64,000 nucleotides of DNA from an uncultured Lachnospiraceae bacterium. Lineage in GTDB: Bacteria > Bacillota > Clostridia > Lachnospirales > Lachnospiraceae. Position 1 is the first letter of the stretch. Each line of letters starts with the position of its first letter. Both the position numbers and the translations under genes were made by a program. The notes beneath the pieces are model-generated. The model made no database searches and was not told the origin of the DNA. It saw only the letters and a program-made list of their open reading frames with translations. Positions 1-64,000 of the stretch are shown here, one piece after another. The stretch is from NCBI GenBank assembly GCA_945868305.1, contig CAMBKU010000001.1, forward strand, positions 1 to 64,000. The letters are read 5' to 3'.

Positions 1-2
1 AT

Positions 3-363
3 GGGTAATTGTGAAATTTTCAAACTTTCTTAATTTCATGTGCAATTAATAAAATTCGTGTACGAAGCCGGACGGTATGGGCATGCTTCTGGGCTTCTAT
101 GTTCAGGAATTAAGAACTTCTAAGTATTCCTTATGTCTGAAAATTGTCATCGTACGCAAGTGGCTTACATTCGCCATCCGTGGCTCAGGTAAGCCTTTTG
201 CAGCCATCCGGGCTGCAAATTGCTGTAAATGGAAAGGAATACTAAAAAGTTCTAAATTTCTTTCCAACAGATTCCTGAAAGCATGCCCATACCGTCCGGC
301 TTCGCAATAAATTTTGCGAATTGCACATGAAATTTCAAAAATATAAGAGTTTCGCAATTACCA
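3..363. repeat. Large imperfect inverted repeat with nested central hairpins (MITE-like element or structured RNA)
   Basis: Perfect 26-bp arm cgaagccggacggtatgggcatgctt (63-88) matches the reverse complement of 279-304; aatttcatgtgcaatt (32-47) pairs with 319-334; taagtattcctt (121-132) pairs with 234-244; outer ends ggtaattg / caattacc also pair. Inner hairpins ggcttac/gtaagcc (162-195) and tttgcagcc/ggctgcaaa (197-219). Confidence 0.8.
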
Positions 364-401
364 ATGTATGACATGGATGGTAAGGAGAGGTGGAATTTTA
401 T

Positions 402-995
402 ATGAATAAAGAAAGACTGGATAAACAGTTTGCTTTTTTCCGGGAGATTGACAAGGAAAAATTCATCGGAAGACAGACTTATCTGACAGACAAAAAAAGA
501 AAGGAAAATGATGCGGAGCATGCATGGCATATGGCAATCATGACAGTGCTTTTGAGTGAGTATGCCAATGAAGATATTGATATCTTAAAGACGGTTACGA
601 TGCTTCTTATTCACGATCTGGTAGAGATTGATGTAGGGGACACCTATGCTTATGATGCGAAAGGAAAGGAGACGCAGCATAACCGGGAGGAAAAGGCAGC
701 GCAACGTATCTTTGGACTTTTGCCGGAGGATCAGGGAGAGCGCCTTAGGGCATTATGGGAGGAATTTGAAGCCTACGAAACGCCGGAGGCAAAGTTTGCC
801 CACGTGATGGATAATATACAACCCATGATGTTGAATGATGCGACAGACGGAAAGAGCTGGGTAGAGCATGGGGTTCACTTAGAACAGATTCTTGACAGGA
901 ATAAAAAGACCGCGGAGGGTTCTGGGGAACTGTGGGAATATGTTTCCGGAGAGCTGCTTGAGCCGAATGTAAAAAAGGGACGAATCAAAAGGTAA
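402..995 (+). CDS. HD domain-containing protein (YfbR/HDDC2-like phosphohydrolase)
   Basis: ATG at 402 with RBS aaggagagg; motifs AEHAWHMA and HDLVEIDVGDTYAYD typical of HD hydrolases. Confidence 0.85.
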   Translation: MNKERLDKQFAFFREIDKEKFIGRQTYLTDKKRKENDAEHAWHMAIMTVLLSEYANEDIDILKTVTMLLIHDLVEIDVGDTYAYDAKGKETQHNREEKAAQRIFGLLPEDQGERLRALWEEFEAYETPEAKFAHVMDNIQPMMLNDATDGKSWVEHGVHLEQILDRNKKTAEGSGELWEYVSGELLEPNVKKGRIKR

Positions 996-1003
996 GCGGC
1001 AGT

Positions 1004-2758
1004 TTAGTTACAGATAAAGCTGTTTCCGGCCTGTTTTTTTGCTTTCTTTTTCAATTTTGCAATTCTTTCCGAAAAATTTTCCAGTGATTCATGAGAAGCG
1101 CTTTTATCTGTGACAGCAGCAATGGAAACGGAGGCGATAGGAAAACGTTCTGGAAAACCATTCCTGTTTGTGGATAGAATGTATCCCCGGTTCCAGTCGG
1201 TGGTATTGTAGAGTTCCTTGATTCGCGTGGAAAATTTTGCAATGATTTCAATACAGGTTTCTTCAACATCCCGGTGTTCGGATATCATTACAATATCATC
1301 CCCGCCGATATGTCCGATAAACTCGTTTTGTTTTGCGGTTTCTGTTATGCTGTCAGCAAGCATTCGTATCATGCGGTCTCCGTTTTGAAAACCATAGGCA
1401 TCATTGTAGGCTTTAAAGTTGTCCAGATCAAAGTATACTACGGCATATTCATTGGTACTTCCGATAATTTCTGCAATTTTTTCCTGGATAACGGAATTTC
1501 CTGGCAAACCGGTCAACGGACTGGCATCCATTGCCTTTGAAACCTGAATGGAGACAGCTGTTTCCAACAGGGCTTTTACCGTTACGATTCCTTCATAGCG
1601 TTGTTTTTTTGTTACAATGATTGCATTATAAAGGGTAGAGTTGGGACGTGCCAGTGCCATTCTTGATACAAGTTCAATAGGTGTTTCATAGTCGACGGTT
1701 AAAGTATCTTCGTCTATTATTTTTTCTACCGAGCTTCTGGAATGGAGTGTGAAGCCATATCTTCCGCCAAAAGTTCTGTAAATCTGACTTCTTGTAATCA
1801 ATCCTCTGACCTTATTATTGGCATCTACTGCGCAGATTTCCGACATATCTTCATTTTCTTGAAAAGATTCATAGAGGCTTAAGGCAGATTCATTTATCTG
1901 GACAGGTTTTGTTTTCTTTGCTATGGTGCCGATTCCGTTCCAAAAAGAAGGTTTTTCGCTTTGAATAATACTCTTATAGTTCCACCTTTGAATGTTTTGT
2001 TTTAATTCTTCTGAAATATCTTCCATGTCCCTGGCTGGTCGCTTAATATAGTATCCCTGCCCGTAATCTACGCCGAGGCGTATCAGTTCTTTTAATTCAT
2101 CTGCCGTTTCTATTCCTTCTGCAATTAGCTTTATTCCAGAATTTTTGCAGAAAATGACACAACTCTCAACCAGAGACTGTTTTAATTTGTCTTTATCGAT
2201 ATTACGGATGGCGTGAATATCCAGTTTTATAAATTTAGGACGTAAAGCACAAATACGGTTTAATCCCGCATATCCGTCACCAAAATCATCGATTGCTATT
2301 TTGAAATCCTGTTTTTTGTAATGCTGAACTGTTTGAAAAAATAATTCATTATCATCAATAGATGATCGTTCCGTGATTTCAAAAACAACCTCTTTGGTTT
2401 TTAACCCATATTTTTTTAAATATGCTGCAGTCATGCCTTCGCGGAACTGCGCATCTTTCAGGACGTTGGGATTTACATTAATGTACAGTTTGACACCCTT
2501 TGGCTTCTTTCCGGCATTTTCAATGGACTTTTTCCGGCAGAGTTCTTCTAACTCCCATACTTTGCAGAGTTGTTCTGATATTTGAAACATTTCTTCTACA
2601 TTAAAATCAGTATGTTCCAGAGAGATTCTGCTTAATGCTTCATATCCGGTAATTTCGCCGTTTTTTAATGAAATAATGGGCTGATATACGGGATAAACTT
2701 TTTTTCGTTCTAAGATTTCACTAAATTGCTTTTTTATTTCTGTCGTAATCTCAATCAT
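1004..2758 (-). CDS. EAL - CBS-like - GGDEF (degenerate GGDDI) c-di-GMP signalling protein
   Basis: YEALSRI and DDFGDGYAGL (EAL); central CBS-pair-like segment; FDLDNFKAYNDAYG...GGDDI (GGDEF-like). Internal ATG 2758 preferred over the upstream extension. Confidence 0.85.
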   Translation of the reverse strand: MIEITTEIKKQFSEILERKKVYPVYQPIISLKNGEITGYEALSRISLEHTDFNVEEMFQISEQLCKVWELEELCRKKSIENAGKKPKGVKLYINVNPNVLKDAQFREGMTAAYLKKYGLKTKEVVFEITERSSIDDNELFFQTVQHYKKQDFKIAIDDFGDGYAGLNRICALRPKFIKLDIHAIRNIDKDKLKQSLVESCVIFCKNSGIKLIAEGIETADELKELIRLGVDYGQGYYIKRPARDMEDISEELKQNIQRWNYKSIIQSEKPSFWNGIGTIAKKTKPVQINESALSLYESFQENEDMSEICAVDANNKVRGLITRSQIYRTFGGRYGFTLHSRSSVEKIIDEDTLTVDYETPIELVSRMALARPNSTLYNAIIVTKKQRYEGIVTVKALLETAVSIQVSKAMDASPLTGLPGNSVIQEKIAEIIGSTNEYAVVYFDLDNFKAYNDAYGFQNGDRMIRMLADSITETAKQNEFIGHIGGDDIVMISEHRDVEETCIEIIAKFSTRIKELYNTTDWNRGYILSTNRNGFPERFPIASVSIAAVTDKSASHESLENFSERIAKLKKKAKKQAGNSFICN

Positions 2759-2873
2759 TATATTTCCTGCCATTAATTTTTTACTAAAAAAATAGCAAAT
2801 TTTATGGCATGGAACTATCATTTTTTTCTATAATTTATGTAAAATTTATGCAAAGAAGAATTTTGAAATAATC

Positions 2874-3452
2874 TTATGATTCTAATTCTATCTGCATTGA
2901 TTCCTGATTTTGGATATCCTTACGGAACAAAAAGCGGAACAGTGTGCGTACACATGGCTGGATAAAAAACATCTGCGTAAAAAATGCAAACGGAAAATTA
3001 AAGCAGACAAGCTTTAACCAGTTTGCAAGCAGTGTTGCCACATGGAAACCGGCATAATAAGGGTAATACATAATGGCTGCAAGAAAACTCATGGCAGGGC
3101 ACATCAGGCCTACCGTAGCGCAGATAATAGCCGACTCAAAAAGCATTGGATGGTCTTTCCTGGGATCGAAAACGCGGGATGCCAGTTTAAAAGAACATGG
3201 ACTTCCCATTATGATTTCAAGGCAGTAGGCACAGCAGAATTCAATCAAAATAACTGCCCAGATAGGAAGATAGTGTGCAAACATATAAACACCGCCCTGT
3301 TTGTTTATAGCAGCAAGGACACTTCCGGTCTGGTTTAATTCCATTAAGGTGTTTCCGTTGACAACGTACAGGCTGTAAAAAACGTAAGCGTGTACAGTGA
3401 TTAGTACGGTGAGAAAGGCAAAGACCATTCTCTGAAATTGATTTCTTGGCAT
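2874..3452 (-). CDS. DUF2798-like multi-TM membrane protein
   Basis: Hydrophobic protein MPRNQFQRMVFAFLTVLITVHAYVFY; RBS aaaggagtg upstream of ATG 3452. Confidence 0.6.
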   Translation of the reverse strand: MPRNQFQRMVFAFLTVLITVHAYVFYSLYVVNGNTLMELNQTGSVLAAINKQGGVYMFAHYLPIWAVILIEFCCAYCLEIIMGSPCSFKLASRVFDPRKDHPMLFESAIICATVGLMCPAMSFLAAIMYYPYYAGFHVATLLANWLKLVCFNFPFAFFTQMFFIQPCVRTLFRFLFRKDIQNQESMQIELES

Positions 3453-3789
3453 TTTTTCATACACTCCTTTTCCACACAAAAAAAGACACAAGCCGCTTCT
3501 GGGTAAATCTTTAGATACAGTGTACCGTAATCAGATTTACATGCCAAAGGCAAAACGTGTGTCGTTCATGTGTTTTCTTATTTATTTTTCAAAGAGATTA
3601 TAGCATAAAAGAAAAGATAATGTAAATGCTTTTATAAAAAATATATGGGACAAGTGTAGAGTGGGACTGTCTATCAAGAAAGATTAAAGTATAAAATAAG
3701 ATGTAAAAGGAAAAGAGTAAGTTCTTGACTTCTTAATCTTACTAATGTAAGATTAAATGGAAGTAGAGAATTTGAAAGGATAGATTATT

Positions 3790-4625
3790 ATGAGTAAAAA
3801 GGGATTTTCTCATTTCTTTCTGGTGCTTATTGTGGCAGTGCTTATTTTGGTTTGTGTAATGGTTCTCATCTTCCAGAATAGAAGCCAAAAGCAGCAGAAA
3901 GCTGTGGCGGAAACAGAGGAGATAACAGAACAAGCGACAGAGGAGGTTGTCAGCAGGAGGAAGAAAGTGAGGTGACGGAAGAAGCAGAAAGGCAGCAATA
4001 TGAGGAAGTGCAGAAGGAAGAAAATTCCGGACAGGACGAAATAGAAAAACATCCGGATGGAGAGGGGCAAAACTTTGTAGAGCCGCAGGCAGAAGATGCA
4101 GGGGTGGAAGTGGATAACGGAGTGGCAGGTAGCGGGGTATCCATGAGTTTTGCAGATGTAGAGGAAACGGTGACAGCAAAGGAAGCGGTGAATTTGCGGG
4201 ATATTCCAAGCCAGGGAGAGGACAGTATGGTGCTGGCGACTCTTATAAATGGAGATACTGCGATGCGCACCGGTGTCAGTGAAAGCGGTTGGTCAAGAGT
4301 GGAGTATGGCGGAGGAACATATTATGCGGTATCCAGTTATCTTACGACCGATTTGAGTTATACGGCGCCGGGAAAAGTAGAAGGAACGGGTGATGGGCTA
4401 AAAACAAAATTTAAAAACTGTAGTGATGTGATGACAGCGAAAATTGAAGTGAATTTAAGGGCATTGCCCAGTGTTACAAATCCGGATGCGACGGTCATTG
4501 CAACGCTTCACAACGGGGAAACGGTGACGCGGACAGGAATCAATGAGGAGTATGGATGGTCGAGAGTGGATTATAACGGACAAACACTATATTGTATCAG
4601 CAGTTATTTGACCCCAGCACAGTGA
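3790..4625 (+). pseudogene. Membrane-anchored protein with two SH3b repeats, split by an apparent frameshift near 3950-3965
   Basis: ORF 3790-3975 (TM anchor + acidic linker) and ORF 3972-4625 (linker + two SH3b repeats NLRDIPS.../NLRALPS...) join into one plausible protein if one base is added in gcaggaggaag. Confidence 0.7.
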
Positions 4626-4790
4626 ATGATATAAGGTCAGGTTCTCTATAGCATAACTCAATGGAATAATAGAGAAAAATAGAGGAAAAAACTGACAAAA
4701 TCAGATGGAAAAGCAGTTGATATTTTTGAAAAAAACTAATAGAATAAAAGTGTTGATGTATATTTATAAAAACTACATAAAGGAGATTAG

Positions 4791-6131
<1,341 letters not shown>

Positions 6132-6146
6132 TCGGGGTGCGTGCCC

Positions 6147-6305
6147 ATGGAAAATACGGCTTCAGCAAATGTGAAATGGTGTAACCTGTTGGATAAAAAT
6201 GTGACTCAGGAATTTTGCAGAGAAAAATGCAGAATAGAGAATTGCAGTGATGCATTCCGGTCTTACATATCCCAGCATTCCAATGAGATGGAAACAAAAG
6301 AATAA
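6147..6305 (+). CDS. Small 4-Cys protein (52 aa), hypothetical
   Basis: ATG 6147 to TAA 6305: MENTASANVKWCNLLDKNVTQEFCREKCRIENCSDAFRSYISQHSNEMETKE; sits between gdhA stop and a terminator; not in supplied ORF track (below apparent size cut-off). Confidence 0.45.
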   Translation: MENTASANVKWCNLLDKNVTQEFCREKCRIENCSDAFRSYISQHSNEMETKE

Positions 6306-6316
6306 AGAAATATGAA

Positions 6317-6360
6317 GAATCCCGTATGTAGCTTGAAACAGTTACGTGCGGGATTTTTTT
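6317..6360 (+). terminator. Rho-independent terminator downstream of gdhA/small ORF
   Basis: aatcccg...cgggattttttt. Confidence 0.7.
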
Positions 6361-6415
6361 ATAAAGAAAAGCATAAATGGACTTTTCAAAGCGGAGTTAA
6401 AAATATTGTTTAATG

Positions 6416-6451
6416 AAACAAAGTATGACATAATGATGTCATACTTTGTTT
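6416..6451. promoter_or_regulatory. Perfect palindromic operator (16-bp arms, 4-bp spacer) upstream of WYL regulator
   Basis: aaacaaagtatgacat-aatg-atgtcatactttgttt, followed by tatact and RBS. Confidence 0.75.
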
Positions 6452-6477
6452 GCTATACTTGGGCGGAAAGGAGAAAT

Positions 6478-7386
6478 ATGAAGATTGATCGACTTATGGG
6501 CATTGTTGTTTATTTATTAAATAATGGTCGGACATCTGCGCAGAAGCTTGCGAAAGAATTTGAAGTTTCATCCAGAACAATCATGCGTGATTTGGAATCT
6601 TTGGATCAGGCAGGCATTCCAATTCAATCTTTCTATGGCGTAGAAGGTGGCTATCAAATTATGGAGGACTTTGTTTTGGAAAAGCAAGTTGCAACAAACC
6701 AGGAATATGATTGGATTGTTACTGCGTTGAAGGGAATGACCAGCGCATATGCAAGTAAGAGCTTAGAACAGACCCTGGCCAAAATGAAAAGTGTCAATCA
6801 TTCGGGAGAAAATCCTGTTTCCATTGATTTTAGCGTGGCGAGTGAAGATGACAAAATAAATGAAAAATTGATGCTATTAGAAGATGCAATTAAAAAAAAG
6901 AAGGTTGTTCAATTTGTTTATGCCAACAGTTATGACGAAGTAAAAGAAATTCAAGTCGAACCTGTTCAACTGCAATACAAGTGGTATAGTTGGTATCTGA
7001 GTGGATATTATGAAAAATATCAGGATTATTGCATGTTCAAATTAGTCCGCATGGAGCATTTGAAAGTAACAGAAATGAATAATACAAAGAATCATAATTT
7101 TTTGGATATTAAGGAGCGGAAAGAAGGGTACGATAATGTTGTAGACATCACACTTTATGGAAAAGCAATCATTAAATCAAAGTGCAAAGAATACTTAAAC
7201 GGAAAAATCACAAAAGAATTTGAAAATGGTGACTTCGAATTTCGTTTTTCGGTTCCAGAGCATGAGACGTTTTGGTATGGTGTAATTCTCTCATTTGGAA
7301 ATAAAATCAAGATAATTGAGCCACAGGAAATTAAAGAACGCATAATTAAAACTTGTAAAGAAATACAACAAGAATATGAGGAATAA
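6478..7386 (+). CDS. YafY-family HTH + WYL domain transcriptional regulator
   Basis: HTH MKIDRLMGIVVYLLNNGRTSAQKLAKEFEVSSRTIMRDLESL; WYL-like region YKWYSWYLSGYYEKYQDYCMFKLVRM; RBS aaaggag. Confidence 0.9.
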   Translation: MKIDRLMGIVVYLLNNGRTSAQKLAKEFEVSSRTIMRDLESLDQAGIPIQSFYGVEGGYQIMEDFVLEKQVATNQEYDWIVTALKGMTSAYASKSLEQTLAKMKSVNHSGENPVSIDFSVASEDDKINEKLMLLEDAIKKKKVVQFVYANSYDEVKEIQVEPVQLQYKWYSWYLSGYYEKYQDYCMFKLVRMEHLKVTEMNNTKNHNFLDIKERKEGYDNVVDITLYGKAIIKSKCKEYLNGKITKEFENGDFEFRFSVPEHETFWYGVILSFGNKIKIIEPQEIKERIIKTCKEIQQEYEE

Positions 7387-7388
7387 AA

Positions 7389-8606
7389 ATGAAGGTATAT
7401 TCGCAAGAAGAGGCAAGGCACATACTATGCCGTTATCATAATATAGATGGGGCAGAAGCATTATATGGAAAAACAGGTGTAGAAAAGATAATGCAAAGAA
7501 TACATAGTATTCAATATGATCCATTAAATGTCATGTCGAGAAACGCCGATTTGGTATTGCAGGCAAGAGTAAGGGGGTACGAGGAAAAAGATTTATACAA
7601 TCTATTATATAAAGAGCATAAATTGATTGATGGACCTGATAAAGAAATGTGCATTTATAGCATCAAAGATTTTGCTAACTTTAAGTATGTGCGAAACGAG
7701 GTTCACAAGAGTGTCATTTCTACCCTGCAATATCGTAATCAAATGGGAGCGTTAGACATATTAGATGATGTAAAAGAGTTTGTAGAAAAGCATGGTAAGA
7801 CAGGAACAAAAGATATTTCAATTGGAGAAGTGAAAGAAAGCCGATGGGGACATAAGAAGCTGTCAAGTGCTGCGCTAGATTATTTGTTTAACAGTGGTGA
7901 ACTTTGTGTAGTTGATAAATGTGGTACACAGAAGTATTTTGATTTGACAGAACGTGTTATTGATAGCCAGGATATTCAATGTGACCAGAATATGACAATA
8001 GAAGAATTTTTAGAATGGTATGTAGAAAGGAGGATACAGAGTGTTGGGTTTATATGGAATAAGATGGGAGGGGCTTGGCAGGGACACTTGATAAGCAAGA
8101 ATGAGATACGTAAAGCCACCCTTCAAAGATTGATTGAAAAAAATAAAATTGAAGAAATACAAGTAGAAGGTATCAATGAGATTTTCTATATTTCCAAAGA
8201 AATTCAGCCATACTTGAATATTCAAACTTCAAACAGCTATGCAAGATTTATAGCGCCATTGGATAATATTATGTGGGATAGAAAGATGATAGAAAAACTA
8301 TTTGGCTTTACATATCGCTGGGAAGTGTACACACCTGTAGCTAAAAGAAAATATGGATATTATGTGTTGCCGGTATTGTATAATGATCAATTTGTTGCAA
8401 GGTTCGAGGCAGAGCCTGTTCGTCAAGCAGGAGAGTTTGTTATCAAAAACTGGTGGTGGGAACCGGGAATAAATCCAGATGATGATATGATAGAAACAGT
8501 AGCAGAGGAAATGAGGCATTTTGCACATTTTCTTCAAGTAGAAAATTCAAAAAATAATATTACAAAGTTAGGAGTACGGAAAAATGAAAGAAATAGAAAG
8601 ATATGA
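7389..8606 (+). CDS. YcaQ/AlkX-like winged-helix DNA glycosylase family (HTH_42)
   Basis: N-terminal IHSIQYDPLNVMSRNADLVLQARVRGY with QxD motif; C-term FIAPLDNIMWDRKMIEKLFGFTYRWEVYTPVAKRKYGYYVLPVLY typical of the family. Confidence 0.85.
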   Translation: MKVYSQEEARHILCRYHNIDGAEALYGKTGVEKIMQRIHSIQYDPLNVMSRNADLVLQARVRGYEEKDLYNLLYKEHKLIDGPDKEMCIYSIKDFANFKYVRNEVHKSVISTLQYRNQMGALDILDDVKEFVEKHGKTGTKDISIGEVKESRWGHKKLSSAALDYLFNSGELCVVDKCGTQKYFDLTERVIDSQDIQCDQNMTIEEFLEWYVERRIQSVGFIWNKMGGAWQGHLISKNEIRKATLQRLIEKNKIEEIQVEGINEIFYISKEIQPYLNIQTSNSYARFIAPLDNIMWDRKMIEKLFGFTYRWEVYTPVAKRKYGYYVLPVLYNDQFVARFEAEPVRQAGEFVIKNWWWEPGINPDDDMIETVAEEMRHFAHFLQVENSKNNITKLGVRKNERNRKI

Positions 8607-8952
8607 TGTTAATGAGGAGTGGGCACATTCAGGAATTATTAAAGCAGGAGATTTTTATTATTTGAATTACTGCGTCGGAAATGTAGGCGGGACTATTGAG
8701 CAGCAGATTAAAGGAGCCTTTGATGAAATGGAAAAAAGGTTGGCGTTGGTAGGTTTGTCGCTCGAAAATGTAGTGCAGATGGATTGTTTATTTAGAGATA
8801 TCTGGAATATTCCTGTTATGGAAAAAGTGATTAAAGAACGTTTTAAGGGTAAATATCCGGTCAGAAAGTCTATTCAAACTGAATTTGCTCATAGTGGAGG
8901 GGAAGAAGGTTTGCAATTTCAGGTAGATGGTATTGCTTATGCACCATGCTAA
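8584..8952 (+). CDS. RidA (YjgF) family protein
   Basis: 122 aa; QIKGAFDEMEKRLALVGLSLENVVQMDCLFRD, IAYAPC; overlaps upstream gene by 23 nt. Confidence 0.8.
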   Translation: MKEIERYDVNEEWAHSGIIKAGDFYYLNYCVGNVGGTIEQQIKGAFDEMEKRLALVGLSLENVVQMDCLFRDIWNIPVMEKVIKERFKGKYPVRKSIQTEFAHSGGEEGLQFQVDGIAYAPC

Positions 8953-9044
8953 AATAAAAGAGGGGGTTAAATTGGGGAAATTTAATTGCGATATTTGAGG
9001 ATGATGAGGCAGAGAATGTTTCTAAAAAAATAAACAAATAGAAC

Positions 9045-9101
9045 TTGACAAAGTGACCAGTTGCTCACTATAATGAAATAAAGGTGAGCGATTGGTCACT
9101 T
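9045..9101 (+). promoter_or_regulatory. Consensus promoter with two TetR-type operator half-repeats
   Basis: TTGACA (9045-9050), 18-bp spacer, TATAAT (9069-9074); aagtgaccagttgctcac (9051-9068) and gtgagcgattggtcactt (9084-9101) are near-perfect inverted copies. Confidence 0.85.
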
Positions 9102-9170
9102 TTGCTTTAAGTGAACTATATAAAGATTAGATTTGATGAATGAAATAATTTAGAAGAAAGGAATATCTTT

Positions 9171-9758
9171 ATGGGAAGAAAAAGAGGTGACACGAAGAAA
9201 AGAATTATGGAAGAAGCACTGAAATTATTTTCGGTCAATGGTTTTGATGCAGTGTCAATACGAGCCATAGCAGATGCAGTGCAAATTGGAAACAGTGCAT
9301 TGTATAAGCATTTTTCCAGTAAACAGGAGATATTAGAGTCGATTGTAGAGTATTCTAAATCCTATTTTTTGAGAGTAAGCGGTGAACAGATGGAGGGGAT
9401 TGAGGATGTAGAGGGGATGAAAGAGTCATGTATCAAAATGTTTGAATTTCAGACAAAGGATGAATGGATTGTGATGTTTCGCAGACTTCTTATGATTGAA
9501 CAATTCAAGAATCCGAATATGGCAGAAATATATCGCAATTTCTTTATTGAATTGCCGTTACAATCGCAGGAGCAGCAGTTTCTGAAATTAATGGAGGCGG
9601 GAATTATGAAAAAAAAGAATGCGCGTATGCTTGCAATGGAATTATATGCCCCGTTTTTTCTGTATCACACGGTGGAGGGAAACAGACAAGATATTTTAGA
9701 ATTATTGCGATGTCATGTGCAGAATTTTTATGAGGAGAATATAATATGCCAAAAATAA
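9171..9758 (+). CDS. TetR/AcrR family transcriptional regulator
   Basis: KKRIMEEALKLFSVNGFDAVSIRAIADAVQIGNSALYKHFSSKQEIL. Confidence 0.93.
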   Translation: MGRKRGDTKKRIMEEALKLFSVNGFDAVSIRAIADAVQIGNSALYKHFSSKQEILESIVEYSKSYFLRVSGEQMEGIEDVEGMKESCIKMFEFQTKDEWIVMFRRLLMIEQFKNPNMAEIYRNFFIELPLQSQEQQFLKLMEAGIMKKKNARMLAMELYAPFFLYHTVEGNRQDILELLRCHVQNFYEENIICQK

Positions 9759-10279
9759 GAATAACAGGTGTGTTACGGATGGGTGTGGTCATTGGCTTTA
9801 TACTGACACTGTATATGGTTGAAGCGAGTTCTTTTGGAAGTGCAGCAGTAGCCATACATAATGGAGGCTATGGGACTTTTGATATGAAAAAGTACGATTA
9901 TGTAAGCGTTGTGCAGGTTTTGTCTCATATGGATTTAGAATGTGTTACGGCATATCAGAGATATTATTTGGCAGATTTTCTTTTTGTGATATGCTTTGGC
10001 TTGCTTCAATGCATGACTTCCACTGCTGTATACAGGAAAAATAAAAAGGTTTACAGAAGGATTGCGATAGGTTTACCGATTGCTCGTGGAATCTTTGATG
10101 TGATAGAGAATGTGTTGCTGTTGATAACGATTGGAAATTATCCGAAGATAAACAGGGGATTGGTTGCAGTTGCATCCATATCGACACAGTGTAAACTTTG
10201 GTGCATTCGTATCTGGATAGGAATGCTTTTGGTGGGTATTATTTACAATATTTATAAAAAAATAAATCCGGGAAACTAG
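9746..10279 (+). CDS. Hypothetical ~4-TM membrane protein
   Basis: 177 aa, several hydrophobic segments; overlaps the TetR gene by 13 nt. Confidence 0.65.
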   Translation: MPKIRITGVLRMGVVIGFILTLYMVEASSFGSAAVAIHNGGYGTFDMKKYDYVSVVQVLSHMDLECVTAYQRYYLADFLFVICFGLLQCMTSTAVYRKNKKVYRRIAIGLPIARGIFDVIENVLLLITIGNYPKINRGLVAVASISTQCKLWCIRIWIGMLLVGIIYNIYKKINPGN

Positions 10280-10302
10280 TTTTTGGAAAGGAGAACAAAA
10301 AT

Positions 10303-11082
10303 ATGATTTTATATTTTTCAGGAACAGGGAATTCACTGTATATTGCAAAGAAAATGGCGGAGAAATTAAACGACAGGATTGTTTCCATTGCTGATTTGGT
10401 CAATAAAGGGCAACACAAAATTTCTGTAAAAGCAGACGAGAGCATAGGTTTTGTATATCCGGTGATTGCCTGCGCACCGCCGGATATTGTGACAAACTTT
10501 GTGAAAAAGGTAGTATTTGACGGTTATGATAATAATTACCTATATTCGGTGTATAATTGTGCCGGTTCGCCGGAATATACTTCCCGTATTATGAAAGAGG
10601 CAGGGGAAAAAGCAGGGCTTAAAATCTGCGGTTTTTTTGATGTGCTTATGCCGGGTAACTATATTACCCAAAAGAGGCATCTTCCGCCTGAAAAAGTACA
10701 GGAATATCTGGATCATTGCGATGAGAGAATAGCACAGATTGTTTCGGACGTAGAAAAACAGGTTTGTAATTATAAAAAGGAGAAACATTCCTTCTTACTT
10801 TCTTATGGTTTACATAAATTAGCTGTTTTAGAAAAGACAGAAAAGTTTATTGTTGATGATACCTGTGTTGGATGTGGAAAGTGTGCAGATATTTGTTCTA
10901 CACAGGCAATTACGATGCAGGGAAAAAAGCCAGTCAGGGAGGAAAAAAGGTGTGCCTTTTGCCTGGGCTGCGTTAATGTCTGTCCAACCAGAGCGTTGAA
11001 TGTTGGGAATAAAACTCAGGGAAATCCGCAATATATCAATCCCTATTATGATGGTAAGGCGAGAGGCGTCTGCCAATTGTGA
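10303..11082 (+). CDS. EFR1-type ferredoxin (flavodoxin-like + 4Fe-4S domains)
   Basis: ILYFSGTGNSLYIAKKMAEKL and CVGCGKCADICSTQAI / CAFCLGCVNVCPTRAL. Confidence 0.9.
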   Translation: MILYFSGTGNSLYIAKKMAEKLNDRIVSIADLVNKGQHKISVKADESIGFVYPVIACAPPDIVTNFVKKVVFDGYDNNYLYSVYNCAGSPEYTSRIMKEAGEKAGLKICGFFDVLMPGNYITQKRHLPPEKVQEYLDHCDERIAQIVSDVEKQVCNYKKEKHSFLLSYGLHKLAVLEKTEKFIVDDTCVGCGKCADICSTQAITMQGKKPVREEKRCAFCLGCVNVCPTRALNVGNKTQGNPQYINPYYDGKARGVCQL

Positions 11083-11152
11083 GATTACGCTTGACTTTTA
11101 TAAAATATATGGTATTCTAAAAAAGAATCACTGGTCTTTATTGGAGGTTGTT

Positions 11153-11719
11153 ATGCAAGTACTGAAAGATGAAATTCGGAATGGAATCATGCAGTCTGCG
11201 CTGGAGGAGTTCTATTTATATGGATATGACAAAACTTCCATGAATGCTATTGCAAAACGCTGTGGAATCAGCAAGAGTAACTTATATAATTATTTTCCAT
11301 CCAAAGAATATCTATATGATGCAATTATGGAGCCTGCAATGACAAAGCTTCGCAAGGTGGCGTATTCCCTTACGGATAAGGAGATTCTGCGATATTCAAA
11401 GGAGGAAAGACCTCAGCTTATGACATCCATGCTACAGCCCCTGCTGGTGGAATATCGAAAACAAATAGTTGTATTACTACAGACAGGCCGCAAAGAAAAG
11501 GATACTGCTTTTATAGCAGAGATTACGGAAGTTTTAGTACAATGTTTTTTTACCTTCGATGAACATAAGATGCCCAAAAAGTTTGCTTATGTTTTGACGC
11601 ACATGTTGATGGAAGGAATTGTTAAAATTATAAGTGAGACCAGCGATGAAAAGGAAATCTCGCAACAGATTTCTGCTCTTTTTCGATATCACGTATATGG
11701 AGCCAGTGGATTGGCTTAA
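11153..11719 (+). CDS. TetR/AcrR family transcriptional regulator
   Basis: IRNGIMQSALEEFYLYGYDKTSMNAIAKRCGISKSNLYNYFPSKEYLY; ATG 11153 with RBS ttggagg. Confidence 0.92.
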   Translation: MQVLKDEIRNGIMQSALEEFYLYGYDKTSMNAIAKRCGISKSNLYNYFPSKEYLYDAIMEPAMTKLRKVAYSLTDKEILRYSKEERPQLMTSMLQPLLVEYRKQIVVLLQTGRKEKDTAFIAEITEVLVQCFFTFDEHKMPKKFAYVLTHMLMEGIVKIISETSDEKEISQQISALFRYHVYGASGLA

Positions 11720-11734
11720 TAGAAAGTTACATAC

Positions 11735-11762
11735 AGGGACGATAAATAGTCCCTTTTTATTT
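11735..11762 (+). terminator. Terminator hairpin after TetR gene
   Basis: agggac...gtcccttttta. Confidence 0.6.
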
Positions 11763-11811
11763 AACACAATAACGACCAAGCATTCTTTATTCAGACGAAG
11801 GAGAAAAAATT

Positions 11812-12891
11812 ATGAAGAAAATAATAAAACGAATTGCAGCTATTGTTTTTGTATTGGCTGTGGCTGTTGTAACTGTTGGCTATGCTATGTTTCGCGGGGA
11901 ATTAAAGACATTAAATACAGTCACGAAAATAAGTGATTATCCCCTGTATGAGATGACATTTCAATCGAATTACTATTTGGAGGACTATATGGAAAAAGGA
12001 GCGGCAACGGATGATGAACTTGCTGAGTTTGTTACGAGAAAGATATTAAAGATATTTCCAGCTATTGAAGCAAATCCGGATGCCGCATGTAGTACATTTA
12101 GCGCAACAACGCCTGAAAATGAGGTGATTATGGCAAGAAACTTTGACTACACCCATTCAACATGTTTAATTGTACATACCAATCCGGATAATGCCTATCA
12201 TTCGGTCAGTATGGTGAATCTTTGCCATGTTGGCTATGGAGATGAAAAACAACCGGACAGTCTTGGAAATAAAATTCAGTTACTTGCCGCTCCGTATATT
12301 GTATTGGATGGTATGAACGAAAAAGGTCTTGCTCTCGGGGTTTTAGTCGTTGATGAGCAGGTTGTTCATCAGGATACAGGGAAAACGCCAGTGACTACCA
12401 CTGCCGCACTCCGTATGATTTTGGATTATTGTGCTACGGTGGAGGAAGCAATTGAACTTTTACAAACTGTAGATATGAACTCCAGTGGAAGTACAGGATA
12501 TCATTTTCAGATTACAGATGCCACAGGTGATTCCGCAGTCATTGAATACATTGACAATGAAATGCAGGTGGTTCGAAAAGAAAATCAGAGTTATCTGGCT
12601 GCTACCAATTTTACATTGTCAACGGCAGAAAAAAACGGTGGTGGGAAAGAACGCTATGAGATTATTGTGAATGAATTAGATAGAAAAAACGGTATTGTAA
12701 CCGAAGATGAAGCATTTTCAGTCTTATATGAAGCACGTTTTGATGGTGAAGCGGCTTCCGGTGGTGACACAAGCTACCGCTATTATGACAGCAAAACACA
12801 GTGGTCTGTCGTGTATAATCTGACTCAGCATACTATGAAATTGTGTGTGGGTCTTGACTATGACATGGTTTATGAATTTACAGTAGAATAA
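11812..12891 (+). CDS. Membrane-anchored choloylglycine hydrolase / C45-like linear amide C-N hydrolase
   Basis: N-terminal TM MKKIIKRIAAIVFVLAVAVVTVGYAMF; AACSTFSATTPENEVIMARNFDYTH matches the Ntn-hydrolase nucleophile Cys ... RNFD context. Confidence 0.8.
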   Translation: MKKIIKRIAAIVFVLAVAVVTVGYAMFRGELKTLNTVTKISDYPLYEMTFQSNYYLEDYMEKGAATDDELAEFVTRKILKIFPAIEANPDAACSTFSATTPENEVIMARNFDYTHSTCLIVHTNPDNAYHSVSMVNLCHVGYGDEKQPDSLGNKIQLLAAPYIVLDGMNEKGLALGVLVVDEQVVHQDTGKTPVTTTAALRMILDYCATVEEAIELLQTVDMNSSGSTGYHFQITDATGDSAVIEYIDNEMQVVRKENQSYLAATNFTLSTAEKNGGGKERYEIIVNELDRKNGIVTEDEAFSVLYEARFDGEAASGGDTSYRYYDSKTQWSVVYNLTQHTMKLCVGLDYDMVYEFTVE

Positions 12892-12904
12892 TTAGAGAGG
12901 ATTT

Positions 12905-12952
12905 CCCCGCAGGCAATGTTTGAAAAATGAGATTTGTCTGCGGGACTTTTTT
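12905..12952 (+). terminator. Rho-independent terminator
   Basis: cccgcaggcaa...ttgtctgcgggacttttt. Confidence 0.75.
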
Positions 12953-12958
12953 ACTTTT

Positions 12959-13573
12959 CTATTCTATCAGCGATAAATAATCGAGGGTTCCGGCAGGTAC
13001 GCCAGTGCCCTTTTCTAAAAGGGAAATCAAACCTTTTAAAGTTTCCTCTGTCTCTTCTGGTGTCGAAGGTACAAGGGAATTATCCAGTTTTACTGCCAGG
13101 ACAATCAGTGCAATCTCGGCCAGTGCAGCGGGATGGTCAAAGTGAATTTCACCGCAGTCGATTCCCTGAGAAATGATTTCGGTCAAGGCAGGCTTTAGTT
13201 CAGAAACCAGATAGTTTAAATATTTTTGATGCAAAAAAGCAAGATCCTCGGCGCTTGCTGCTGAGCCGTGCTTTTGTTTTAAAAATATGGCAGATGAGTT
13301 TCTGCAGGCCTGAAAAAGCATTGCCATTCGCGTAAAAGAAGAAATATTCGTCTGCGAGGATAGATTTTTTGCAGTTTGAAGCGGACGTTCATAGCTGCGT
13401 ACAATCAATGCGTCTACAATAGCGTCTTTAGAGGGAAAGTAATAGTAAATGCTTCCTTTTCCAATACCTGCTTTACTTGCAATTTCACTTACGGAAATGT
13501 GCTGTATACTTTTTTCCTCCAGTAGCTGTTGCAAAGCATCCAATATCTTTTGTGGTTTTGTTGAATCCGGCAT
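12959..13573 (-). CDS. TetR/AcrR family transcriptional regulator, divergent from the SCP2/condensation operon
   Basis: KILDALQQLLEEKSIQHISVSEIASKAGIGKGSIYYYFPSKDAIVDALI. Confidence 0.93.
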   Translation of the reverse strand: MPDSTKPQKILDALQQLLEEKSIQHISVSEIASKAGIGKGSIYYYFPSKDAIVDALIVRSYERPLQTAKNLSSQTNISSFTRMAMLFQACRNSSAIFLKQKHGSAASAEDLAFLHQKYLNYLVSELKPALTEIISQGIDCGEIHFDHPAALAEIALIVLAVKLDNSLVPSTPEETEETLKGLISLLEKGTGVPAGTLDYLSLIE

Positions 13574-13706
13574 ATCAAAGAGCCACCTTTCTCCCTGCTT
13601 TTGGGAATTACATTAGATAATTGTACCATAACCGTAAATCAGGAACAATAGAGAATAATTATGAAAAAAATGTAATTTTGGCGTAAGTTTTTTATATTGC
13701 TGATAA

Positions 13707-13765
13707 TTGACCAGTGTTCGAAAAACGTGTTATAATCACTTTGAAAAAAGTCGACCGACGGTCGA
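13707..13765 (+). promoter_or_regulatory. Promoter and palindromic TetR-type operator for the SCP2/condensation operon
   Basis: TTGACC (13707-13712), 18 bp, TATAAT (13731-13736); tcgaccgacggtcga (13751-13765) is a perfect palindrome around the central base. Confidence 0.8.
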
Positions 13766-13785
13766 AATGTATTTAGGAGGGTGAA

Positions 13786-14136
13786 ATGACATACGCAGAG
13801 TTTTTTTATGAGATTAAGAACAGGTTCATGGGGACGGATGTAAGTGATATTAAAGAGCATCTTGCTTATCAGTTTGCGATTGAGGACGAGGAAGCGGGAG
13901 GTATTTTTTATGTGGAAGTAAAGGAAGGCAAGCTTTTCGTAGAGCCCTATGAATATTTTGACAGAGATGCCATGTTTATCTCTGATCCGGATACACTGAT
14001 GAAAATAGCAGAAGGAAAAATGGATCCGGTGTGGGCATTTACAACTCAGAAGTTAAAAGTGGAGGGAAATTTAGACAAAGCCCTCAGACTAAAGGAATTG
14101 ATAGAATTAAAGCAAAAGAAAGCTAAGAAAAAATAA
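13786..14136 (+). CDS. SCP2 sterol-transfer family domain protein
   Basis: GGIFYVEVKEGKLFVEPYEYFDRDAMFISDPDTLMKIAEGKMDPVWAFTTQKLKVEGNLDKALRLKEL. Confidence 0.8.
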   Translation: MTYAEFFYEIKNRFMGTDVSDIKEHLAYQFAIEDEEAGGIFYVEVKEGKLFVEPYEYFDRDAMFISDPDTLMKIAEGKMDPVWAFTTQKLKVEGNLDKALRLKELIELKQKKAKKK

Positions 14137-14165
14137 ATTTTACGGAATTTTATTAGGAGGAAAGC

Positions 14166-15113
14166 ATGGGAATTTTAAAAGCAGGAATCGCATGTGCAGG
14201 GGTGCTGGCAGCAGCTGGAGCAGCAGAGACAGCTTATTTTTATGGGAGAACCATGAAAAGGCAGAATGTGGATGTAGAACGTACTATTAAGATGGCAGGT
14301 ACGGACTGGTCACAGTATTCAGAAATTATGGCGGAGAGAAAAGCATTTATGCTGGCGCAGCCGCATGAGGATGTGTATCAGACATCTTTTGATGGATTGA
14401 GGCTTCATGCTGCATATTTTCCGCCAATCAAAGAAACGGAAAATAAAAATCGGGTTGTGATATGCTTTCATGGGTACACCAGCAAGGGACTAGCAGATTT
14501 TAACGGATTGACCGGTTATTATTTTAGAAAAGGATATGCCATGTTACATCCTGATGCGAGAGCGCATGGAGCAAGTGAGGGGAAATATATTGGCTTTGGC
14601 TGTCTGGATCGGAAAGATGCGTTGGGATGGATTGACTGGGTGATAAAAGAGCGTGGAGAAGATGTTGAAATTATTCTTCATGGAATTTCCATGGGCGGTG
14701 CTACAGTACTGATGGCGAGTGGTTTAAAGCTGCCTAAGCAGGTAAAAGGAATCATATCTGACTGTGGTTTTACTTCTCCTAAGGAGGTATTTACCCATGT
14801 GTTAAAAACAATGTATCATCTTCCACCGTTTCCGATTATTACGGCGGCAAACATCGTAAATAAAAAGCTGGCGGGATATGGTATGGATGAATGTAATGCC
14901 AAAAGAGAAGTGGAAAAAGCAAAAGTTCCGATTTTGTTTGTTCATGGATCAAAAGATACTTTTGTTCCGGTTAGAATGTGTCATGAACTGTATGAACATT
15001 GTGCATCACCTAAGAAAAAATTAATCGTTGAAGGTGCGGCTCATGGAGAAAGTTATTATAAAGATATGGAAGCATATGAAAATGCATTAGATGAGTTTAC
15101 AAAAGAATTGTAA
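14166..15113 (+). CDS. Alpha/beta hydrolase with N-terminal hydrophobic anchor
   Basis: VVICFHGYTSKG, LHGISMGGATVLMASG (GxSxG), FVHGSKDTFVPV, AAHGESY. Confidence 0.93.
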   Translation: MGILKAGIACAGVLAAAGAAETAYFYGRTMKRQNVDVERTIKMAGTDWSQYSEIMAERKAFMLAQPHEDVYQTSFDGLRLHAAYFPPIKETENKNRVVICFHGYTSKGLADFNGLTGYYFRKGYAMLHPDARAHGASEGKYIGFGCLDRKDALGWIDWVIKERGEDVEIILHGISMGGATVLMASGLKLPKQVKGIISDCGFTSPKEVFTHVLKTMYHLPPFPIITAANIVNKKLAGYGMDECNAKREVEKAKVPILFVHGSKDTFVPVRMCHELYEHCASPKKKLIVEGAAHGESYYKDMEAYENALDEFTKEL

Positions 15114-15133
15114 TACATCAGGGAGGAGATTGT

Positions 15134-16531
15134 GTGAAAACAAGAAAAGGTTATAAAACATACCCGTTAACAGTTGCGCAGAAATTTCATTTTTTCTATT
15201 TGGATCGTTGTCCGAAAAAAGAGGTCGTAAATGTGGGCACAAGTCTTACGATTGAATACGAGCTTGATGTTGATGCGCTGAGAGAGGCAATTTACAAAGC
15301 CTACGAGCGTTGCGAGGCAATGCGTTTGCGTTTTGCTTATGATAAGAAAGAAAAACAATGGTATCAGTATGTAGTGGAGAAAGAAGAACGGGAGATTGAA
15401 TACGTCGATTTTACCGGAAAGAGCATGGAAGAAGCAGAGAAAATCATGACGGAATGGACGTCTGTACCTTTTGAGAGGGAAGATTCTCCGTTGAATCGAA
15501 TTGTTATTATTAAAACACCTGACGGAAATCAGGGAATTTATCTTTTGGGAGATCATTTGACACTGGATGCCCAGTCTCTGATTTGTTTTATGAGAGATGT
15601 GATTGAAATTTATTGCAGTGCCAAATTCGAGGGTATCGAGTATCCAAAGGAGATGCGTTCTTATATTGAGCAGTTGGAAAAAGATTTGGCGTATGAGGAA
15701 GGAAGTAAGGCACAGCAAAGAGACAGAGAATATTTCTACAAGCAAATAGAACAGTCAGAGCCAATTTACAATGGCATCGATGGTCCGGGAGCCTTGTTGG
15801 AGGAGAGAAAGAAAAATCCAAAGGCAAGAGCAGCAAAATTCATTTCTTCAAATGTGAATTCTGCGCTTGATATTTTTCATCTGGAGGAGGAACCGACTGC
15901 CCGCCTGATGAAATTCTGCGAGCAGCAGCATGTTTCTCTGCAGTGTTTGCTCATCATGGGAATTCGTACCTATTTACAGAAAATGAACGGAAATGATGAT
16001 GTGTCTATCAATGTGGCATATGCAAGGAGAGCTACTTTAGCAGAGAAAAAGTCCGGTGGTACGCGAGTACATTCTTTTCCGTTTCGAACAATTATTTCAG
16101 AGGACACAACTTTTCTGGATGGTATTCACATCATTCGTGACGGACAAAACGAAGTTTTCAGACATACCAATTTTAATCCGGTAGAATATCGTGCATATAG
16201 AGATAAGCTGTATTCGACAGAACCGGGAAGGTCTTATGAACCGATGGCACTGACTTACCAGCCAATGACATTAAAGGAAAAGGGGCTGGACAAGCTTGGA
16301 GATATTAAGTATAAGACAAAATGGTATCCTAATGGTGCAACGCCGCAGGCAATGTATTTGACGGTTATGCATAGACCGGAGGACAATGGTCTTGATTTTA
16401 ATTTTGAGCATCAAGTGGCAGCAGTTACAAGAGAAACTTTGGAATATTTCTACTACTACATGTGCAGAATCATGTTTAAGGGAGTGGAAAAGCCATATCT
16501 GACAGTCGGTGAAATCATTAAGCTGGTATAA
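15134..16531 (+). CDS. Stand-alone condensation-domain-like acyltransferase
   Basis: LTVAQKFHFFYLD N-terminus; active-site-like GDHLTLDAQSL (DHxxxDA vs canonical HHxxxDG); later Asn-Phe rich C-domain segments. Confidence 0.75.
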   Translation: MKTRKGYKTYPLTVAQKFHFFYLDRCPKKEVVNVGTSLTIEYELDVDALREAIYKAYERCEAMRLRFAYDKKEKQWYQYVVEKEEREIEYVDFTGKSMEEAEKIMTEWTSVPFEREDSPLNRIVIIKTPDGNQGIYLLGDHLTLDAQSLICFMRDVIEIYCSAKFEGIEYPKEMRSYIEQLEKDLAYEEGSKAQQRDREYFYKQIEQSEPIYNGIDGPGALLEERKKNPKARAAKFISSNVNSALDIFHLEEEPTARLMKFCEQQHVSLQCLLIMGIRTYLQKMNGNDDVSINVAYARRATLAEKKSGGTRVHSFPFRTIISEDTTFLDGIHIIRDGQNEVFRHTNFNPVEYRAYRDKLYSTEPGRSYEPMALTYQPMTLKEKGLDKLGDIKYKTKWYPNGATPQAMYLTVMHRPEDNGLDFNFEHQVAAVTRETLEYFYYYMCRIMFKGVEKPYLTVGEIIKLV

Positions 16532-16563
16532 GCAGGAAAAAGCAAAGAAAAGAGGAAAAAAGT

Positions 16564-16791
16564 ATGTTTGAAAAATTAGTAGATATTATTGTAAATTATG
16601 TTGAAGTTGATAGGGCGGATATCAAGCCGGAATCCCGTTTCATGGAAGATTTGGGATTTACCTCTTTCGATTTTATGAGTATGCTTGGCGAAATTGAAGA
16701 TGAACTTGAGGTGGAAATTGAGCAGGAAGATATTGCAGAAATCCGCACGGTGCAGGAAGCAGTGGATTATTTGGAGAAACTTTCAAATTAA
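16564..16791 (+). CDS. Acyl carrier protein
   Basis: 75 aa acidic; phosphopantetheine site DLGFTSFDFMSM. Confidence 0.9.
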   Translation: MFEKLVDIIVNYVEVDRADIKPESRFMEDLGFTSFDFMSMLGEIEDELEVEIEQEDIAEIRTVQEAVDYLEKLSN

Positions 16792-16810
16792 AAAAGAGGA
16801 GGAGAAGGTT

Positions 16811-18349
16811 ATGGACGTTTTAAGCAGCACAATCCGTGAATTGCTGGTAAAATCAGAGGCGGCTTATGGGTCATGGGATGCGTTTCGATACAAGGTAAAG
16901 CGAAAGGGCAGTGAAGGAAAAAAAGAAGCGGAAATTGAAAGCAAGACTTATACAGAATTAAAAAATGATTCTGAACGGTTTTCCGCAGTACTAAAAGCAC
17001 TTGGTGAACAAAAAAAGCATATTGCCATTCTGGGAACTACATCATATGAATGGATTGTGGCTTATATGGGAACGGTAAACAGCGGAAGCGTAGCCGTTCC
17101 GTTGGATGCCCAGTTGTCTGTGGAGGATTTGTGTGAGTTGTTAAACCGTGCACAAGTCACAACCCTTGTTTATGACGAAAGCAAGGCAAAGGTAGCAAGT
17201 GAGGCGCAAAAAGCCTGCCCGGGGCTTACAAATGTAATTTCCATGCGTGAGCCAAGTTCAGTGGAGGGGGCGTTATCCTTCTGGAAGCTGATGGGAGAAC
17301 AGACCCCGGGATTTGAATATGAACCGCAGCCGGAGGAGCTGGCTACGATTATGTTTACGTCTGGAACAACAGGGAAAAGCAAAGGAGTCATGCTTTCTCA
17401 CCGTAATCTTGCAGAAAATGCGACCTGCCTTGATATGAGAATTGAGCCGGGGACGGTTATCATGTCTGTATTGCCGATTCATCATGCATATTGTCTGAGT
17501 ATGGATATATTAAAGGCACTCTCTCTGGGAAGTGTAATATGTATCAATGATTCCCTACTTCGTGTTGCAAAGAACATTAAGCTGTTTGAACCGAATCTGA
17601 TTTTAATGGTTCCGCTTATGATTGAGACGCTGGCAAAGAAACTTGAAGATGTATCGTGGATGCCTGCGCCGCTGGTAAAGGCAAAGGTTTTCGGAAAACA
17701 GTTCCATACCATATTTAGCGGTGGTGCATATTTAAATCCGGCATACATAAAAACCTTCAGAAAATATGGAATTACAATCCTGCAGGGATATGGGATGACA
17801 GAATGTGCACCGGTCATCAGTACGAATTTAAGCTGGAATAGTAAAGAGGGCTCTGTAGGAAAACTTTTGCCGAATTGTGAAGCAAAAACTGTAAATGAGG
17901 AGTTGTGGGTGAAAGGCTCCAGTGTTATGCAGGGGTATTATCAGATGCCACAGGAGACGGCAGACAGCTTAGAAGACGGATGGTTGAAAACGGGAGATTT
18001 AGGTTATGTGGATGAGGATGGATTTGTGTTCCTGACAGGAAGAAAGAAAAACCTGATTATCACACCGAATGGGGAGAATATTTCTCCGGAGGAAATTGAG
18101 AATAAGCTTGGAGAAAACCGGTTGGTACAAGAAGTCCTGGTTCGTGACAGTGAAGGCGTGATAGAAGCGGAAATCTTTCCGGATTATGAGTACGCGGGCA
18201 AGAAAAAGATAAAAGATATACCGGGTAAGCTTCAGGAGATTGTGGATGCTTATAATAAGAATGCACCGTTATATAAACGAGTAATAAAAGTGAAAGTCCG
18301 TGAAGTTGAGTTTGAGAAAAACACAACAAAGAAAATCAAACGGTTCTGA
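16811..18349 (+). CDS. AMP-binding acyl-activating enzyme (acyl-CoA/acyl-ACP ligase)
   Basis: TIMFTSGTTGKSKGVMLSHRN, YGMTECAP, WLKTGDLGYVDEDGFVFLTGRKKNLIITPNGENISPEEIE. Confidence 0.92.
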   Translation: MDVLSSTIRELLVKSEAAYGSWDAFRYKVKRKGSEGKKEAEIESKTYTELKNDSERFSAVLKALGEQKKHIAILGTTSYEWIVAYMGTVNSGSVAVPLDAQLSVEDLCELLNRAQVTTLVYDESKAKVASEAQKACPGLTNVISMREPSSVEGALSFWKLMGEQTPGFEYEPQPEELATIMFTSGTTGKSKGVMLSHRNLAENATCLDMRIEPGTVIMSVLPIHHAYCLSMDILKALSLGSVICINDSLLRVAKNIKLFEPNLILMVPLMIETLAKKLEDVSWMPAPLVKAKVFGKQFHTIFSGGAYLNPAYIKTFRKYGITILQGYGMTECAPVISTNLSWNSKEGSVGKLLPNCEAKTVNEELWVKGSSVMQGYYQMPQETADSLEDGWLKTGDLGYVDEDGFVFLTGRKKNLIITPNGENISPEEIENKLGENRLVQEVLVRDSEGVIEAEIFPDYEYAGKKKIKDIPGKLQEIVDAYNKNAPLYKRVIKVKVREVEFEKNTTKKIKRF

Positions 18350-18360
18350 CATTTAAATAA

Positions 18361-18393
18361 AACCCGAAATCCAATTGTGGATTTCGGGTTTTT
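18361..18393 (+). terminator. Operon terminator
   Basis: aacccgaaatcca-attg-tggatttcgggtttttc, 13-bp perfect stem. Confidence 0.9.
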
Positions 18394-18420
18394 CTATAAA
18401 AATGTAAAATGGTTTAACGA

Positions 18421-20643
18421 TTATTGTGTTATATTATCTTCATTTGTTGCATTGATGTCATTTGTATCAACCGGAGTCTCATCTGCCGGAGCCAAAGTAT
18501 TTGCGGAGGTGTCTTCCGTTTCTGTTTCTGTTGTTTCTTCGGTGTCTCCTTCTTCTGCATTCGGGTCAATATAGATTAACTCGTTGGAACTGCGGAAAAT
18601 TGTATTGCTGGAGCCTATCTGGTTGACCACGATTGTATCACCGTTTTCAATATCCTCTGCAGAAATACGCAGCAATGTGCTGGCAACAAAACTGGTACTT
18701 ACTTTTTCTCCATTGACAAAGACCTTGCTCCACGGAGTAAAATGTGTTCCTGCAATGCATATGTCACCGGAATCATTGATCCAGGTGCGGTCGGCGGTTA
18801 CTTCGTCAATACCCATAACAAGGTCGGTAGCCGGATATTTGTCCTCGCCGTCATAGCAGTAGCGATCTCCGTAAAGAATGTCATACTGTAAGTTCTCAAG
18901 CCCAGCTAAATAAGAATCTGTGCCCAGAAGTCCCTGGTTCATCTGATCCTGGGTGTAGGTAAACATGGTGCCCTCATGAATGCCAGCCTGGTTTGTTACG
19001 TTGGCAAGAAGCTGATAAGCGGTGATGTCCGCATCCTGCTTTGCCATACCAAAATTGTTCCAGGTTGCATATTTTGTCTTGAAGATATCACCGGATTTCA
19101 TATCGGTATCTTCCAGTCCCATCGTCGGAAGATGATCTCCAAAAAGTACAAGGATGGTTTTTTCGTCCCGTTTGGACAGCATATCAATCAGATTTCCGAT
19201 AAATTTATCCACTTCATGAATTTCGTTTACATAATATTCCCACTGATTATTGGCTTCCAGAGTAGCTGCACCGGAAACAATGATTTCAGGGTTTTCAATA
19301 ATTTTTTCTGTAGGGTAATCACCGTGTCCCTGAACCGTAATCGTGTAAACGAAGTCAGACTGATTTGGCGTTGCATCCATAGCTTTCTTTGTCTCGTTGA
19401 TCAGGATATTATCAGTCGGCCAGTCACCGAGCGGTGTATATTCCTGAATGTTCATTAGTTCCTTGCTGGTGAAGGTGTCAAAGCCCATCATGGAAAATGC
19501 ATTGGCGCGGCTATAAAAGTTACCGCCGTTGTTGTGTACAACGTGAGTACCATAACCAATAGAGGAAAGATCGGAAGCGATGCTTTCGCAGTCCGTTTCC
19601 TTTAAAGTTGTTTTATAAGGATATTCGCCAGTTCCGAAGTACTGCATGCTCATACCGGTCAAAACTTCAAACTCTGTATTTGCAGTTCCGGCGCCTACCA
19701 CAGGTACGGTCAGGTAACCGGAAGAATAATTTTCATATAAGTTGCGGAAATTTGGAATCGGATCTTCGGATAACTGCAAAAAGTTTACCTCAGTCGGATC
19801 GATAAAGGACTCTAATAAAACCACAACAATATTCGGTTCGTCTCCTTCTGTAACGGTAGTTTCGCCGGCATTTACGGAAGCAGTGATTGCATCAATGTTG
19901 TCTTCGGAGTAGTTCTCAGGTTTTGACATTCCGCGTCCGACAACGCTGGAAGAAAAGCCGTAAACAAAACCGTAATTTTCATAGCCCTGTGCGATGTTGG
20001 AAAAATAGGAAGCAAGGATATTGGAATCCTGTGCTGCCTTTGTAGTGACAGGGAGCATAAGTAGAAGTCCAATTACAAAAACCGGCGCAAAAAAGCGGTG
20101 GTTTTTGCCCTGAAATTTCGGTCCCCGCACACCAAGCCAGATGCAAAGAACAAGAAATAAAGCCACGATGGAAACGACAGTAACCGCCTCCGTTGCTGTA
20201 AAATAGTTTGTATTCTGCATGGCAAATAAATCGGAGAGGCATTTTAAATCTGTATAACCAAACGGCGTTACACGTTTAGCAAGAATGCATCCGTTGATTG
20301 TGCCAAGAAATAGCCAAAATCCGCTGATCAAGACACGAAGCAATGCTCTGCGCTTTACCAGGTAAACTAAGGACAGTGAGGCAAATATAATGAAAGAATT
20401 ATATAAGTATGCCAGCGTATGTCCGCTTACGAAGCTGCATGCGGATAAAAAAGAGCGCCTGGAAATACATTCAATGATGAAGCATAACAGGCAGGACAAA
20501 ATCCCATGAAAGAAGATGGAATAACGGTTCATGAATTCGACAGTCTTCATGACACGGATATTTGGCTTTTTCTTCGCACGCTTTTCCTGTAAATTCCCCT
20601 TAAATTTTTTTAGTTTTGTAAAAAAAGCCTTGAAAGTACGCAT
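18421..20643 (-). CDS. LTA synthase family sulfatase-fold protein
   Basis: Multi-TM N-terminus then NIVVVLLESFIDPTEV, GTANTEFEVLTGMSM, LFGDHLPTMG; ATG 20643 with RBS gggagg. Confidence 0.9.
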   Translation of the reverse strand: MRTFKAFFTKLKKFKGNLQEKRAKKKPNIRVMKTVEFMNRYSIFFHGILSCLLCFIIECISRRSFLSACSFVSGHTLAYLYNSFIIFASLSLVYLVKRRALLRVLISGFWLFLGTINGCILAKRVTPFGYTDLKCLSDLFAMQNTNYFTATEAVTVVSIVALFLVLCIWLGVRGPKFQGKNHRFFAPVFVIGLLLMLPVTTKAAQDSNILASYFSNIAQGYENYGFVYGFSSSVVGRGMSKPENYSEDNIDAITASVNAGETTVTEGDEPNIVVVLLESFIDPTEVNFLQLSEDPIPNFRNLYENYSSGYLTVPVVGAGTANTEFEVLTGMSMQYFGTGEYPYKTTLKETDCESIASDLSSIGYGTHVVHNNGGNFYSRANAFSMMGFDTFTSKELMNIQEYTPLGDWPTDNILINETKKAMDATPNQSDFVYTITVQGHGDYPTEKIIENPEIIVSGAATLEANNQWEYYVNEIHEVDKFIGNLIDMLSKRDEKTILVLFGDHLPTMGLEDTDMKSGDIFKTKYATWNNFGMAKQDADITAYQLLANVTNQAGIHEGTMFTYTQDQMNQGLLGTDSYLAGLENLQYDILYGDRYCYDGEDKYPATDLVMGIDEVTADRTWINDSGDICIAGTHFTPWSKVFVNGEKVSTSFVASTLLRISAEDIENGDTIVVNQIGSSNTIFRSSNELIYIDPNAEEGDTEETTETETEDTSANTLAPADETPVDTNDINATNEDNITQ

Positions 20644-21073
20644 ATGAAACAATCCTCCCTTATGTTTGTATATGCCAAAAACATTTGCTTTACTTAGCTA
20701 AAAAGTGCGAGTCATAAACTCGCATATGAAAGAATAAATCTATTTTGGGTAAAAATCAATTGTAAAGTTGGATAAAAATTCTTTACTTTTCCTTTAAATT
20801 TATTTCAAAATGTATAAAAAATGTAAAATAAATATAAAAAAGGTGTAAAAACCACAGGTGTAAATACGAGTATAGCACCTATTTCTTAAGAAAAAAGGAA
20901 AAAAGTTTGAAAAATAGGTGAAAAAAGCCGGGGAAGCATATTACTATTATATAAGGAAGAAACTGTTGAAAAAATTTTTCATGTGCAGGGGAATTGGCAA
21001 AATGTGAAATATGTGTTATTCTCTATTTACACATGACCGGAGCAGATTCCGGATAAATAGACGAGGGATTAAA

Positions 21074-21802
21074 ATGTTAGAACTAAGAGACGTTTGTTTT
21101 CAGGTAAATGAAGACGCAAAGGATAAAGAGATATTAAAAAATATTAATTTAAAGCTGGATGATCGTTTTGTGGCGATTACCGGGCCAAATGGTGGAGGAA
21201 AGTCTACGCTGGCGCGTGTTATTGCAGGTATTGTAAAGCCTACCAGTGGAAAGATTCTTTTAGATGGAGTGGATATTACCGATTATTCGATTACAGAGCG
21301 TGCAAAGGCGGGAATCAGTTTTGCATTCCAGCAGCCGGTACGATTTAAGGGGCTTACGGTAAAAGATTTGATTACTCTGGCGTCAGGAAAGGATATCTCT
21401 GTAACGGAAGCCTGCGCCTATCTTTCTGAGGTAGGACTTTGTGCAAAGGATTATATTGACCGTGAGGTGAATGCCAGTCTGTCCGGCGGAGAATTAAAGA
21501 GAATTGAGATTGCAATGATTATCGCACGGGGAACGAAACTTTCCATTTTTGATGAACCGGAGGCAGGAATTGATTTATGGAGTTTTCAGAATCTGATTCA
21601 GGTGTTTGAAAATATGCATGAAAAGATTAACGGCTCGATTCTTATCATTTCCCATCAGGAACGGATTTTAAACATCGCAGACAGAATTGTTCTGATTGCA
21701 GACGGTGAGGTTCGTAAAGTCGGGACAAGGGAGGAAGTATTGCCGGAACTTCTTGGTACTTCCCAGGCATGCAGCACATTGATGGATAAGATTGCAAAGT
21801 AA
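21074..21802 (+). CDS. sufC: SufC-like Fe-S assembly ATPase
   Basis: GPNGGGKSTLARVIAG, AFQQPVRFKGLTVKD, SLSGGELKRIEIAMI, DEPEAGIDLWS. Confidence 0.88.
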   Translation: MLELRDVCFQVNEDAKDKEILKNINLKLDDRFVAITGPNGGGKSTLARVIAGIVKPTSGKILLDGVDITDYSITERAKAGISFAFQQPVRFKGLTVKDLITLASGKDISVTEACAYLSEVGLCAKDYIDREVNASLSGGELKRIEIAMIIARGTKLSIFDEPEAGIDLWSFQNLIQVFENMHEKINGSILIISHQERILNIADRIVLIADGEVRKVGTREEVLPELLGTSQACSTLMDKIAK

Positions 21803-21853
21803 AAGCAGCGGCAGGAGAAAGCCGCAGAATATAGACAAGACAGGTGAGAAAAA

Positions 21854-22771
21854 ATGGATAGTATAGAAAAGAATTTACTGGCGGAAATCGCTGATATACA
21901 TGAGGTGCCGGAGGGCGCATATAACATTCGTTCCAATGGAAAGTTAGAGGGGCGGAATACGACGGCGAATATTGACATTGTGACGAAGGAAGATAAGCCC
22001 GGTATCGATATTATCATCAAGCCGGGTACAGTGCATGAAAGCGTTCATATTCCGGTGGTCTTAAGTGAGAGCGGATTAAAGGATATGGTATACAATGATT
22101 TTTATATCGGAGAAGGAGCAGATGTTACGATTGTGGCTGGCTGCGGCATTCACAACTGTGGAGATCAGACTTCGGAGCATGATGGAATTCATACTTTCTA
22201 TATTGAAAAGGATGCAAAGGTTCGCTATATCGAAAAGCATTATGGAGAAGGCGATGGAAAAGGGGAGCGCATCTTAAATCCGACTACGGTCGTTCATATC
22301 GCAGAGGGTGGTTATATGGAAATGGAAACGGTGCAGATTAAAGGCGTGAGCTCTACAATCCGCAATACGAAGGCCGATTTAAAAGACGGAGCCTCTCTTG
22401 TCATCCGCGAGAAGATTATGACACACGGAACTCAGACAGCGGAGACCAATTTTACTGTGGATTTGGATGGTGTGGACTCCAGTACAAATGTTGTTTCCCG
22501 TTCCGTGGCAAAGGAACAGTCCAAGCAGGTATTTAATTCCCATATTAACGGAAACAATCAGTGTTATGGACACACGGAGTGTGATGCGATTATCATGGAT
22601 GAAGGAAAGGTTGAGGCCGTTCCATCACTTTCAGCAAATAATATTGATGCAAGCTTAATCCATGAGGCGGCAATCGGAAAAATTGCAGGGGATCAGCTCA
22701 TAAAGCTGATGACCTTAGGTCTGACCGAGAAGGAAGCAGAAGAACAGATTGTAAATGGATTTTTGAAATAG
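21854..22771 (+). CDS. sufD: SufB/SufD family Fe-S assembly protein
   Basis: NAADARISKS-type beta-helix family content: EAVPSLSANNIDASLIHEAAIGKIAGDQLIKLMTLGLTEKEAEEQIVNGFL. Confidence 0.88.
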   Translation: MDSIEKNLLAEIADIHEVPEGAYNIRSNGKLEGRNTTANIDIVTKEDKPGIDIIIKPGTVHESVHIPVVLSESGLKDMVYNDFYIGEGADVTIVAGCGIHNCGDQTSEHDGIHTFYIEKDAKVRYIEKHYGEGDGKGERILNPTTVVHIAEGGYMEMETVQIKGVSSTIRNTKADLKDGASLVIREKIMTHGTQTAETNFTVDLDGVDSSTNVVSRSVAKEQSKQVFNSHINGNNQCYGHTECDAIIMDEGKVEAVPSLSANNIDASLIHEAAIGKIAGDQLIKLMTLGLTEKEAEEQIVNGFLK

Positions 22772-22780
22772 TAAGAAGAT

Positions 22781-22830
22781 AAATAGTGCGCAGTACCCTT
22801 GATGGTAAGTCGAAGGTGCTGCGCATTATT
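22781..22830. terminator. Bidirectional terminator between sufD and MATE genes
   Basis: tagtgcgcagtaccctt...aaggtgctgcgcatta. Confidence 0.65.
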
Positions 22831-24165
22831 TTAATTGGCAGATTCTTTTAAAATCGGCGTCCGTGTAATCTGAACAAGCAAAGGGATAACCATAATAAAC
22901 CATACGGCAGGTTCTGCCAGAATGACGCTCTGATATTTTAATGAAGGAACGAGCAAAAATGCAAAAACTACTTTGCCAATCAGTTCCAGACTGCTGGAGA
23001 TAAGCGGTGTGATATGATCACCAATGCCCTGCATGGCGTTTCGGATGATGCAGATTAAAGCGGTAACAAAATAAAAAAGTGTATCAAATTTTAGATAGGC
23101 GACAGCATTCTGAATCACGACCTGATTGGTACTACCGGTTACCATATAGATTAACTTGGGGGCGGCGAGATAGCTAACGACAATGACTCCGGCGCACCAG
23201 ATCCAGGTATAGAGGATGGCCTTTTTGATACCGCTTTTAATCCGGCCGATTTCGTTGGCACCGAGGTTCTGTCCACAGAAGGTTGCCATGGTCGTGCCGA
23301 ACACACCAAAAATCAACATATAAAGCTCCGAAATTTTTCTTGCAGCAGTGTGTGCAACAATGATGTCTGTTCCAAGTGTATTGATGGATGTCTGTAAAGC
23401 TACAGAGCCGAGATTTACCAGAGAACTCATAAATCCCATGGAAAGCCCGCAGCTGAACATTCGTGTCAGTAATTCTTTTGAAAAATCTCCAAAATCCTCC
23501 CGATGCAGGCGAAAAATCTCATAGCGTTTTATCATATAAATAAAACAGGCGAGCATGGCAAGGAATTGAGAAATCACGGTAGCGACTGCAGCACCCCGCA
23601 CACCCATTCCAAGAGGAAGGATACAGACGAGGTCAAGAAAAATATTTAAAATAACGGAAATTCCAAGAAAAATAAGTGGCGTTACCGTGTCCCCGATAGC
23701 TCGCAAAAGAGCTGAGCATACGTTGTAGAGCATAGAGACAATAAGCCCCATAAAAATGATGGAAATATAAGTGCTTGAAAGCTTTATGACGTCGGATGGT
23801 ATATTTAAAAGGCAAAGCAACGGTTGTAAAAAAATCAGGGCTGCTGCGGTGATGACAAGGGCAATAGCAGAGCCAAGTACCAACGAGGAGGCAGTGCAGC
23901 GTTTTAAGCCCTTCATATCATGAGCACCGAAAAATTGAGCGGCAATCACAGCAAAACCGTTGGTAAGGCCCTGTAAAAAACCGACTAGGAGACTGCTCAG
24001 AGAACTGGTAGCTCCGACGGCAGCCAGTGCGTCCTCACCCAGTGCAGAACCAACGATACGGGTGTCAATCAGACTGTAGGTGAGCTGTAGGATGCTCCCA
24101 ATTAATATCGGAAGCGCAAAGGCAAAAAGCAGTTTTGAAATATTTCCTTTTGTTAAATCTTTCAT
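22831..24165 (-). CDS. MATE family efflux transporter
   Basis: PILIGSILQLTYSLIDTRIVGSALGEDALAAVGATSSL; multiple TM. Confidence 0.95.
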   Translation of the reverse strand: MKDLTKGNISKLLFAFALPILIGSILQLTYSLIDTRIVGSALGEDALAAVGATSSLSSLLVGFLQGLTNGFAVIAAQFFGAHDMKGLKRCTASSLVLGSAIALVITAAALIFLQPLLCLLNIPSDVIKLSSTYISIIFMGLIVSMLYNVCSALLRAIGDTVTPLIFLGISVILNIFLDLVCILPLGMGVRGAAVATVISQFLAMLACFIYMIKRYEIFRLHREDFGDFSKELLTRMFSCGLSMGFMSSLVNLGSVALQTSINTLGTDIIVAHTAARKISELYMLIFGVFGTTMATFCGQNLGANEIGRIKSGIKKAILYTWIWCAGVIVVSYLAAPKLIYMVTGSTNQVVIQNAVAYLKFDTLFYFVTALICIIRNAMQGIGDHITPLISSSLELIGKVVFAFLLVPSLKYQSVILAEPAVWFIMVIPLLVQITRTPILKESAN

Positions 24166-24178
24166 AGCAGCATTCCTT

Positions 24179-24523
24179 TTATTTTATGAATTTATTGATT
24201 GCTTCATCCAAATCATCCAAAACCTTCTGGTCTCCGGTTTCTAAGGCATCTACCACGCAGTGTTTGATATGGTCCTCCAAAATGATTTTTCCAATGTTGT
24301 TGATGGCAGAGCGCACAGCGGCGATTTGAATCAGAACTTCACTGCAGTCTCTGCCGTCTTCTACCATTTTTTTGATGGATTCCATATGACCGATGGCGCG
24401 GGACATGCGGTTTAAAACCGCTTTGGTATTTTCATGGTGATGGGTGTGGGTGACGACAGTGCCGTCTTCTAAAACATGGGTATGCGTGTGCGCAGACATT
24501 TTATCTGAATCGAATGTAGGCAT
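24179..24523 (-). CDS. CsoR/RcnR-family metal-sensing repressor with His-rich N-terminal extension
   Basis: HTHTHVLEDGTVVTHTHHHE; RAIGHMESIKKMVEDGRDCSEVLIQIAAVRSAINNIGKIILEDHIKHCV; RBS aggagg. Confidence 0.9.
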   Translation of the reverse strand: MPTFDSDKMSAHTHTHVLEDGTVVTHTHHHENTKAVLNRMSRAIGHMESIKKMVEDGRDCSEVLIQIAAVRSAINNIGKIILEDHIKHCVVDALETGDQKVLDDLDEAINKFIK

Positions 24524-24678
24524 GATATTCCTCCTTTGTATTCTTTGGAAAATGTTAGCACATTTCCAGAAAAAAACCAACTGAATTTGTTAAGGAAATC
24601 TATAAACAAATTGATTTCTTCATCCGGTCATGTATAATAAGTTTATAGAAAAACCAACGAGAAAAGGGAAGGGATATT

Positions 24679-25536
24679 ATGTGGATTACATTTGCATTTG
24701 GCTCTGCTTTTTTTGCAGGAATAACGGCAATTTTAGCGAAGGTAGGAATGGGAAAGACGGATTCATCTCTAGTGACGGCGATTCGTACGATTGTGGTGGT
24801 GATTTTCTCATGGATTATGGTTTTTTTAGTGGGTTCCGAGAGTACGATTAGCCAGATCGGACGGCGTTCTCTGGTGTTTCTCATTTTATCCGGACTTGCT
24901 ACAGGAGCATCCTGGCTGTGTTATTTTAAGGCATTGCAGCTTGGAGATGTAAATAAGGTAACGCCGATTGACAAATCAAGTACCGTACTTACGATGATAT
25001 TGGCGGTTCTTATCCTACATGAAACTTTGACAACAAAAATGATTGCTGCTATGGTGCTGATTCTGATAGGAACCTTTCTTATGATTACGAAAAAGGCATC
25101 CTCTGGTAAAAGCAAAGGAATCAGCTGGCTTGTTTATGCGGTGCTGTCTGCATTGTTTGCAAGCCTTACCTCTATTCTCGGAAAGATTGGGATTACAGGT
25201 GTGGAGTCCAATCTGGGTACGGCGATTCGGACCTGTGTCGTGCTTGTGATGGCGTGGCTTTTGGTATTTGTGACGCATAAACAGCACCAGTTTTCTCAGA
25301 TTACCTTTAAAAATGGTATTTTTATCTGTTTATCCGGTATTTCCACCGGGGCGTCATGGCTTTGTTATTACCGGGCGTTGCAGGAAGGACCGGCGAGTAT
25401 AGTTGTACCGATTGATAAATTGAGCATTGTGGTTACCGTTTTGTTTTCCTCTGTTTTTTTGCGGGAGCATTTGACGCCAAAGGCCTTTTTCGGACTGCTG
25501 GCAATCGTGGGCGGGACACTGTTGCTGCTTGTGTAG
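24679..25536 (+). CDS. EamA family (DMT) transporter
   Basis: Two repeated halves with GASWLCYFKALQLGDVNKVTPIDKSSTV / GASWLCYYRALQEGPASIVVPIDKLSIV. Confidence 0.92.
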   Translation: MWITFAFGSAFFAGITAILAKVGMGKTDSSLVTAIRTIVVVIFSWIMVFLVGSESTISQIGRRSLVFLILSGLATGASWLCYFKALQLGDVNKVTPIDKSSTVLTMILAVLILHETLTTKMIAAMVLILIGTFLMITKKASSGKSKGISWLVYAVLSALFASLTSILGKIGITGVESNLGTAIRTCVVLVMAWLLVFVTHKQHQFSQITFKNGIFICLSGISTGASWLCYYRALQEGPASIVVPIDKLSIVVTVLFSSVFLREHLTPKAFFGLLAIVGGTLLLLV

Positions 25537-25571
25537 ACATATAATAATAGAAGAAAAAAGGAGGAACGTCC

Positions 25572-27875
25572 ATGTATGGAAAGATTGTAGATTATAGTTT
25601 AGAAGGGCAGAAGCTGGTTATTCAGTTTGAAAAGTATAAAGGTATCATTGAAGCATTCACAGATGAGATTATTAATGTGTTTTGCGGTTTTGAGACGGAA
25701 ACTCACCGGTCGAAGGCTATAGAGGGGGAAAAACACAAGGAAACTAAGGTTTCTGTTACCAAGGATGAGACAGGGCTTATTTTTACAACAGATAAACTGC
25801 GGGTTTATATTGCAGATGAATTTAAGGTAGATTTTTATGATGCAGAGGGCAGGCTGTTATGTGCAGATTACCGTGGAAAGCGCGAGTATGCAGAGCAGGT
25901 GAGCGAGGAATTTTTAGAGTTAATCCGTGCGGAAGGCCATGATGTTGCGGATGGAAACGGATTAGATTATAAGATTCAGGTCGTAAAAAAAATGCAGGGG
26001 GATGAGAAGTTTTACGGACTGGGAGATAAGACCGGATTTTTAGATAAAAAGTATTATGATTATGAGATGTGGAACTCTGATATTCCACAGGCGCATACAG
26101 ATTCCTTTAAGGCGCTCTATAAATCTGTGCCGTTTTTTATTACGCTGCGGGATACCTGTGTTTATGGACTGTTTTTTGATAATACCTACAAGACATTTTT
26201 TAATATGGCAAAAGAAAATGAAAAGTACTGCTTTTTCGGAGCAAACGAAGGAAATCTCGATTATTATTTTATTGGCGGAGCGTCCATGCAGGAGATACTA
26301 AAGAACTATACTTATCTTACCGGGCGTACACCGCTGCCACAGCTTTGGACACTGGGTTATCATCAGTCACGCTGGGGCTATGAGACAAAGGAGGAAATCC
26401 TTCATATTGCGGAGAAATACAGAGAGTATGAAATTCCGTGCGATACGATACATTTCGACATTGACTATATGGACGGTTACCGAGTGTTTACCTGGAATGA
26501 AAAAAACTTCGGAAAACCGGGCGAAGTGATAAAACAGATTGCAGATATGGGCTTTAAAACGGTGACAATTATCGATCCGGGTGTAAAGCTGGATCCTGGT
26601 TATGCGAAATATGATGAGGGAATAGAAGGAGGATATTTTGCAAAAACACCGGAGGGAGAAGTCTATGTGAATGCAGTGTGGCCGGGGGATGCGGTCTATC
26701 CGGATTATGGAAATCCGAAGGTGCGTTCCTGGTGGGCAGACAATCAGAAATATCTGCTTGAGTTGGGCGTGCGCGGGGTTTGGAACGATATGAACGAACC
26801 TGCAAGCTTTAACGGCGAGCTGCCAAAGGACGTGGTATTTACAGATGAGGATCGAGAGGCGAACCATGCGGCAATGCATAACGTGTATGGGCACTTGATG
26901 TCAAAGGCAACTTATGAAGGCTTAAAGAAATGGGATAAAAAGCGTCCGTTTGTGATCACAAGAGCATGTTATGCGGGCTCACAGAAATACACGACCTTCT
27001 GGACAGGAGATAACCAGAGCCTTTGGGCGCATCTTCAGATGGCGATTCCACAGATGTGCAACATGGGGCTTAGTGGTCTTTCGTTTATTGGAACGGATGT
27101 AGGAGGTTTCGGTGCGGATGCTACGGGGGAACTGCTTGCCCGTTGGGTGGAAGTAGGTTGTTTTTCACCGCTGTTTCGAAATCACTGTTCTAAGGGAAGT
27201 ATACACCAGGAACCGTGGCTGTTTGGGGACGAAGTGCCTGCCATTTATAAAAAATATGTGGAACTGCGTTATCGGTTGCTTCCGTATCTCTATGATTTGT
27301 TTTATGAAGGTGAACAGACGGGAATGCCAATCATAAGACCGCTTGTACTGCATTATGAAAAAGATAAAGAAACATATGAGATGAACAGCGAGTTTTTATT
27401 TGGAGAAAATATTTTAGTGGCTCCGGTCACCGAACAGGGAGCGACGAAAAAGATTGTTTATCTGCCGGAAGGAATCTGGTATGATTATGATACAAAAGAG
27501 AAAATATCCGGCGGAAGCTACTTCTTAAAGGATGCACCGCTTTCTGTCTGCCCGATGTATGTAAAAGCTGGCAGTATTCTGCCGAATTATGAGCCTATGC
27601 ATTACATCGGGGAGATTGAACTTGATACCTTGATTTTAGATGTTTATCCGGGCGAGGGAGAATATCTGCATTATCAGGACAATGGAGAGGACTTCGAATA
27701 CCGCAACGGAGCATATAATCTCTATCGTTTCCGTCAGACGGACGGTGTGCTTACGATTGAACTTCTGCATGATGGTTATGATAAAAAATACAAACAGTTT
27801 AAAATCCGGTGCGGAAAAACGGAGACTATTGTTCCGTTTACAGGAGAAACCATTAAAGTGAGGGAAAGCCTATGA
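25572..27875 (+). CDS. Glycoside hydrolase family 31 (alpha-glucosidase-like)
   Basis: WTLGYHQSRWGY, WNDMNEPASFNG, FWTGDNQSLWAHLQ, SFIGTDVGGFGADATGELLARW. Confidence 0.97.
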   Translation: MYGKIVDYSLEGQKLVIQFEKYKGIIEAFTDEIINVFCGFETETHRSKAIEGEKHKETKVSVTKDETGLIFTTDKLRVYIADEFKVDFYDAEGRLLCADYRGKREYAEQVSEEFLELIRAEGHDVADGNGLDYKIQVVKKMQGDEKFYGLGDKTGFLDKKYYDYEMWNSDIPQAHTDSFKALYKSVPFFITLRDTCVYGLFFDNTYKTFFNMAKENEKYCFFGANEGNLDYYFIGGASMQEILKNYTYLTGRTPLPQLWTLGYHQSRWGYETKEEILHIAEKYREYEIPCDTIHFDIDYMDGYRVFTWNEKNFGKPGEVIKQIADMGFKTVTIIDPGVKLDPGYAKYDEGIEGGYFAKTPEGEVYVNAVWPGDAVYPDYGNPKVRSWWADNQKYLLELGVRGVWNDMNEPASFNGELPKDVVFTDEDREANHAAMHNVYGHLMSKATYEGLKKWDKKRPFVITRACYAGSQKYTTFWTGDNQSLWAHLQMAIPQMCNMGLSGLSFIGTDVGGFGADATGELLARWVEVGCFSPLFRNHCSKGSIHQEPWLFGDEVPAIYKKYVELRYRLLPYLYDLFYEGEQTGMPIIRPLVLHYEKDKETYEMNSEFLFGENILVAPVTEQGATKKIVYLPEGIWYDYDTKEKISGGSYFLKDAPLSVCPMYVKAGSILPNYEPMHYIGEIELDTLILDVYPGEGEYLHYQDNGEDFEYRNGAYNLYRFRQTDGVLTIELLHDGYDKKYKQFKIRCGKTETIVPFTGETIKVRESL

Positions 27876-29164
27876 AACGTGCGGTTGCATTAAGCGGCGG
27901 TGGCACAAAAGGCTCTTATGAGGTCGGTGTCTGGCGCGCATTGAAGGAACAGGGGATTGATTACCAGATTGTGACAGGAACCTCCATCGGTTCCATTAAC
28001 GGGGTGTTTATGGCTTCCGGTGAGTATGAGCGTGCCTTTGAACTCTGGGACACTATCAAGATGGAGAATATGATGGAGGATGGGATAAATCTGACAGAAA
28101 CCATTGAAGGTATGTTGGAACAAAAAGATGCCATCCGGCCTTTTCTAAAAAAATACGTCAAAAATAAAGGTGCGGATATTTCGCCCTTTAATGAATTTAT
28201 TGAAAAAATGGTGGATGAGGAGGCATTGCGAAACTCGGAGATTGATTTTGGACTGGTGACTACGCAGTTTCCTTCCCTAAAAGGAATCGAGATGCGAAAA
28301 GCCGATATGGGGAAGGGGATGTTAAAAGATTATCTTTTGGCGTCGTCTGCTATCTTCCCGTTGTTTCCCATGCACAAAATCGGGGAGGATACGTATGTGG
28401 ATGGTTGCTATTATGACAACCTTCCGATTGATTTTGCCATTAAGATGGGAGCGGAGGAAGTGATTGCTGTAGACCTCCGAACCAATCCGGCACATCCCAA
28501 TTATAAAAAGCGCCCTTATGTGACATATATCAAACCGACCCGTTCACTTGGCACGATGATGAATTTTGATCATGAACTACTGATGGATAATATGCAGATG
28601 GGCTATCAGGATGCAAAAAAAGTATTTGGAACATACAGCGGATTTTTATATACCTTTATCAATACGGACTTTTCTGAGTGGAAGGAAAACATATGGGAAT
28701 TTACAAAACAAATTGCAAAAGCAGAGGCAACGCTTTCTGAAAGCCGATTTGGAAAAATCGTAAAGCCAGGGGACGTCAGCAGAGTTTTTGCAGAGCTTGA
28801 AGCCTATACGGATGAACGGAAGTTAGACAGAGTAGATTATTTTGTGCGTGGTGCAGAAATCGCAGCAGAGATTTTTGGATTGGATGTCAGAGAAACGTAT
28901 GAATTTTCAGCATTTATCGAAAAGATAAAAAAAGCTGTTCCGTCCAGAGAAAACTGTGCAGATGTGGAAATCTTCTGCGGAAAGAATAAACGCGGTATCA
29001 TTCAGAAAATTGCGGAATGGAAGCTGAAAAGTGAAAGTACTTATATCACGGCTTGCATCTATCATGCGTTTGTGGAAAAGCAGATTGATGATATGGAGGA
29101 AGTTGGGCTTCTTACGTTGCTTCCGCGGGAACTTCTTGCAGCCGCATTTTTGTATGCGCTTTGA
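27872..29164 (+). CDS. Patatin-like phospholipase family protein
   Basis: ALSGGGTKGSYEVGVW, GTSIGSING (GxSxG), VDGCYYDNLP (DG); ATGA overlap with GH31. Confidence 0.95.
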   Translation: MKRAVALSGGGTKGSYEVGVWRALKEQGIDYQIVTGTSIGSINGVFMASGEYERAFELWDTIKMENMMEDGINLTETIEGMLEQKDAIRPFLKKYVKNKGADISPFNEFIEKMVDEEALRNSEIDFGLVTTQFPSLKGIEMRKADMGKGMLKDYLLASSAIFPLFPMHKIGEDTYVDGCYYDNLPIDFAIKMGAEEVIAVDLRTNPAHPNYKKRPYVTYIKPTRSLGTMMNFDHELLMDNMQMGYQDAKKVFGTYSGFLYTFINTDFSEWKENIWEFTKQIAKAEATLSESRFGKIVKPGDVSRVFAELEAYTDERKLDRVDYFVRGAEIAAEIFGLDVRETYEFSAFIEKIKKAVPSRENCADVEIFCGKNKRGIIQKIAEWKLKSESTYITACIYHAFVEKQIDDMEEVGLLTLLPRELLAAAFLYAL

Positions 29165-29221
29165 AACCAAAAGGAAATTTTTTGCATATACTATAGAGAA
29201 GTTAAATGCAGGAGCAGAGCA

Positions 29222-29680
29222 ATGGATTATAATATGGAAGATTATTTCCGTATGCAGCAGTCCGGTGGATATAAAATGCCCTTTTATATGGCATACCCCA
29301 TGCAGAATGTCTATCTGAACGAGATAGAATATGAGAGGGACCGGGAACGAATGAAAGAATTGTATCCGCAGGAAGCAAAGCGGATTCAAAAGGCAGTCGA
29401 AGAAGAATGTGATAAGATGGAATATGACGGAAGTCTGATGTTTGATGAGTATCCGGATCGTGTCATGGTACAGAGATTGTGTGACAACATCTACAATACT
29501 GTGTACGGACAGCAGGTGTCGGATGTTAACACCGAAGAATATCGCGACCGTAGACTGCAAGGAGGCAATCAGCCACCCAGACGTCCAAATCCGGGTGGCA
29601 GAGACTTGATACAGGTACTTCTTTTTGATGAGATGTTCCGCAGACGGTGCAGACATCACAGATGTCGCCGCTGGTGGTAA
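29222..29680 (+). CDS. Hypothetical protein, Tyr/Met-rich N-term, Arg/Cys/His C-term (possible spore-coat-like)
   Basis: MDYNMEDYFRMQQSGGYKMPFYMAYPMQ...FRRRCRHHRCRRWW; followed by a strong hairpin. Confidence 0.6.
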   Translation: MDYNMEDYFRMQQSGGYKMPFYMAYPMQNVYLNEIEYERDRERMKELYPQEAKRIQKAVEEECDKMEYDGSLMFDEYPDRVMVQRLCDNIYNTVYGQQVSDVNTEEYRDRRLQGGNQPPRRPNPGGRDLIQVLLFDEMFRRRCRHHRCRRWW

Positions 29681-29726
29681 ATTGCATGAAATAAGGGCTT
29701 GAGGTTTTAGCGGAAACGAATTACAA

Positions 29727-29764
29727 TATAGCTATCGTGCTTTCGATAGCTATATTATTTTGGA
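29727..29764 (+). terminator. Terminator hairpin
   Basis: aatatagctatcg-tgcttt-cgatagctatattatttt, 13-bp stem. Confidence 0.8.
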
Positions 29765-29792
29765 GATTTATTTTGAAAGAGAGGACAGGCCT

Positions 29793-32318
29793 GTGAAGAA
29801 GGGGATAATAAAAGCAGGTGTTTTAACGGTTTTGTTTTTCGCAGCGTTGTTTTTCTTCAGCTTTGCGACAAACCAGAACAATGAAGACCTTACAACGGAA
29901 ATGGCAAATGCCACTTTACCGATGATACATTTATATACAGGAGAAACACAGATTAATGAACTGCATGGTTATACATCCGAGATGGATGCTTCTTATATGC
30001 GGGATTCAATTACGCCAGTGGGAGAGGATATGAAGATTCCGACTTCGATTCAGACCTTTGGGACGGACATCGATGCCATATCTTACAAAATCCGCAGTAT
30101 GGACGGGAAAGATCTGATTGCGGAGGCTGAGATTGCCGACTATGTAGAAAACGCCGGTTTTATAGCTGTTCAGATTCCGATTCAGAACCTGATCAAAGAG
30201 GGACAGGAGTATAATCTGATTATTGAACTCAAGCACAAGGATGAAGTTTATTACTATTATACAAGAATCTTAAAAAGTGAAGGCGATAATGTTGAACCAT
30301 GTGTGGAGTTTGCTTTAAATTTTCATGAAATGACATTCAATCCGGACAAGTCATCGGGGCTTGCAACTTATATGGAACCGGATGCTTCGGCAGATAATTC
30401 CACGTTGCATCATGTATCAATCAATTCCACCTTAAGTCAGGTGACCTGGAATAAATTTGAGGGAACGCCGCTTTCAGATCCTGTGGTATCGGTAAAAGAG
30501 ATTCAGGGTTCCTACAATGTGGTGACACTATCTTATGTTATGACATCGACCGGGGATAATGGAGAACTGGAATATTATAATGTGGAGGAATATTATCGTA
30601 TTCGTTATACGGCATCCAGAATATATTTGCTCAATTTTGAGCGTACTATGAATCAGATTTTCAGAGGAGAAAATGACAGCTTTTATGATGACTGTATTCA
30701 GCTTGGTATCCGTTCGGGAGATGTTGCCTACCAGTCAAATGAAAACGGTTCGGTTGTCTGCTTTGTGCAGGAGGGCGAGCTTTGGAGCTATGATGAGAAT
30801 AATGACAGACTTTCCCAGGTGTTCAGTTTCCGGGGATTTGAAGGAATAGATGCCAGAGAAAATTATAATCAGCACGATATTAAAATCATTGATATTGATG
30901 AAGCTGGCAGTATCAATTTTGCGGTGTATGGCTACATGAATCGCGGTGAGCATGAAGGACAGGTCGGCATCGGAGTTTACCATTATGATAGCGTGGCAAA
31001 TACGGTGGAAGAAGAAGTATTTTTGCCGTCCAATCAATCCTATCAGGTGATGAAATCAAACATTGGACAGATTATTTATGAAAATGAAGACAGGCAGCTT
31101 TATATTATGATGGAAGGAACGGTTTACAGGATAGATTTGTCCACCCGTGAAAAGGAAGAAATTGTATCCGGGTTGCGGAAGGATACTTATGCCATTTCAG
31201 ATACGGACGAGTATTTTGCCTACATTGAAGGAGAGGACAGCAATGCAGCGGGAAGTGTCCATGTTATGGATTTTTCTAATGGCAGCGATTATACTATCGA
31301 AGCAGGGGCAGGAGAGTACATCCGTCCGCTTGGCTTTATGCAGGGGGATTTTATTTATGGGCTTGCCAGAGCAGATCAGGTGACTACGGATGCGGCAGGA
31401 AAAACGACATTTCCCATGTATAAAATTTGCATTGTGGATATCGGAAGTGGTTCCCATGAAGTGTTAAAAGAATATCAGAAAGATGGATATTTTATTTCCG
31501 GAATCCGGATTTCGGACTATACGATATATCTGGACCGCCTGATGTACAACGGAATGGCATATGTGCAGACAGATTCCGACACGATTATGAATCGGGAAGG
31601 CGATGCCTTAAAGACTGTGGAAATTCATGAGACAAACACAGAGAAAAAGGAAACACAGTATCAACTGAAATTGGCAGACGAAATCAGTGATACTTCACCG
31701 AAGCTTTTGACTCCAAAACAGATTGTGGTGGAAGAAGACCGCACGGTTGTTATGGAACTTCCAAATCAAGGAGAGAAATATTACGTTTACAGCAAGGGAG
31801 AGGTAGTTCTTGCTACTTACAGTCTTTCTGAGGCAATTGGAAAGGCAAATGAGACAATGGGCGTGGTCATTGGTGATGGGCAGAGCTATATCTGGAAACG
31901 GGCGAGAAAGACAAGCTGTAGTTCTCTGGCTGTGACAGTAGGAGATTCCGATGCAACCGGAAGTTCTATTGCAAAATGTATTAGTGCTCTGCTTCAGACG
32001 AAAGAGATTAATCTGAATGTACAGGAACTTTTAGCCAGCGGAGATACACCGAAGCAGGTGTTAGAGGACAGCATGCAGGAGTGCAGGATTCTGGATTTGA
32101 GTGGCTGTAGTGTGGAGGAACTGTTATATTATATTAGTAATGGAACTCCGGTATTTGCCATGATAAATGACAATGATGCGGTATTGCTGGTAGGCTATGA
32201 TGCAGCGAATATTGTATATTATGATCCGGCATCTGAAAAAAATGTTTCCAAGCCTATGGAAGAAGCTCAGGCAATTTTTTCGCAGGCGGGAGACACCTTC
32301 TTTACTTATATCGAGTAA
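29793..32318 (+). CDS. Large membrane-anchored extracytoplasmic protein with C-terminal degenerate C39-peptidase-like domain
   Basis: N-terminal TM; C-terminal GTPVFAMINDNDAVLLVGYDAANIVYYDPAS. GTG 29793 preferred because the TTG at 29760 lies in the preceding terminator. Confidence 0.6.
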   Translation: MKKGIIKAGVLTVLFFAALFFFSFATNQNNEDLTTEMANATLPMIHLYTGETQINELHGYTSEMDASYMRDSITPVGEDMKIPTSIQTFGTDIDAISYKIRSMDGKDLIAEAEIADYVENAGFIAVQIPIQNLIKEGQEYNLIIELKHKDEVYYYYTRILKSEGDNVEPCVEFALNFHEMTFNPDKSSGLATYMEPDASADNSTLHHVSINSTLSQVTWNKFEGTPLSDPVVSVKEIQGSYNVVTLSYVMTSTGDNGELEYYNVEEYYRIRYTASRIYLLNFERTMNQIFRGENDSFYDDCIQLGIRSGDVAYQSNENGSVVCFVQEGELWSYDENNDRLSQVFSFRGFEGIDARENYNQHDIKIIDIDEAGSINFAVYGYMNRGEHEGQVGIGVYHYDSVANTVEEEVFLPSNQSYQVMKSNIGQIIYENEDRQLYIMMEGTVYRIDLSTREKEEIVSGLRKDTYAISDTDEYFAYIEGEDSNAAGSVHVMDFSNGSDYTIEAGAGEYIRPLGFMQGDFIYGLARADQVTTDAAGKTTFPMYKICIVDIGSGSHEVLKEYQKDGYFISGIRISDYTIYLDRLMYNGMAYVQTDSDTIMNREGDALKTVEIHETNTEKKETQYQLKLADEISDTSPKLLTPKQIVVEEDRTVVMELPNQGEKYYVYSKGEVVLATYSLSEAIGKANETMGVVIGDGQSYIWKRARKTSCSSLAVTVGDSDATGSSIAKCISALLQTKEINLNVQELLASGDTPKQVLEDSMQECRILDLSGCSVEELLYYISNGTPVFAMINDNDAVLLVGYDAANIVYYDPASEKNVSKPMEEAQAIFSQAGDTFFTYIE

Positions 32319-32399
32319 TATGGATGGCGGTATTTGTGAAAAGCAGGAATTGACAAATCGGACAGATATGCTAAAATAAAGAAAATTTCACAAGATGGA

Positions 32400-32436
32400 A
32401 AAAGGCAACGACGCAAAATTCGTTGCCTTTTTTTGA
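32400..32436 (+). terminator. Rho-independent terminator
   Basis: aaaggcaacga-cgcaaaat-tcgttgcctttttttg. Confidence 0.9.
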
Positions 32437-32507
32437 GGATTTGCTTTAGCAAACTAAAGCGTAAACGTGTGAGAATATACGATAAGGGAAAGATAAGGAG
32501 TGGTTTT

Positions 32508-33899
32508 ATGGAAACGTTACAAAAGATACTGGAGACAGTAGACAGCTTTGTCTGGGGACCGGTCATGCTGGTGCTTTTAGTCGGCACCGGAGTATTTCTG
32601 ACGGTTAAATTGAGATTTCGGACGTGGAGAAATCTTGGCTATGCATTGAAAAGCACATTGAGTAAGGAAGCGAGGACAAAGAAACGGGGAACCGGAGATG
32701 TCTCTCCGTTTGCAGCGCTTACGACAGCGCTTGCAGCGACGATTGGAACCGGAAATATTGTCGGAGTTGCAACCGCTATGGTTTCCGGTGGACCGGGAGC
32801 GCTGGTCTGGATGGAGATTTCGGCACTGTTTGGTTTGACGACCAAATTCAGTGAGTGTATGCTGGCAGTAAAATACCGGAAGGTGAATGAGCACGGAGAG
32901 ATGACCGGTGGGCCGATGTATACCATGAAAAGAGGATTTAAAAACAAAAAGATCGGTGCGCTTTTAGGATTTTTATTTGCGTTGTTTGCAGTAATCGCAT
33001 CTTTTGGCATCGGAAATATGACACAGGCAAATTCGATTTCTTCTGCGCTAAATTCTACGTTTTCGATTCCAACCTGGGTGACTGGCGTGGTAGTTACAAT
33101 TTTGGCATTGGTTGTTATTGTAGGTGGTATAAAAACAATTTCCAAAGTATCATCTGTTGTGGTACCGGTTATGGCAATTTTTTATCTGATAGGAGGAATT
33201 ATTGTAATTATTGGAAATATTTCAAATCTTCCTGCAGGTGTCGTAATGATCTTTAAGATGGCATTCAGCGTCAAAGCAGTGGGCGGTGGACTTTGCGGTT
33301 CCATTACGGCAGCGATGATGAATGCGATGCATTTTGGAGTGGCAAGAGGATGTTTTTCTAATGAAGCAGGTATGGGTTCTGCGGCGATTACAGCAGCATC
33401 TGCGACGACGGATAATGCAGTTCGTCAGGGCTATATTAATATGACAGGGACTTTTTGGGATACGATTGTCGTGTGTACTGTTACCGGTCTTTGCATTGCA
33501 AGTTCAGGAGCGCTTGGTACGGTAAATCCGGCAACGGGCGAACTGTTTATAGGTGCAGAGCTTACAATGGAAGCGTTTAAAACAGTGCTCGGTGAGGCAG
33601 GAGCGGTAATCGTTTGCATCGGCATTGTGCTGTTTGCGTTTTCTACGATTTTAGGATGGGAGTATCACGGAGAAAAAGCTTTTGAGTATCTTTTCAATTC
33701 TCCGAAATATAATATGGTATATCGTATTGTATTTTCACTAATCGTTTATGTCGGAGCAACGACAGCGCTTGACATTGTATGGGATTTTTCTGACATTGCC
33801 AATGCGTTAATGGCGGTTCCGAATCTGATTTGTCTTTTGGTGTTAAGCGGTGAAATCAAGCGTGATGTGGAAGAATTTCAGAAGGAAATAGACGGTTAA
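32508..33899 (+). CDS. Alanine/glycine:cation symporter (AGCS family)
   Basis: ALTTALAATIGTGNIVGVATAMVSGGPGALVWMEISALFG; CFSNEAGMGSAAITAASA. Confidence 0.95.
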   Translation: METLQKILETVDSFVWGPVMLVLLVGTGVFLTVKLRFRTWRNLGYALKSTLSKEARTKKRGTGDVSPFAALTTALAATIGTGNIVGVATAMVSGGPGALVWMEISALFGLTTKFSECMLAVKYRKVNEHGEMTGGPMYTMKRGFKNKKIGALLGFLFALFAVIASFGIGNMTQANSISSALNSTFSIPTWVTGVVVTILALVVIVGGIKTISKVSSVVVPVMAIFYLIGGIIVIIGNISNLPAGVVMIFKMAFSVKAVGGGLCGSITAAMMNAMHFGVARGCFSNEAGMGSAAITAASATTDNAVRQGYINMTGTFWDTIVVCTVTGLCIASSGALGTVNPATGELFIGAELTMEAFKTVLGEAGAVIVCIGIVLFAFSTILGWEYHGEKAFEYLFNSPKYNMVYRIVFSLIVYVGATTALDIVWDFSDIANALMAVPNLICLLVLSGEIKRDVEEFQKEIDG

Positions 33900-34058
33900 G
33901 CGTAGAGCCAAAAGTACCATAAAATTGTATAGAAAATTAGTGTAATATGTAACACTTTTGTTTATAATGGCAGATTTTCTCGAAATCTATTGCAAATTTT
34001 GACGAAATAAGGTATATTACAACATGTACCAGAACATAAGGAAGTGTAAGAGAACAAT

Positions 34059-34316
34059 ATGAGTAGAAAAAAAGAAGTAATCGTATCAGATGTTTCTAAA
34101 AAACACGATAATCCTATTGCAGAGTTAGTACAGGTTGCATGCTGTTTTGACAGCGAGATTATTTTAGAGAGTAATAATCGTAAAATCAATGCAAAGAGTA
34201 TTATGGGGATTATGGCATTCAATCCAACCGTTGGTATGTCAGTGGACATTGTGGTGGATGGAAAGGATGAAGAAGAAGCATTACAGGCAATGGAAAAATT
34301 TTTAGTTTGTGAATAA
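34059..34316 (+). CDS. HPr-family phosphocarrier-like protein with divergent active site
   Basis: KKHDNPIAELVQVA aligned to GLHARPAALFVQ; KINAKSIMGIMAF retained. Confidence 0.8.
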   Translation: MSRKKEVIVSDVSKKHDNPIAELVQVACCFDSEIILESNNRKINAKSIMGIMAFNPTVGMSVDIVVDGKDEEEALQAMEKFLVCE

Positions 34317-34335
34317 TTGATTGGGAGGATTTACA

Positions 34336-34854
34336 ATGAAAAAGAAACCAGTAAAAACTGTAACAGCGAAGACACTTAATCAGACAAAGGCAGAGGAGAA
34401 GACTCCGTCAACAACTACTACAACGGGTACAGCAAAAACAACAGAGACAGCAAAGGTACAGGAAGCAGTTAAGACTGCGGAAGAAGCAGCAAAGAAGACA
34501 GAAGCTAAAATTACAGAGAAGGTAAATGAAGTAGCTTCCAAGGCAACAGAGAAAGTAGTAGAGACAACAACAGATGTAAAAGAAGCAGCAAAGAAAACTG
34601 CAGCTAAAGTTACAGCGAAAAAACCGGTAGCAAAGAAAGTGGAGAAAGAACCGTTGGTTCCGGAAGTATATTTGCAGTATGCAGGTCGTGAAGCAAATCA
34701 GAACGACATCATTACAGCAATTACGGATAAGTATGTTGCAGAGGGACATAGAGCAAGTGCAATCAAAACTTTGCAGGTTTATGTAAAACCGGAAGAAAAT
34801 GCGGCATATTATGTAATCAATCAGAAAGTTGCAGGAATGGTTCCACTGTTTTAA
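34336..34854 (+). CDS. Lys/Ala/Thr-rich histone-H1-like N-term with DUF6465-like C-term
   Basis: KKTAAKVTAKKPVAKKVEKEPLVPEVYLQYAGREANQNDIITAITDKY. Confidence 0.75.
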   Translation: MKKKPVKTVTAKTLNQTKAEEKTPSTTTTTGTAKTTETAKVQEAVKTAEEAAKKTEAKITEKVNEVASKATEKVVETTTDVKEAAKKTAAKVTAKKPVAKKVEKEPLVPEVYLQYAGREANQNDIITAITDKYVAEGHRASAIKTLQVYVKPEENAAYYVINQKVAGMVPLF

Positions 34855-34885
34855 GAGTTGAAAATTTTATTTGAAATATGATTAA

Positions 34886-34978
34886 CGAAAGAAGAAGTTT
34901 TTCGGAACATGATTCGGAAAACTTCTTTTCTATTCTATTAAAGAAAAAAGAACGGCTTACAAACCGTTCTTTTTTTAC
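34886..34978. terminator. Tandem terminator hairpins between convergent genes
   Basis: gaagaagtttttcgg...tcggaaaacttcttttc and aagaacggcttacaaaccgttctttttt. Confidence 0.8.
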
Positions 34979-34983
34979 GTATT

Positions 34984-36171
34984 CTATTTTGAATTTTTCT
35001 GTTCTTCTTTATATTTTGCAACCAGACGCTGAATCCTGTCATATGGGTTTAATAAATCGCTAATAGAAGTATCATGATTTAAGGTGTCAATGATGTAGGC
35101 GATATATTTACTCATATCACAGTTGATATAATACGGCTTAGCAAGAAGTTCAGGTGTCTGATAGGTCAAGTTTGTGGTAACAACCTTGTAGATGATGCCT
35201 TCTTCGACTGCCTTGTCAAACTTCTCCAATCCGTTGGTGAACAAACCAAAAGTAGAAATAACGAAGATGCGGTTTGCCTTTCTCTTTTTTAACTCGGTTG
35301 CAACATCAATCATACTTTCGCCGGAGGAAATCATATCGTCGACAATGAAAACATCCTTTCCTTCTACGGAAGAACCAAGGAATTCATGAGCAACAATCGG
35401 ATTACGTCCATCCACGATCTTGCTGTAGTCACGGCGCTTGTAGAACATACCCATATCAAGTCCCAAAACGTTTGCAAGGTAGATTGCACGTCCGGTACCG
35501 CCTTCGTCCGGGCTGATTACCATCATATGTTCGCTGTCAATCTGTAAGTCCTTTACTTCTCCAAGAATACCTTTTACGAACTGGTAAGCAGGCTGTACAG
35601 TTTCAAATCCGTTTAACGGAATTGCATTCTGGACACGTGGATCATGAGCGTCAAAAGTGATGATATTGTCTACACCCATGGAAATTAATTCCTGAAGAGC
35701 AATTGCACAGTCTAAAGATTCTCTGGAAGTACGTTTGTGCTGACGGCTTTCATACAAGAAAGGCATGATAACGGTGATTCTTCTTGCTTTTCCACCCACT
35801 GCAGCAATAACACGTTTCAAATCCTGAAAGTGATCATCCGGTGACATATGATTTTTATGACCGCATACGGTGTAGGTTAAATTGTAGTTCGTAACATCCA
35901 CAAGAAGGAAAAGGTCATAGCCACGGACAGATTCTTTGATGACACATTTTGCCTCTCCAGTACCGAAACGCGGTACACTGACATCAACGACGTAAGAGTC
36001 GCTTTGATAACCCTTGAATGCGATGGTATCCTTGTGTTCGTGCTGTCTTTTTTCTCTCCATTTTACCAGGTATTGGTCGACCTTTTCACCAAGCTCTCGG
36101 CAGCTTTCGAGAGGGATGATACCAAGACTTCCCTTTGGGATGGTTTCTAGATTTCTTTTTTCATCTGACAT
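34984..36171 (-). CDS. prs: Ribose-phosphate pyrophosphokinase
   Basis: VIMPFLYESRQHKRT, ITFDAHDPRVQNAIP, VFIVDDMISSGESMIDVA. Confidence 0.92.
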   Translation of the reverse strand: MSDEKRNLETIPKGSLGIIPLESCRELGEKVDQYLVKWREKRQHEHKDTIAFKGYQSDSYVVDVSVPRFGTGEAKCVIKESVRGYDLFLLVDVTNYNLTYTVCGHKNHMSPDDHFQDLKRVIAAVGGKARRITVIMPFLYESRQHKRTSRESLDCAIALQELISMGVDNIITFDAHDPRVQNAIPLNGFETVQPAYQFVKGILGEVKDLQIDSEHMMVISPDEGGTGRAIYLANVLGLDMGMFYKRRDYSKIVDGRNPIVAHEFLGSSVEGKDVFIVDDMISSGESMIDVATELKKRKANRIFVISTFGLFTNGLEKFDKAVEEGIIYKVVTTNLTYQTPELLAKPYYINCDMSKYIAYIIDTLNHDTSISDLLNPYDRIQRLVAKYKEEQKNSK

Positions 36172-36243
36172 GGATAAGTTCCTCCGTAAATATGAATTAT
36201 TAATAGTTTATTTCAATAGATGCAGCATCTAATGAGTGCAAAA

Positions 36244-37224
36244 TTAATGCAGTTTCTTTTTGATGCGGATGTCGTCGCCGTACAGCTTAATCATAGTATA
36301 GTTGGAAAATACTCTGGAAAAGGTACGCTCGGAATAAATATCCGCCAACTGGTTCATGCTCAAATTGGTAGAAATAATAGTTGATTTTTTGCGGAGCAGT
36401 CTTTCGTTTAAACATAAAAAGAACTGCGAGGTCGTGAATGAATTGGACATTTCTGTACCAAGATCATCAATGATCAGAAGATCACAGTCAAAAATATTCT
36501 GATGTGCTAAAACGGCATCGGTGTCTTTGTCAAAGACATTTTTGGCAAAGATATCAAAAAGCTGAAAGGCAGTGAAGTAAATCACAGAGTGCCCCAGGTC
36601 TAATAGTTCTTTGGCGATGCAGTTGGAAAGAAAGGTCTTTCCGACTCCGGTGTCGCCGTAGAAAAAGAGATTTTCAAAAGAACTGTCAAAGGTGTCAATA
36701 AAATGATGACTTTCCTTTTCGGCTCTCTGTATCAGCGCCAGAGCGGACAGCCCGGTAGACGGATCTGTCTGATCGTCTGAAAAATATTCATAGGAAAAAT
36801 GACTGAAGTTTTCCTCGGAGAGAATATTTTTGATGTTGGATTGCGTATATACCAGGTCAATGGCTGCCTGTTTAAAGCAATGACAGCGCTCATTTCCGAT
36901 ATATCCGGTATCTTTGCAGTCTGGACACTGGTATGGCGGGATAAAATAATCCTCGGAATAACCAAGTGCCTGTAACAGTGCAGCTTTTTCTTCATGCAGG
37001 GAAGCAATCTGTTTCTTTAAATCGGATAAAGCACCCAAGTCCCCTTCCAGTAACTTTTTCGCCTGAGCCACTGAAGCAGAGGAAATAGTGTCGTCAATCT
37101 CCTTGAGGCGCGCATTTTTAGAATAAACTTCTTGTTTGCGCTTTTCGACAATATGCTGATTTTTTAGCTGCCTTGCATTGTACTGACGGATAATCTCGTC
37201 GTACTGTGTATTGCTTAATGCCAT
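36244..37224 (-). CDS. DnaC/DnaI-like ATP-binding helicase loader
   Basis: CPDCKDTGYIGNERCHCFKQ zinc motif; FFYGDTGVGKTFLSNCIAKELL; LLIIDDLGTE. Confidence 0.9.
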   Translation of the reverse strand: MALSNTQYDEIIRQYNARQLKNQHIVEKRKQEVYSKNARLKEIDDTISSASVAQAKKLLEGDLGALSDLKKQIASLHEEKAALLQALGYSEDYFIPPYQCPDCKDTGYIGNERCHCFKQAAIDLVYTQSNIKNILSEENFSHFSYEYFSDDQTDPSTGLSALALIQRAEKESHHFIDTFDSSFENLFFYGDTGVGKTFLSNCIAKELLDLGHSVIYFTAFQLFDIFAKNVFDKDTDAVLAHQNIFDCDLLIIDDLGTEMSNSFTTSQFFLCLNERLLRKKSTIISTNLSMNQLADIYSERTFSRVFSNYTMIKLYGDDIRIKKKLH

Positions 37225-37239
37225 GTTAAGAGCCTCCTG

Positions 37240-38340
37240 CTACTGCATGGAATGGTTTAATGCCTGTTTTTCCAACTGGTCGAAATCGTAAGAACGCTGT
37301 GAAAAATTGTTGAATTTGTTTGTGGAAGCCGTCTCCTTCTGATTGCGGACGGCTGTCTTAGGCTTCTTATTTAAAAACGCCTCATCTAATGCAGCGATTT
37401 CCTTTAGAGAGGAAACGTTTTTCTTACGCCAGTTATTCAAAATAGAATCGGTATATTCAAAACTCGGCTGGTGGATTGCTTGCATGGTACGTTTGCATGC
37501 TTCCGTTACCAATTCTAAGGAAAATCCATAAGTGTTTGTCCACTTTTTGATAAAATTAAGCTCGGATTCTACCAGACTTCGACCGGTAATACCGAAAGCC
37601 TTCATGATGGCAGAATTTGTCTTGCTGTAATGTTCGTTTGCTTCCTTTGCCTGTGTGACTGACAAAATGCCTGATTCGTGCCAGGATAAGGCAACTTTTT
37701 CCATGTAGCGCAGACTTTTGTGTCCTCCGCCAACGCAGTATTCAATCAAATATTCCATCAATTCTACGGAAAATCCGAGACTGTCATGCCAATACAAGAT
37801 AGTGTTGATATCCGTTGCATTTAAAGTATGCCCAAGATAGGTCTCGGTAATGAATAAAAGTTCCTGGACACTCTTGTCTTCCTGAAAAGCCCTCATTTCA
37901 TCTGCAGAGTAGTCTTTTTTGGGACTTTCTGCAGGTGGCGTCTGGTCTGTTACAGAGGCGGAAACAGTATCGCCACTTCTTTGGGCGACAGTGTCGTGAG
38001 AACCGCTGGTGACAGGTGCAGATGCCGAGGTGTCGGAAAGCCGGCTGGTATCGGATAGACAGATACCGGTCAGCTTATGATGTTCATCATATTCGAGACG
38101 GAGTACCTGAGCTTTTTCCCAATAAGCAAGAGCACGTTTGATGTCTTTTTCCGTATGCTCGAATTTGTCTGCCATGCCCGAAATGGAAAAGGATTCCTCC
38201 GGGGCGCTCATGCAGCGCAAAAGATATAAATAAATTTTTACATATTCCCCGTCTGCGTCAGCCATCAGTTCATCAATGAAAACGTTAGGGACACAGGTGA
38301 CGGTTTCGTTATTTTCACTATGTAATGTAATGCCTGCCAT
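37240..38340 (-). CDS. DnaD domain replication protein
   Basis: DnaD-like helical repeats: YWHDSLGFSVELMEYLIEYCVGGGHKSLRYMEKVALSWHESGILSVTQAKE; NWRKKNV. Confidence 0.88.
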   Translation of the reverse strand: MAGITLHSENNETVTCVPNVFIDELMADADGEYVKIYLYLLRCMSAPEESFSISGMADKFEHTEKDIKRALAYWEKAQVLRLEYDEHHKLTGICLSDTSRLSDTSASAPVTSGSHDTVAQRSGDTVSASVTDQTPPAESPKKDYSADEMRAFQEDKSVQELLFITETYLGHTLNATDINTILYWHDSLGFSVELMEYLIEYCVGGGHKSLRYMEKVALSWHESGILSVTQAKEANEHYSKTNSAIMKAFGITGRSLVESELNFIKKWTNTYGFSLELVTEACKRTMQAIHQPSFEYTDSILNNWRKKNVSSLKEIAALDEAFLNKKPKTAVRNQKETASTNKFNNFSQRSYDFDQLEKQALNHSMQ

Positions 38341-38441
38341 AATACTCCCTCTTTCAACTCACACATTATAGCATATGAATTTTGAAATGAGAAGCCCTAT
38401 TTTTTCCTGCAATCCCAGAAAAATCAAGGGTTGCGGGGTGG

Positions 38442-38610
38442 AGTGGACAATGTGGATAATGTGGAAAAAAAGGGAGATGTAAATTTATGGAAACTGCACA
38501 ATCGGTCAAAAATCAACAAAATGAGTTATCCACTTTTTTTTATGTAAACATAAAAAATCCACACCGAATTGTTAGGTAATACACAATTACGATGTGGATA
38601 ATGTGGATAA
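38442..38610. promoter_or_regulatory. DnaA-box cluster upstream of dnaD/dnaC-like genes
   Basis: tgtggataa at 38451-38459, 38593-38601, 38602-38610 (exact complement of TTATCCACA); near matches agtggacaa 38442-38450, tgtggaaaa 38460-38468, ttatccact 38526-38534, aaatccaca 38555-38563. Confidence 0.85.
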
Positions 38611-39990
38611 CTATTGTCCAAGAAGGTGTTCACCAACAGTATAGATGTCTCCAGCGCCCATAGTTATCAACAAATCGTTGTTCACACAATTTTCTAAAAG
38701 AAAATCTTCGATTTCACCAAAGGAAGAAAAATAGTAGCTTTCTGTTCCAAGGGCTTTTAGTTCCTCTAAAATAGCTGTTGAGGAGATACCGATGGTATTT
38801 TTCTCTCTTGCAGCGTAGATGTCGGCAAGAACCACGACATCTGCGATGGATAAAGCTTTTGCAAAGTCTTTTAAGAAGGCTTTGGTTCTGGAATAGGTGT
38901 GTGGCTGAAAGACGCACACCAGACGATCATGCGGATAATTTTTTGCAGCATTTAAAGTGGCAGCAATTTCTGTTGGATGATGTGCATAGTCATCAATAAC
39001 GGTAATTCCGTTTATCATGCCTTTGTGTTCAAATCTCCGTTTTGCCCCGCCGAAAATGGAAAGTCCGTGAATGATATCTTCCAGGGAAATCCCCATTTTT
39101 TCTGCAACGGCGATGGCTGCGAGGGAATTATATACATTATGTTCGCCCGGTACGTTTAGAGTGATATCACAAAGCTTTGTGCCGTTTTTATTTACAGTAT
39201 AATGTGCACAGGCTTTTTCATTATAAGTAATATCAGAAGCATAATAAGTGCAGTCCGGTGTAAGACCATAAGTAATCACCTCCGGTGTAAGACCGCTTGT
39301 GATTTCTTCATAGCGTTCGATTTGTCCGTTTATAATGATGGCACCGTCAGAAATAGTATTTTCTGCAAATAAATGGAAAGAATGACGGATGTCATTAATA
39401 TCTTTAAAGAAGTCGAGATGTTCCGCTTCGATATCCAGAATGATGCTGTAACGTGGGCGGAAGTTTAAAAAGCTGTTGGTGTATTCACAGGCTTCGGTTA
39501 CAAAGATATCAGAATGCCCCACGCGGATATTGCCGCCGATGGCGTCTAGGATACCACCTACGGAGAGCGTCGGATCTTTTGCTGCACAGAGTAAAATCTG
39601 TGAGATCATGGATGTGGTCGTTGTTTTTCCGTGAGTGCCGGAAACAGCCACGGACTGTCTGTAGTTATCCATAATCTGTCCGAGCAGCTCGGCTCTGGAA
39701 AGCATGGGGATTCCCATGGATTTTGCAGCTGTAAACTCTGGATTGTCTTCTTTAATGGCAGCGGTGTAAACGACTAAGTCTGTGCCGGGCAAAATGTTTT
39801 CGGCGCGCTGTCCGTAAAAAATCTCGGCGCCCATTTCGGTCAGATTGTCAGTCAGCTCGGACTCTTTGGAGTCTGAACCGGATATTTTAAAATGTTCTTT
39901 CAGTAAGATTTCGGCAAGACCGCTCATACTGATGCCGCCGATACCGATGAAATGAACATGAATTGGCTGTTTAAAATCAATCTTATACAT
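38611..39990 (-). CDS. murC: UDP-N-acetylmuramate--L-alanine ligase
   Basis: VHFIGIGGISMSGLAEIL, VSGTHGKTTTTSMI, VIDDYAHHPTEI. Confidence 0.97.
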   Translation of the reverse strand: MYKIDFKQPIHVHFIGIGGISMSGLAEILLKEHFKISGSDSKESELTDNLTEMGAEIFYGQRAENILPGTDLVVYTAAIKEDNPEFTAAKSMGIPMLSRAELLGQIMDNYRQSVAVSGTHGKTTTTSMISQILLCAAKDPTLSVGGILDAIGGNIRVGHSDIFVTEACEYTNSFLNFRPRYSIILDIEAEHLDFFKDINDIRHSFHLFAENTISDGAIIINGQIERYEEITSGLTPEVITYGLTPDCTYYASDITYNEKACAHYTVNKNGTKLCDITLNVPGEHNVYNSLAAIAVAEKMGISLEDIIHGLSIFGGAKRRFEHKGMINGITVIDDYAHHPTEIAATLNAAKNYPHDRLVCVFQPHTYSRTKAFLKDFAKALSIADVVVLADIYAAREKNTIGISSTAILEELKALGTESYYFSSFGEIEDFLLENCVNNDLLITMGAGDIYTVGEHLLGQ

Positions 39991-40239
39991 GATATATACC
40001 TGCTTTTCTAAAATTAAATTTTCATATGATATATTATAACCATATATCATAATTTTGCAAATTTATTTTCTAATAGGTAGAGAAGCTTCCAAAATACCCA
40101 AAAATTTCCATGTTTTGTGTAATATAACGAAAAAATGCGAAAAAGAAGAAAAAAATTGTTGAAAATAATGTACATTGTGAAAAAATTGTGATATAATTTG
40201 AAATATCGAATAACCCAACATTTACGAGAGGTGATAGAC

Positions 40240-41514
40240 ATGATAAAGAAGGAAATGATTGCCATGCTGTTAGCGGGGGGACAGGGAAGTCGTCTTGGCG
40301 TTCTAACTTCCGGGGTTGCAAAGCCAGCGGTGGCATTTGGGGGGAAATACCGGATTATTGATTTCCCACTCAGTAACTGTATCAATTCCGGGATTGATAC
40401 GGTAGGGGTACTGACTCAGTACCAGCCGCTTCGGCTGAATAAGCATATCGGCATAGGAATGCCGTGGGACTTGGACAAAAATAACGGCGGAGTCACTGTG
40501 CTTCCTCCTTATGAGAGAAGTGATAACAGTGAGTGGTATTCCGGTACAGCAAATGCCATTTACCAGAATATGCGGTTTATGGAAAGCTACAATCCGGAGT
40601 ATGTACTGATTCTTTCGGGGGATCATATTTATAAGATGGATTACGAGGTGATGCTCGATTTCCATAAGGCCAACCATGCAGATGTTACGATTGCAGCAAT
40701 GCCGGTTCCGATGGAGGAGGCCAGCCGGTTTGGTATCGTAATTACAGATGAAAATAAACGTATTCAGGAATTTGAGGAAAAACCTGAGCATCCGAGAAGT
40801 AATCTGGCATCCATGGGAATTTACATATTTAGCTGGAAAGCATTAAAGGAAGCTTTGGTTGCAATGAAAGATCAGAGCAACTGCGATTTTGGAAAGCACA
40901 TCATTCCATACTGCCATGAAAAGGGCGAGAGGTTATTCGCATATGAATATAATAGTTACTGGAAAGATGTAGGAACACTTGGCTCTTATTGGGAAGCAAA
41001 TATGGAACTCATTGATTTGATTCCTGAATTTAATCTTTATGAAGAATATTGGAAGATTTATACAAAGAGCGACAGTATTGAACCGCAGTATTTATCAGCG
41101 GAGTCTGTGGTAGAAAAGAGCATTATTGGGGATGGCTCGGAAATATATGGGGAAGTCCACAGTTCTGTAATCGGAGCGGGGGTTACGATAGGAAAGGGAA
41201 CTGTAGTAAGAAATTCGATTATCATGCAGGATTGTGAAATCGGAGATAATTGTGTGATTGATAAATCAATCATTGCAGAAAAATGTATTGTAGGAAGTGG
41301 TACGCAACTTGGCGTGGGGGAAGAAGCACCAAGTAAATTAAGTGAGAAGATATATGCATTTGGGCTGGCCACAGTAGGAGAAGACAGTAAAATACCGGCA
41401 AATGTTAGAATAGGAAAAAATACAGCAATTTCAGGTATTACGGAACCGGCCGATTATCCGAATGGGGAATTAAAGAGCGGAGAATATATTATTAAGGCAG
41501 GTGACAGCGAATGA
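40240..41514 (+). CDS. glgC: Glucose-1-phosphate adenylyltransferase
   Basis: [44 protein letters not shown]. Confidence 0.97.
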
Positions 41515-42626
41515 AGGCATTAGGGATTATTTTAGCAGGCGGAAACAGTAACCGGATGCGTGAGCTTACAACAAGGCGTGCCATTGCGGCAATGCCAATC
41601 GGAGGAAGCTTCCGGTGCATTGATTTTGCATTGAGTAATATGGCAAATTCTCATATTCAGACGGTGGCAGTGCTGACACAGTATAATGCAAGATCATTAC
41701 ATGAGCATTTGAATTCATCAAAATGGTGGAATTTCGGAAGAAAGCAGGGTGGACTTTATACCTTTACTCCTACGGTAACACCGGATAACAGCTGGTGGTA
41801 TCAGGGAACGGCGGATGCTATGTATCAGAACATTGAATTTTTACGCAGATGTCATGAACCGTATGTTATTATCGCAAGTGGGGACTGCGTTTACAAGCTG
41901 GATTACAATAAGGTATTGGATTATCATATTGAAAAGAAAGCAGACATTACGGTAGTGTGCAAGGATATGCCGGCAGAAGCGGATGTAAGCCGTTTCGGTG
42001 TGGTAAAAATGAACGAGGATTCCAGAATCATAGAGTTTGAGGAGAAACCGATGTTTTCCCGTTCCAATACGATTTCCACCGGAATCTATATTTTAAGAAG
42101 AAGACAGTTGATTGAAATGCTGGAACGTTGCCATGAGGAAGGCAGAAGTGATTTTGTCAATGATATTTTAATCCGCTACAAAAATATGAAGCAGATTTAC
42201 GGATATAAGATAGATACCTATTGGAGTAATATTGCTTCCGTGCAGTCTTATTATGATACGAATATGGCGTTCTTAAGACCGGAGGTAAGAAAATATTTCC
42301 GTGAGGATCCAAAAATTTGTTCCAAGATTGATGATTTACCGCCAGCAAAATACAATGTGGGATCTGACGTGAAGAACAGTCTGGTTGCCAGCGGATGTAT
42401 CATTAACAGCAAAGTGGAAAATTCGATTTTATTTAAGAAGGTATTTGTGGGTAAGAATTGTGTGATTAAGAATTCCATTATCTTAAACGATGTTTACATC
42501 GGAGATAATACGCATATAGAAAATTGTATTGTGGAAAGTAGGGGTACTTTGAAAGCAAATACATATTATAGCGGTGATGATGGAATTAGGGTTGTGCTGG
42601 AGCATAACGAAAGATACGCAATTTAA
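41511..42626 (+). CDS. glgD: Glucose-1-phosphate adenylyltransferase subunit GlgD
   Basis: [43 protein letters not shown]; 4-nt overlap with glgC. Confidence 0.95.
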
Positions 42627-42669
42627 AAAACAGCAAGGGTAGCTGAGACTTGAAAGGGGCAAAAGAATT

Positions 42670-42945
42670 ATGCAGATTACAGATGTACGAGTAAGAAAAG
42701 TAGAAAAAGAAGGCAAGATGAAAGCGGTAGTATCAATTACGATTGATGAAGAATTTGTAGTTCACGACATCAAGGTAATTGAAGGAGAGAAGGGACTTTT
42801 TATTGCAATGCCAAGCCGGAAAGCGGCAGATGGTGAGTATCGTGACATTGCACATCCAATCAATTCCGATACACGCTCCCGCATCCAACAGATTATTTTA
42901 GATAAATATGAAGCTGAGCTTGCGGCAGAAGAAGCAGCAGAATAA
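42670..42945 (+). CDS. spoVG: Septation regulator SpoVG
   Basis: [51 protein letters not shown]. Confidence 0.97.
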
Positions 42946-43014
42946 AACAAATTCGGGGGAAGGGTTTTTATTCAGGGAATGTAGAATGAGATAAATGAGT
43001 GAATGCTCAAAGAA

Positions 43015-43068
43015 AGAGAGGGGGCTTACAAATTCCGAAAGGAATTTGTAAGCCCCCTCTCTTTTTGC
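43015..43068 (+). terminator. Very strong terminator with perfect 22-bp stem and GAAA tetraloop
   Basis: agagagggggcttacaaattcc-gaaa-ggaatttgtaagccccctctctttttgctttt. Confidence 0.95.
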
Positions 43069-43334
43069 TTTTTCCTGTTCTTCTTTATCTTCCTGGACCT
43101 TTACCTCAGCGGCATTGGCGGCGGAGTCGGCTTCCGCTTTTTTTGATTCGGATTTCAGATTCTGCGGTGGCCTTTGCGGTGGTGGCATCCTTGCTGATCT
43201 GAGAAGTATTCTCAATACATTAGTATGTAAGATTTTGGAAAAAGTCAAATGTTTGTGGGTTTCTCGTGACAAATAAGGCAAATTATACTAAAATACAAAA
43301 TGATATTGTTTCAGTAGATATTGGAGGGAGAATT

Positions 43335-44078
43335 ATGAACCGTTTGAGGGCCGTTATCCTGGCAGCAGGAAAGGGAACAAGAATGAAATCCGACCTGCCA
43401 AAGGTCGTGCATACAATAGAAGGAAAATGTCTGGCAGATTATGTAATTGAGGCGGCGAGAGGAGCCGGTGCTGATGAGATCTGCCTTGTGGTTGGATATA
43501 AGAAAGAGATTGTAAAAGAAAAGCTTAAAAATAAAGATGTTTCGTTTGTATTGCAGGAGGAGCAGCTTGGCACCGGGCATGCGGTAAAATGTGCAAGGGA
43601 TTTTCTTGGAGATGAGGGGGAAACACTCATTTTAGCCGGTGATACGCCGCTTATTACGGCAGCAACGTTAAAAAGACTTGTGGCACATCACAGACAACAT
43701 CAAAACACGGTTACAGTTCTGTCTGCCATGATTGATGACCCGGTCGGATATGGAAGAATCATTCGAGATGAGACGGGAGCTTTTGTAAAGAACGTGGAGC
43801 ATAAGGATGCAAATGAGGAAGAATTGAAATCGCATGAAATCAATTCCGGTATGTATCTTTTTGACACAAGGGAACTGAAAGAAGCATTGGATAAAATCAC
43901 ACCGAACAACGCCCAGGGAGAATACTATCTGCCGGATACGTTAACTATTATTAAGGAAAAGGGATTAAAGGTGGATGCTTTTGCACTGGAAAGCCCGGAA
44001 GATGTTATCGGAGTGAACGATAAAGAACAGTTAGAAGCAGCAACAGAAATTATAAAGAGGAGAGAAACATGTTTGTAA
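43335..44078 (+). CDS. GlmU-like nucleotidyltransferase lacking the C-terminal acetyltransferase domain
   Basis: RAVILAAGKGTRMKSDLPKVVHTIEGK; QEEQLGTGHAVKCA; NAQGEYYLPDTLTIIKEKG; stops at ~248 aa. Confidence 0.88.
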   Translation: MNRLRAVILAAGKGTRMKSDLPKVVHTIEGKCLADYVIEAARGAGADEICLVVGYKKEIVKEKLKNKDVSFVLQEEQLGTGHAVKCARDFLGDEGETLILAGDTPLITAATLKRLVAHHRQHQNTVTVLSAMIDDPVGYGRIIRDETGAFVKNVEHKDANEEELKSHEINSGMYLFDTRELKEALDKITPNNAQGEYYLPDTLTIIKEKGLKVDAFALESPEDVIGVNDKEQLEAATEIIKRRETCL

Positions 44079-44644
44079 TTGCGGGATTGGGAAATCCGAC
44101 CAAACAGTACGAAGGGACGAGGCACAATATAGGATTTGATGTCATTGATGCTTTAGCAGAAAAATATAATATTGACGTAAGTGACAAAAAGCATAAGGCA
44201 CTTTGTGGCAAAGGAGTCATAGATGGAGAAAAGGTTCTTTTAGTGAAGCCCCAGACCTTTATGAATTTAAGTGGTGAGAGTATTGCAGAGGTTTTAAATT
44301 ATTATAAAGCAGATGCAGAGAGTGAATTTCTGGTGGTTTTTGATGATATCAGTCTGGCACCGGGCAATATCCGTATTCGAAAAAAGGGAAGCGCCGGCGG
44401 GCATAACGGAATCAAAAATATTATTGCAATGACAGGTACTCAGAATTTTATGCGGATTAAAGTTGGTGTCGGGGAAAAACCAAAAGGATGGGATTTGGCG
44501 GATTATGTTTTGGGACGATTTTCCAAAGAGGACAGGGAAAAAGTAGATGCTGCCATAGAGGATGCCATGGGTGCGGTCGTGCTTATGATTCATGGAGAGA
44601 CGGATCATGCCATGAACCAGTATAATGCAAAAAAGGAAGCGTAG
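44069..44644 (+). CDS. pth: Peptidyl-tRNA hydrolase
   Basis: FVIAGLGNPTKQYEGTRHNIGFDVID; KPQTFMNLSGES; GSAGGHNGIKNI. Confidence 0.97.
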   Translation: MFVIAGLGNPTKQYEGTRHNIGFDVIDALAEKYNIDVSDKKHKALCGKGVIDGEKVLLVKPQTFMNLSGESIAEVLNYYKADAESEFLVVFDDISLAPGNIRIRKKGSAGGHNGIKNIIAMTGTQNFMRIKVGVGEKPKGWDLADYVLGRFSKEDREKVDAAIEDAMGAVVLMIHGETDHAMNQYNAKKEA

Positions 44645-44648
44645 AGGA

Positions 44649-47600
44649 ATGATGGACACTTTTAGGAAACCTTTAGAGGAATTAAAAGATTTTGAAGATC
44701 TGACGGAAAGCTTAAAAACTCTTGCGGGATTTGTGTCGGTTTCCGGCTGTATTGATGCTGAAAAACCTCATTTGATCTATGGCATAAAAGACGGTGTGGA
44801 AAGTAAGATCATCGTTGCGTCAAGCGAGCAGAAGGCAAAAGAACTGTACGAGGAATACCGCTTCTTTGATAAGGAAGCGGTATATTTTCCTGCAAAGGAT
44901 ATTCTGTTCTATCAGGCAGATATTCGCGGAAATCTGTTGACACAGGAACGTATTAAGACATTAAAAGCGGTAGCGGAGCAAAAAAGCGTAACCATTTTTA
45001 CAACTTTTGATGCGCTGATGAATGAAATGGCAGAGCCGGAAAATTTTCTGGTTTCCGTGAAGCGTTTTGAAATCGGAGATACGGTAAACTTGCAGCAGCT
45101 TGAAAAAGAACTGGTGGACATGGGCTATGTGCGCAATTACCAGGTGGAAGCTGCCGGGGAATTTGCAGTCCGGGGTGGAATTTTAGATATCTTTCCGTTG
45201 ACGGAGGAAAATCCGTTCCGAATGGAACTTTGGGGCGATGAGGTGGATTCGCTGCGGAATTTTGATGTGGAAAGCCAGCGGATGATCGAGAATCTGGAGA
45301 AAATCACCATCTATCCGGCCTGTGAATTTATCTTATCGGAGGATAGAAAGACTGCGGGAATAAAGAAACTTCAGGCGGAAAGCAAAAAGGTCTGTGAACG
45401 GTTTCGGAAAGAGATGAAAACGGAGGAAGCTCACCGGATAAAAACGGGAACAGAGGCATTTGTAGAGGAAGTGACGGAAACTGGCGGCAGTGCCAACGTA
45501 GATTTTTATCTGTCTTATTTTACGGAGCATACGGTATCGTTACTTGATTATTTTAATCGGGAAAGTACTGTGATATTTCTGGATGAGCCACCGCGTTGTG
45601 TGGAAAAAGGCAGAGTCACGGAAAAGGAATTTTCCGAGAGCATGAAACAGAGGCTGGAAAAGGGCTATATTCTTCCTGGTCAGATGAAGGCGCTTTTTAC
45701 CTATAAGGAGATTTTGGCAAAGCTTGCACGCATGAAATGCGTTGGTCTTGCATCCCTGGAGACTAAGGAAAAAGAAATTGAGATAAAAAAGCGTTTTACC
45801 ATACAGACCAGAAGTGTAAATTCCTACAATAACAGCTTCGAACTACTGGTAAAGGATTTAAAGCGTTATAAGGATAAGGGCTACCGGGTGGTGCTTCTTT
45901 CAGGTTCCAAGACCAGGGCAGAGCATCTGGCGGGAGACCTTTTAGAGGAAGGGTTAAACAGCTATTTTAGTGCGGATTTTTCCCATGAAGTGAAGCCCGG
46001 CGAGGTAATGACAGCTTACGGCAAGGTCAAAAGGGGCTATGAGTATCCGTTACTTAAATTTGTTGTTATTTCCGAGAGTGATATTTTTGGCGCGGAAAAG
46101 AAAAAGAAGAAAAAACGCCGGATATATGAGGGAGAAAAAATCCAGAGTTTCAGCGACCTCAGTATCGGAGATTATGTGGTACATGAAAACCACGGGCTGG
46201 GCATTTATCGTGGGATTGAGAAAGTAGAGGTAGATAAGACAGTCAAGGATTATATCAAGATTGAGTATGCCAAGGGTGGTAATCTTTATATTCTTGCAAC
46301 ACAGCTGGAACTGATTCAAAAATACGCAGGTTCTGATGCGAAAAAACCCAAACTGAATCAGCTTGGGACACAGGAATGGAATAGAACCAAGACAAAGGTG
46401 CGGGGAGCTGTAAAAGAGATTGCGGGTGATCTGGTGAAGCTTTATGCCGCAAGACAGGAGAAAGAAGGATTTGTCTATAGCCCGGATACGGTATGGCAGA
46501 AAGAATTTGAGGAGATGTTTCCGTTTGAGGAAACGGAAGATCAGGAGCTTGCCATTGAAGCGACGAAAAAGGATATGGAGAGCAAAAAGATTATGGACCG
46601 CCTGATCTGTGGAGATGTAGGGTATGGAAAGACAGAGGTGGCTATCCGAGCGGCTTTTAAGGCGGTACAGGACGGAAAACAGGTGGTTTACCTGGTGCCG
46701 ACGACCATTCTTGCCCAACAGCATTATAATACGTTTGCGCAGAGAATGAAGGATTTTCCGGTGCGGGTGGATTTGCTCTGCCGTTTTCGTTCTGCCTCAG
46801 AACAAAAAAAGACCATTGAGGATTTAAAGAAGGGTATGGTGGATATTGTAATCGGTACTCACCGGGTGCTTTCCAAGGATGTGGTTTTTAAGGATCTGGG
46901 ACTTTTGATTATTGATGAAGAACAGCGTTTTGGCGTTGGACACAAGGAAAAAATAAAGCAGCTAAAAAATAATATTGATGTGCTGACACTGACTGCGACT
47001 CCGATTCCGAGAACACTTCACATGAGCCTGATTGGTATCCGAGACATGAGTGTTTTGGAAGAACCGCCGATGGATCGTATGCCGATACAGACTTATGTCA
47101 TGGAGTTTAATGAGGAACTGGTGCGGGAAGCAATCAACCGGGAAATGGCAAGAGGCGGACAGGTATATTATGTTTTTAACCGTGTAAATCAGATTGCGGA
47201 TGTGGCGACAAAAATAGCTTCGCTGGTGCCGGATGCAAATGTGGCATTCGCCCACGGACAGATGAAGGAAAAAGAACTGGAAGACATCATGTACAGTTTT
47301 ATTAACGGGGAAATCGATGTCCTCGTGTCTACCACGATTATTGAAACCGGACTGGATATATCTAATGTCAACACCATGATTATTCAGGATGCGGATAATC
47401 TGGGACTGTCCCAGCTCTATCAGTTAAGAGGACGTGTAGGGCGTTCCAACCGGACAGCCTATGCATTCCTCATGTATAAGCGGGATAAGATGCTAAAAGA
47501 GGTTGCAGAAAAGCGCCTTGCCGCAATCAAGGAGTTTACGGAGCTTGGAAGCGGTTTTAAAATTGCCATGCGGGATCTGGAAATCCGCGGAGCCGGAAAT

Positions 47601-48182
47601 CTGCTGGGAGCGGAGCAGCACGGACACATGGAGGCTGTGGGATATGATCTGTACTGCAAAATGCTAAACGAGGCGGTCAAGGAGGCAAAAGGCATCGAGA
47701 GCGAGGAGCGGTTCGATACATCTTTGGATATCGATATCGATGCGTTTATTCCAGTAAACTATATTCCAAATGAATATCAGAAGCTGGATATTTATAAGCG
47801 GATTGCGGGAATTGAAACAGAAGAAGAAAAAGATGAAATGTTAGAAGAATTGATAGACCGTTTCGGAGAACCGCCGAAATCCGTAAACAACCTGCTTTTG
47901 ATTGCAGAGCTAAAGGCGAAAGCACATGCCGGATATTTTGTGGAAATTACCCAGAAAGCGGAGGAGATAAAATTTGTTCTCTATGAGAAAGCGAAGGTAG
48001 ATCCGGCAAAAATACCGGAATTGGTGAAAAAGTATGAGAACAGAGTCGCTTTTGTTGCAGATAGTAAAGCTCCCTGCTTTATCTATCGATTAAACCAGAA
48101 TTCCAGGCAAAAGGGCGCGGATGTGCCGACACTGATTTCGGAGTTTTTGGAGAAAGAAAAGGAGATACTTCTTGCTCCTTAA
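44649..48182 (+). CDS. mfd: Transcription-repair coupling factor
   Basis: 1177 aa; [59 protein letters not shown]. Confidence 0.97.
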
Positions 48183-48308
48183 AGAAGGGCATCTGTGAAA
48201 AAAGCATGAAAAATCTTGCGGGTATGGAAAAAAAGCACTATAATAAAGCGAGTGACCAGAAATAAGGTCATTTTTTAAGGAAAAAAATCGAAGAAAGGTT
48301 AAAAGAAC

Positions 48309-49418
48309 ATGAAGATAAAAAGAATGACAGCACTGTTGCTTTCAGGTACATTGGCGGCAGCCGCTGTTTTGAGCGGGTGCGGCAGCAAGGAAGTGGATCC
48401 GGAAGCTGTGGTTGCCACACTAAACGGAAAAGAAATCAAACTCGGACTGGCAAATTTTATGGCGCAGTATCAGGCAGTTACGTATGATGCTTATTATTCT
48501 TCCTACATGGGCGGAGCCAGCATGTGGAGTCAGGATTATTCCGGTGATGGTACGACCATGGAGGATATGGTAAAAGAACAGGTCATGGATTCCATTAAGA
48601 CAGATTATCTGTTGGAGGAGCATATGGCAGACTATGGCGTGGAGATTACGGATGATGAGCTTAGTGCCATGAAGGAGGCTGCTGCGAAATTTATGGAGGA
48701 CAATAAGCAGCCAGCCATTGAACGTATGACGGCTACAGAGGAAATTGTGACAGAAATGTTGCGGTTAAATACCATCCAGCAGAAAATGCACGAGGCAATT
48801 ATTGCGGAGGTAGATACAGAAGTCAGTGATGAAGAAGCGGCACAGCGGACGTTTTCTTATTACAATGTGACATTGCCGGAGAATACGGCGGAAACAGAAA
48901 GTTTGGATGCGACAGAAGAAGTCGGAACAGAGTCTTCTGAGGAACAAGAAGCAGAGTTGAAATCTTATGCAGAGCAGGTAGCTGCAGATGCGGCAGAAGA
49001 TTTTGACGGTGTGGCAGATGCTTATGGGCTTACGGTAAGCACGTATTCTTACGGTACCGATGAGGAATCTTTTGACGCGAATGTGATAGCAGAGGCGGAT
49101 GAATTAAAAGAAGGACAGGTTTCTGGTGTTATTGAGACGGAGAGTGGACAGTATTATGTCATTCGACTGGATAAGGAATTTGACGAGGAGGCAACCGAGA
49201 ATAAAAAGCAGGAAATTATTTCCAATCGTCAGTCTGACCATTATACAGAGGTGTGTGAAGGCTACGAGGAAGCGGCAGAATGGGAACTGAACGAGAAGGT
49301 ATGGGAGACCGTTACATTTATCGGAAATCAGTATACCATTGCTTCTGATGATACTGAGTCACTTACGGATGTGGAAAGTGCGGCAGAAACAGAGGCAGCG
49401 ACTGAATCCGTACAGTAG
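48309..49418 (+). CDS. PrsA/SurA-like foldase lipoprotein
   Basis: Lipobox LSGCGSK; SurA_N-like N-term, C-term EGQVSGVIETESGQYYVIRLD (parvulin-like tail). Confidence 0.8.
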   Translation: MKIKRMTALLLSGTLAAAAVLSGCGSKEVDPEAVVATLNGKEIKLGLANFMAQYQAVTYDAYYSSYMGGASMWSQDYSGDGTTMEDMVKEQVMDSIKTDYLLEEHMADYGVEITDDELSAMKEAAAKFMEDNKQPAIERMTATEEIVTEMLRLNTIQQKMHEAIIAEVDTEVSDEEAAQRTFSYYNVTLPENTAETESLDATEEVGTESSEEQEAELKSYAEQVAADAAEDFDGVADAYGLTVSTYSYGTDEESFDANVIAEADELKEGQVSGVIETESGQYYVIRLDKEFDEEATENKKQEIISNRQSDHYTEVCEGYEEAAEWELNEKVWETVTFIGNQYTIASDDTESLTDVESAAETEAATESVQ

Positions 49419-49458
49419 CTTACAATACGAGAAAGCAGAACCGAAAATAACTTGAAAG

Positions 49459-49498
49459 TGGATTACCGCAGCGGAAGGTGCAGTAATCCATTTTTTTC
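49459..49498 (+). terminator. Terminator hairpin
   Basis: tggattac...gtaatccattttttt. Confidence 0.75.
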
Positions 49499-49574
49499 TT
49501 TGAAAAACAGACAAGTTATGCTAATATAATAACAATAGCCATTTTTGGGAAAGTGAAATAAGAGGACAAAAGAG

Positions 49575-50081
49575 ATGAAGAATATTGTTTTGATAGGAAT
49601 GCCGGGAGTGGGAAAAAGCACTGCGGGCGTTGTACTTGCAAAAGTTTTGGGATATGAGTTTATAGATGCGGACCTTGTTATCCAGCAGCAGGAAGGCAAG
49701 CTTTTACATGAGATTATTTCCGAAGTTGGAACGGACGGTTTTATTGAAGTGGAAAACCGGGTTAACAGTAAACTTGATGTGGAAAAGGCTATTATTGCCA
49801 CCGGAGGCAGCGTGGTTTATGGAAAGGAAGCTATGCAGCATTTGAAAGAGATTGGAACGGTGGTGTATTTGCAGGTTTCTTATGATATTTTAAAAAAGCG
49901 CCTGCATGATATCAAAGGACGTGGAGTTGTATTAAAGGAAGGCCAGGATTTGAAAGGGCTGTACGAAGAACGGATTCCATTGTATGAAAAGTATGCGGAC
50001 ATCACAGTCTGCGAAGACAATTTGAGTGTAGAGCAGACCATTGAAAAGATAATCGAGCAGTTAAAGCAGTTGGAAGCCTAG
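49575..50081 (+). CDS. aroK: Shikimate kinase
   Basis: NIVLIGMPGVGKSTAGVVLAKVLGYEFIDADLVIQQQEG; ATGGSVVY. Confidence 0.93.
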   Translation: MKNIVLIGMPGVGKSTAGVVLAKVLGYEFIDADLVIQQQEGKLLHEIISEVGTDGFIEVENRVNSKLDVEKAIIATGGSVVYGKEAMQHLKEIGTVVYLQVSYDILKKRLHDIKGRGVVLKEGQDLKGLYEERIPLYEKYADITVCEDNLSVEQTIEKIIEQLKQLEA

Positions 50082-50082
50082 A

Positions 50083-51654
50083 ATGAATAGAGAAAAATCA
50101 CAAAAGATAAGAGAGAAAAAAAGATACATACAGGCAGGCATCGTTGCGGGTGTGGCAGGAATACTTGCATTGACTGCTGAGATGCAGCAAAGATGCCTGG
50201 GGCAGAATTATTTTGAGATAATTGTAGATAATAAAGTAATAGGGGCAGTAGGACAGGAACCGGATACGAAAGAGATAATTCAGGAATGTAGAAGACAGCT
50301 TACGGAAATTACTGGGGGTTATGTTTGCCTGGATGTGCAGATAGAGACAAAAAAAGCGCACAAATTATTTACGCCGCTTCTTAATAGGCAGGAGGCAGAG
50401 CAGCTTGTTTTAGAGGAATTAAAGCATAAAGTACTCTCAGGCGGTGTATCGGCGTATACGGTGAGCATCAATGATTTCAAGGCGTCTTTTGCCAGTTTGG
50501 ATGAGGTGAGTGAATTTCTTTCGCTGGTGAAGCAGGAATATGACACAGAAGACCAGTTTGAGGTAGTGTATAGCCAGGACGACGATCACAGTGCGGATAC
50601 CTTTTTGGCTTCCCTTCAAAGAAGTGGACAGGCTGCTGAAGTGGAGGATGCGGCAGAGCCAGAAAACACGGGAGTGGATGCTCTTTGTGCAGGTGTCACG
50701 AAAACTTCTGCCAAACGGCTTTCTTATGCACTCGGGCATCCGGGAGAAAAAAACTATGAAACTGGTCTGGTAGATTTGGGATTTGCGGAGACAGTTACCG
50801 TTTATACGGATTATGTGGACGCGGCAGAGCTTGATAGTGTTTCGGCTGCAGCGGAAGCAGTCACAAAAGAAGAAGAAACGAATAAGATATATGAGGTGCA
50901 GGCAGGTGATTGTCTGTCTACGATCGCTGAAGACCATGATACAACGGTAGCCCGTATCATGGAATTAAATGGGTTTACGGATGAAACGGCATATATCTGT
51001 ATCGGGGATGAAATCATCGTTTCCGTGCCGGAACCGGATTTGTCTGTGTGGAAAACAGAAGGTATTGTGTATGAGGAAGATTATGAGGCAGATCCGCAGA
51101 TTATTGGGAACGATGCATGGTACACGACAGAGCAGGTGGTTTTAAAAGAGGGGACGACGGGACACCGTGAGGTAAATGCACTTGTCACTTATCAGGATGG
51201 TGTGGAGACAGAACGAACCATTGCACACCAGACGATAATGGCAGCATCTGTGCCGGCAGTAGTGGAACAGGGAACGAAGATACCGCCGACCTATGTAAAA
51301 CCGATTTATGGCGGAAGATTTACTTCTGGTTTTGGAAAACGCTGGGGCAGGATGCATAAAGGAGTGGACTGGGCATGCCCGACAGGAACGACAGTCTATG
51401 CTTCCAGTGACGGCGTTGTGGAATATGCGGATTGGAGCAATGGATATGGCTATAATGTCATTTTGGATCATCCGGATGGACGGAAAACGAGATACTGCCA
51501 TTTGAGTAAGACACTTGTAACTGCAGGAACGAGTGTATCCCAGGGAGAACCAATCGGATTGAGTGGCAGTACCGGGCATTCGACGGGACCGCATGTCCAT
51601 TTCGAGATTTTTATAAACGGTACACAGGTAAATCCGTTGGATTATATCAATTAA
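50083..51654 (+). CDS. M23 peptidase with LysM and G5-like domains
   Basis: YEVQAGDCLSTIAEDHDTTVARIMELNG (LysM); MHKGVDWACPTGTTVYASSDG and GPHVHFEI (M23). Confidence 0.93.
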   Translation: MNREKSQKIREKKRYIQAGIVAGVAGILALTAEMQQRCLGQNYFEIIVDNKVIGAVGQEPDTKEIIQECRRQLTEITGGYVCLDVQIETKKAHKLFTPLLNRQEAEQLVLEELKHKVLSGGVSAYTVSINDFKASFASLDEVSEFLSLVKQEYDTEDQFEVVYSQDDDHSADTFLASLQRSGQAAEVEDAAEPENTGVDALCAGVTKTSAKRLSYALGHPGEKNYETGLVDLGFAETVTVYTDYVDAAELDSVSAAAEAVTKEEETNKIYEVQAGDCLSTIAEDHDTTVARIMELNGFTDETAYICIGDEIIVSVPEPDLSVWKTEGIVYEEDYEADPQIIGNDAWYTTEQVVLKEGTTGHREVNALVTYQDGVETERTIAHQTIMAASVPAVVEQGTKIPPTYVKPIYGGRFTSGFGKRWGRMHKGVDWACPTGTTVYASSDGVVEYADWSNGYGYNVILDHPDGRKTRYCHLSKTLVTAGTSVSQGEPIGLSGSTGHSTGPHVHFEIFINGTQVNPLDYIN

Positions 51655-51775
51655 ACGGAAATATCAGGTAATTCTTTTCCAAATGGCCGGAATATGGTAT
51701 AATAGTTTTATTGGAGTTTGATTCAAATAAAATTTACAATTATGTTACGTTTTGTTAACAAACAGGGGAAATCTC

Positions 51776-51805
51776 TTGACAAAAGAGAAATTAGGCTACT
51801 ATAAT
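51776..51805 (+). promoter_or_regulatory. Consensus sigma-A-type promoter for murA
   Basis: TTGACA 51776-51781, 18 bp, TATAAT 51800-51805. Confidence 0.8.
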
Positions 51806-51852
51806 AATTTGTTTATTGAATGAATGATTGATGTTATGCATAGAGGTGCGAA

Positions 51853-53145
51853 ATGGAACAGTATGTGATTAAAGGTGGAAATCCGTTAGTCGGCGAAGTA
51901 GAGATTGGTGGGGCAAAAAATGCTGCACTTGCTATTCTTGCGGCTGCGATTATGACAGATGAGACCGTTACGATAGAAAATCTCCCGAATGTCCGGGATA
52001 TCAATGTGCTTTTAAATGCCATTGAAGGGATTGGAGCAAAAGTAGAGCGTATCAATAACCATAAAGTAAAAATTAATGGTGCGTTGATTAATAATTTGAG
52101 TGTAGATTACGAATTTATCAAGAAAATACGTGCATCCTATTATCTGCTTGGGGCATTGCTCGGCAAATATAAGAGAGCGGAAGTGGCACTCCCGGGCGGG
52201 TGTGACATCGGAAGCAGACCAATCGACTTGCATATCAAGGGTTTCCGGGCGCTGGGTGCGGATGTGGATATCCAGCATGGTCTGATTACGGCGAAGGCAG
52301 ACGCGCTGGTTGGAACTCATATTTATCTTGATAAGGTATCCGTCGGTGCGACCATCAATATCATGATGGCAGCTTCTATGGCGGAGGGAAAGACAATCAT
52401 TGAAAATGCAGCGAGGGAACCACATGTTGTTGATATTGCAAACTTCTTAAACAGCATGGGTGCGAATATCCGTGGCGCAGGTACAGATGTGATTCGTATC
52501 GTGGGCGTGGAGAAGCTTCATAAGACGGAATATTCCATTATTCCGGATCAGATTGAAGCGGGTACGTTTATGTTTGCGGCGGCTGCTACCAAAGGTGATG
52601 TTACAGTAAAGAACGTGATTCCGAAGCATTTGGAGGCTACGTCGGCAAAATTGATTGAAGTAGGCTGCGAGGTAGAGGAATTTGATGATGCGGTGCGTGT
52701 AGTGTCCAGCAAACCGTTGCGGCATACGCAGGTGACTACGTTGGCATATCCGGGATTTCCGACGGATATGCAACCTCAGATGTCGGTGGTACTTGGAATC
52801 GCACAGGGAACCAGTACCGTGACGGAGAGTATTTTTGAGAATCGTTTCAAGTACGTGGATGAGTTGACCCGTATGGGAGCCGATATCAAAGTGGAGAGTA
52901 ATATTGCCATTATAAATGGTGTAAAGGGCTATACCGGAGCAAGGGTGAGCGCACCGGATCTTCGTGCTGGAGCGGCGCTTGTTATCGCGGGACTTTCCGC
53001 GGAGGGAATCACAATCGTGGATGATATCTATTTTATTGAGCGTGGTTATGAAGAATTTGAAAAGAAGCTTCGCTCGATTGGCGCACAGATTGAAAAAGTA
53101 AGCTCAGAAAAAGAAATTCAGAAATTTCGCTTGAAAGTATCATAA
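51853..53145 (+). CDS. murA: UDP-N-acetylglucosamine 1-carboxyvinyltransferase
   Basis: GGNPLVGEVEIGGAKNAALAILAAAIM; LPGGCDIGSRPIDLH. Confidence 0.97.
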   Translation: MEQYVIKGGNPLVGEVEIGGAKNAALAILAAAIMTDETVTIENLPNVRDINVLLNAIEGIGAKVERINNHKVKINGALINNLSVDYEFIKKIRASYYLLGALLGKYKRAEVALPGGCDIGSRPIDLHIKGFRALGADVDIQHGLITAKADALVGTHIYLDKVSVGATINIMMAASMAEGKTIIENAAREPHVVDIANFLNSMGANIRGAGTDVIRIVGVEKLHKTEYSIIPDQIEAGTFMFAAAATKGDVTVKNVIPKHLEATSAKLIEVGCEVEEFDDAVRVVSSKPLRHTQVTTLAYPGFPTDMQPQMSVVLGIAQGTSTVTESIFENRFKYVDELTRMGADIKVESNIAIINGVKGYTGARVSAPDLRAGAALVIAGLSAEGITIVDDIYFIERGYEEFEKKLRSIGAQIEKVSSEKEIQKFRLKVS

Positions 53146-53168
53146 AAACAGGTTGAGAAAATAAAAGA

Positions 53169-53202
53169 CCCTTCTTAAGAAGCATTCTTAAGAAGGGATT
53201 TT
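53169..53202. terminator. Bidirectional terminator between murA and HD-GYP gene
   Basis: cccttcttaagaa-gca-ttcttaagaagggattttt. Confidence 0.88.
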
Positions 53203-53211
53203 TATTGCCTT

Positions 53212-54360
53212 TTAAATGATAGCTTTGATATACAGGTCACTGCGGTTTAAGTCAATGCAGGAACCATCGTTTAACTGTACCAGTGGTTTGGAAAATACCT
53301 GCTGGTTCAACAGAACAATCTTTGCGCTTTCTCCATTGCTGAGCATGACACGATTGTTTTGGTAGGTCGTTGCGATATGCTCTAAGAAGGTCAGAATGTA
53401 TTTTGGCTTATACTTCTGCAGCCCTTCTTTTTCAAATTCTGCAATAACCTGGAAAGGACAAAGCGGTGCGCGGTAGATGCGGGCTGCTGTCATGGCATCA
53501 TACACATCGGCAATTGCTATAATTAAGGCGAAATTATCGATGTCGTTTTCTTTGATGCCAAGAGGATAACCGGAACCATCGCAACGTTCATGGTGCATCA
53601 GGGTTGCCTTTAGAATTCGGGTATCAAGTCCCTGTGCCTTCAAAATTTCATAGCCGTAGACTGGATGCTTGCGGATGAGAGCAAATTCTTCATCTGTAAG
53701 TTGCTCTTTTTTGTTAAGAACATCAGGCGGGATTTTTGTTTTTCCGATATCGTGTAAAAGTCCTGCCACGGTTAAAAGGTCGATATCCTCATTTGGAAGC
53801 TTCAGCCAGATACCAATCATCCGGGAAATCAGGGACACATTGATACAGTGTGCGTAAATACTGTCGTTGATGGAACGAAGATTATGCAACATATCAAAAA
53901 AGTCGATAGTAGTCTGTTCCGGATGGAGCAGGGAGGTTATTTTATTTAACATATCATTTATGTCAACGGATTCCCCTGCGATAATTTTGTCAAAAATCAG
54001 CTTTAAATCATTGGCGCTAAAGGAAAAGTCTACCTGAAACTTCTGAAATTCCGCACTCTTTTTTATTTTTTGAGAGTAGGAAGGTTCCGCCACTGCACCT
54101 TTTGTTGAATCGGTGGATTTCTGTTCATAATGAAGCAGAGAATTTTGTGAAAAAAAGTCCCCCTTTTTGGCAGGTTCTTCTTTTGTTTCCTCCATTTCAA
54201 CAGTTACGGTCGGAACATTATAAAACTGGATTCTGTTAATAAGCTGTTGTGTTAAGACGACCTTGGCGTCTACCAGAACCTGTCCGGTTTTAGTGTAAAC
54301 CGGCGCAGCAACGGTCATGCCGGGAAGGAGGTCTTTTGTATGATACTCTTTTAGATTCAT
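53212..54360 (-). CDS. HD-GYP domain protein
   Basis: LLHDIGKTKIPPDVLNKKEQLTDEEFALIRKHPVYGYEIL; HHERCDGSGYPLG. Confidence 0.93.
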   Translation of the reverse strand: MNLKEYHTKDLLPGMTVAAPVYTKTGQVLVDAKVVLTQQLINRIQFYNVPTVTVEMEETKEEPAKKGDFFSQNSLLHYEQKSTDSTKGAVAEPSYSQKIKKSAEFQKFQVDFSFSANDLKLIFDKIIAGESVDINDMLNKITSLLHPEQTTIDFFDMLHNLRSINDSIYAHCINVSLISRMIGIWLKLPNEDIDLLTVAGLLHDIGKTKIPPDVLNKKEQLTDEEFALIRKHPVYGYEILKAQGLDTRILKATLMHHERCDGSGYPLGIKENDIDNFALIIAIADVYDAMTAARIYRAPLCPFQVIAEFEKEGLQKYKPKYILTFLEHIATTYQNNRVMLSNGESAKIVLLNQQVFSKPLVQLNDGSCIDLNRSDLYIKAII

Positions 54361-54539
54361 CGTCGCTCCCCCAAATTGAAAAAACATTTCATAAAAATTT
54401 AACAACTTAACATAAATATACTATTTTGTAGCGAAATGGTCAATAAAAAATATAAAATAGAGAAGAAAAACCTTGACATCTATAAGGAGAAGGTGTAATG
54501 TATTCGACAGAGATTTGAAAATTCAATATTGTTGCATAT

Positions 54540-54674
54540 TTCTCTTATTCAGAGTGATGGAGATACATAGGATCGATGAAGTCACGGCAACCCCTCTTAA
54601 CGGAAGGTGCCAACCTGAGCGAGTATTTATGGCAGAGCAGCTATTTTGCACTGTTAATCGAACAATAAGAGGAT
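54540..54674 (+). ncRNA. SAM-I (S-box) riboswitch upstream of metK
   Basis: tctctta...taagagga P1 pairing; core gatgaagtcacggcaacc ... aaggtgccaacctgagc; followed by gtccgcgttcgtgcggattttttttt expression-platform hairpin. Confidence 0.93.
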
Positions 54675-54746
54675 TTGATTATCTTATTTATCGAGTCCGC
54701 GTTCGTGCGGATTTTTTTTTACACTATTTTATAAAGGAGAAAGACA

Positions 54747-55934
54747 ATGGAAAAATTACTTTTTACTTCTGAGTCAGTTACAGAGGGACATCCGGATAAA
54801 GTGTGTGACGCCGTTTCAGACGCCATTTTGGATGCATGCATGACAGAAGATCCAATGAGCCGTGTTGCATGTGAGACGGCAAGCTGTACAGGATTTATCC
54901 TGGTCACAGGTGAGATTACCACAAAAGCTAATCTTGATATTCCGGGAATTGTCCGCAAAACAGTAAATGAGATTGGATACAATGATGCAAAGACGGGATT
55001 TGATGGAAATACCTGTGCAGTTATGGTTGCACTTGACCAGCAGTCGCCGGATATTGCGATGGGTGTCGATAAAGCACTTGAAGCAAGAGAAAATAAAATG
55101 TCCGATGCTGAAATCGAAGCAATCGGTGCCGGAGATCAGGGTATGATGTTTGGTTATGCAACAAATGAAACGGAAGACTATATGCCGTATCCGATTTCTC
55201 TGGCTCACAAGCTTTCACGTCAGCTTACCAAGGTAAGAAAAGACGGCACATTAGCTTATTTAAGACCGGATGGAAAGACACAGGTTTCTGTAGAATATGA
55301 CGAAGCAGGAAAGCCGGTTCGTCTGGAAGCAGTCGTTCTTTCTACGCAGCATGATGAGGATGTGACGCAGGAGCAGATTCATAAGGATATTAAAAAATAT
55401 GTATTCGATCCGGTTCTCCCGGCAGAAATGGTAGATAAGGATACCAAGTTCTTCATCAATCCGACTGGACGTTTCGTTATCGGTGGACCGCACGGAGATG
55501 CAGGCCTTACCGGAAGAAAGATCATCGTAGATACATACGGTGGAATGGCACGTCATGGTGGCGGAGCTTTCTCCGGAAAAGACTGTACAAAGGTGGATCG
55601 TTCTGCAGCATACGCAGCACGCTATGTTGCAAAGAACCTGGTTGCAGCAGGACTGGCAGACAAGTGTGAGATTCAGTTATCCTATGCGATTGGTGTTGCA
55701 CAGCCGACATCCATCAATGTAGATACTTTTGGTACCGGAAAATTATCCGGCGAGAAGTTAGTGGAGATTGTGCGTGAGAATTTTGACCTTCGTCCGGCTG
55801 GCATTATCAAAATGCTGGATTTGAGAAGACCAATCTACCGTCCGACTGCAGCATACGGACACTTTGGACGTAATGATTTGAATCTTCCATGGGAAGCATT
55901 AAATAAAGTAGAGGACTTAAAGAAGTACTTATAA
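54747..55934 (+). CDS. metK: S-adenosylmethionine synthetase
   Basis: [56 protein letters not shown]. Confidence 0.98.
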
Positions 55935-56005
55935 GAAAAAGAGTTTATGAAATGTTTATAAATATTTGTGCGTAAATTTATAGGCTTTTGGCTTTTTCGT
56001 GCTAT

Positions 56006-56039
56006 AATTAAGAAGCGGTAAAACTACCGCTTCTTAATT
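56006..56039 (+). promoter_or_regulatory. 15-bp perfect hairpin just downstream of/overlapping a tataat element before the histidine kinase gene
   Basis: aattaagaagcggta-aaac-taccgcttcttaatt; tataat at 56003-56008. Confidence 0.7.
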
Positions 56040-56065
56040 TATTTATGGAAAACGAGGAACAGGTT

Positions 56066-57556
56066 ATGAAGCTTAAGACGAGACTGCTTATATCATTTTG
56101 CATCATGATATTTGTGCCAATAGGTCTGATTGGTGCGCTGCTGATTGGTTTTAAGAACTTTCAGATAAAGAACTTAGAGCAGACCTATGGGTTGGAAGGA
56201 ATGTCAAATTATAATTATCTGACGAATTCTTTACAGTTGTTAAACCGGTTTACCAGGGAGGATTTTGAAAAGCTGCAAAAGATAGCAGAAGAAGAACCGG
56301 AAAAGCTTGAAGAAATTTCCTATCTGGAAGAATTGAATCGAAAGCTTCAGGAAAAATATTCTTATATCATTGTGCGCAAAGATGCAGAAGTCATTTTCGA
56401 GGGAATTGATGATGCAAAGGAGCTGCCAAGACAGCTTCCGGGATATGGAGAGTCGGATGCGGATGAGAACAGCGGTATATATATAGACGGAGAAGTACAG
56501 GCACTGTTGAAGCAGGTGGATTTTAAGTATACGGATGGGTCACAGGGAAGTTTGTTTCTTGTCATGACGGTGCAGCAGTTACTGCCGGAAATTAAGCAGC
56601 TTGTAGTAGATTTAATTGTATCCGTATTGTTGATTTTATGTTTTACAGCAGCAATGATGTCCATTTGGATTTACAGGGGCATTATCAATCCAATTAAAAA
56701 ACTCGAGGTGGCGACGCAGAACATCAAAGAGGGTAATCTGGATTTTACGATAGATGCAGACAGTAATGATGAAGTGGGTGAACTGTGCCGGAATTTTGAG
56801 GAGATGCGTCAGCGGCTAAAGGATAATGCGGAAGAAAAGCTAGCCAATGAAAAAGAAAATAAAGTGCTGATTAGTAATATTTCTCATGACCTGAAAACAC
56901 CGATTACCGCCATCAAAGGTTATGTGGAGGGAATCATGGACGGTGTGGCGGATACGCCGGAAAAGCGAGATCGTTACATTCGTACCATTTATAACAAAGC
57001 AAATGAGATGACGACGTTGATCAATGAATTGACGGTTTATTCTCAAATTGACACGAACCGTATTCCTTATAATTTTCAAAAGATTAATGTGGCAGATTAT
57101 TTTAATGACTGTGTGGAAGAACTTGGCTTAGAATTGGAAGCCCGAAATATTGGATTGTCTTATTATAATTATGCAGAGGATGGTGTGGTCATTATTGCAG
57201 ACCCGGAGCAATTATCCCGTGTGATTCATAATATCGTTGGAAATTCTGTGAAATATCTGGATAAGGCAAAGGGATTTATCAATATTCGTATTAAGGATGT
57301 CGGGGATTTCATTCAGGTAGAAATTGAAGATAATGGAAAAGGAATTGCGGCAAAGGATCTGCCGTATATCTTTGACAGGTTTTACCGCACGGATGCATCC
57401 AGGAACTCTGCGACGGGCGGAAGCGGTATAGGATTATCTATCGTGCGCAAGATTATCGAGGATCATGGAGGGAAAATCTGGGCGACCAGTAAAGAGGAAA
57501 CAGGAACGATTATGTACTTTGTAATAAGAAAATATCAGGAGGTGCCGAATGAATAG
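56066..57556 (+). CDS. Sensor histidine kinase (HAMP, HisKA, HATPase)
   Basis: ISNISHDLKTPITAIKGYVEGIMDG; IEDNGKGIAAKDLPYIFDRFYR; GGSGIGLSIVRKIIEDHGG. Confidence 0.95.
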   Translation: MKLKTRLLISFCIMIFVPIGLIGALLIGFKNFQIKNLEQTYGLEGMSNYNYLTNSLQLLNRFTREDFEKLQKIAEEEPEKLEEISYLEELNRKLQEKYSYIIVRKDAEVIFEGIDDAKELPRQLPGYGESDADENSGIYIDGEVQALLKQVDFKYTDGSQGSLFLVMTVQQLLPEIKQLVVDLIVSVLLILCFTAAMMSIWIYRGIINPIKKLEVATQNIKEGNLDFTIDADSNDEVGELCRNFEEMRQRLKDNAEEKLANEKENKVLISNISHDLKTPITAIKGYVEGIMDGVADTPEKRDRYIRTIYNKANEMTTLINELTVYSQIDTNRIPYNFQKINVADYFNDCVEELGLELEARNIGLSYYNYAEDGVVIIADPEQLSRVIHNIVGNSVKYLDKAKGFINIRIKDVGDFIQVEIEDNGKGIAAKDLPYIFDRFYRTDASRNSATGGSGIGLSIVRKIIEDHGGKIWATSKEETGTIMYFVIRKYQEVPNE

Positions 57557-58244
57557 GATTTTAATCGTAGAGGATGAGGTGGCAATTGCAGAATTGGAAC
57601 GGGATTATCTGGAGCTGAGTGGCTTTCAGGTGGAGATTGAAAATGATGGGGACACCGGGCTTGCACGGGCGCTTGGTGAAGAATTTGATATGTATATTCT
57701 GGATTTGATGCTTCCGGGAACGGATGGATTTGAAATCTGCCGCAGGATCCGCGAGGTGAAAAATACACCGATTCTGATGGTATCTGCGAAAAAAGATGAT
57801 ATTGATAAGATTAGAGGACTGGGCCTGGGGGCAGACGACTATATTACAAAGCCGTTTTCCCCCAGTGAGCTGGTAGCGAGAGTGAAAGCGCATCTTTCCC
57901 GTTATGAGCGCTTGATTGGCAGCAGTGCCAATGCCCAGAACAATGATGTAATAGAAATCCGAGGCATTCGCATCGATAAGACAGCGAGAAGGGTGTGGAT
58001 CAACGATGAAGAAAAGCAGTTTACTACAAAAGAGTTTGATTTGCTGACCTTTTTGGCGGAGCATCCGAACCATGTTTTTACCAAGGAAGAATTGTTCCGG
58101 GAAATCTGGGATATGGAATCAATTGGGGATATTGCAACAGTTACAGTCCATATCAAAAAAATCCGTGAGAAGATTGAACTTGATACGGCAAAACCACAGT
58201 ATATTGAAACAATCTGGGGCGTTGGGTACCGCTTTAAGGTCTAA
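57549..58244 (+). CDS. OmpR-family response regulator
   Basis: ILIVEDEVAIAELERDYLEL; DLMLPGTDGFEICRRIR; C-terminal winged helix. Confidence 0.96.
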   Translation: MNRILIVEDEVAIAELERDYLELSGFQVEIENDGDTGLARALGEEFDMYILDLMLPGTDGFEICRRIREVKNTPILMVSAKKDDIDKIRGLGLGADDYITKPFSPSELVARVKAHLSRYERLIGSSANAQNNDVIEIRGIRIDKTARRVWINDEEKQFTTKEFDLLTFLAEHPNHVFTKEELFREIWDMESIGDIATVTVHIKKIREKIELDTAKPQYIETIWGVGYRFKV

Positions 58245-58282
58245 GCAAAGCATTACATCTGTATTTGGGTGAATATAACGAC

Positions 58283-58316
58283 AAAAAATGCGAGGTTGTC
58301 TGCCTCGCATTTTTGA
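58283..58316. terminator. Bidirectional terminator between response regulator and hydG
   Basis: aaaatgcgagg-ttgtctg-cctcgcattttt. Confidence 0.88.
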
Positions 58317-58319
58317 TGT

Positions 58320-59738
58320 CTAGAAGCGGAAATCTCTTTGTCCTTCATGGATGTTTTCGATATATTCCGTGGCTTTTTTTCGAACGGTTTCGTTTGGAAT
58401 GTTTTTTAATTCTTTGGCAATCAGTTTTTCGCCGATTGCTCTTGTTTCCGGGGAAGCATAGTCCTCTAAATATTCTTTTAATGTCATAAGTGCATTTGGA
58501 TGACAGCAGTTTACAATCTGCTTACTCTTTAGCAGACTCATAAAACGGTCGCCGGTTCTTCCGGCGCGATAACAGGCAGTGCAAAAGCTTGGGACATAGC
58601 CTAAATCCATAAGCCAGTGTACAACCTCATCCAGACTGCGGCGATCGGAAACATCGAACTGTGCCGAGTTTTCATCTTCCGGTTCCGGTTCTGCATATCC
58701 GCCTACGCTGGTGCGGGAGCCGCCAGAAATCTGAGAAATACCAAGATGTAATACTCGTTTTCTGCTTTCAGCGGATTCTCTGGTAGATACAATCATGCCG
58801 GTGTATGGAACGGCAATACGGATACAGGCAACAATCTTTGCGAAGGTATCATCGGAAATCCCATTGTCGAATACATCGGGATCAATATCGTCGGCACGTC
58901 TTACGCGGGGAACGCTGATGGTGTGTGGCCCAACTCCGGTGTAGGCTTCCAGATGTTCTGCATGCATGATAATTCCGGTAAAATCGTAACGGTAATTATT
59001 AAGACCAAATAAAACGCCAAGACCGATGTCGTCGATGCCGCCTTCCCTTGCGCGGTCCATAGCCTCTGTGTGGTAAGCATAGTCGGATTTTGGACCTGTC
59101 GGATGCAGTTTTTCATAGGATTCTTTGTTGTAGGTCTCCTGAAAAAGGATATATGTTCCGATGCCTGCTTCCTTCAACCGGGTATAATTTTCTACAGTGG
59201 TGGCAGCAATATTGACATTGACACGGCGGATGGCGCCGTTTTTGTGCTTGATGCTGTAGATGGTCTTGATGCTTTCCAATATATATTCTAACGGGTTGTT
59301 GACCGGGTCTTCCCCGGCTTCGATGGCAAGACGTTTGTGTCCCATATCCTGTAAAGCAATGACTTCTTTTTTGATTTCTTCCTGAGTCATTTTCTTTCGC
59401 GTGATATGTTTATTCTTTGCGTGGTAAGGACAGTATTCGCAGCCGTTGATGCAGTAGTTGGACAGATAGAGCGGGGCAAACATAACGATACGGTTGCCGT
59501 AAAACTCTTTTTTGATTTTTTCTGCCAGTGCATAGATTTTTTCGTTTAAATCCTCTAATTCACAGTCCAGAAGTACGATAGCCTCTTTATGAGAAATGCC
59601 TTTCATTTTTGCCGCTTTTTCAAGAATCTGTTCAATCAGATTCCGGTTATTCTTATTCTTTTCGGCATAATCCAGACATTCCTGGATTTCTTCGTCACTG
59701 ATAAATTCTTCTGCTTTTGGTGACATTACATTGTACAT
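58320..59738 (-). CDS. hydG: [FeFe]-hydrogenase maturase HydG (radical SAM)
   Basis: CINGCEYCPYHAKNK (CX3CX2C), ISQISGGSRTSVGGYAE, C-terminal CTACYRAGRTGDRFM. Confidence 0.95.
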   Translation of the reverse strand: MYNVMSPKAEEFISDEEIQECLDYAEKNKNNRNLIEQILEKAAKMKGISHKEAIVLLDCELEDLNEKIYALAEKIKKEFYGNRIVMFAPLYLSNYCINGCEYCPYHAKNKHITRKKMTQEEIKKEVIALQDMGHKRLAIEAGEDPVNNPLEYILESIKTIYSIKHKNGAIRRVNVNIAATTVENYTRLKEAGIGTYILFQETYNKESYEKLHPTGPKSDYAYHTEAMDRAREGGIDDIGLGVLFGLNNYRYDFTGIIMHAEHLEAYTGVGPHTISVPRVRRADDIDPDVFDNGISDDTFAKIVACIRIAVPYTGMIVSTRESAESRKRVLHLGISQISGGSRTSVGGYAEPEPEDENSAQFDVSDRRSLDEVVHWLMDLGYVPSFCTACYRAGRTGDRFMSLLKSKQIVNCCHPNALMTLKEYLEDYASPETRAIGEKLIAKELKNIPNETVRKKATEYIENIHEGQRDFRF

Positions 59739-59912
59739 GGTTTTCCTCCTTATCCTTCAGAAAATTCTTTCGGTCAGTTTTGTGTACGGGTAATTATGAA
59801 ATTGTGTTGCCGTTTGTGTAAGGAAAAGCCCCGACACTTACGAGCTTTCTTATTATAACGCGGTGGACTTAAGACGTCCAGAACTTTTTGGAGGTTAAAA
59901 GAAAACCCTGTT

Positions 59913-60647
59913 TTAAATCCAGCCGCCGTCTAAAGTGATAACCTGTCCGGTTAAATAGGAATGCCCTGTTGCAAGACAGAAGGTAAGTTCAGCTACTTCC
60001 TCCGGTGTACCGTAGCGTCCTGCCGGGATATCGTCTTCCAGTTCTTTGCGTTCCTCCGGAGAAAAGCAGGCATTCATTTCGGTATCAATCACGCCGCAGG
60101 CGATGGCATTGACCTGGATGCAGCTTGGAGCAAGTTCTTTGGCGAGAGCTTTGGTAAAGGCGTTGATTCCGCCTTTACAGGCAGAGTAGGCCACTTCACA
60201 GGAGGCACCGACCAGTCCCCAGACCGAGGAAATATTGATGATTTTTCCGGATTTTTTATGAACCATATACGGAACGGCACACTTGCAGGTGGAAAAGACC
60301 GAAGTCAGGTTTGTTGCAACGATGCGGTTCCAGTCTGTAATGTCCATATCGGTTAAAAGACCAATGTGAGAGATACCAGCATTATTGATTAAAATGTCTA
60401 CACCGCCGAAGGCTTTTTCAGCCTCCTGGAACATTGTTTTCACAAAATCAAAATTGCCGATATCCCCGATACAGCAAAGACATTGGACAGCACAGGTATT
60501 TTTTAATTCACCAGCCAGGGCATATAAGGTGTCTGCAGAATGGGAGCAGTTTAAAACAAGATTACAGCCTTCTGTAGCAAAACGGCGGGCGATGGCAGCG
60601 CCGATTCCCCGGGATGCACCAGTGATGAGTACAGTATTTGTATGCAT
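59913..60647 (-). CDS. SDR family oxidoreductase (FabG/YmfI-like)
   Basis: VLITGASRGIGAAIARRFA; NNAGISHIG; YSACKGGINAFTKALAKELA. Confidence 0.93.
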   Translation of the reverse strand: MHTNTVLITGASRGIGAAIARRFATEGCNLVLNCSHSADTLYALAGELKNTCAVQCLCCIGDIGNFDFVKTMFQEAEKAFGGVDILINNAGISHIGLLTDMDITDWNRIVATNLTSVFSTCKCAVPYMVHKKSGKIINISSVWGLVGASCEVAYSACKGGINAFTKALAKELAPSCIQVNAIACGVIDTEMNACFSPEERKELEDDIPAGRYGTPEEVAELTFCLATGHSYLTGQVITLDGGWI

Positions 60648-60790
60648 GAGTTACCTCCTTTAACATTTAAATTATTATAACATATTGTGCGGTAAAAGCA
60701 GAAGGATATATTGTTGCGCAAAGACGGAGTAAATGATACAATAAGACAGAAAATGTAACAAAAAAAGGACAGAAGGGAGAAAAATGTGTG

Positions 60791-62284
60791 ATGGAGTTAC
60801 GAAAAGAAGAAAAAAGAGAAAAAGGTGTCAATAAATTTGTGTTAATTATAGTGACGGTAATAGACTTGTTTCTGTTTGTGGGGTATATTGCTGACTATTA
60901 TCAGGGAAATATTTCATTTGGCTTTATGCTTGCGGTTGTGTTGGCTGTTCTGGTTACCATGGCATTAAATTATGTGGCATATTTCCGGAGGGAATGGAGT
61001 GGAATTTTCAAATATATATCGATTACGGGTTATGTCGTGGTATATGCACTGGCACTACTTGGCGCACAAAATGATTTGGTGTTTATGATGGTGTTTCCGC
61101 TGACGATTAGCTATATTTTATATTATGATTTGCAGATGATTTTAAAAATGGCAGTGGTATTTTGCGTGATAAATATGGTTGATGTGGTTTATGTTATTGC
61201 TGGACTGGGACATATGCATTCAGGGGCGGAATTAAATAGCACTTCTATTTTGCTCCAGTCTGCATCAGTTATTGTTTATATGATTGTACTCTGTGGAACA
61301 ACAGCTATTTCGAATCGAAATAATTTTACAAAGCTTCAAAGTATTAGTGAGGAAAAAGAAAAAAGCGCTGGATTACTTTCGGATGTTTTAAAAATTGTGG
61401 AGATAGTGAGGCAAAATTCATTGGAATCTCAACAGTATATCAGAGAATTAGGAAATGATATTGAAACTACAGCATCTGCATTGGAAGATATCTCTGTGGG
61501 AAATAGCAACAATGCAACTAGCATTAGTCGGCAGACAACGATGACGGAAAATATCCAGAATATGATTCAGGAGACAAAACAAATGTCAGATGAAATGTTA
61601 AAACTTGCGGAGCAGTCTAAAGAGGCGGTAAAAGGGGGAAGAAAAGCGGTTGATAATTTGCAGCAGCAGTCTCAGAAGACACAGGCTGCAAATGAACAAG
61701 TAGTTGCTTCTGTAACAAAGCTAATCGAAAATGCCAAGGAAGTAGAAGAAATTACGACACAGATTTTTTCTATTTCCAGCCAGACAAATTTACTCGCACT
61801 AAATGCATCTATTGAGAGTGCAAGAGCAGGTGAGGCGGGAAAAGGTTTTGCGGTAGTAGCGGATGAAATCAGACAGCTTGCGGATGAGACCAGAAAACTG
61901 ACGGAAGGAATTCAACATATTGTTGAGGAGCTGCAGGAAAATGCGGATAGCGCGAAAAATACGGTGGATAACGTTATGGCAGCTGCAGATGAAGAATACG
62001 CATTGATTGGAAGTGCGAACGAGCAGTTTGATGGGATAGGAGATAGAATGAATGGGCTGAATCAGAATGTCCAGGAGATTTATGGAAAGATAGAAGAAAT
62101 TTTGGAATCGAATCATGTGATTGTAGACAGCATAAATCAGATTTCTGCTGTAAGTCAGGAAGTTTCAGCAAGTACACAGCAGGCAGTAGAACTTGGAGAA
62201 GATACGAACGGAAAAGCAAAGCAGCTAAGAAAGCTGATGGAAGAAATGCTTCATACGGTGGAGAGCATTGATAAATACAGATAG
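60791..62284 (+). CDS. Methyl-accepting chemotaxis protein
   Basis: N-terminal multi-[51 protein letters not shown]. Confidence 0.95.
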
Positions 62285-62458
62285 AGGGATGACAGAGAAG
62301 TGTAATTGGAATTGTACAAAAATGGATTCTAAAAATTGTGAAAAAATTCTAAAGTTGTATGGAAAAAAGAAGAAGATTATTGCTAAATGAGTGAAATATG
62401 TTATAATAATAACATGATATAAATAGGTATCAAATATAGCAAAAAGGGGTTGGACATC

Positions 62459-62986
62459 ATGCGTATTACAATTACTGGAAGAAATATTGATTTAACCGAT
62501 GGACTGAAAGGAGCCGTTGAAGAAAAGTTATCAAAGTTAGAGAAGTATTTTACACCCGACACCGATGTATTCGTAACATTGAGCGTAGAGAAAGAAAGAC
62601 AAAAGATAGAAGTTACAATTCCGATGAAAGGCAATATTATCCGTTCTGAGCAGGTCAGCAACGATATGTATGTATCGATTGACCTGGTGGAGGAAGTCAT
62701 CGAGAGACAGCTTAAAAAATATAAGACGAAAATCATCTCAAAGCAGCAGACAAACAGTAATTTGCGTCAGGAATTTATCGAGAAGGATTCCGGTACGGAA
62801 GAGGATATTAAGATTATCCGTTCTAAGAAATTTGGTATGAAGCCGATGTATCCGGAAGATGCCTGTGTACAGATGGAATTGTTAGGACATAATTTCTTCG
62901 TATTCCGCAATGCTGAGACGGAGGAAGTCAATGTAGTATACAAGAGAAAAGGGAATACTTACGGTTTGATTGAACCGGAATGTTAA
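62459..62986 (+). CDS. hpf: Ribosome hibernation promoting factor
   Basis: MRITITGRNIDLTDGLKGAVEEKLSKLEKYF; KFGMKPMYPEDACVQMELLGHNFFVFRNAETEEVNVVYKRKGNTYGLIEP. Confidence 0.96.
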   Translation: MRITITGRNIDLTDGLKGAVEEKLSKLEKYFTPDTDVFVTLSVEKERQKIEVTIPMKGNIIRSEQVSNDMYVSIDLVEEVIERQLKKYKTKIISKQQTNSNLRQEFIEKDSGTEEDIKIIRSKKFGMKPMYPEDACVQMELLGHNFFVFRNAETEEVNVVYKRKGNTYGLIEPEC

Positions 62987-63012
62987 GAAAATAAAGAATA
63001 GCTAAAATGAAG

Positions 63013-63072
63013 CAGACGATACAAGAAATACCCGAAAGGAAGAACGGTAAATCTTGTATCGTCTGTTTTTTT
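63013..63072 (+). terminator. Terminator after hpf
   Basis: cagacgatacaaga...tcttgtatcgtctgttttttt, 14-bp stem. Confidence 0.88.
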
Positions 63073-63170
63073 CCTGTATAATGAACAACGGCAAAGCCTG
63101 TCAGAACAGTGTTTTGGGCGATGTCGGACAGTTTTCTCCGGGGGTATCACAGATAAGGAGGAAAACGAAA

Positions 63171-64000
63171 ATGGCAACCTATGAAATAGGGGAAAGGATC
63201 AAAAAAGCCAGAGAGGACTGCGGTATGACGCAGGAGGAACTGGCATATGGGATATGTTCGGCAGGAACATTATCCAAAATCGAGAATGGAGTTCAGGTGC
63301 CAAATAAAAAGACATTTGAATCTTTAATGCAGCGGCTTGGGGAACCGGAATATCTTTATTCCATTCATTTAAGCCGGAATGAGGTACAGGAAATGAAGTT
63401 GTACCGACAGATTGAGCGCTGCCTGCAAAGGGAAGATATGATTCGCGCAGAGCAGTTGTTAAAGCAGTATCAGGATTCCTTTGCGGGAACAAAAAGATTG
63501 GAGCAGCAGAGTTATCAGGCGATACTTGCATTCTGCCATGCGAAACAGGGAGCAGCTCCTGCACAGGTGATTGAAGAGCTGGAAGCGGCGCTGTGCCTGA
63601 CTATGAAAGGCTATCGGAGCGGACTGCCGGGAAAAAGCAAACGGCTTACGTTTGAAGAAGTATCTATTTTGAATAATATTGCGGTGCAGTATTATCGGAT
63701 GGGAGAACGGGAAAAGTCTTTTTCCTATTTAAAATGGTTAAAAGGGTATTTTGAGAAAAATGAACTGGATGAGGAGGAACAGGCTGAAATCTATCCGCTT
63801 ATTCTTTGTAATTATGCAGATATGCTCCATATGCAGGGAAAGCTAAAAGAGGCAAGAAAAGCTGCAAGGCGCGGGATATGGCTGTGTAAAGAATATGCAC
63901 AGACAGAACCGTTGGCATACTTATTGGGAAGTATGGCACGCATACTTTTATCCATGGGAAAACGGGGAGAAGCAGAGGAGTATTTCAAACAGGCCGAGTG
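63171..64000 (+). CDS. HTH (XRE) regulator with TPR-like C-terminal region, truncated by window end
   Basis: ATG 63171 with RBS aaggagg; IGERIKKAREDCGMTQEELAYGICSAGTLSKIENGVQVPNKKTFESLMQRLG then TPR-like helices; open at 64000. Confidence 0.85.
   Translation, partial: MATYEIGERIKKAREDCGMTQEELAYGICSAGTLSKIENGVQVPNKKTFESLMQRLGEPEYLYSIHLSRNEVQEMKLYRQIERCLQREDMIRAEQLLKQYQDSFAGTKRLEQQSYQAILAFCHAKQGAAPAQVIEELEAALCLTMKGYRSGLPGKSKRLTFEEVSILNNIAVQYYRMGEREKSFSYLKWLKGYFEKNELDEEEQAEIYPLILCNYADMLHMQGKLKEARKAARRGIWLCKEYAQTEPLAYLLGSMARILLSMGKRGEAEEYFKQAE

Follow-up and report, generated by a model that had tools for sequence, protein, structure and literature searches.

A conserved, helically phased DnaA-box array between murC and dnaD in Lachnospiraceae as a putative DnaA-responsive element of the helicase-loader operon

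In Bacillus subtilis, the control of replication initiation is mainly described in terms of proteins acting on DnaA at oriC. The protein also binds elsewhere on the chromosome; its main in vitro peaks lie at sda, ywlC, ywcI, yydA, trmE, dnaA and gcp/ydiF, and dnaD, dnaB and dnaI are not among them (PMC4447404). At the B. subtilis incC locus, genetic data have led to the inference of a DnaA loop that depends on helical phase (PMC6669920), and a ChIP-seq regulon of Escherichia coli shows DnaA bound to same-strand box pairs at regulated promoters (PMC11317965). DnaA acts on promoters both as an activator and as a repressor, and dnaB, the replicative helicase gene of Caulobacter crescentus, belongs to the DnaA regulon (PMC8203912). 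The open papers that we searched contained no DnaA-regulated helicase-loader operon and no earlier report of the element described here, a DnaA-box array in the gap between murC and a dnaD-dnaC operon.

The array between murC and dnaD

The window analysed here is a 64-kb stretch of DNA from a draft assembly (G000; 2.67 Mb in 131 contigs, 85% complete) whose closest relatives by gene similarity are Lachnospiraceae, e.g. Roseburia and Agathobacter. No dnaA was detectable in this assembly. A gap of 270 bp separates murC from the dnaD-like gene (Table 1), and the gene order murC-dnaD-dnaC-prs is kept in nearly all relatives fetched. GC skew indicates that this block (34984-40050, minus strand) is apparently transcribed head-on to replication, and the same orientation was seen in a relative (G061, contig C3, near 212 kb, plus strand); head-on transcription is unusual for essential genes.

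Table 1. Features of the murC-dnaD gap and its neighbouring genes, in window positions
Feature	Position	Strand	Remarks
murC	38611-40050	-	Upstream neighbour; stop codon and terminator adjoin cluster 1
Cluster 1	38593-38610	-	Doublet of exact TTATCCACA boxes with no spacing (38602-38610, 38593-38601), bordering the stop codon of murC
murC intrinsic terminator	38552-38599	-	Hairpin and T-run; -19.9 kcal/mol, z -3.9
GTTTACATAA motif	38540-38549	-	Within the putative loop; retained in part of the family
Lone inverse near box TTATCCACT	38526-38534	+	One mismatch here, none in L005, a genome of the same genus; not a general feature
GTTTCCATAA motif	38485-38494	-	Precedes cluster 2 by about 23-36 bp in some members of the family
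Cluster 2	38442-38468	-	Three abutting boxes TTTTCCACA, TTATCCACA, TTGTCCACT; exact box at 38451-38459, one-mismatch box at 38460-38468; 124 bp from cluster 1
CTTGATTTTTCTGG conserved motif	38415-38428	-	Usually 53-55 nt before the -10 TG
dnaD promoter	38365-38393	-	-35 TTCTCA (38388-38393), 17-bp spacer, extended -10 TGCTATAAT (38365-38373)
dnaD-like gene	37240-38340	-	DnaB_2/DnaD domain protein; putative regulated gene; start codon at 38340
dnaC/dnaI-like gene	36244-37224	-	Second operon gene; AAA+ ATPase and putative loader of the helicase
prs	34984-36171	-	

Read in the direction of dnaD, the gap runs from the murC stop codon through cluster 1, the terminator hairpin with its T-run and an AT-rich stretch bearing GTTTACATAA and GTTTCCATAA, to cluster 2, CTTGATTTTTCTGG, the promoter and the dnaD start. 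Three exact boxes (TTATCCACA) lie in the gap, along with several near matches; a preliminary description of this DNA had placed the exact boxes within an abutting doublet at the murC stop and an abutting triplet, and all of these positions agree with ours. Allowing up to one mismatch, chance alone would give about 20 matches per 64 kb; with five observed in 169 bp, the density of boxes is far from chance, as in the DnaA-box clusters (DBCs) of B. subtilis. The array is confirmed as real. Two of the elements noted between the clusters are to be read otherwise. Both of the inverse-orientation near matches exist, but one of them, TGTGGATTT, forms the 3' arm of the terminator of murC, and is explained by pairing, because box 2 of cluster 1 lies in the 5' arm of the same stem. 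Likewise, the AT-rich palindrome is present as sequence, but is the T-run of the terminator continuing into GTTTACATAA, a motif of only part of the family. At the terminator, TGTGGATTTTTT is conserved in the anchored consensus of relatives.

The preliminary description had staked its reading on conservation of the array, and this is what we found. Among 74 non-duplicate murC-dnaD intergenic regions of relatives, 63 carry a cluster of abutting boxes no more than 20 nt from the stop codon of murC, and two clusters are present in 56. We found the exact 18-mer doublet in 47 of the 80 family genomes, and its reversed control in none (0/80). Farther out in the order the array is patchy, and one or both clusters have been lost in some relatives, mostly those with a short gap. 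Two genomes have a gene inserted between murC and dnaD, with the boxes staying beside dnaD in one (L255) and beside murC in the other (L252); with one case each way, these insertions favour neither gene as the one that the array follows.

In other families of the class the doublet lies elsewhere, e.g. between genes that, named by sequence reading, encode a replicative-helicase-like protein and a FAD-type oxidoreductase. Zero-spaced doublets stand upstream of a replicative-helicase-like gene in one of these families (L245-L251), which suggests that DnaA arrays may have become attached to helicase-step genes more than once, and upstream of an amino-acid-ABC-transporter-like gene in two others (L222-L226).

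The abutting arrangement sets these arrays apart from the boxes at dnaA loci. In the dnaD gaps, 185 same-strand pairs are spaced 9 bp start to start (0 bp between boxes) versus 22 at 12 bp; across 38 dnaA loci of relatives, the preference is reversed, with 53 pairs at 11-12 bp (a gap of 2-3 bp) versus eight at 9 bp. The earlier remark that zero-spaced tandem boxes are unusual is thus upheld by the relatives' own dnaA loci. At one locus upstream of dnaA (L208, in genome G017), more than 20 DnaA boxes, some of them abutting, are packed with unusual density.

Helical phasing of the clusters and the promoter

The distance between clusters 1 and 2 spans 69-171 bp across relatives, with values clustering near 70, 81, 91, 102, 112, 124, 137, 148, 158 and 171 bp. 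These distances are best described by a period of 11.15 bp (R=0.728, n=54), a fit that none of 5000 control sets jittered by up to 6 bp could equal (0/5000); when each distinct value is counted once, R remains at 0.669, again unequalled (0/5000). Since the period had been found by scanning periods, a test on loci held out from the scan is important. With period and phase fixed beforehand, 17 such loci, none a near-duplicate of the first set, gave R=0.69 (Rayleigh p~3e-4) at a nearly identical phase. A MurC tree also gave 36 disjoint pairs of nearest relatives, in which the distance changed by 4 bp or more 19 times; 15 of these changes lie no more than 2 bp from a whole number of turns (45% expected, p=0.003). 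The distance between the two sites therefore varies by whole turns, as in a looped element, and about 11 bp per turn is typical of DNA looping in living cells.

A second spacing is also quantised. The dnaD promoter reads TTCTCA-N17-TATAAT, with a weak -35 and an extended -10 that is conserved in relatives; the last box of cluster 2 lies 45-46, 53-57, 64-68 or 75-77 bp from the TG of this extended -10, and 12 held-out distances fall in the same classes. This phasing leans on the common value of 66 bp, and when distinct values only are used, 11 of 5000 controls reach it. The control distances (-10 to start codon, and total length) have no periodicity. The boxes thus hold a conserved position relative to the promoter, as is found at DnaA-regulated promoters.

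Other constraints in the gap were also considered. The CTTGATTTTACTGG motif, at 38415-38428 in the window and also present in relatives, usually keeps its position before the dnaD -10 TG even where the boxes are shifted by one turn, and is often found inside an inverted repeat AACCC..GGGTT. It could be the site of a co-regulator; a genome-wide regulator site was rejected, as the motif has a single match in the window's own genome. A structured RNA in the leader was also rejected: no Rfam family covers the dnaD leader, and the one weak snoRNA match, within murC (E=0.78), was taken as chance.

A candidate DnaA loop and its alternatives

The analysis shows conserved boxes, two helically quantised spacings, a promoter sequence and a location outside oriC; from these we infer DnaA as the binding protein, the formation of a loop and a transcriptional response. 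We propose, with a probability of roughly 0.6, that the gap is a DnaA-responsive regulatory element of dnaD-dnaC, in which DnaA at both clusters loops the DNA on a fixed helical face and regulates the promoter. DnaA would bind each zero-spaced cluster cooperatively, as short arrays, and the two assemblies, being in fixed helical phase, would join by folding the intervening 69-171 bp into a loop whose length could change only by whole turns. The promoter-proximal cluster 2 would present the complex to the dnaD promoter, with its extended -10 and weak -35, from a fixed side; because the phase of cluster 2 to the promoter is fixed, the complex would be expected to alter the activity of RNA polymerase there. 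Synthesis of the helicase loader would thereby be tied to DnaA activity. The position of both clusters, upstream of the -35, makes us lean slightly towards activation as the sign of this regulation.

The preliminary description had offered two ideas, DnaA feedback on the helicase-loading genes and a titration/reactivation-type locus. This interpretation is partly supported, and the first idea is the better supported of the two, because the array is conserved and cluster 2 is helically phased to the dnaD promoter; pure titration predicts no such phasing. If feedback does operate here, a major group of gut bacteria would have an added level of control, transcriptional in kind, that links the initiator to the loader.

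Titration is the alternative that survives best, though we judge it unlikely. Boxes proximal to oriC would soak up free DnaA, like the DBCs of B. subtilis, the nearness of the dnaD promoter would be incidental, and a loop may only strengthen binding. The chromosomal position is as expected for such sites, with dnaD 46-480 kb from dnaA in relatives that have both on one contig; B. subtilis strains that lose six clusters initiate early (PMC5295017); and a second doublet array, described below, is not tied to one downstream gene. Titration predicts neither the quantised distance between cluster 2 and the dnaD promoter nor a fixed place beside the same operon, although it may occur as a side-effect of the dnaD-gap array.

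It is improbable that a constraint unrelated to DnaA, be it the murC terminator stem or another DNA-binding protein, maintains the repeats. The overlap of box 2 of cluster 1 with the 5' arm of the terminator would be explained in this way, but conservation is about equally strong in box 1 and in cluster 2. A terminator-only explanation was rejected because box 1 lies outside the stem and cluster 2 lies away from the terminator. Furthermore, TTATCCACA is the DnaA box in its canonical form, and this 9-mer recurs at the relatives' dnaA loci.

A switch of the DnaA nucleotide state, akin to E. coli datA or DARS, is more improbable still. Such a looped complex would promote ATP hydrolysis or ADP release with the aid of a bending protein at GTTTACATAA, and the arrangement of two clusters flanking an AT-rich stretch with a motif retained in part of the family would suit it. 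The motif is missing from most relatives, however, and GTTTACATAA was rejected as a general bending-protein site for that reason. The reviewed regulators of B. subtilis work by means other than changing the nucleotide that DnaA carries (PMC5295017, PMC4447404), and a nucleotide switch leaves the phasing of the promoter unexplained.

Lastly, many DnaA boxes, AT-rich DNA and adjoining initiation genes might be taken for a replication origin or a part of one, but this can be dismissed, because the GC skew, which had been suggested as a means of placing oriC, keeps one sign throughout the window with no switch, the cumulative skew minimum of G061 lies at dnaA (466 kb) and not at dnaD (about 212 kb, 253 kb away), and DnaA-trios, which follow a box in the dnaA-dnaN regions of many relatives, are no commoner in the dnaD gap than in shuffled sequences and do not adjoin the boxes there. 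These data place oriC at dnaA, and the murC-dnaD array outside the origin, as are the DBCs.

A second conserved array with a zero-spaced doublet was found in relatives (loci L202-L206, L209-L216, L219-L221, L133, L134, L139, L144, L146, L154, L157 and L243). A lone box often precedes TTATCCACATTATCCACA by 53 bp (start to start), and gTTATACACcgag stands directly before the doublet; the window's own genome has a degenerate copy (L259; contig C52 of G000, 5438-5455). This second array lies near hpf/raiA and secA, 3' of a secreted-protein gene in several genomes, or by other genes (names by sequence reading); its distance to dnaA is 39 kb in G036 and 86 kb in G006. Since it is not tied to one downstream gene, it is perhaps a titration- or DARS-like site.

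Returning to the DnaA loop on the dnaD-dnaC promoter, we tentatively suggest, at somewhat less than even odds, a wider scheme in which DnaA is addressed through two codes of box spacing in Lachnospiraceae and close relatives. Boxes separated by 2-3 bp would serve unwinding at oriC, and paired clusters of zero-spaced boxes, set for looping in steps of 11 bp, would form, at the helicase-loader promoter, a loop switch feeding DnaA activity back on the supply of DnaD and DnaC, as a conserved, family-wide control point of initiation. The contrast in spacing between the dnaA loci and the dnaD element makes it testable how box geometry decides between unwinding and promoter regulation.

Comparison with described DnaA systems

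Each of the closest described systems shares some features with the murC-dnaD array. The DnaA nucleotide-state loci of E. coli, datA and DARS, are likewise non-coding DnaA-box loci outside the origin, but they change the nucleotide state of DnaA, whereas the dnaD gap has a promoter phased to its boxes and no general bending-protein site was found in it. Caulobacter dnaB is an instance of DnaA control over a gene of the helicase-loading step; it encodes the helicase and not the loader, belongs to another phylum, and is described in the source passage with no mention of loop geometry. The double boxes of E. coli promoters are 2-3 bp apart, whereas the dnaD gap has two clusters, with 0 bp between neighbouring boxes. 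The B. subtilis incC loop, in which a distal box acts on origin boxes 6/7, resembles our proposal in that separate sites cooperate with helical phasing; incC, however, unwinds oriC beside DnaA-trios, and the neighbour of the trio-less dnaD gap is a promoter. The DBCs of B. subtilis (near gcp/ydiF, ywlC, yydA, ywcI and sda) also comprise several intergenic boxes outside the origin, in the origin-proximal part of the chromosome. They differ in their genes, and in the papers searched we found no description of zero-spaced paired clusters with conserved helical geometry for them. Within those papers, the paired clusters of the dnaD gap thus appear to constitute an undescribed variant of the DnaA-box cluster, one that most likely forms a DnaA loop.
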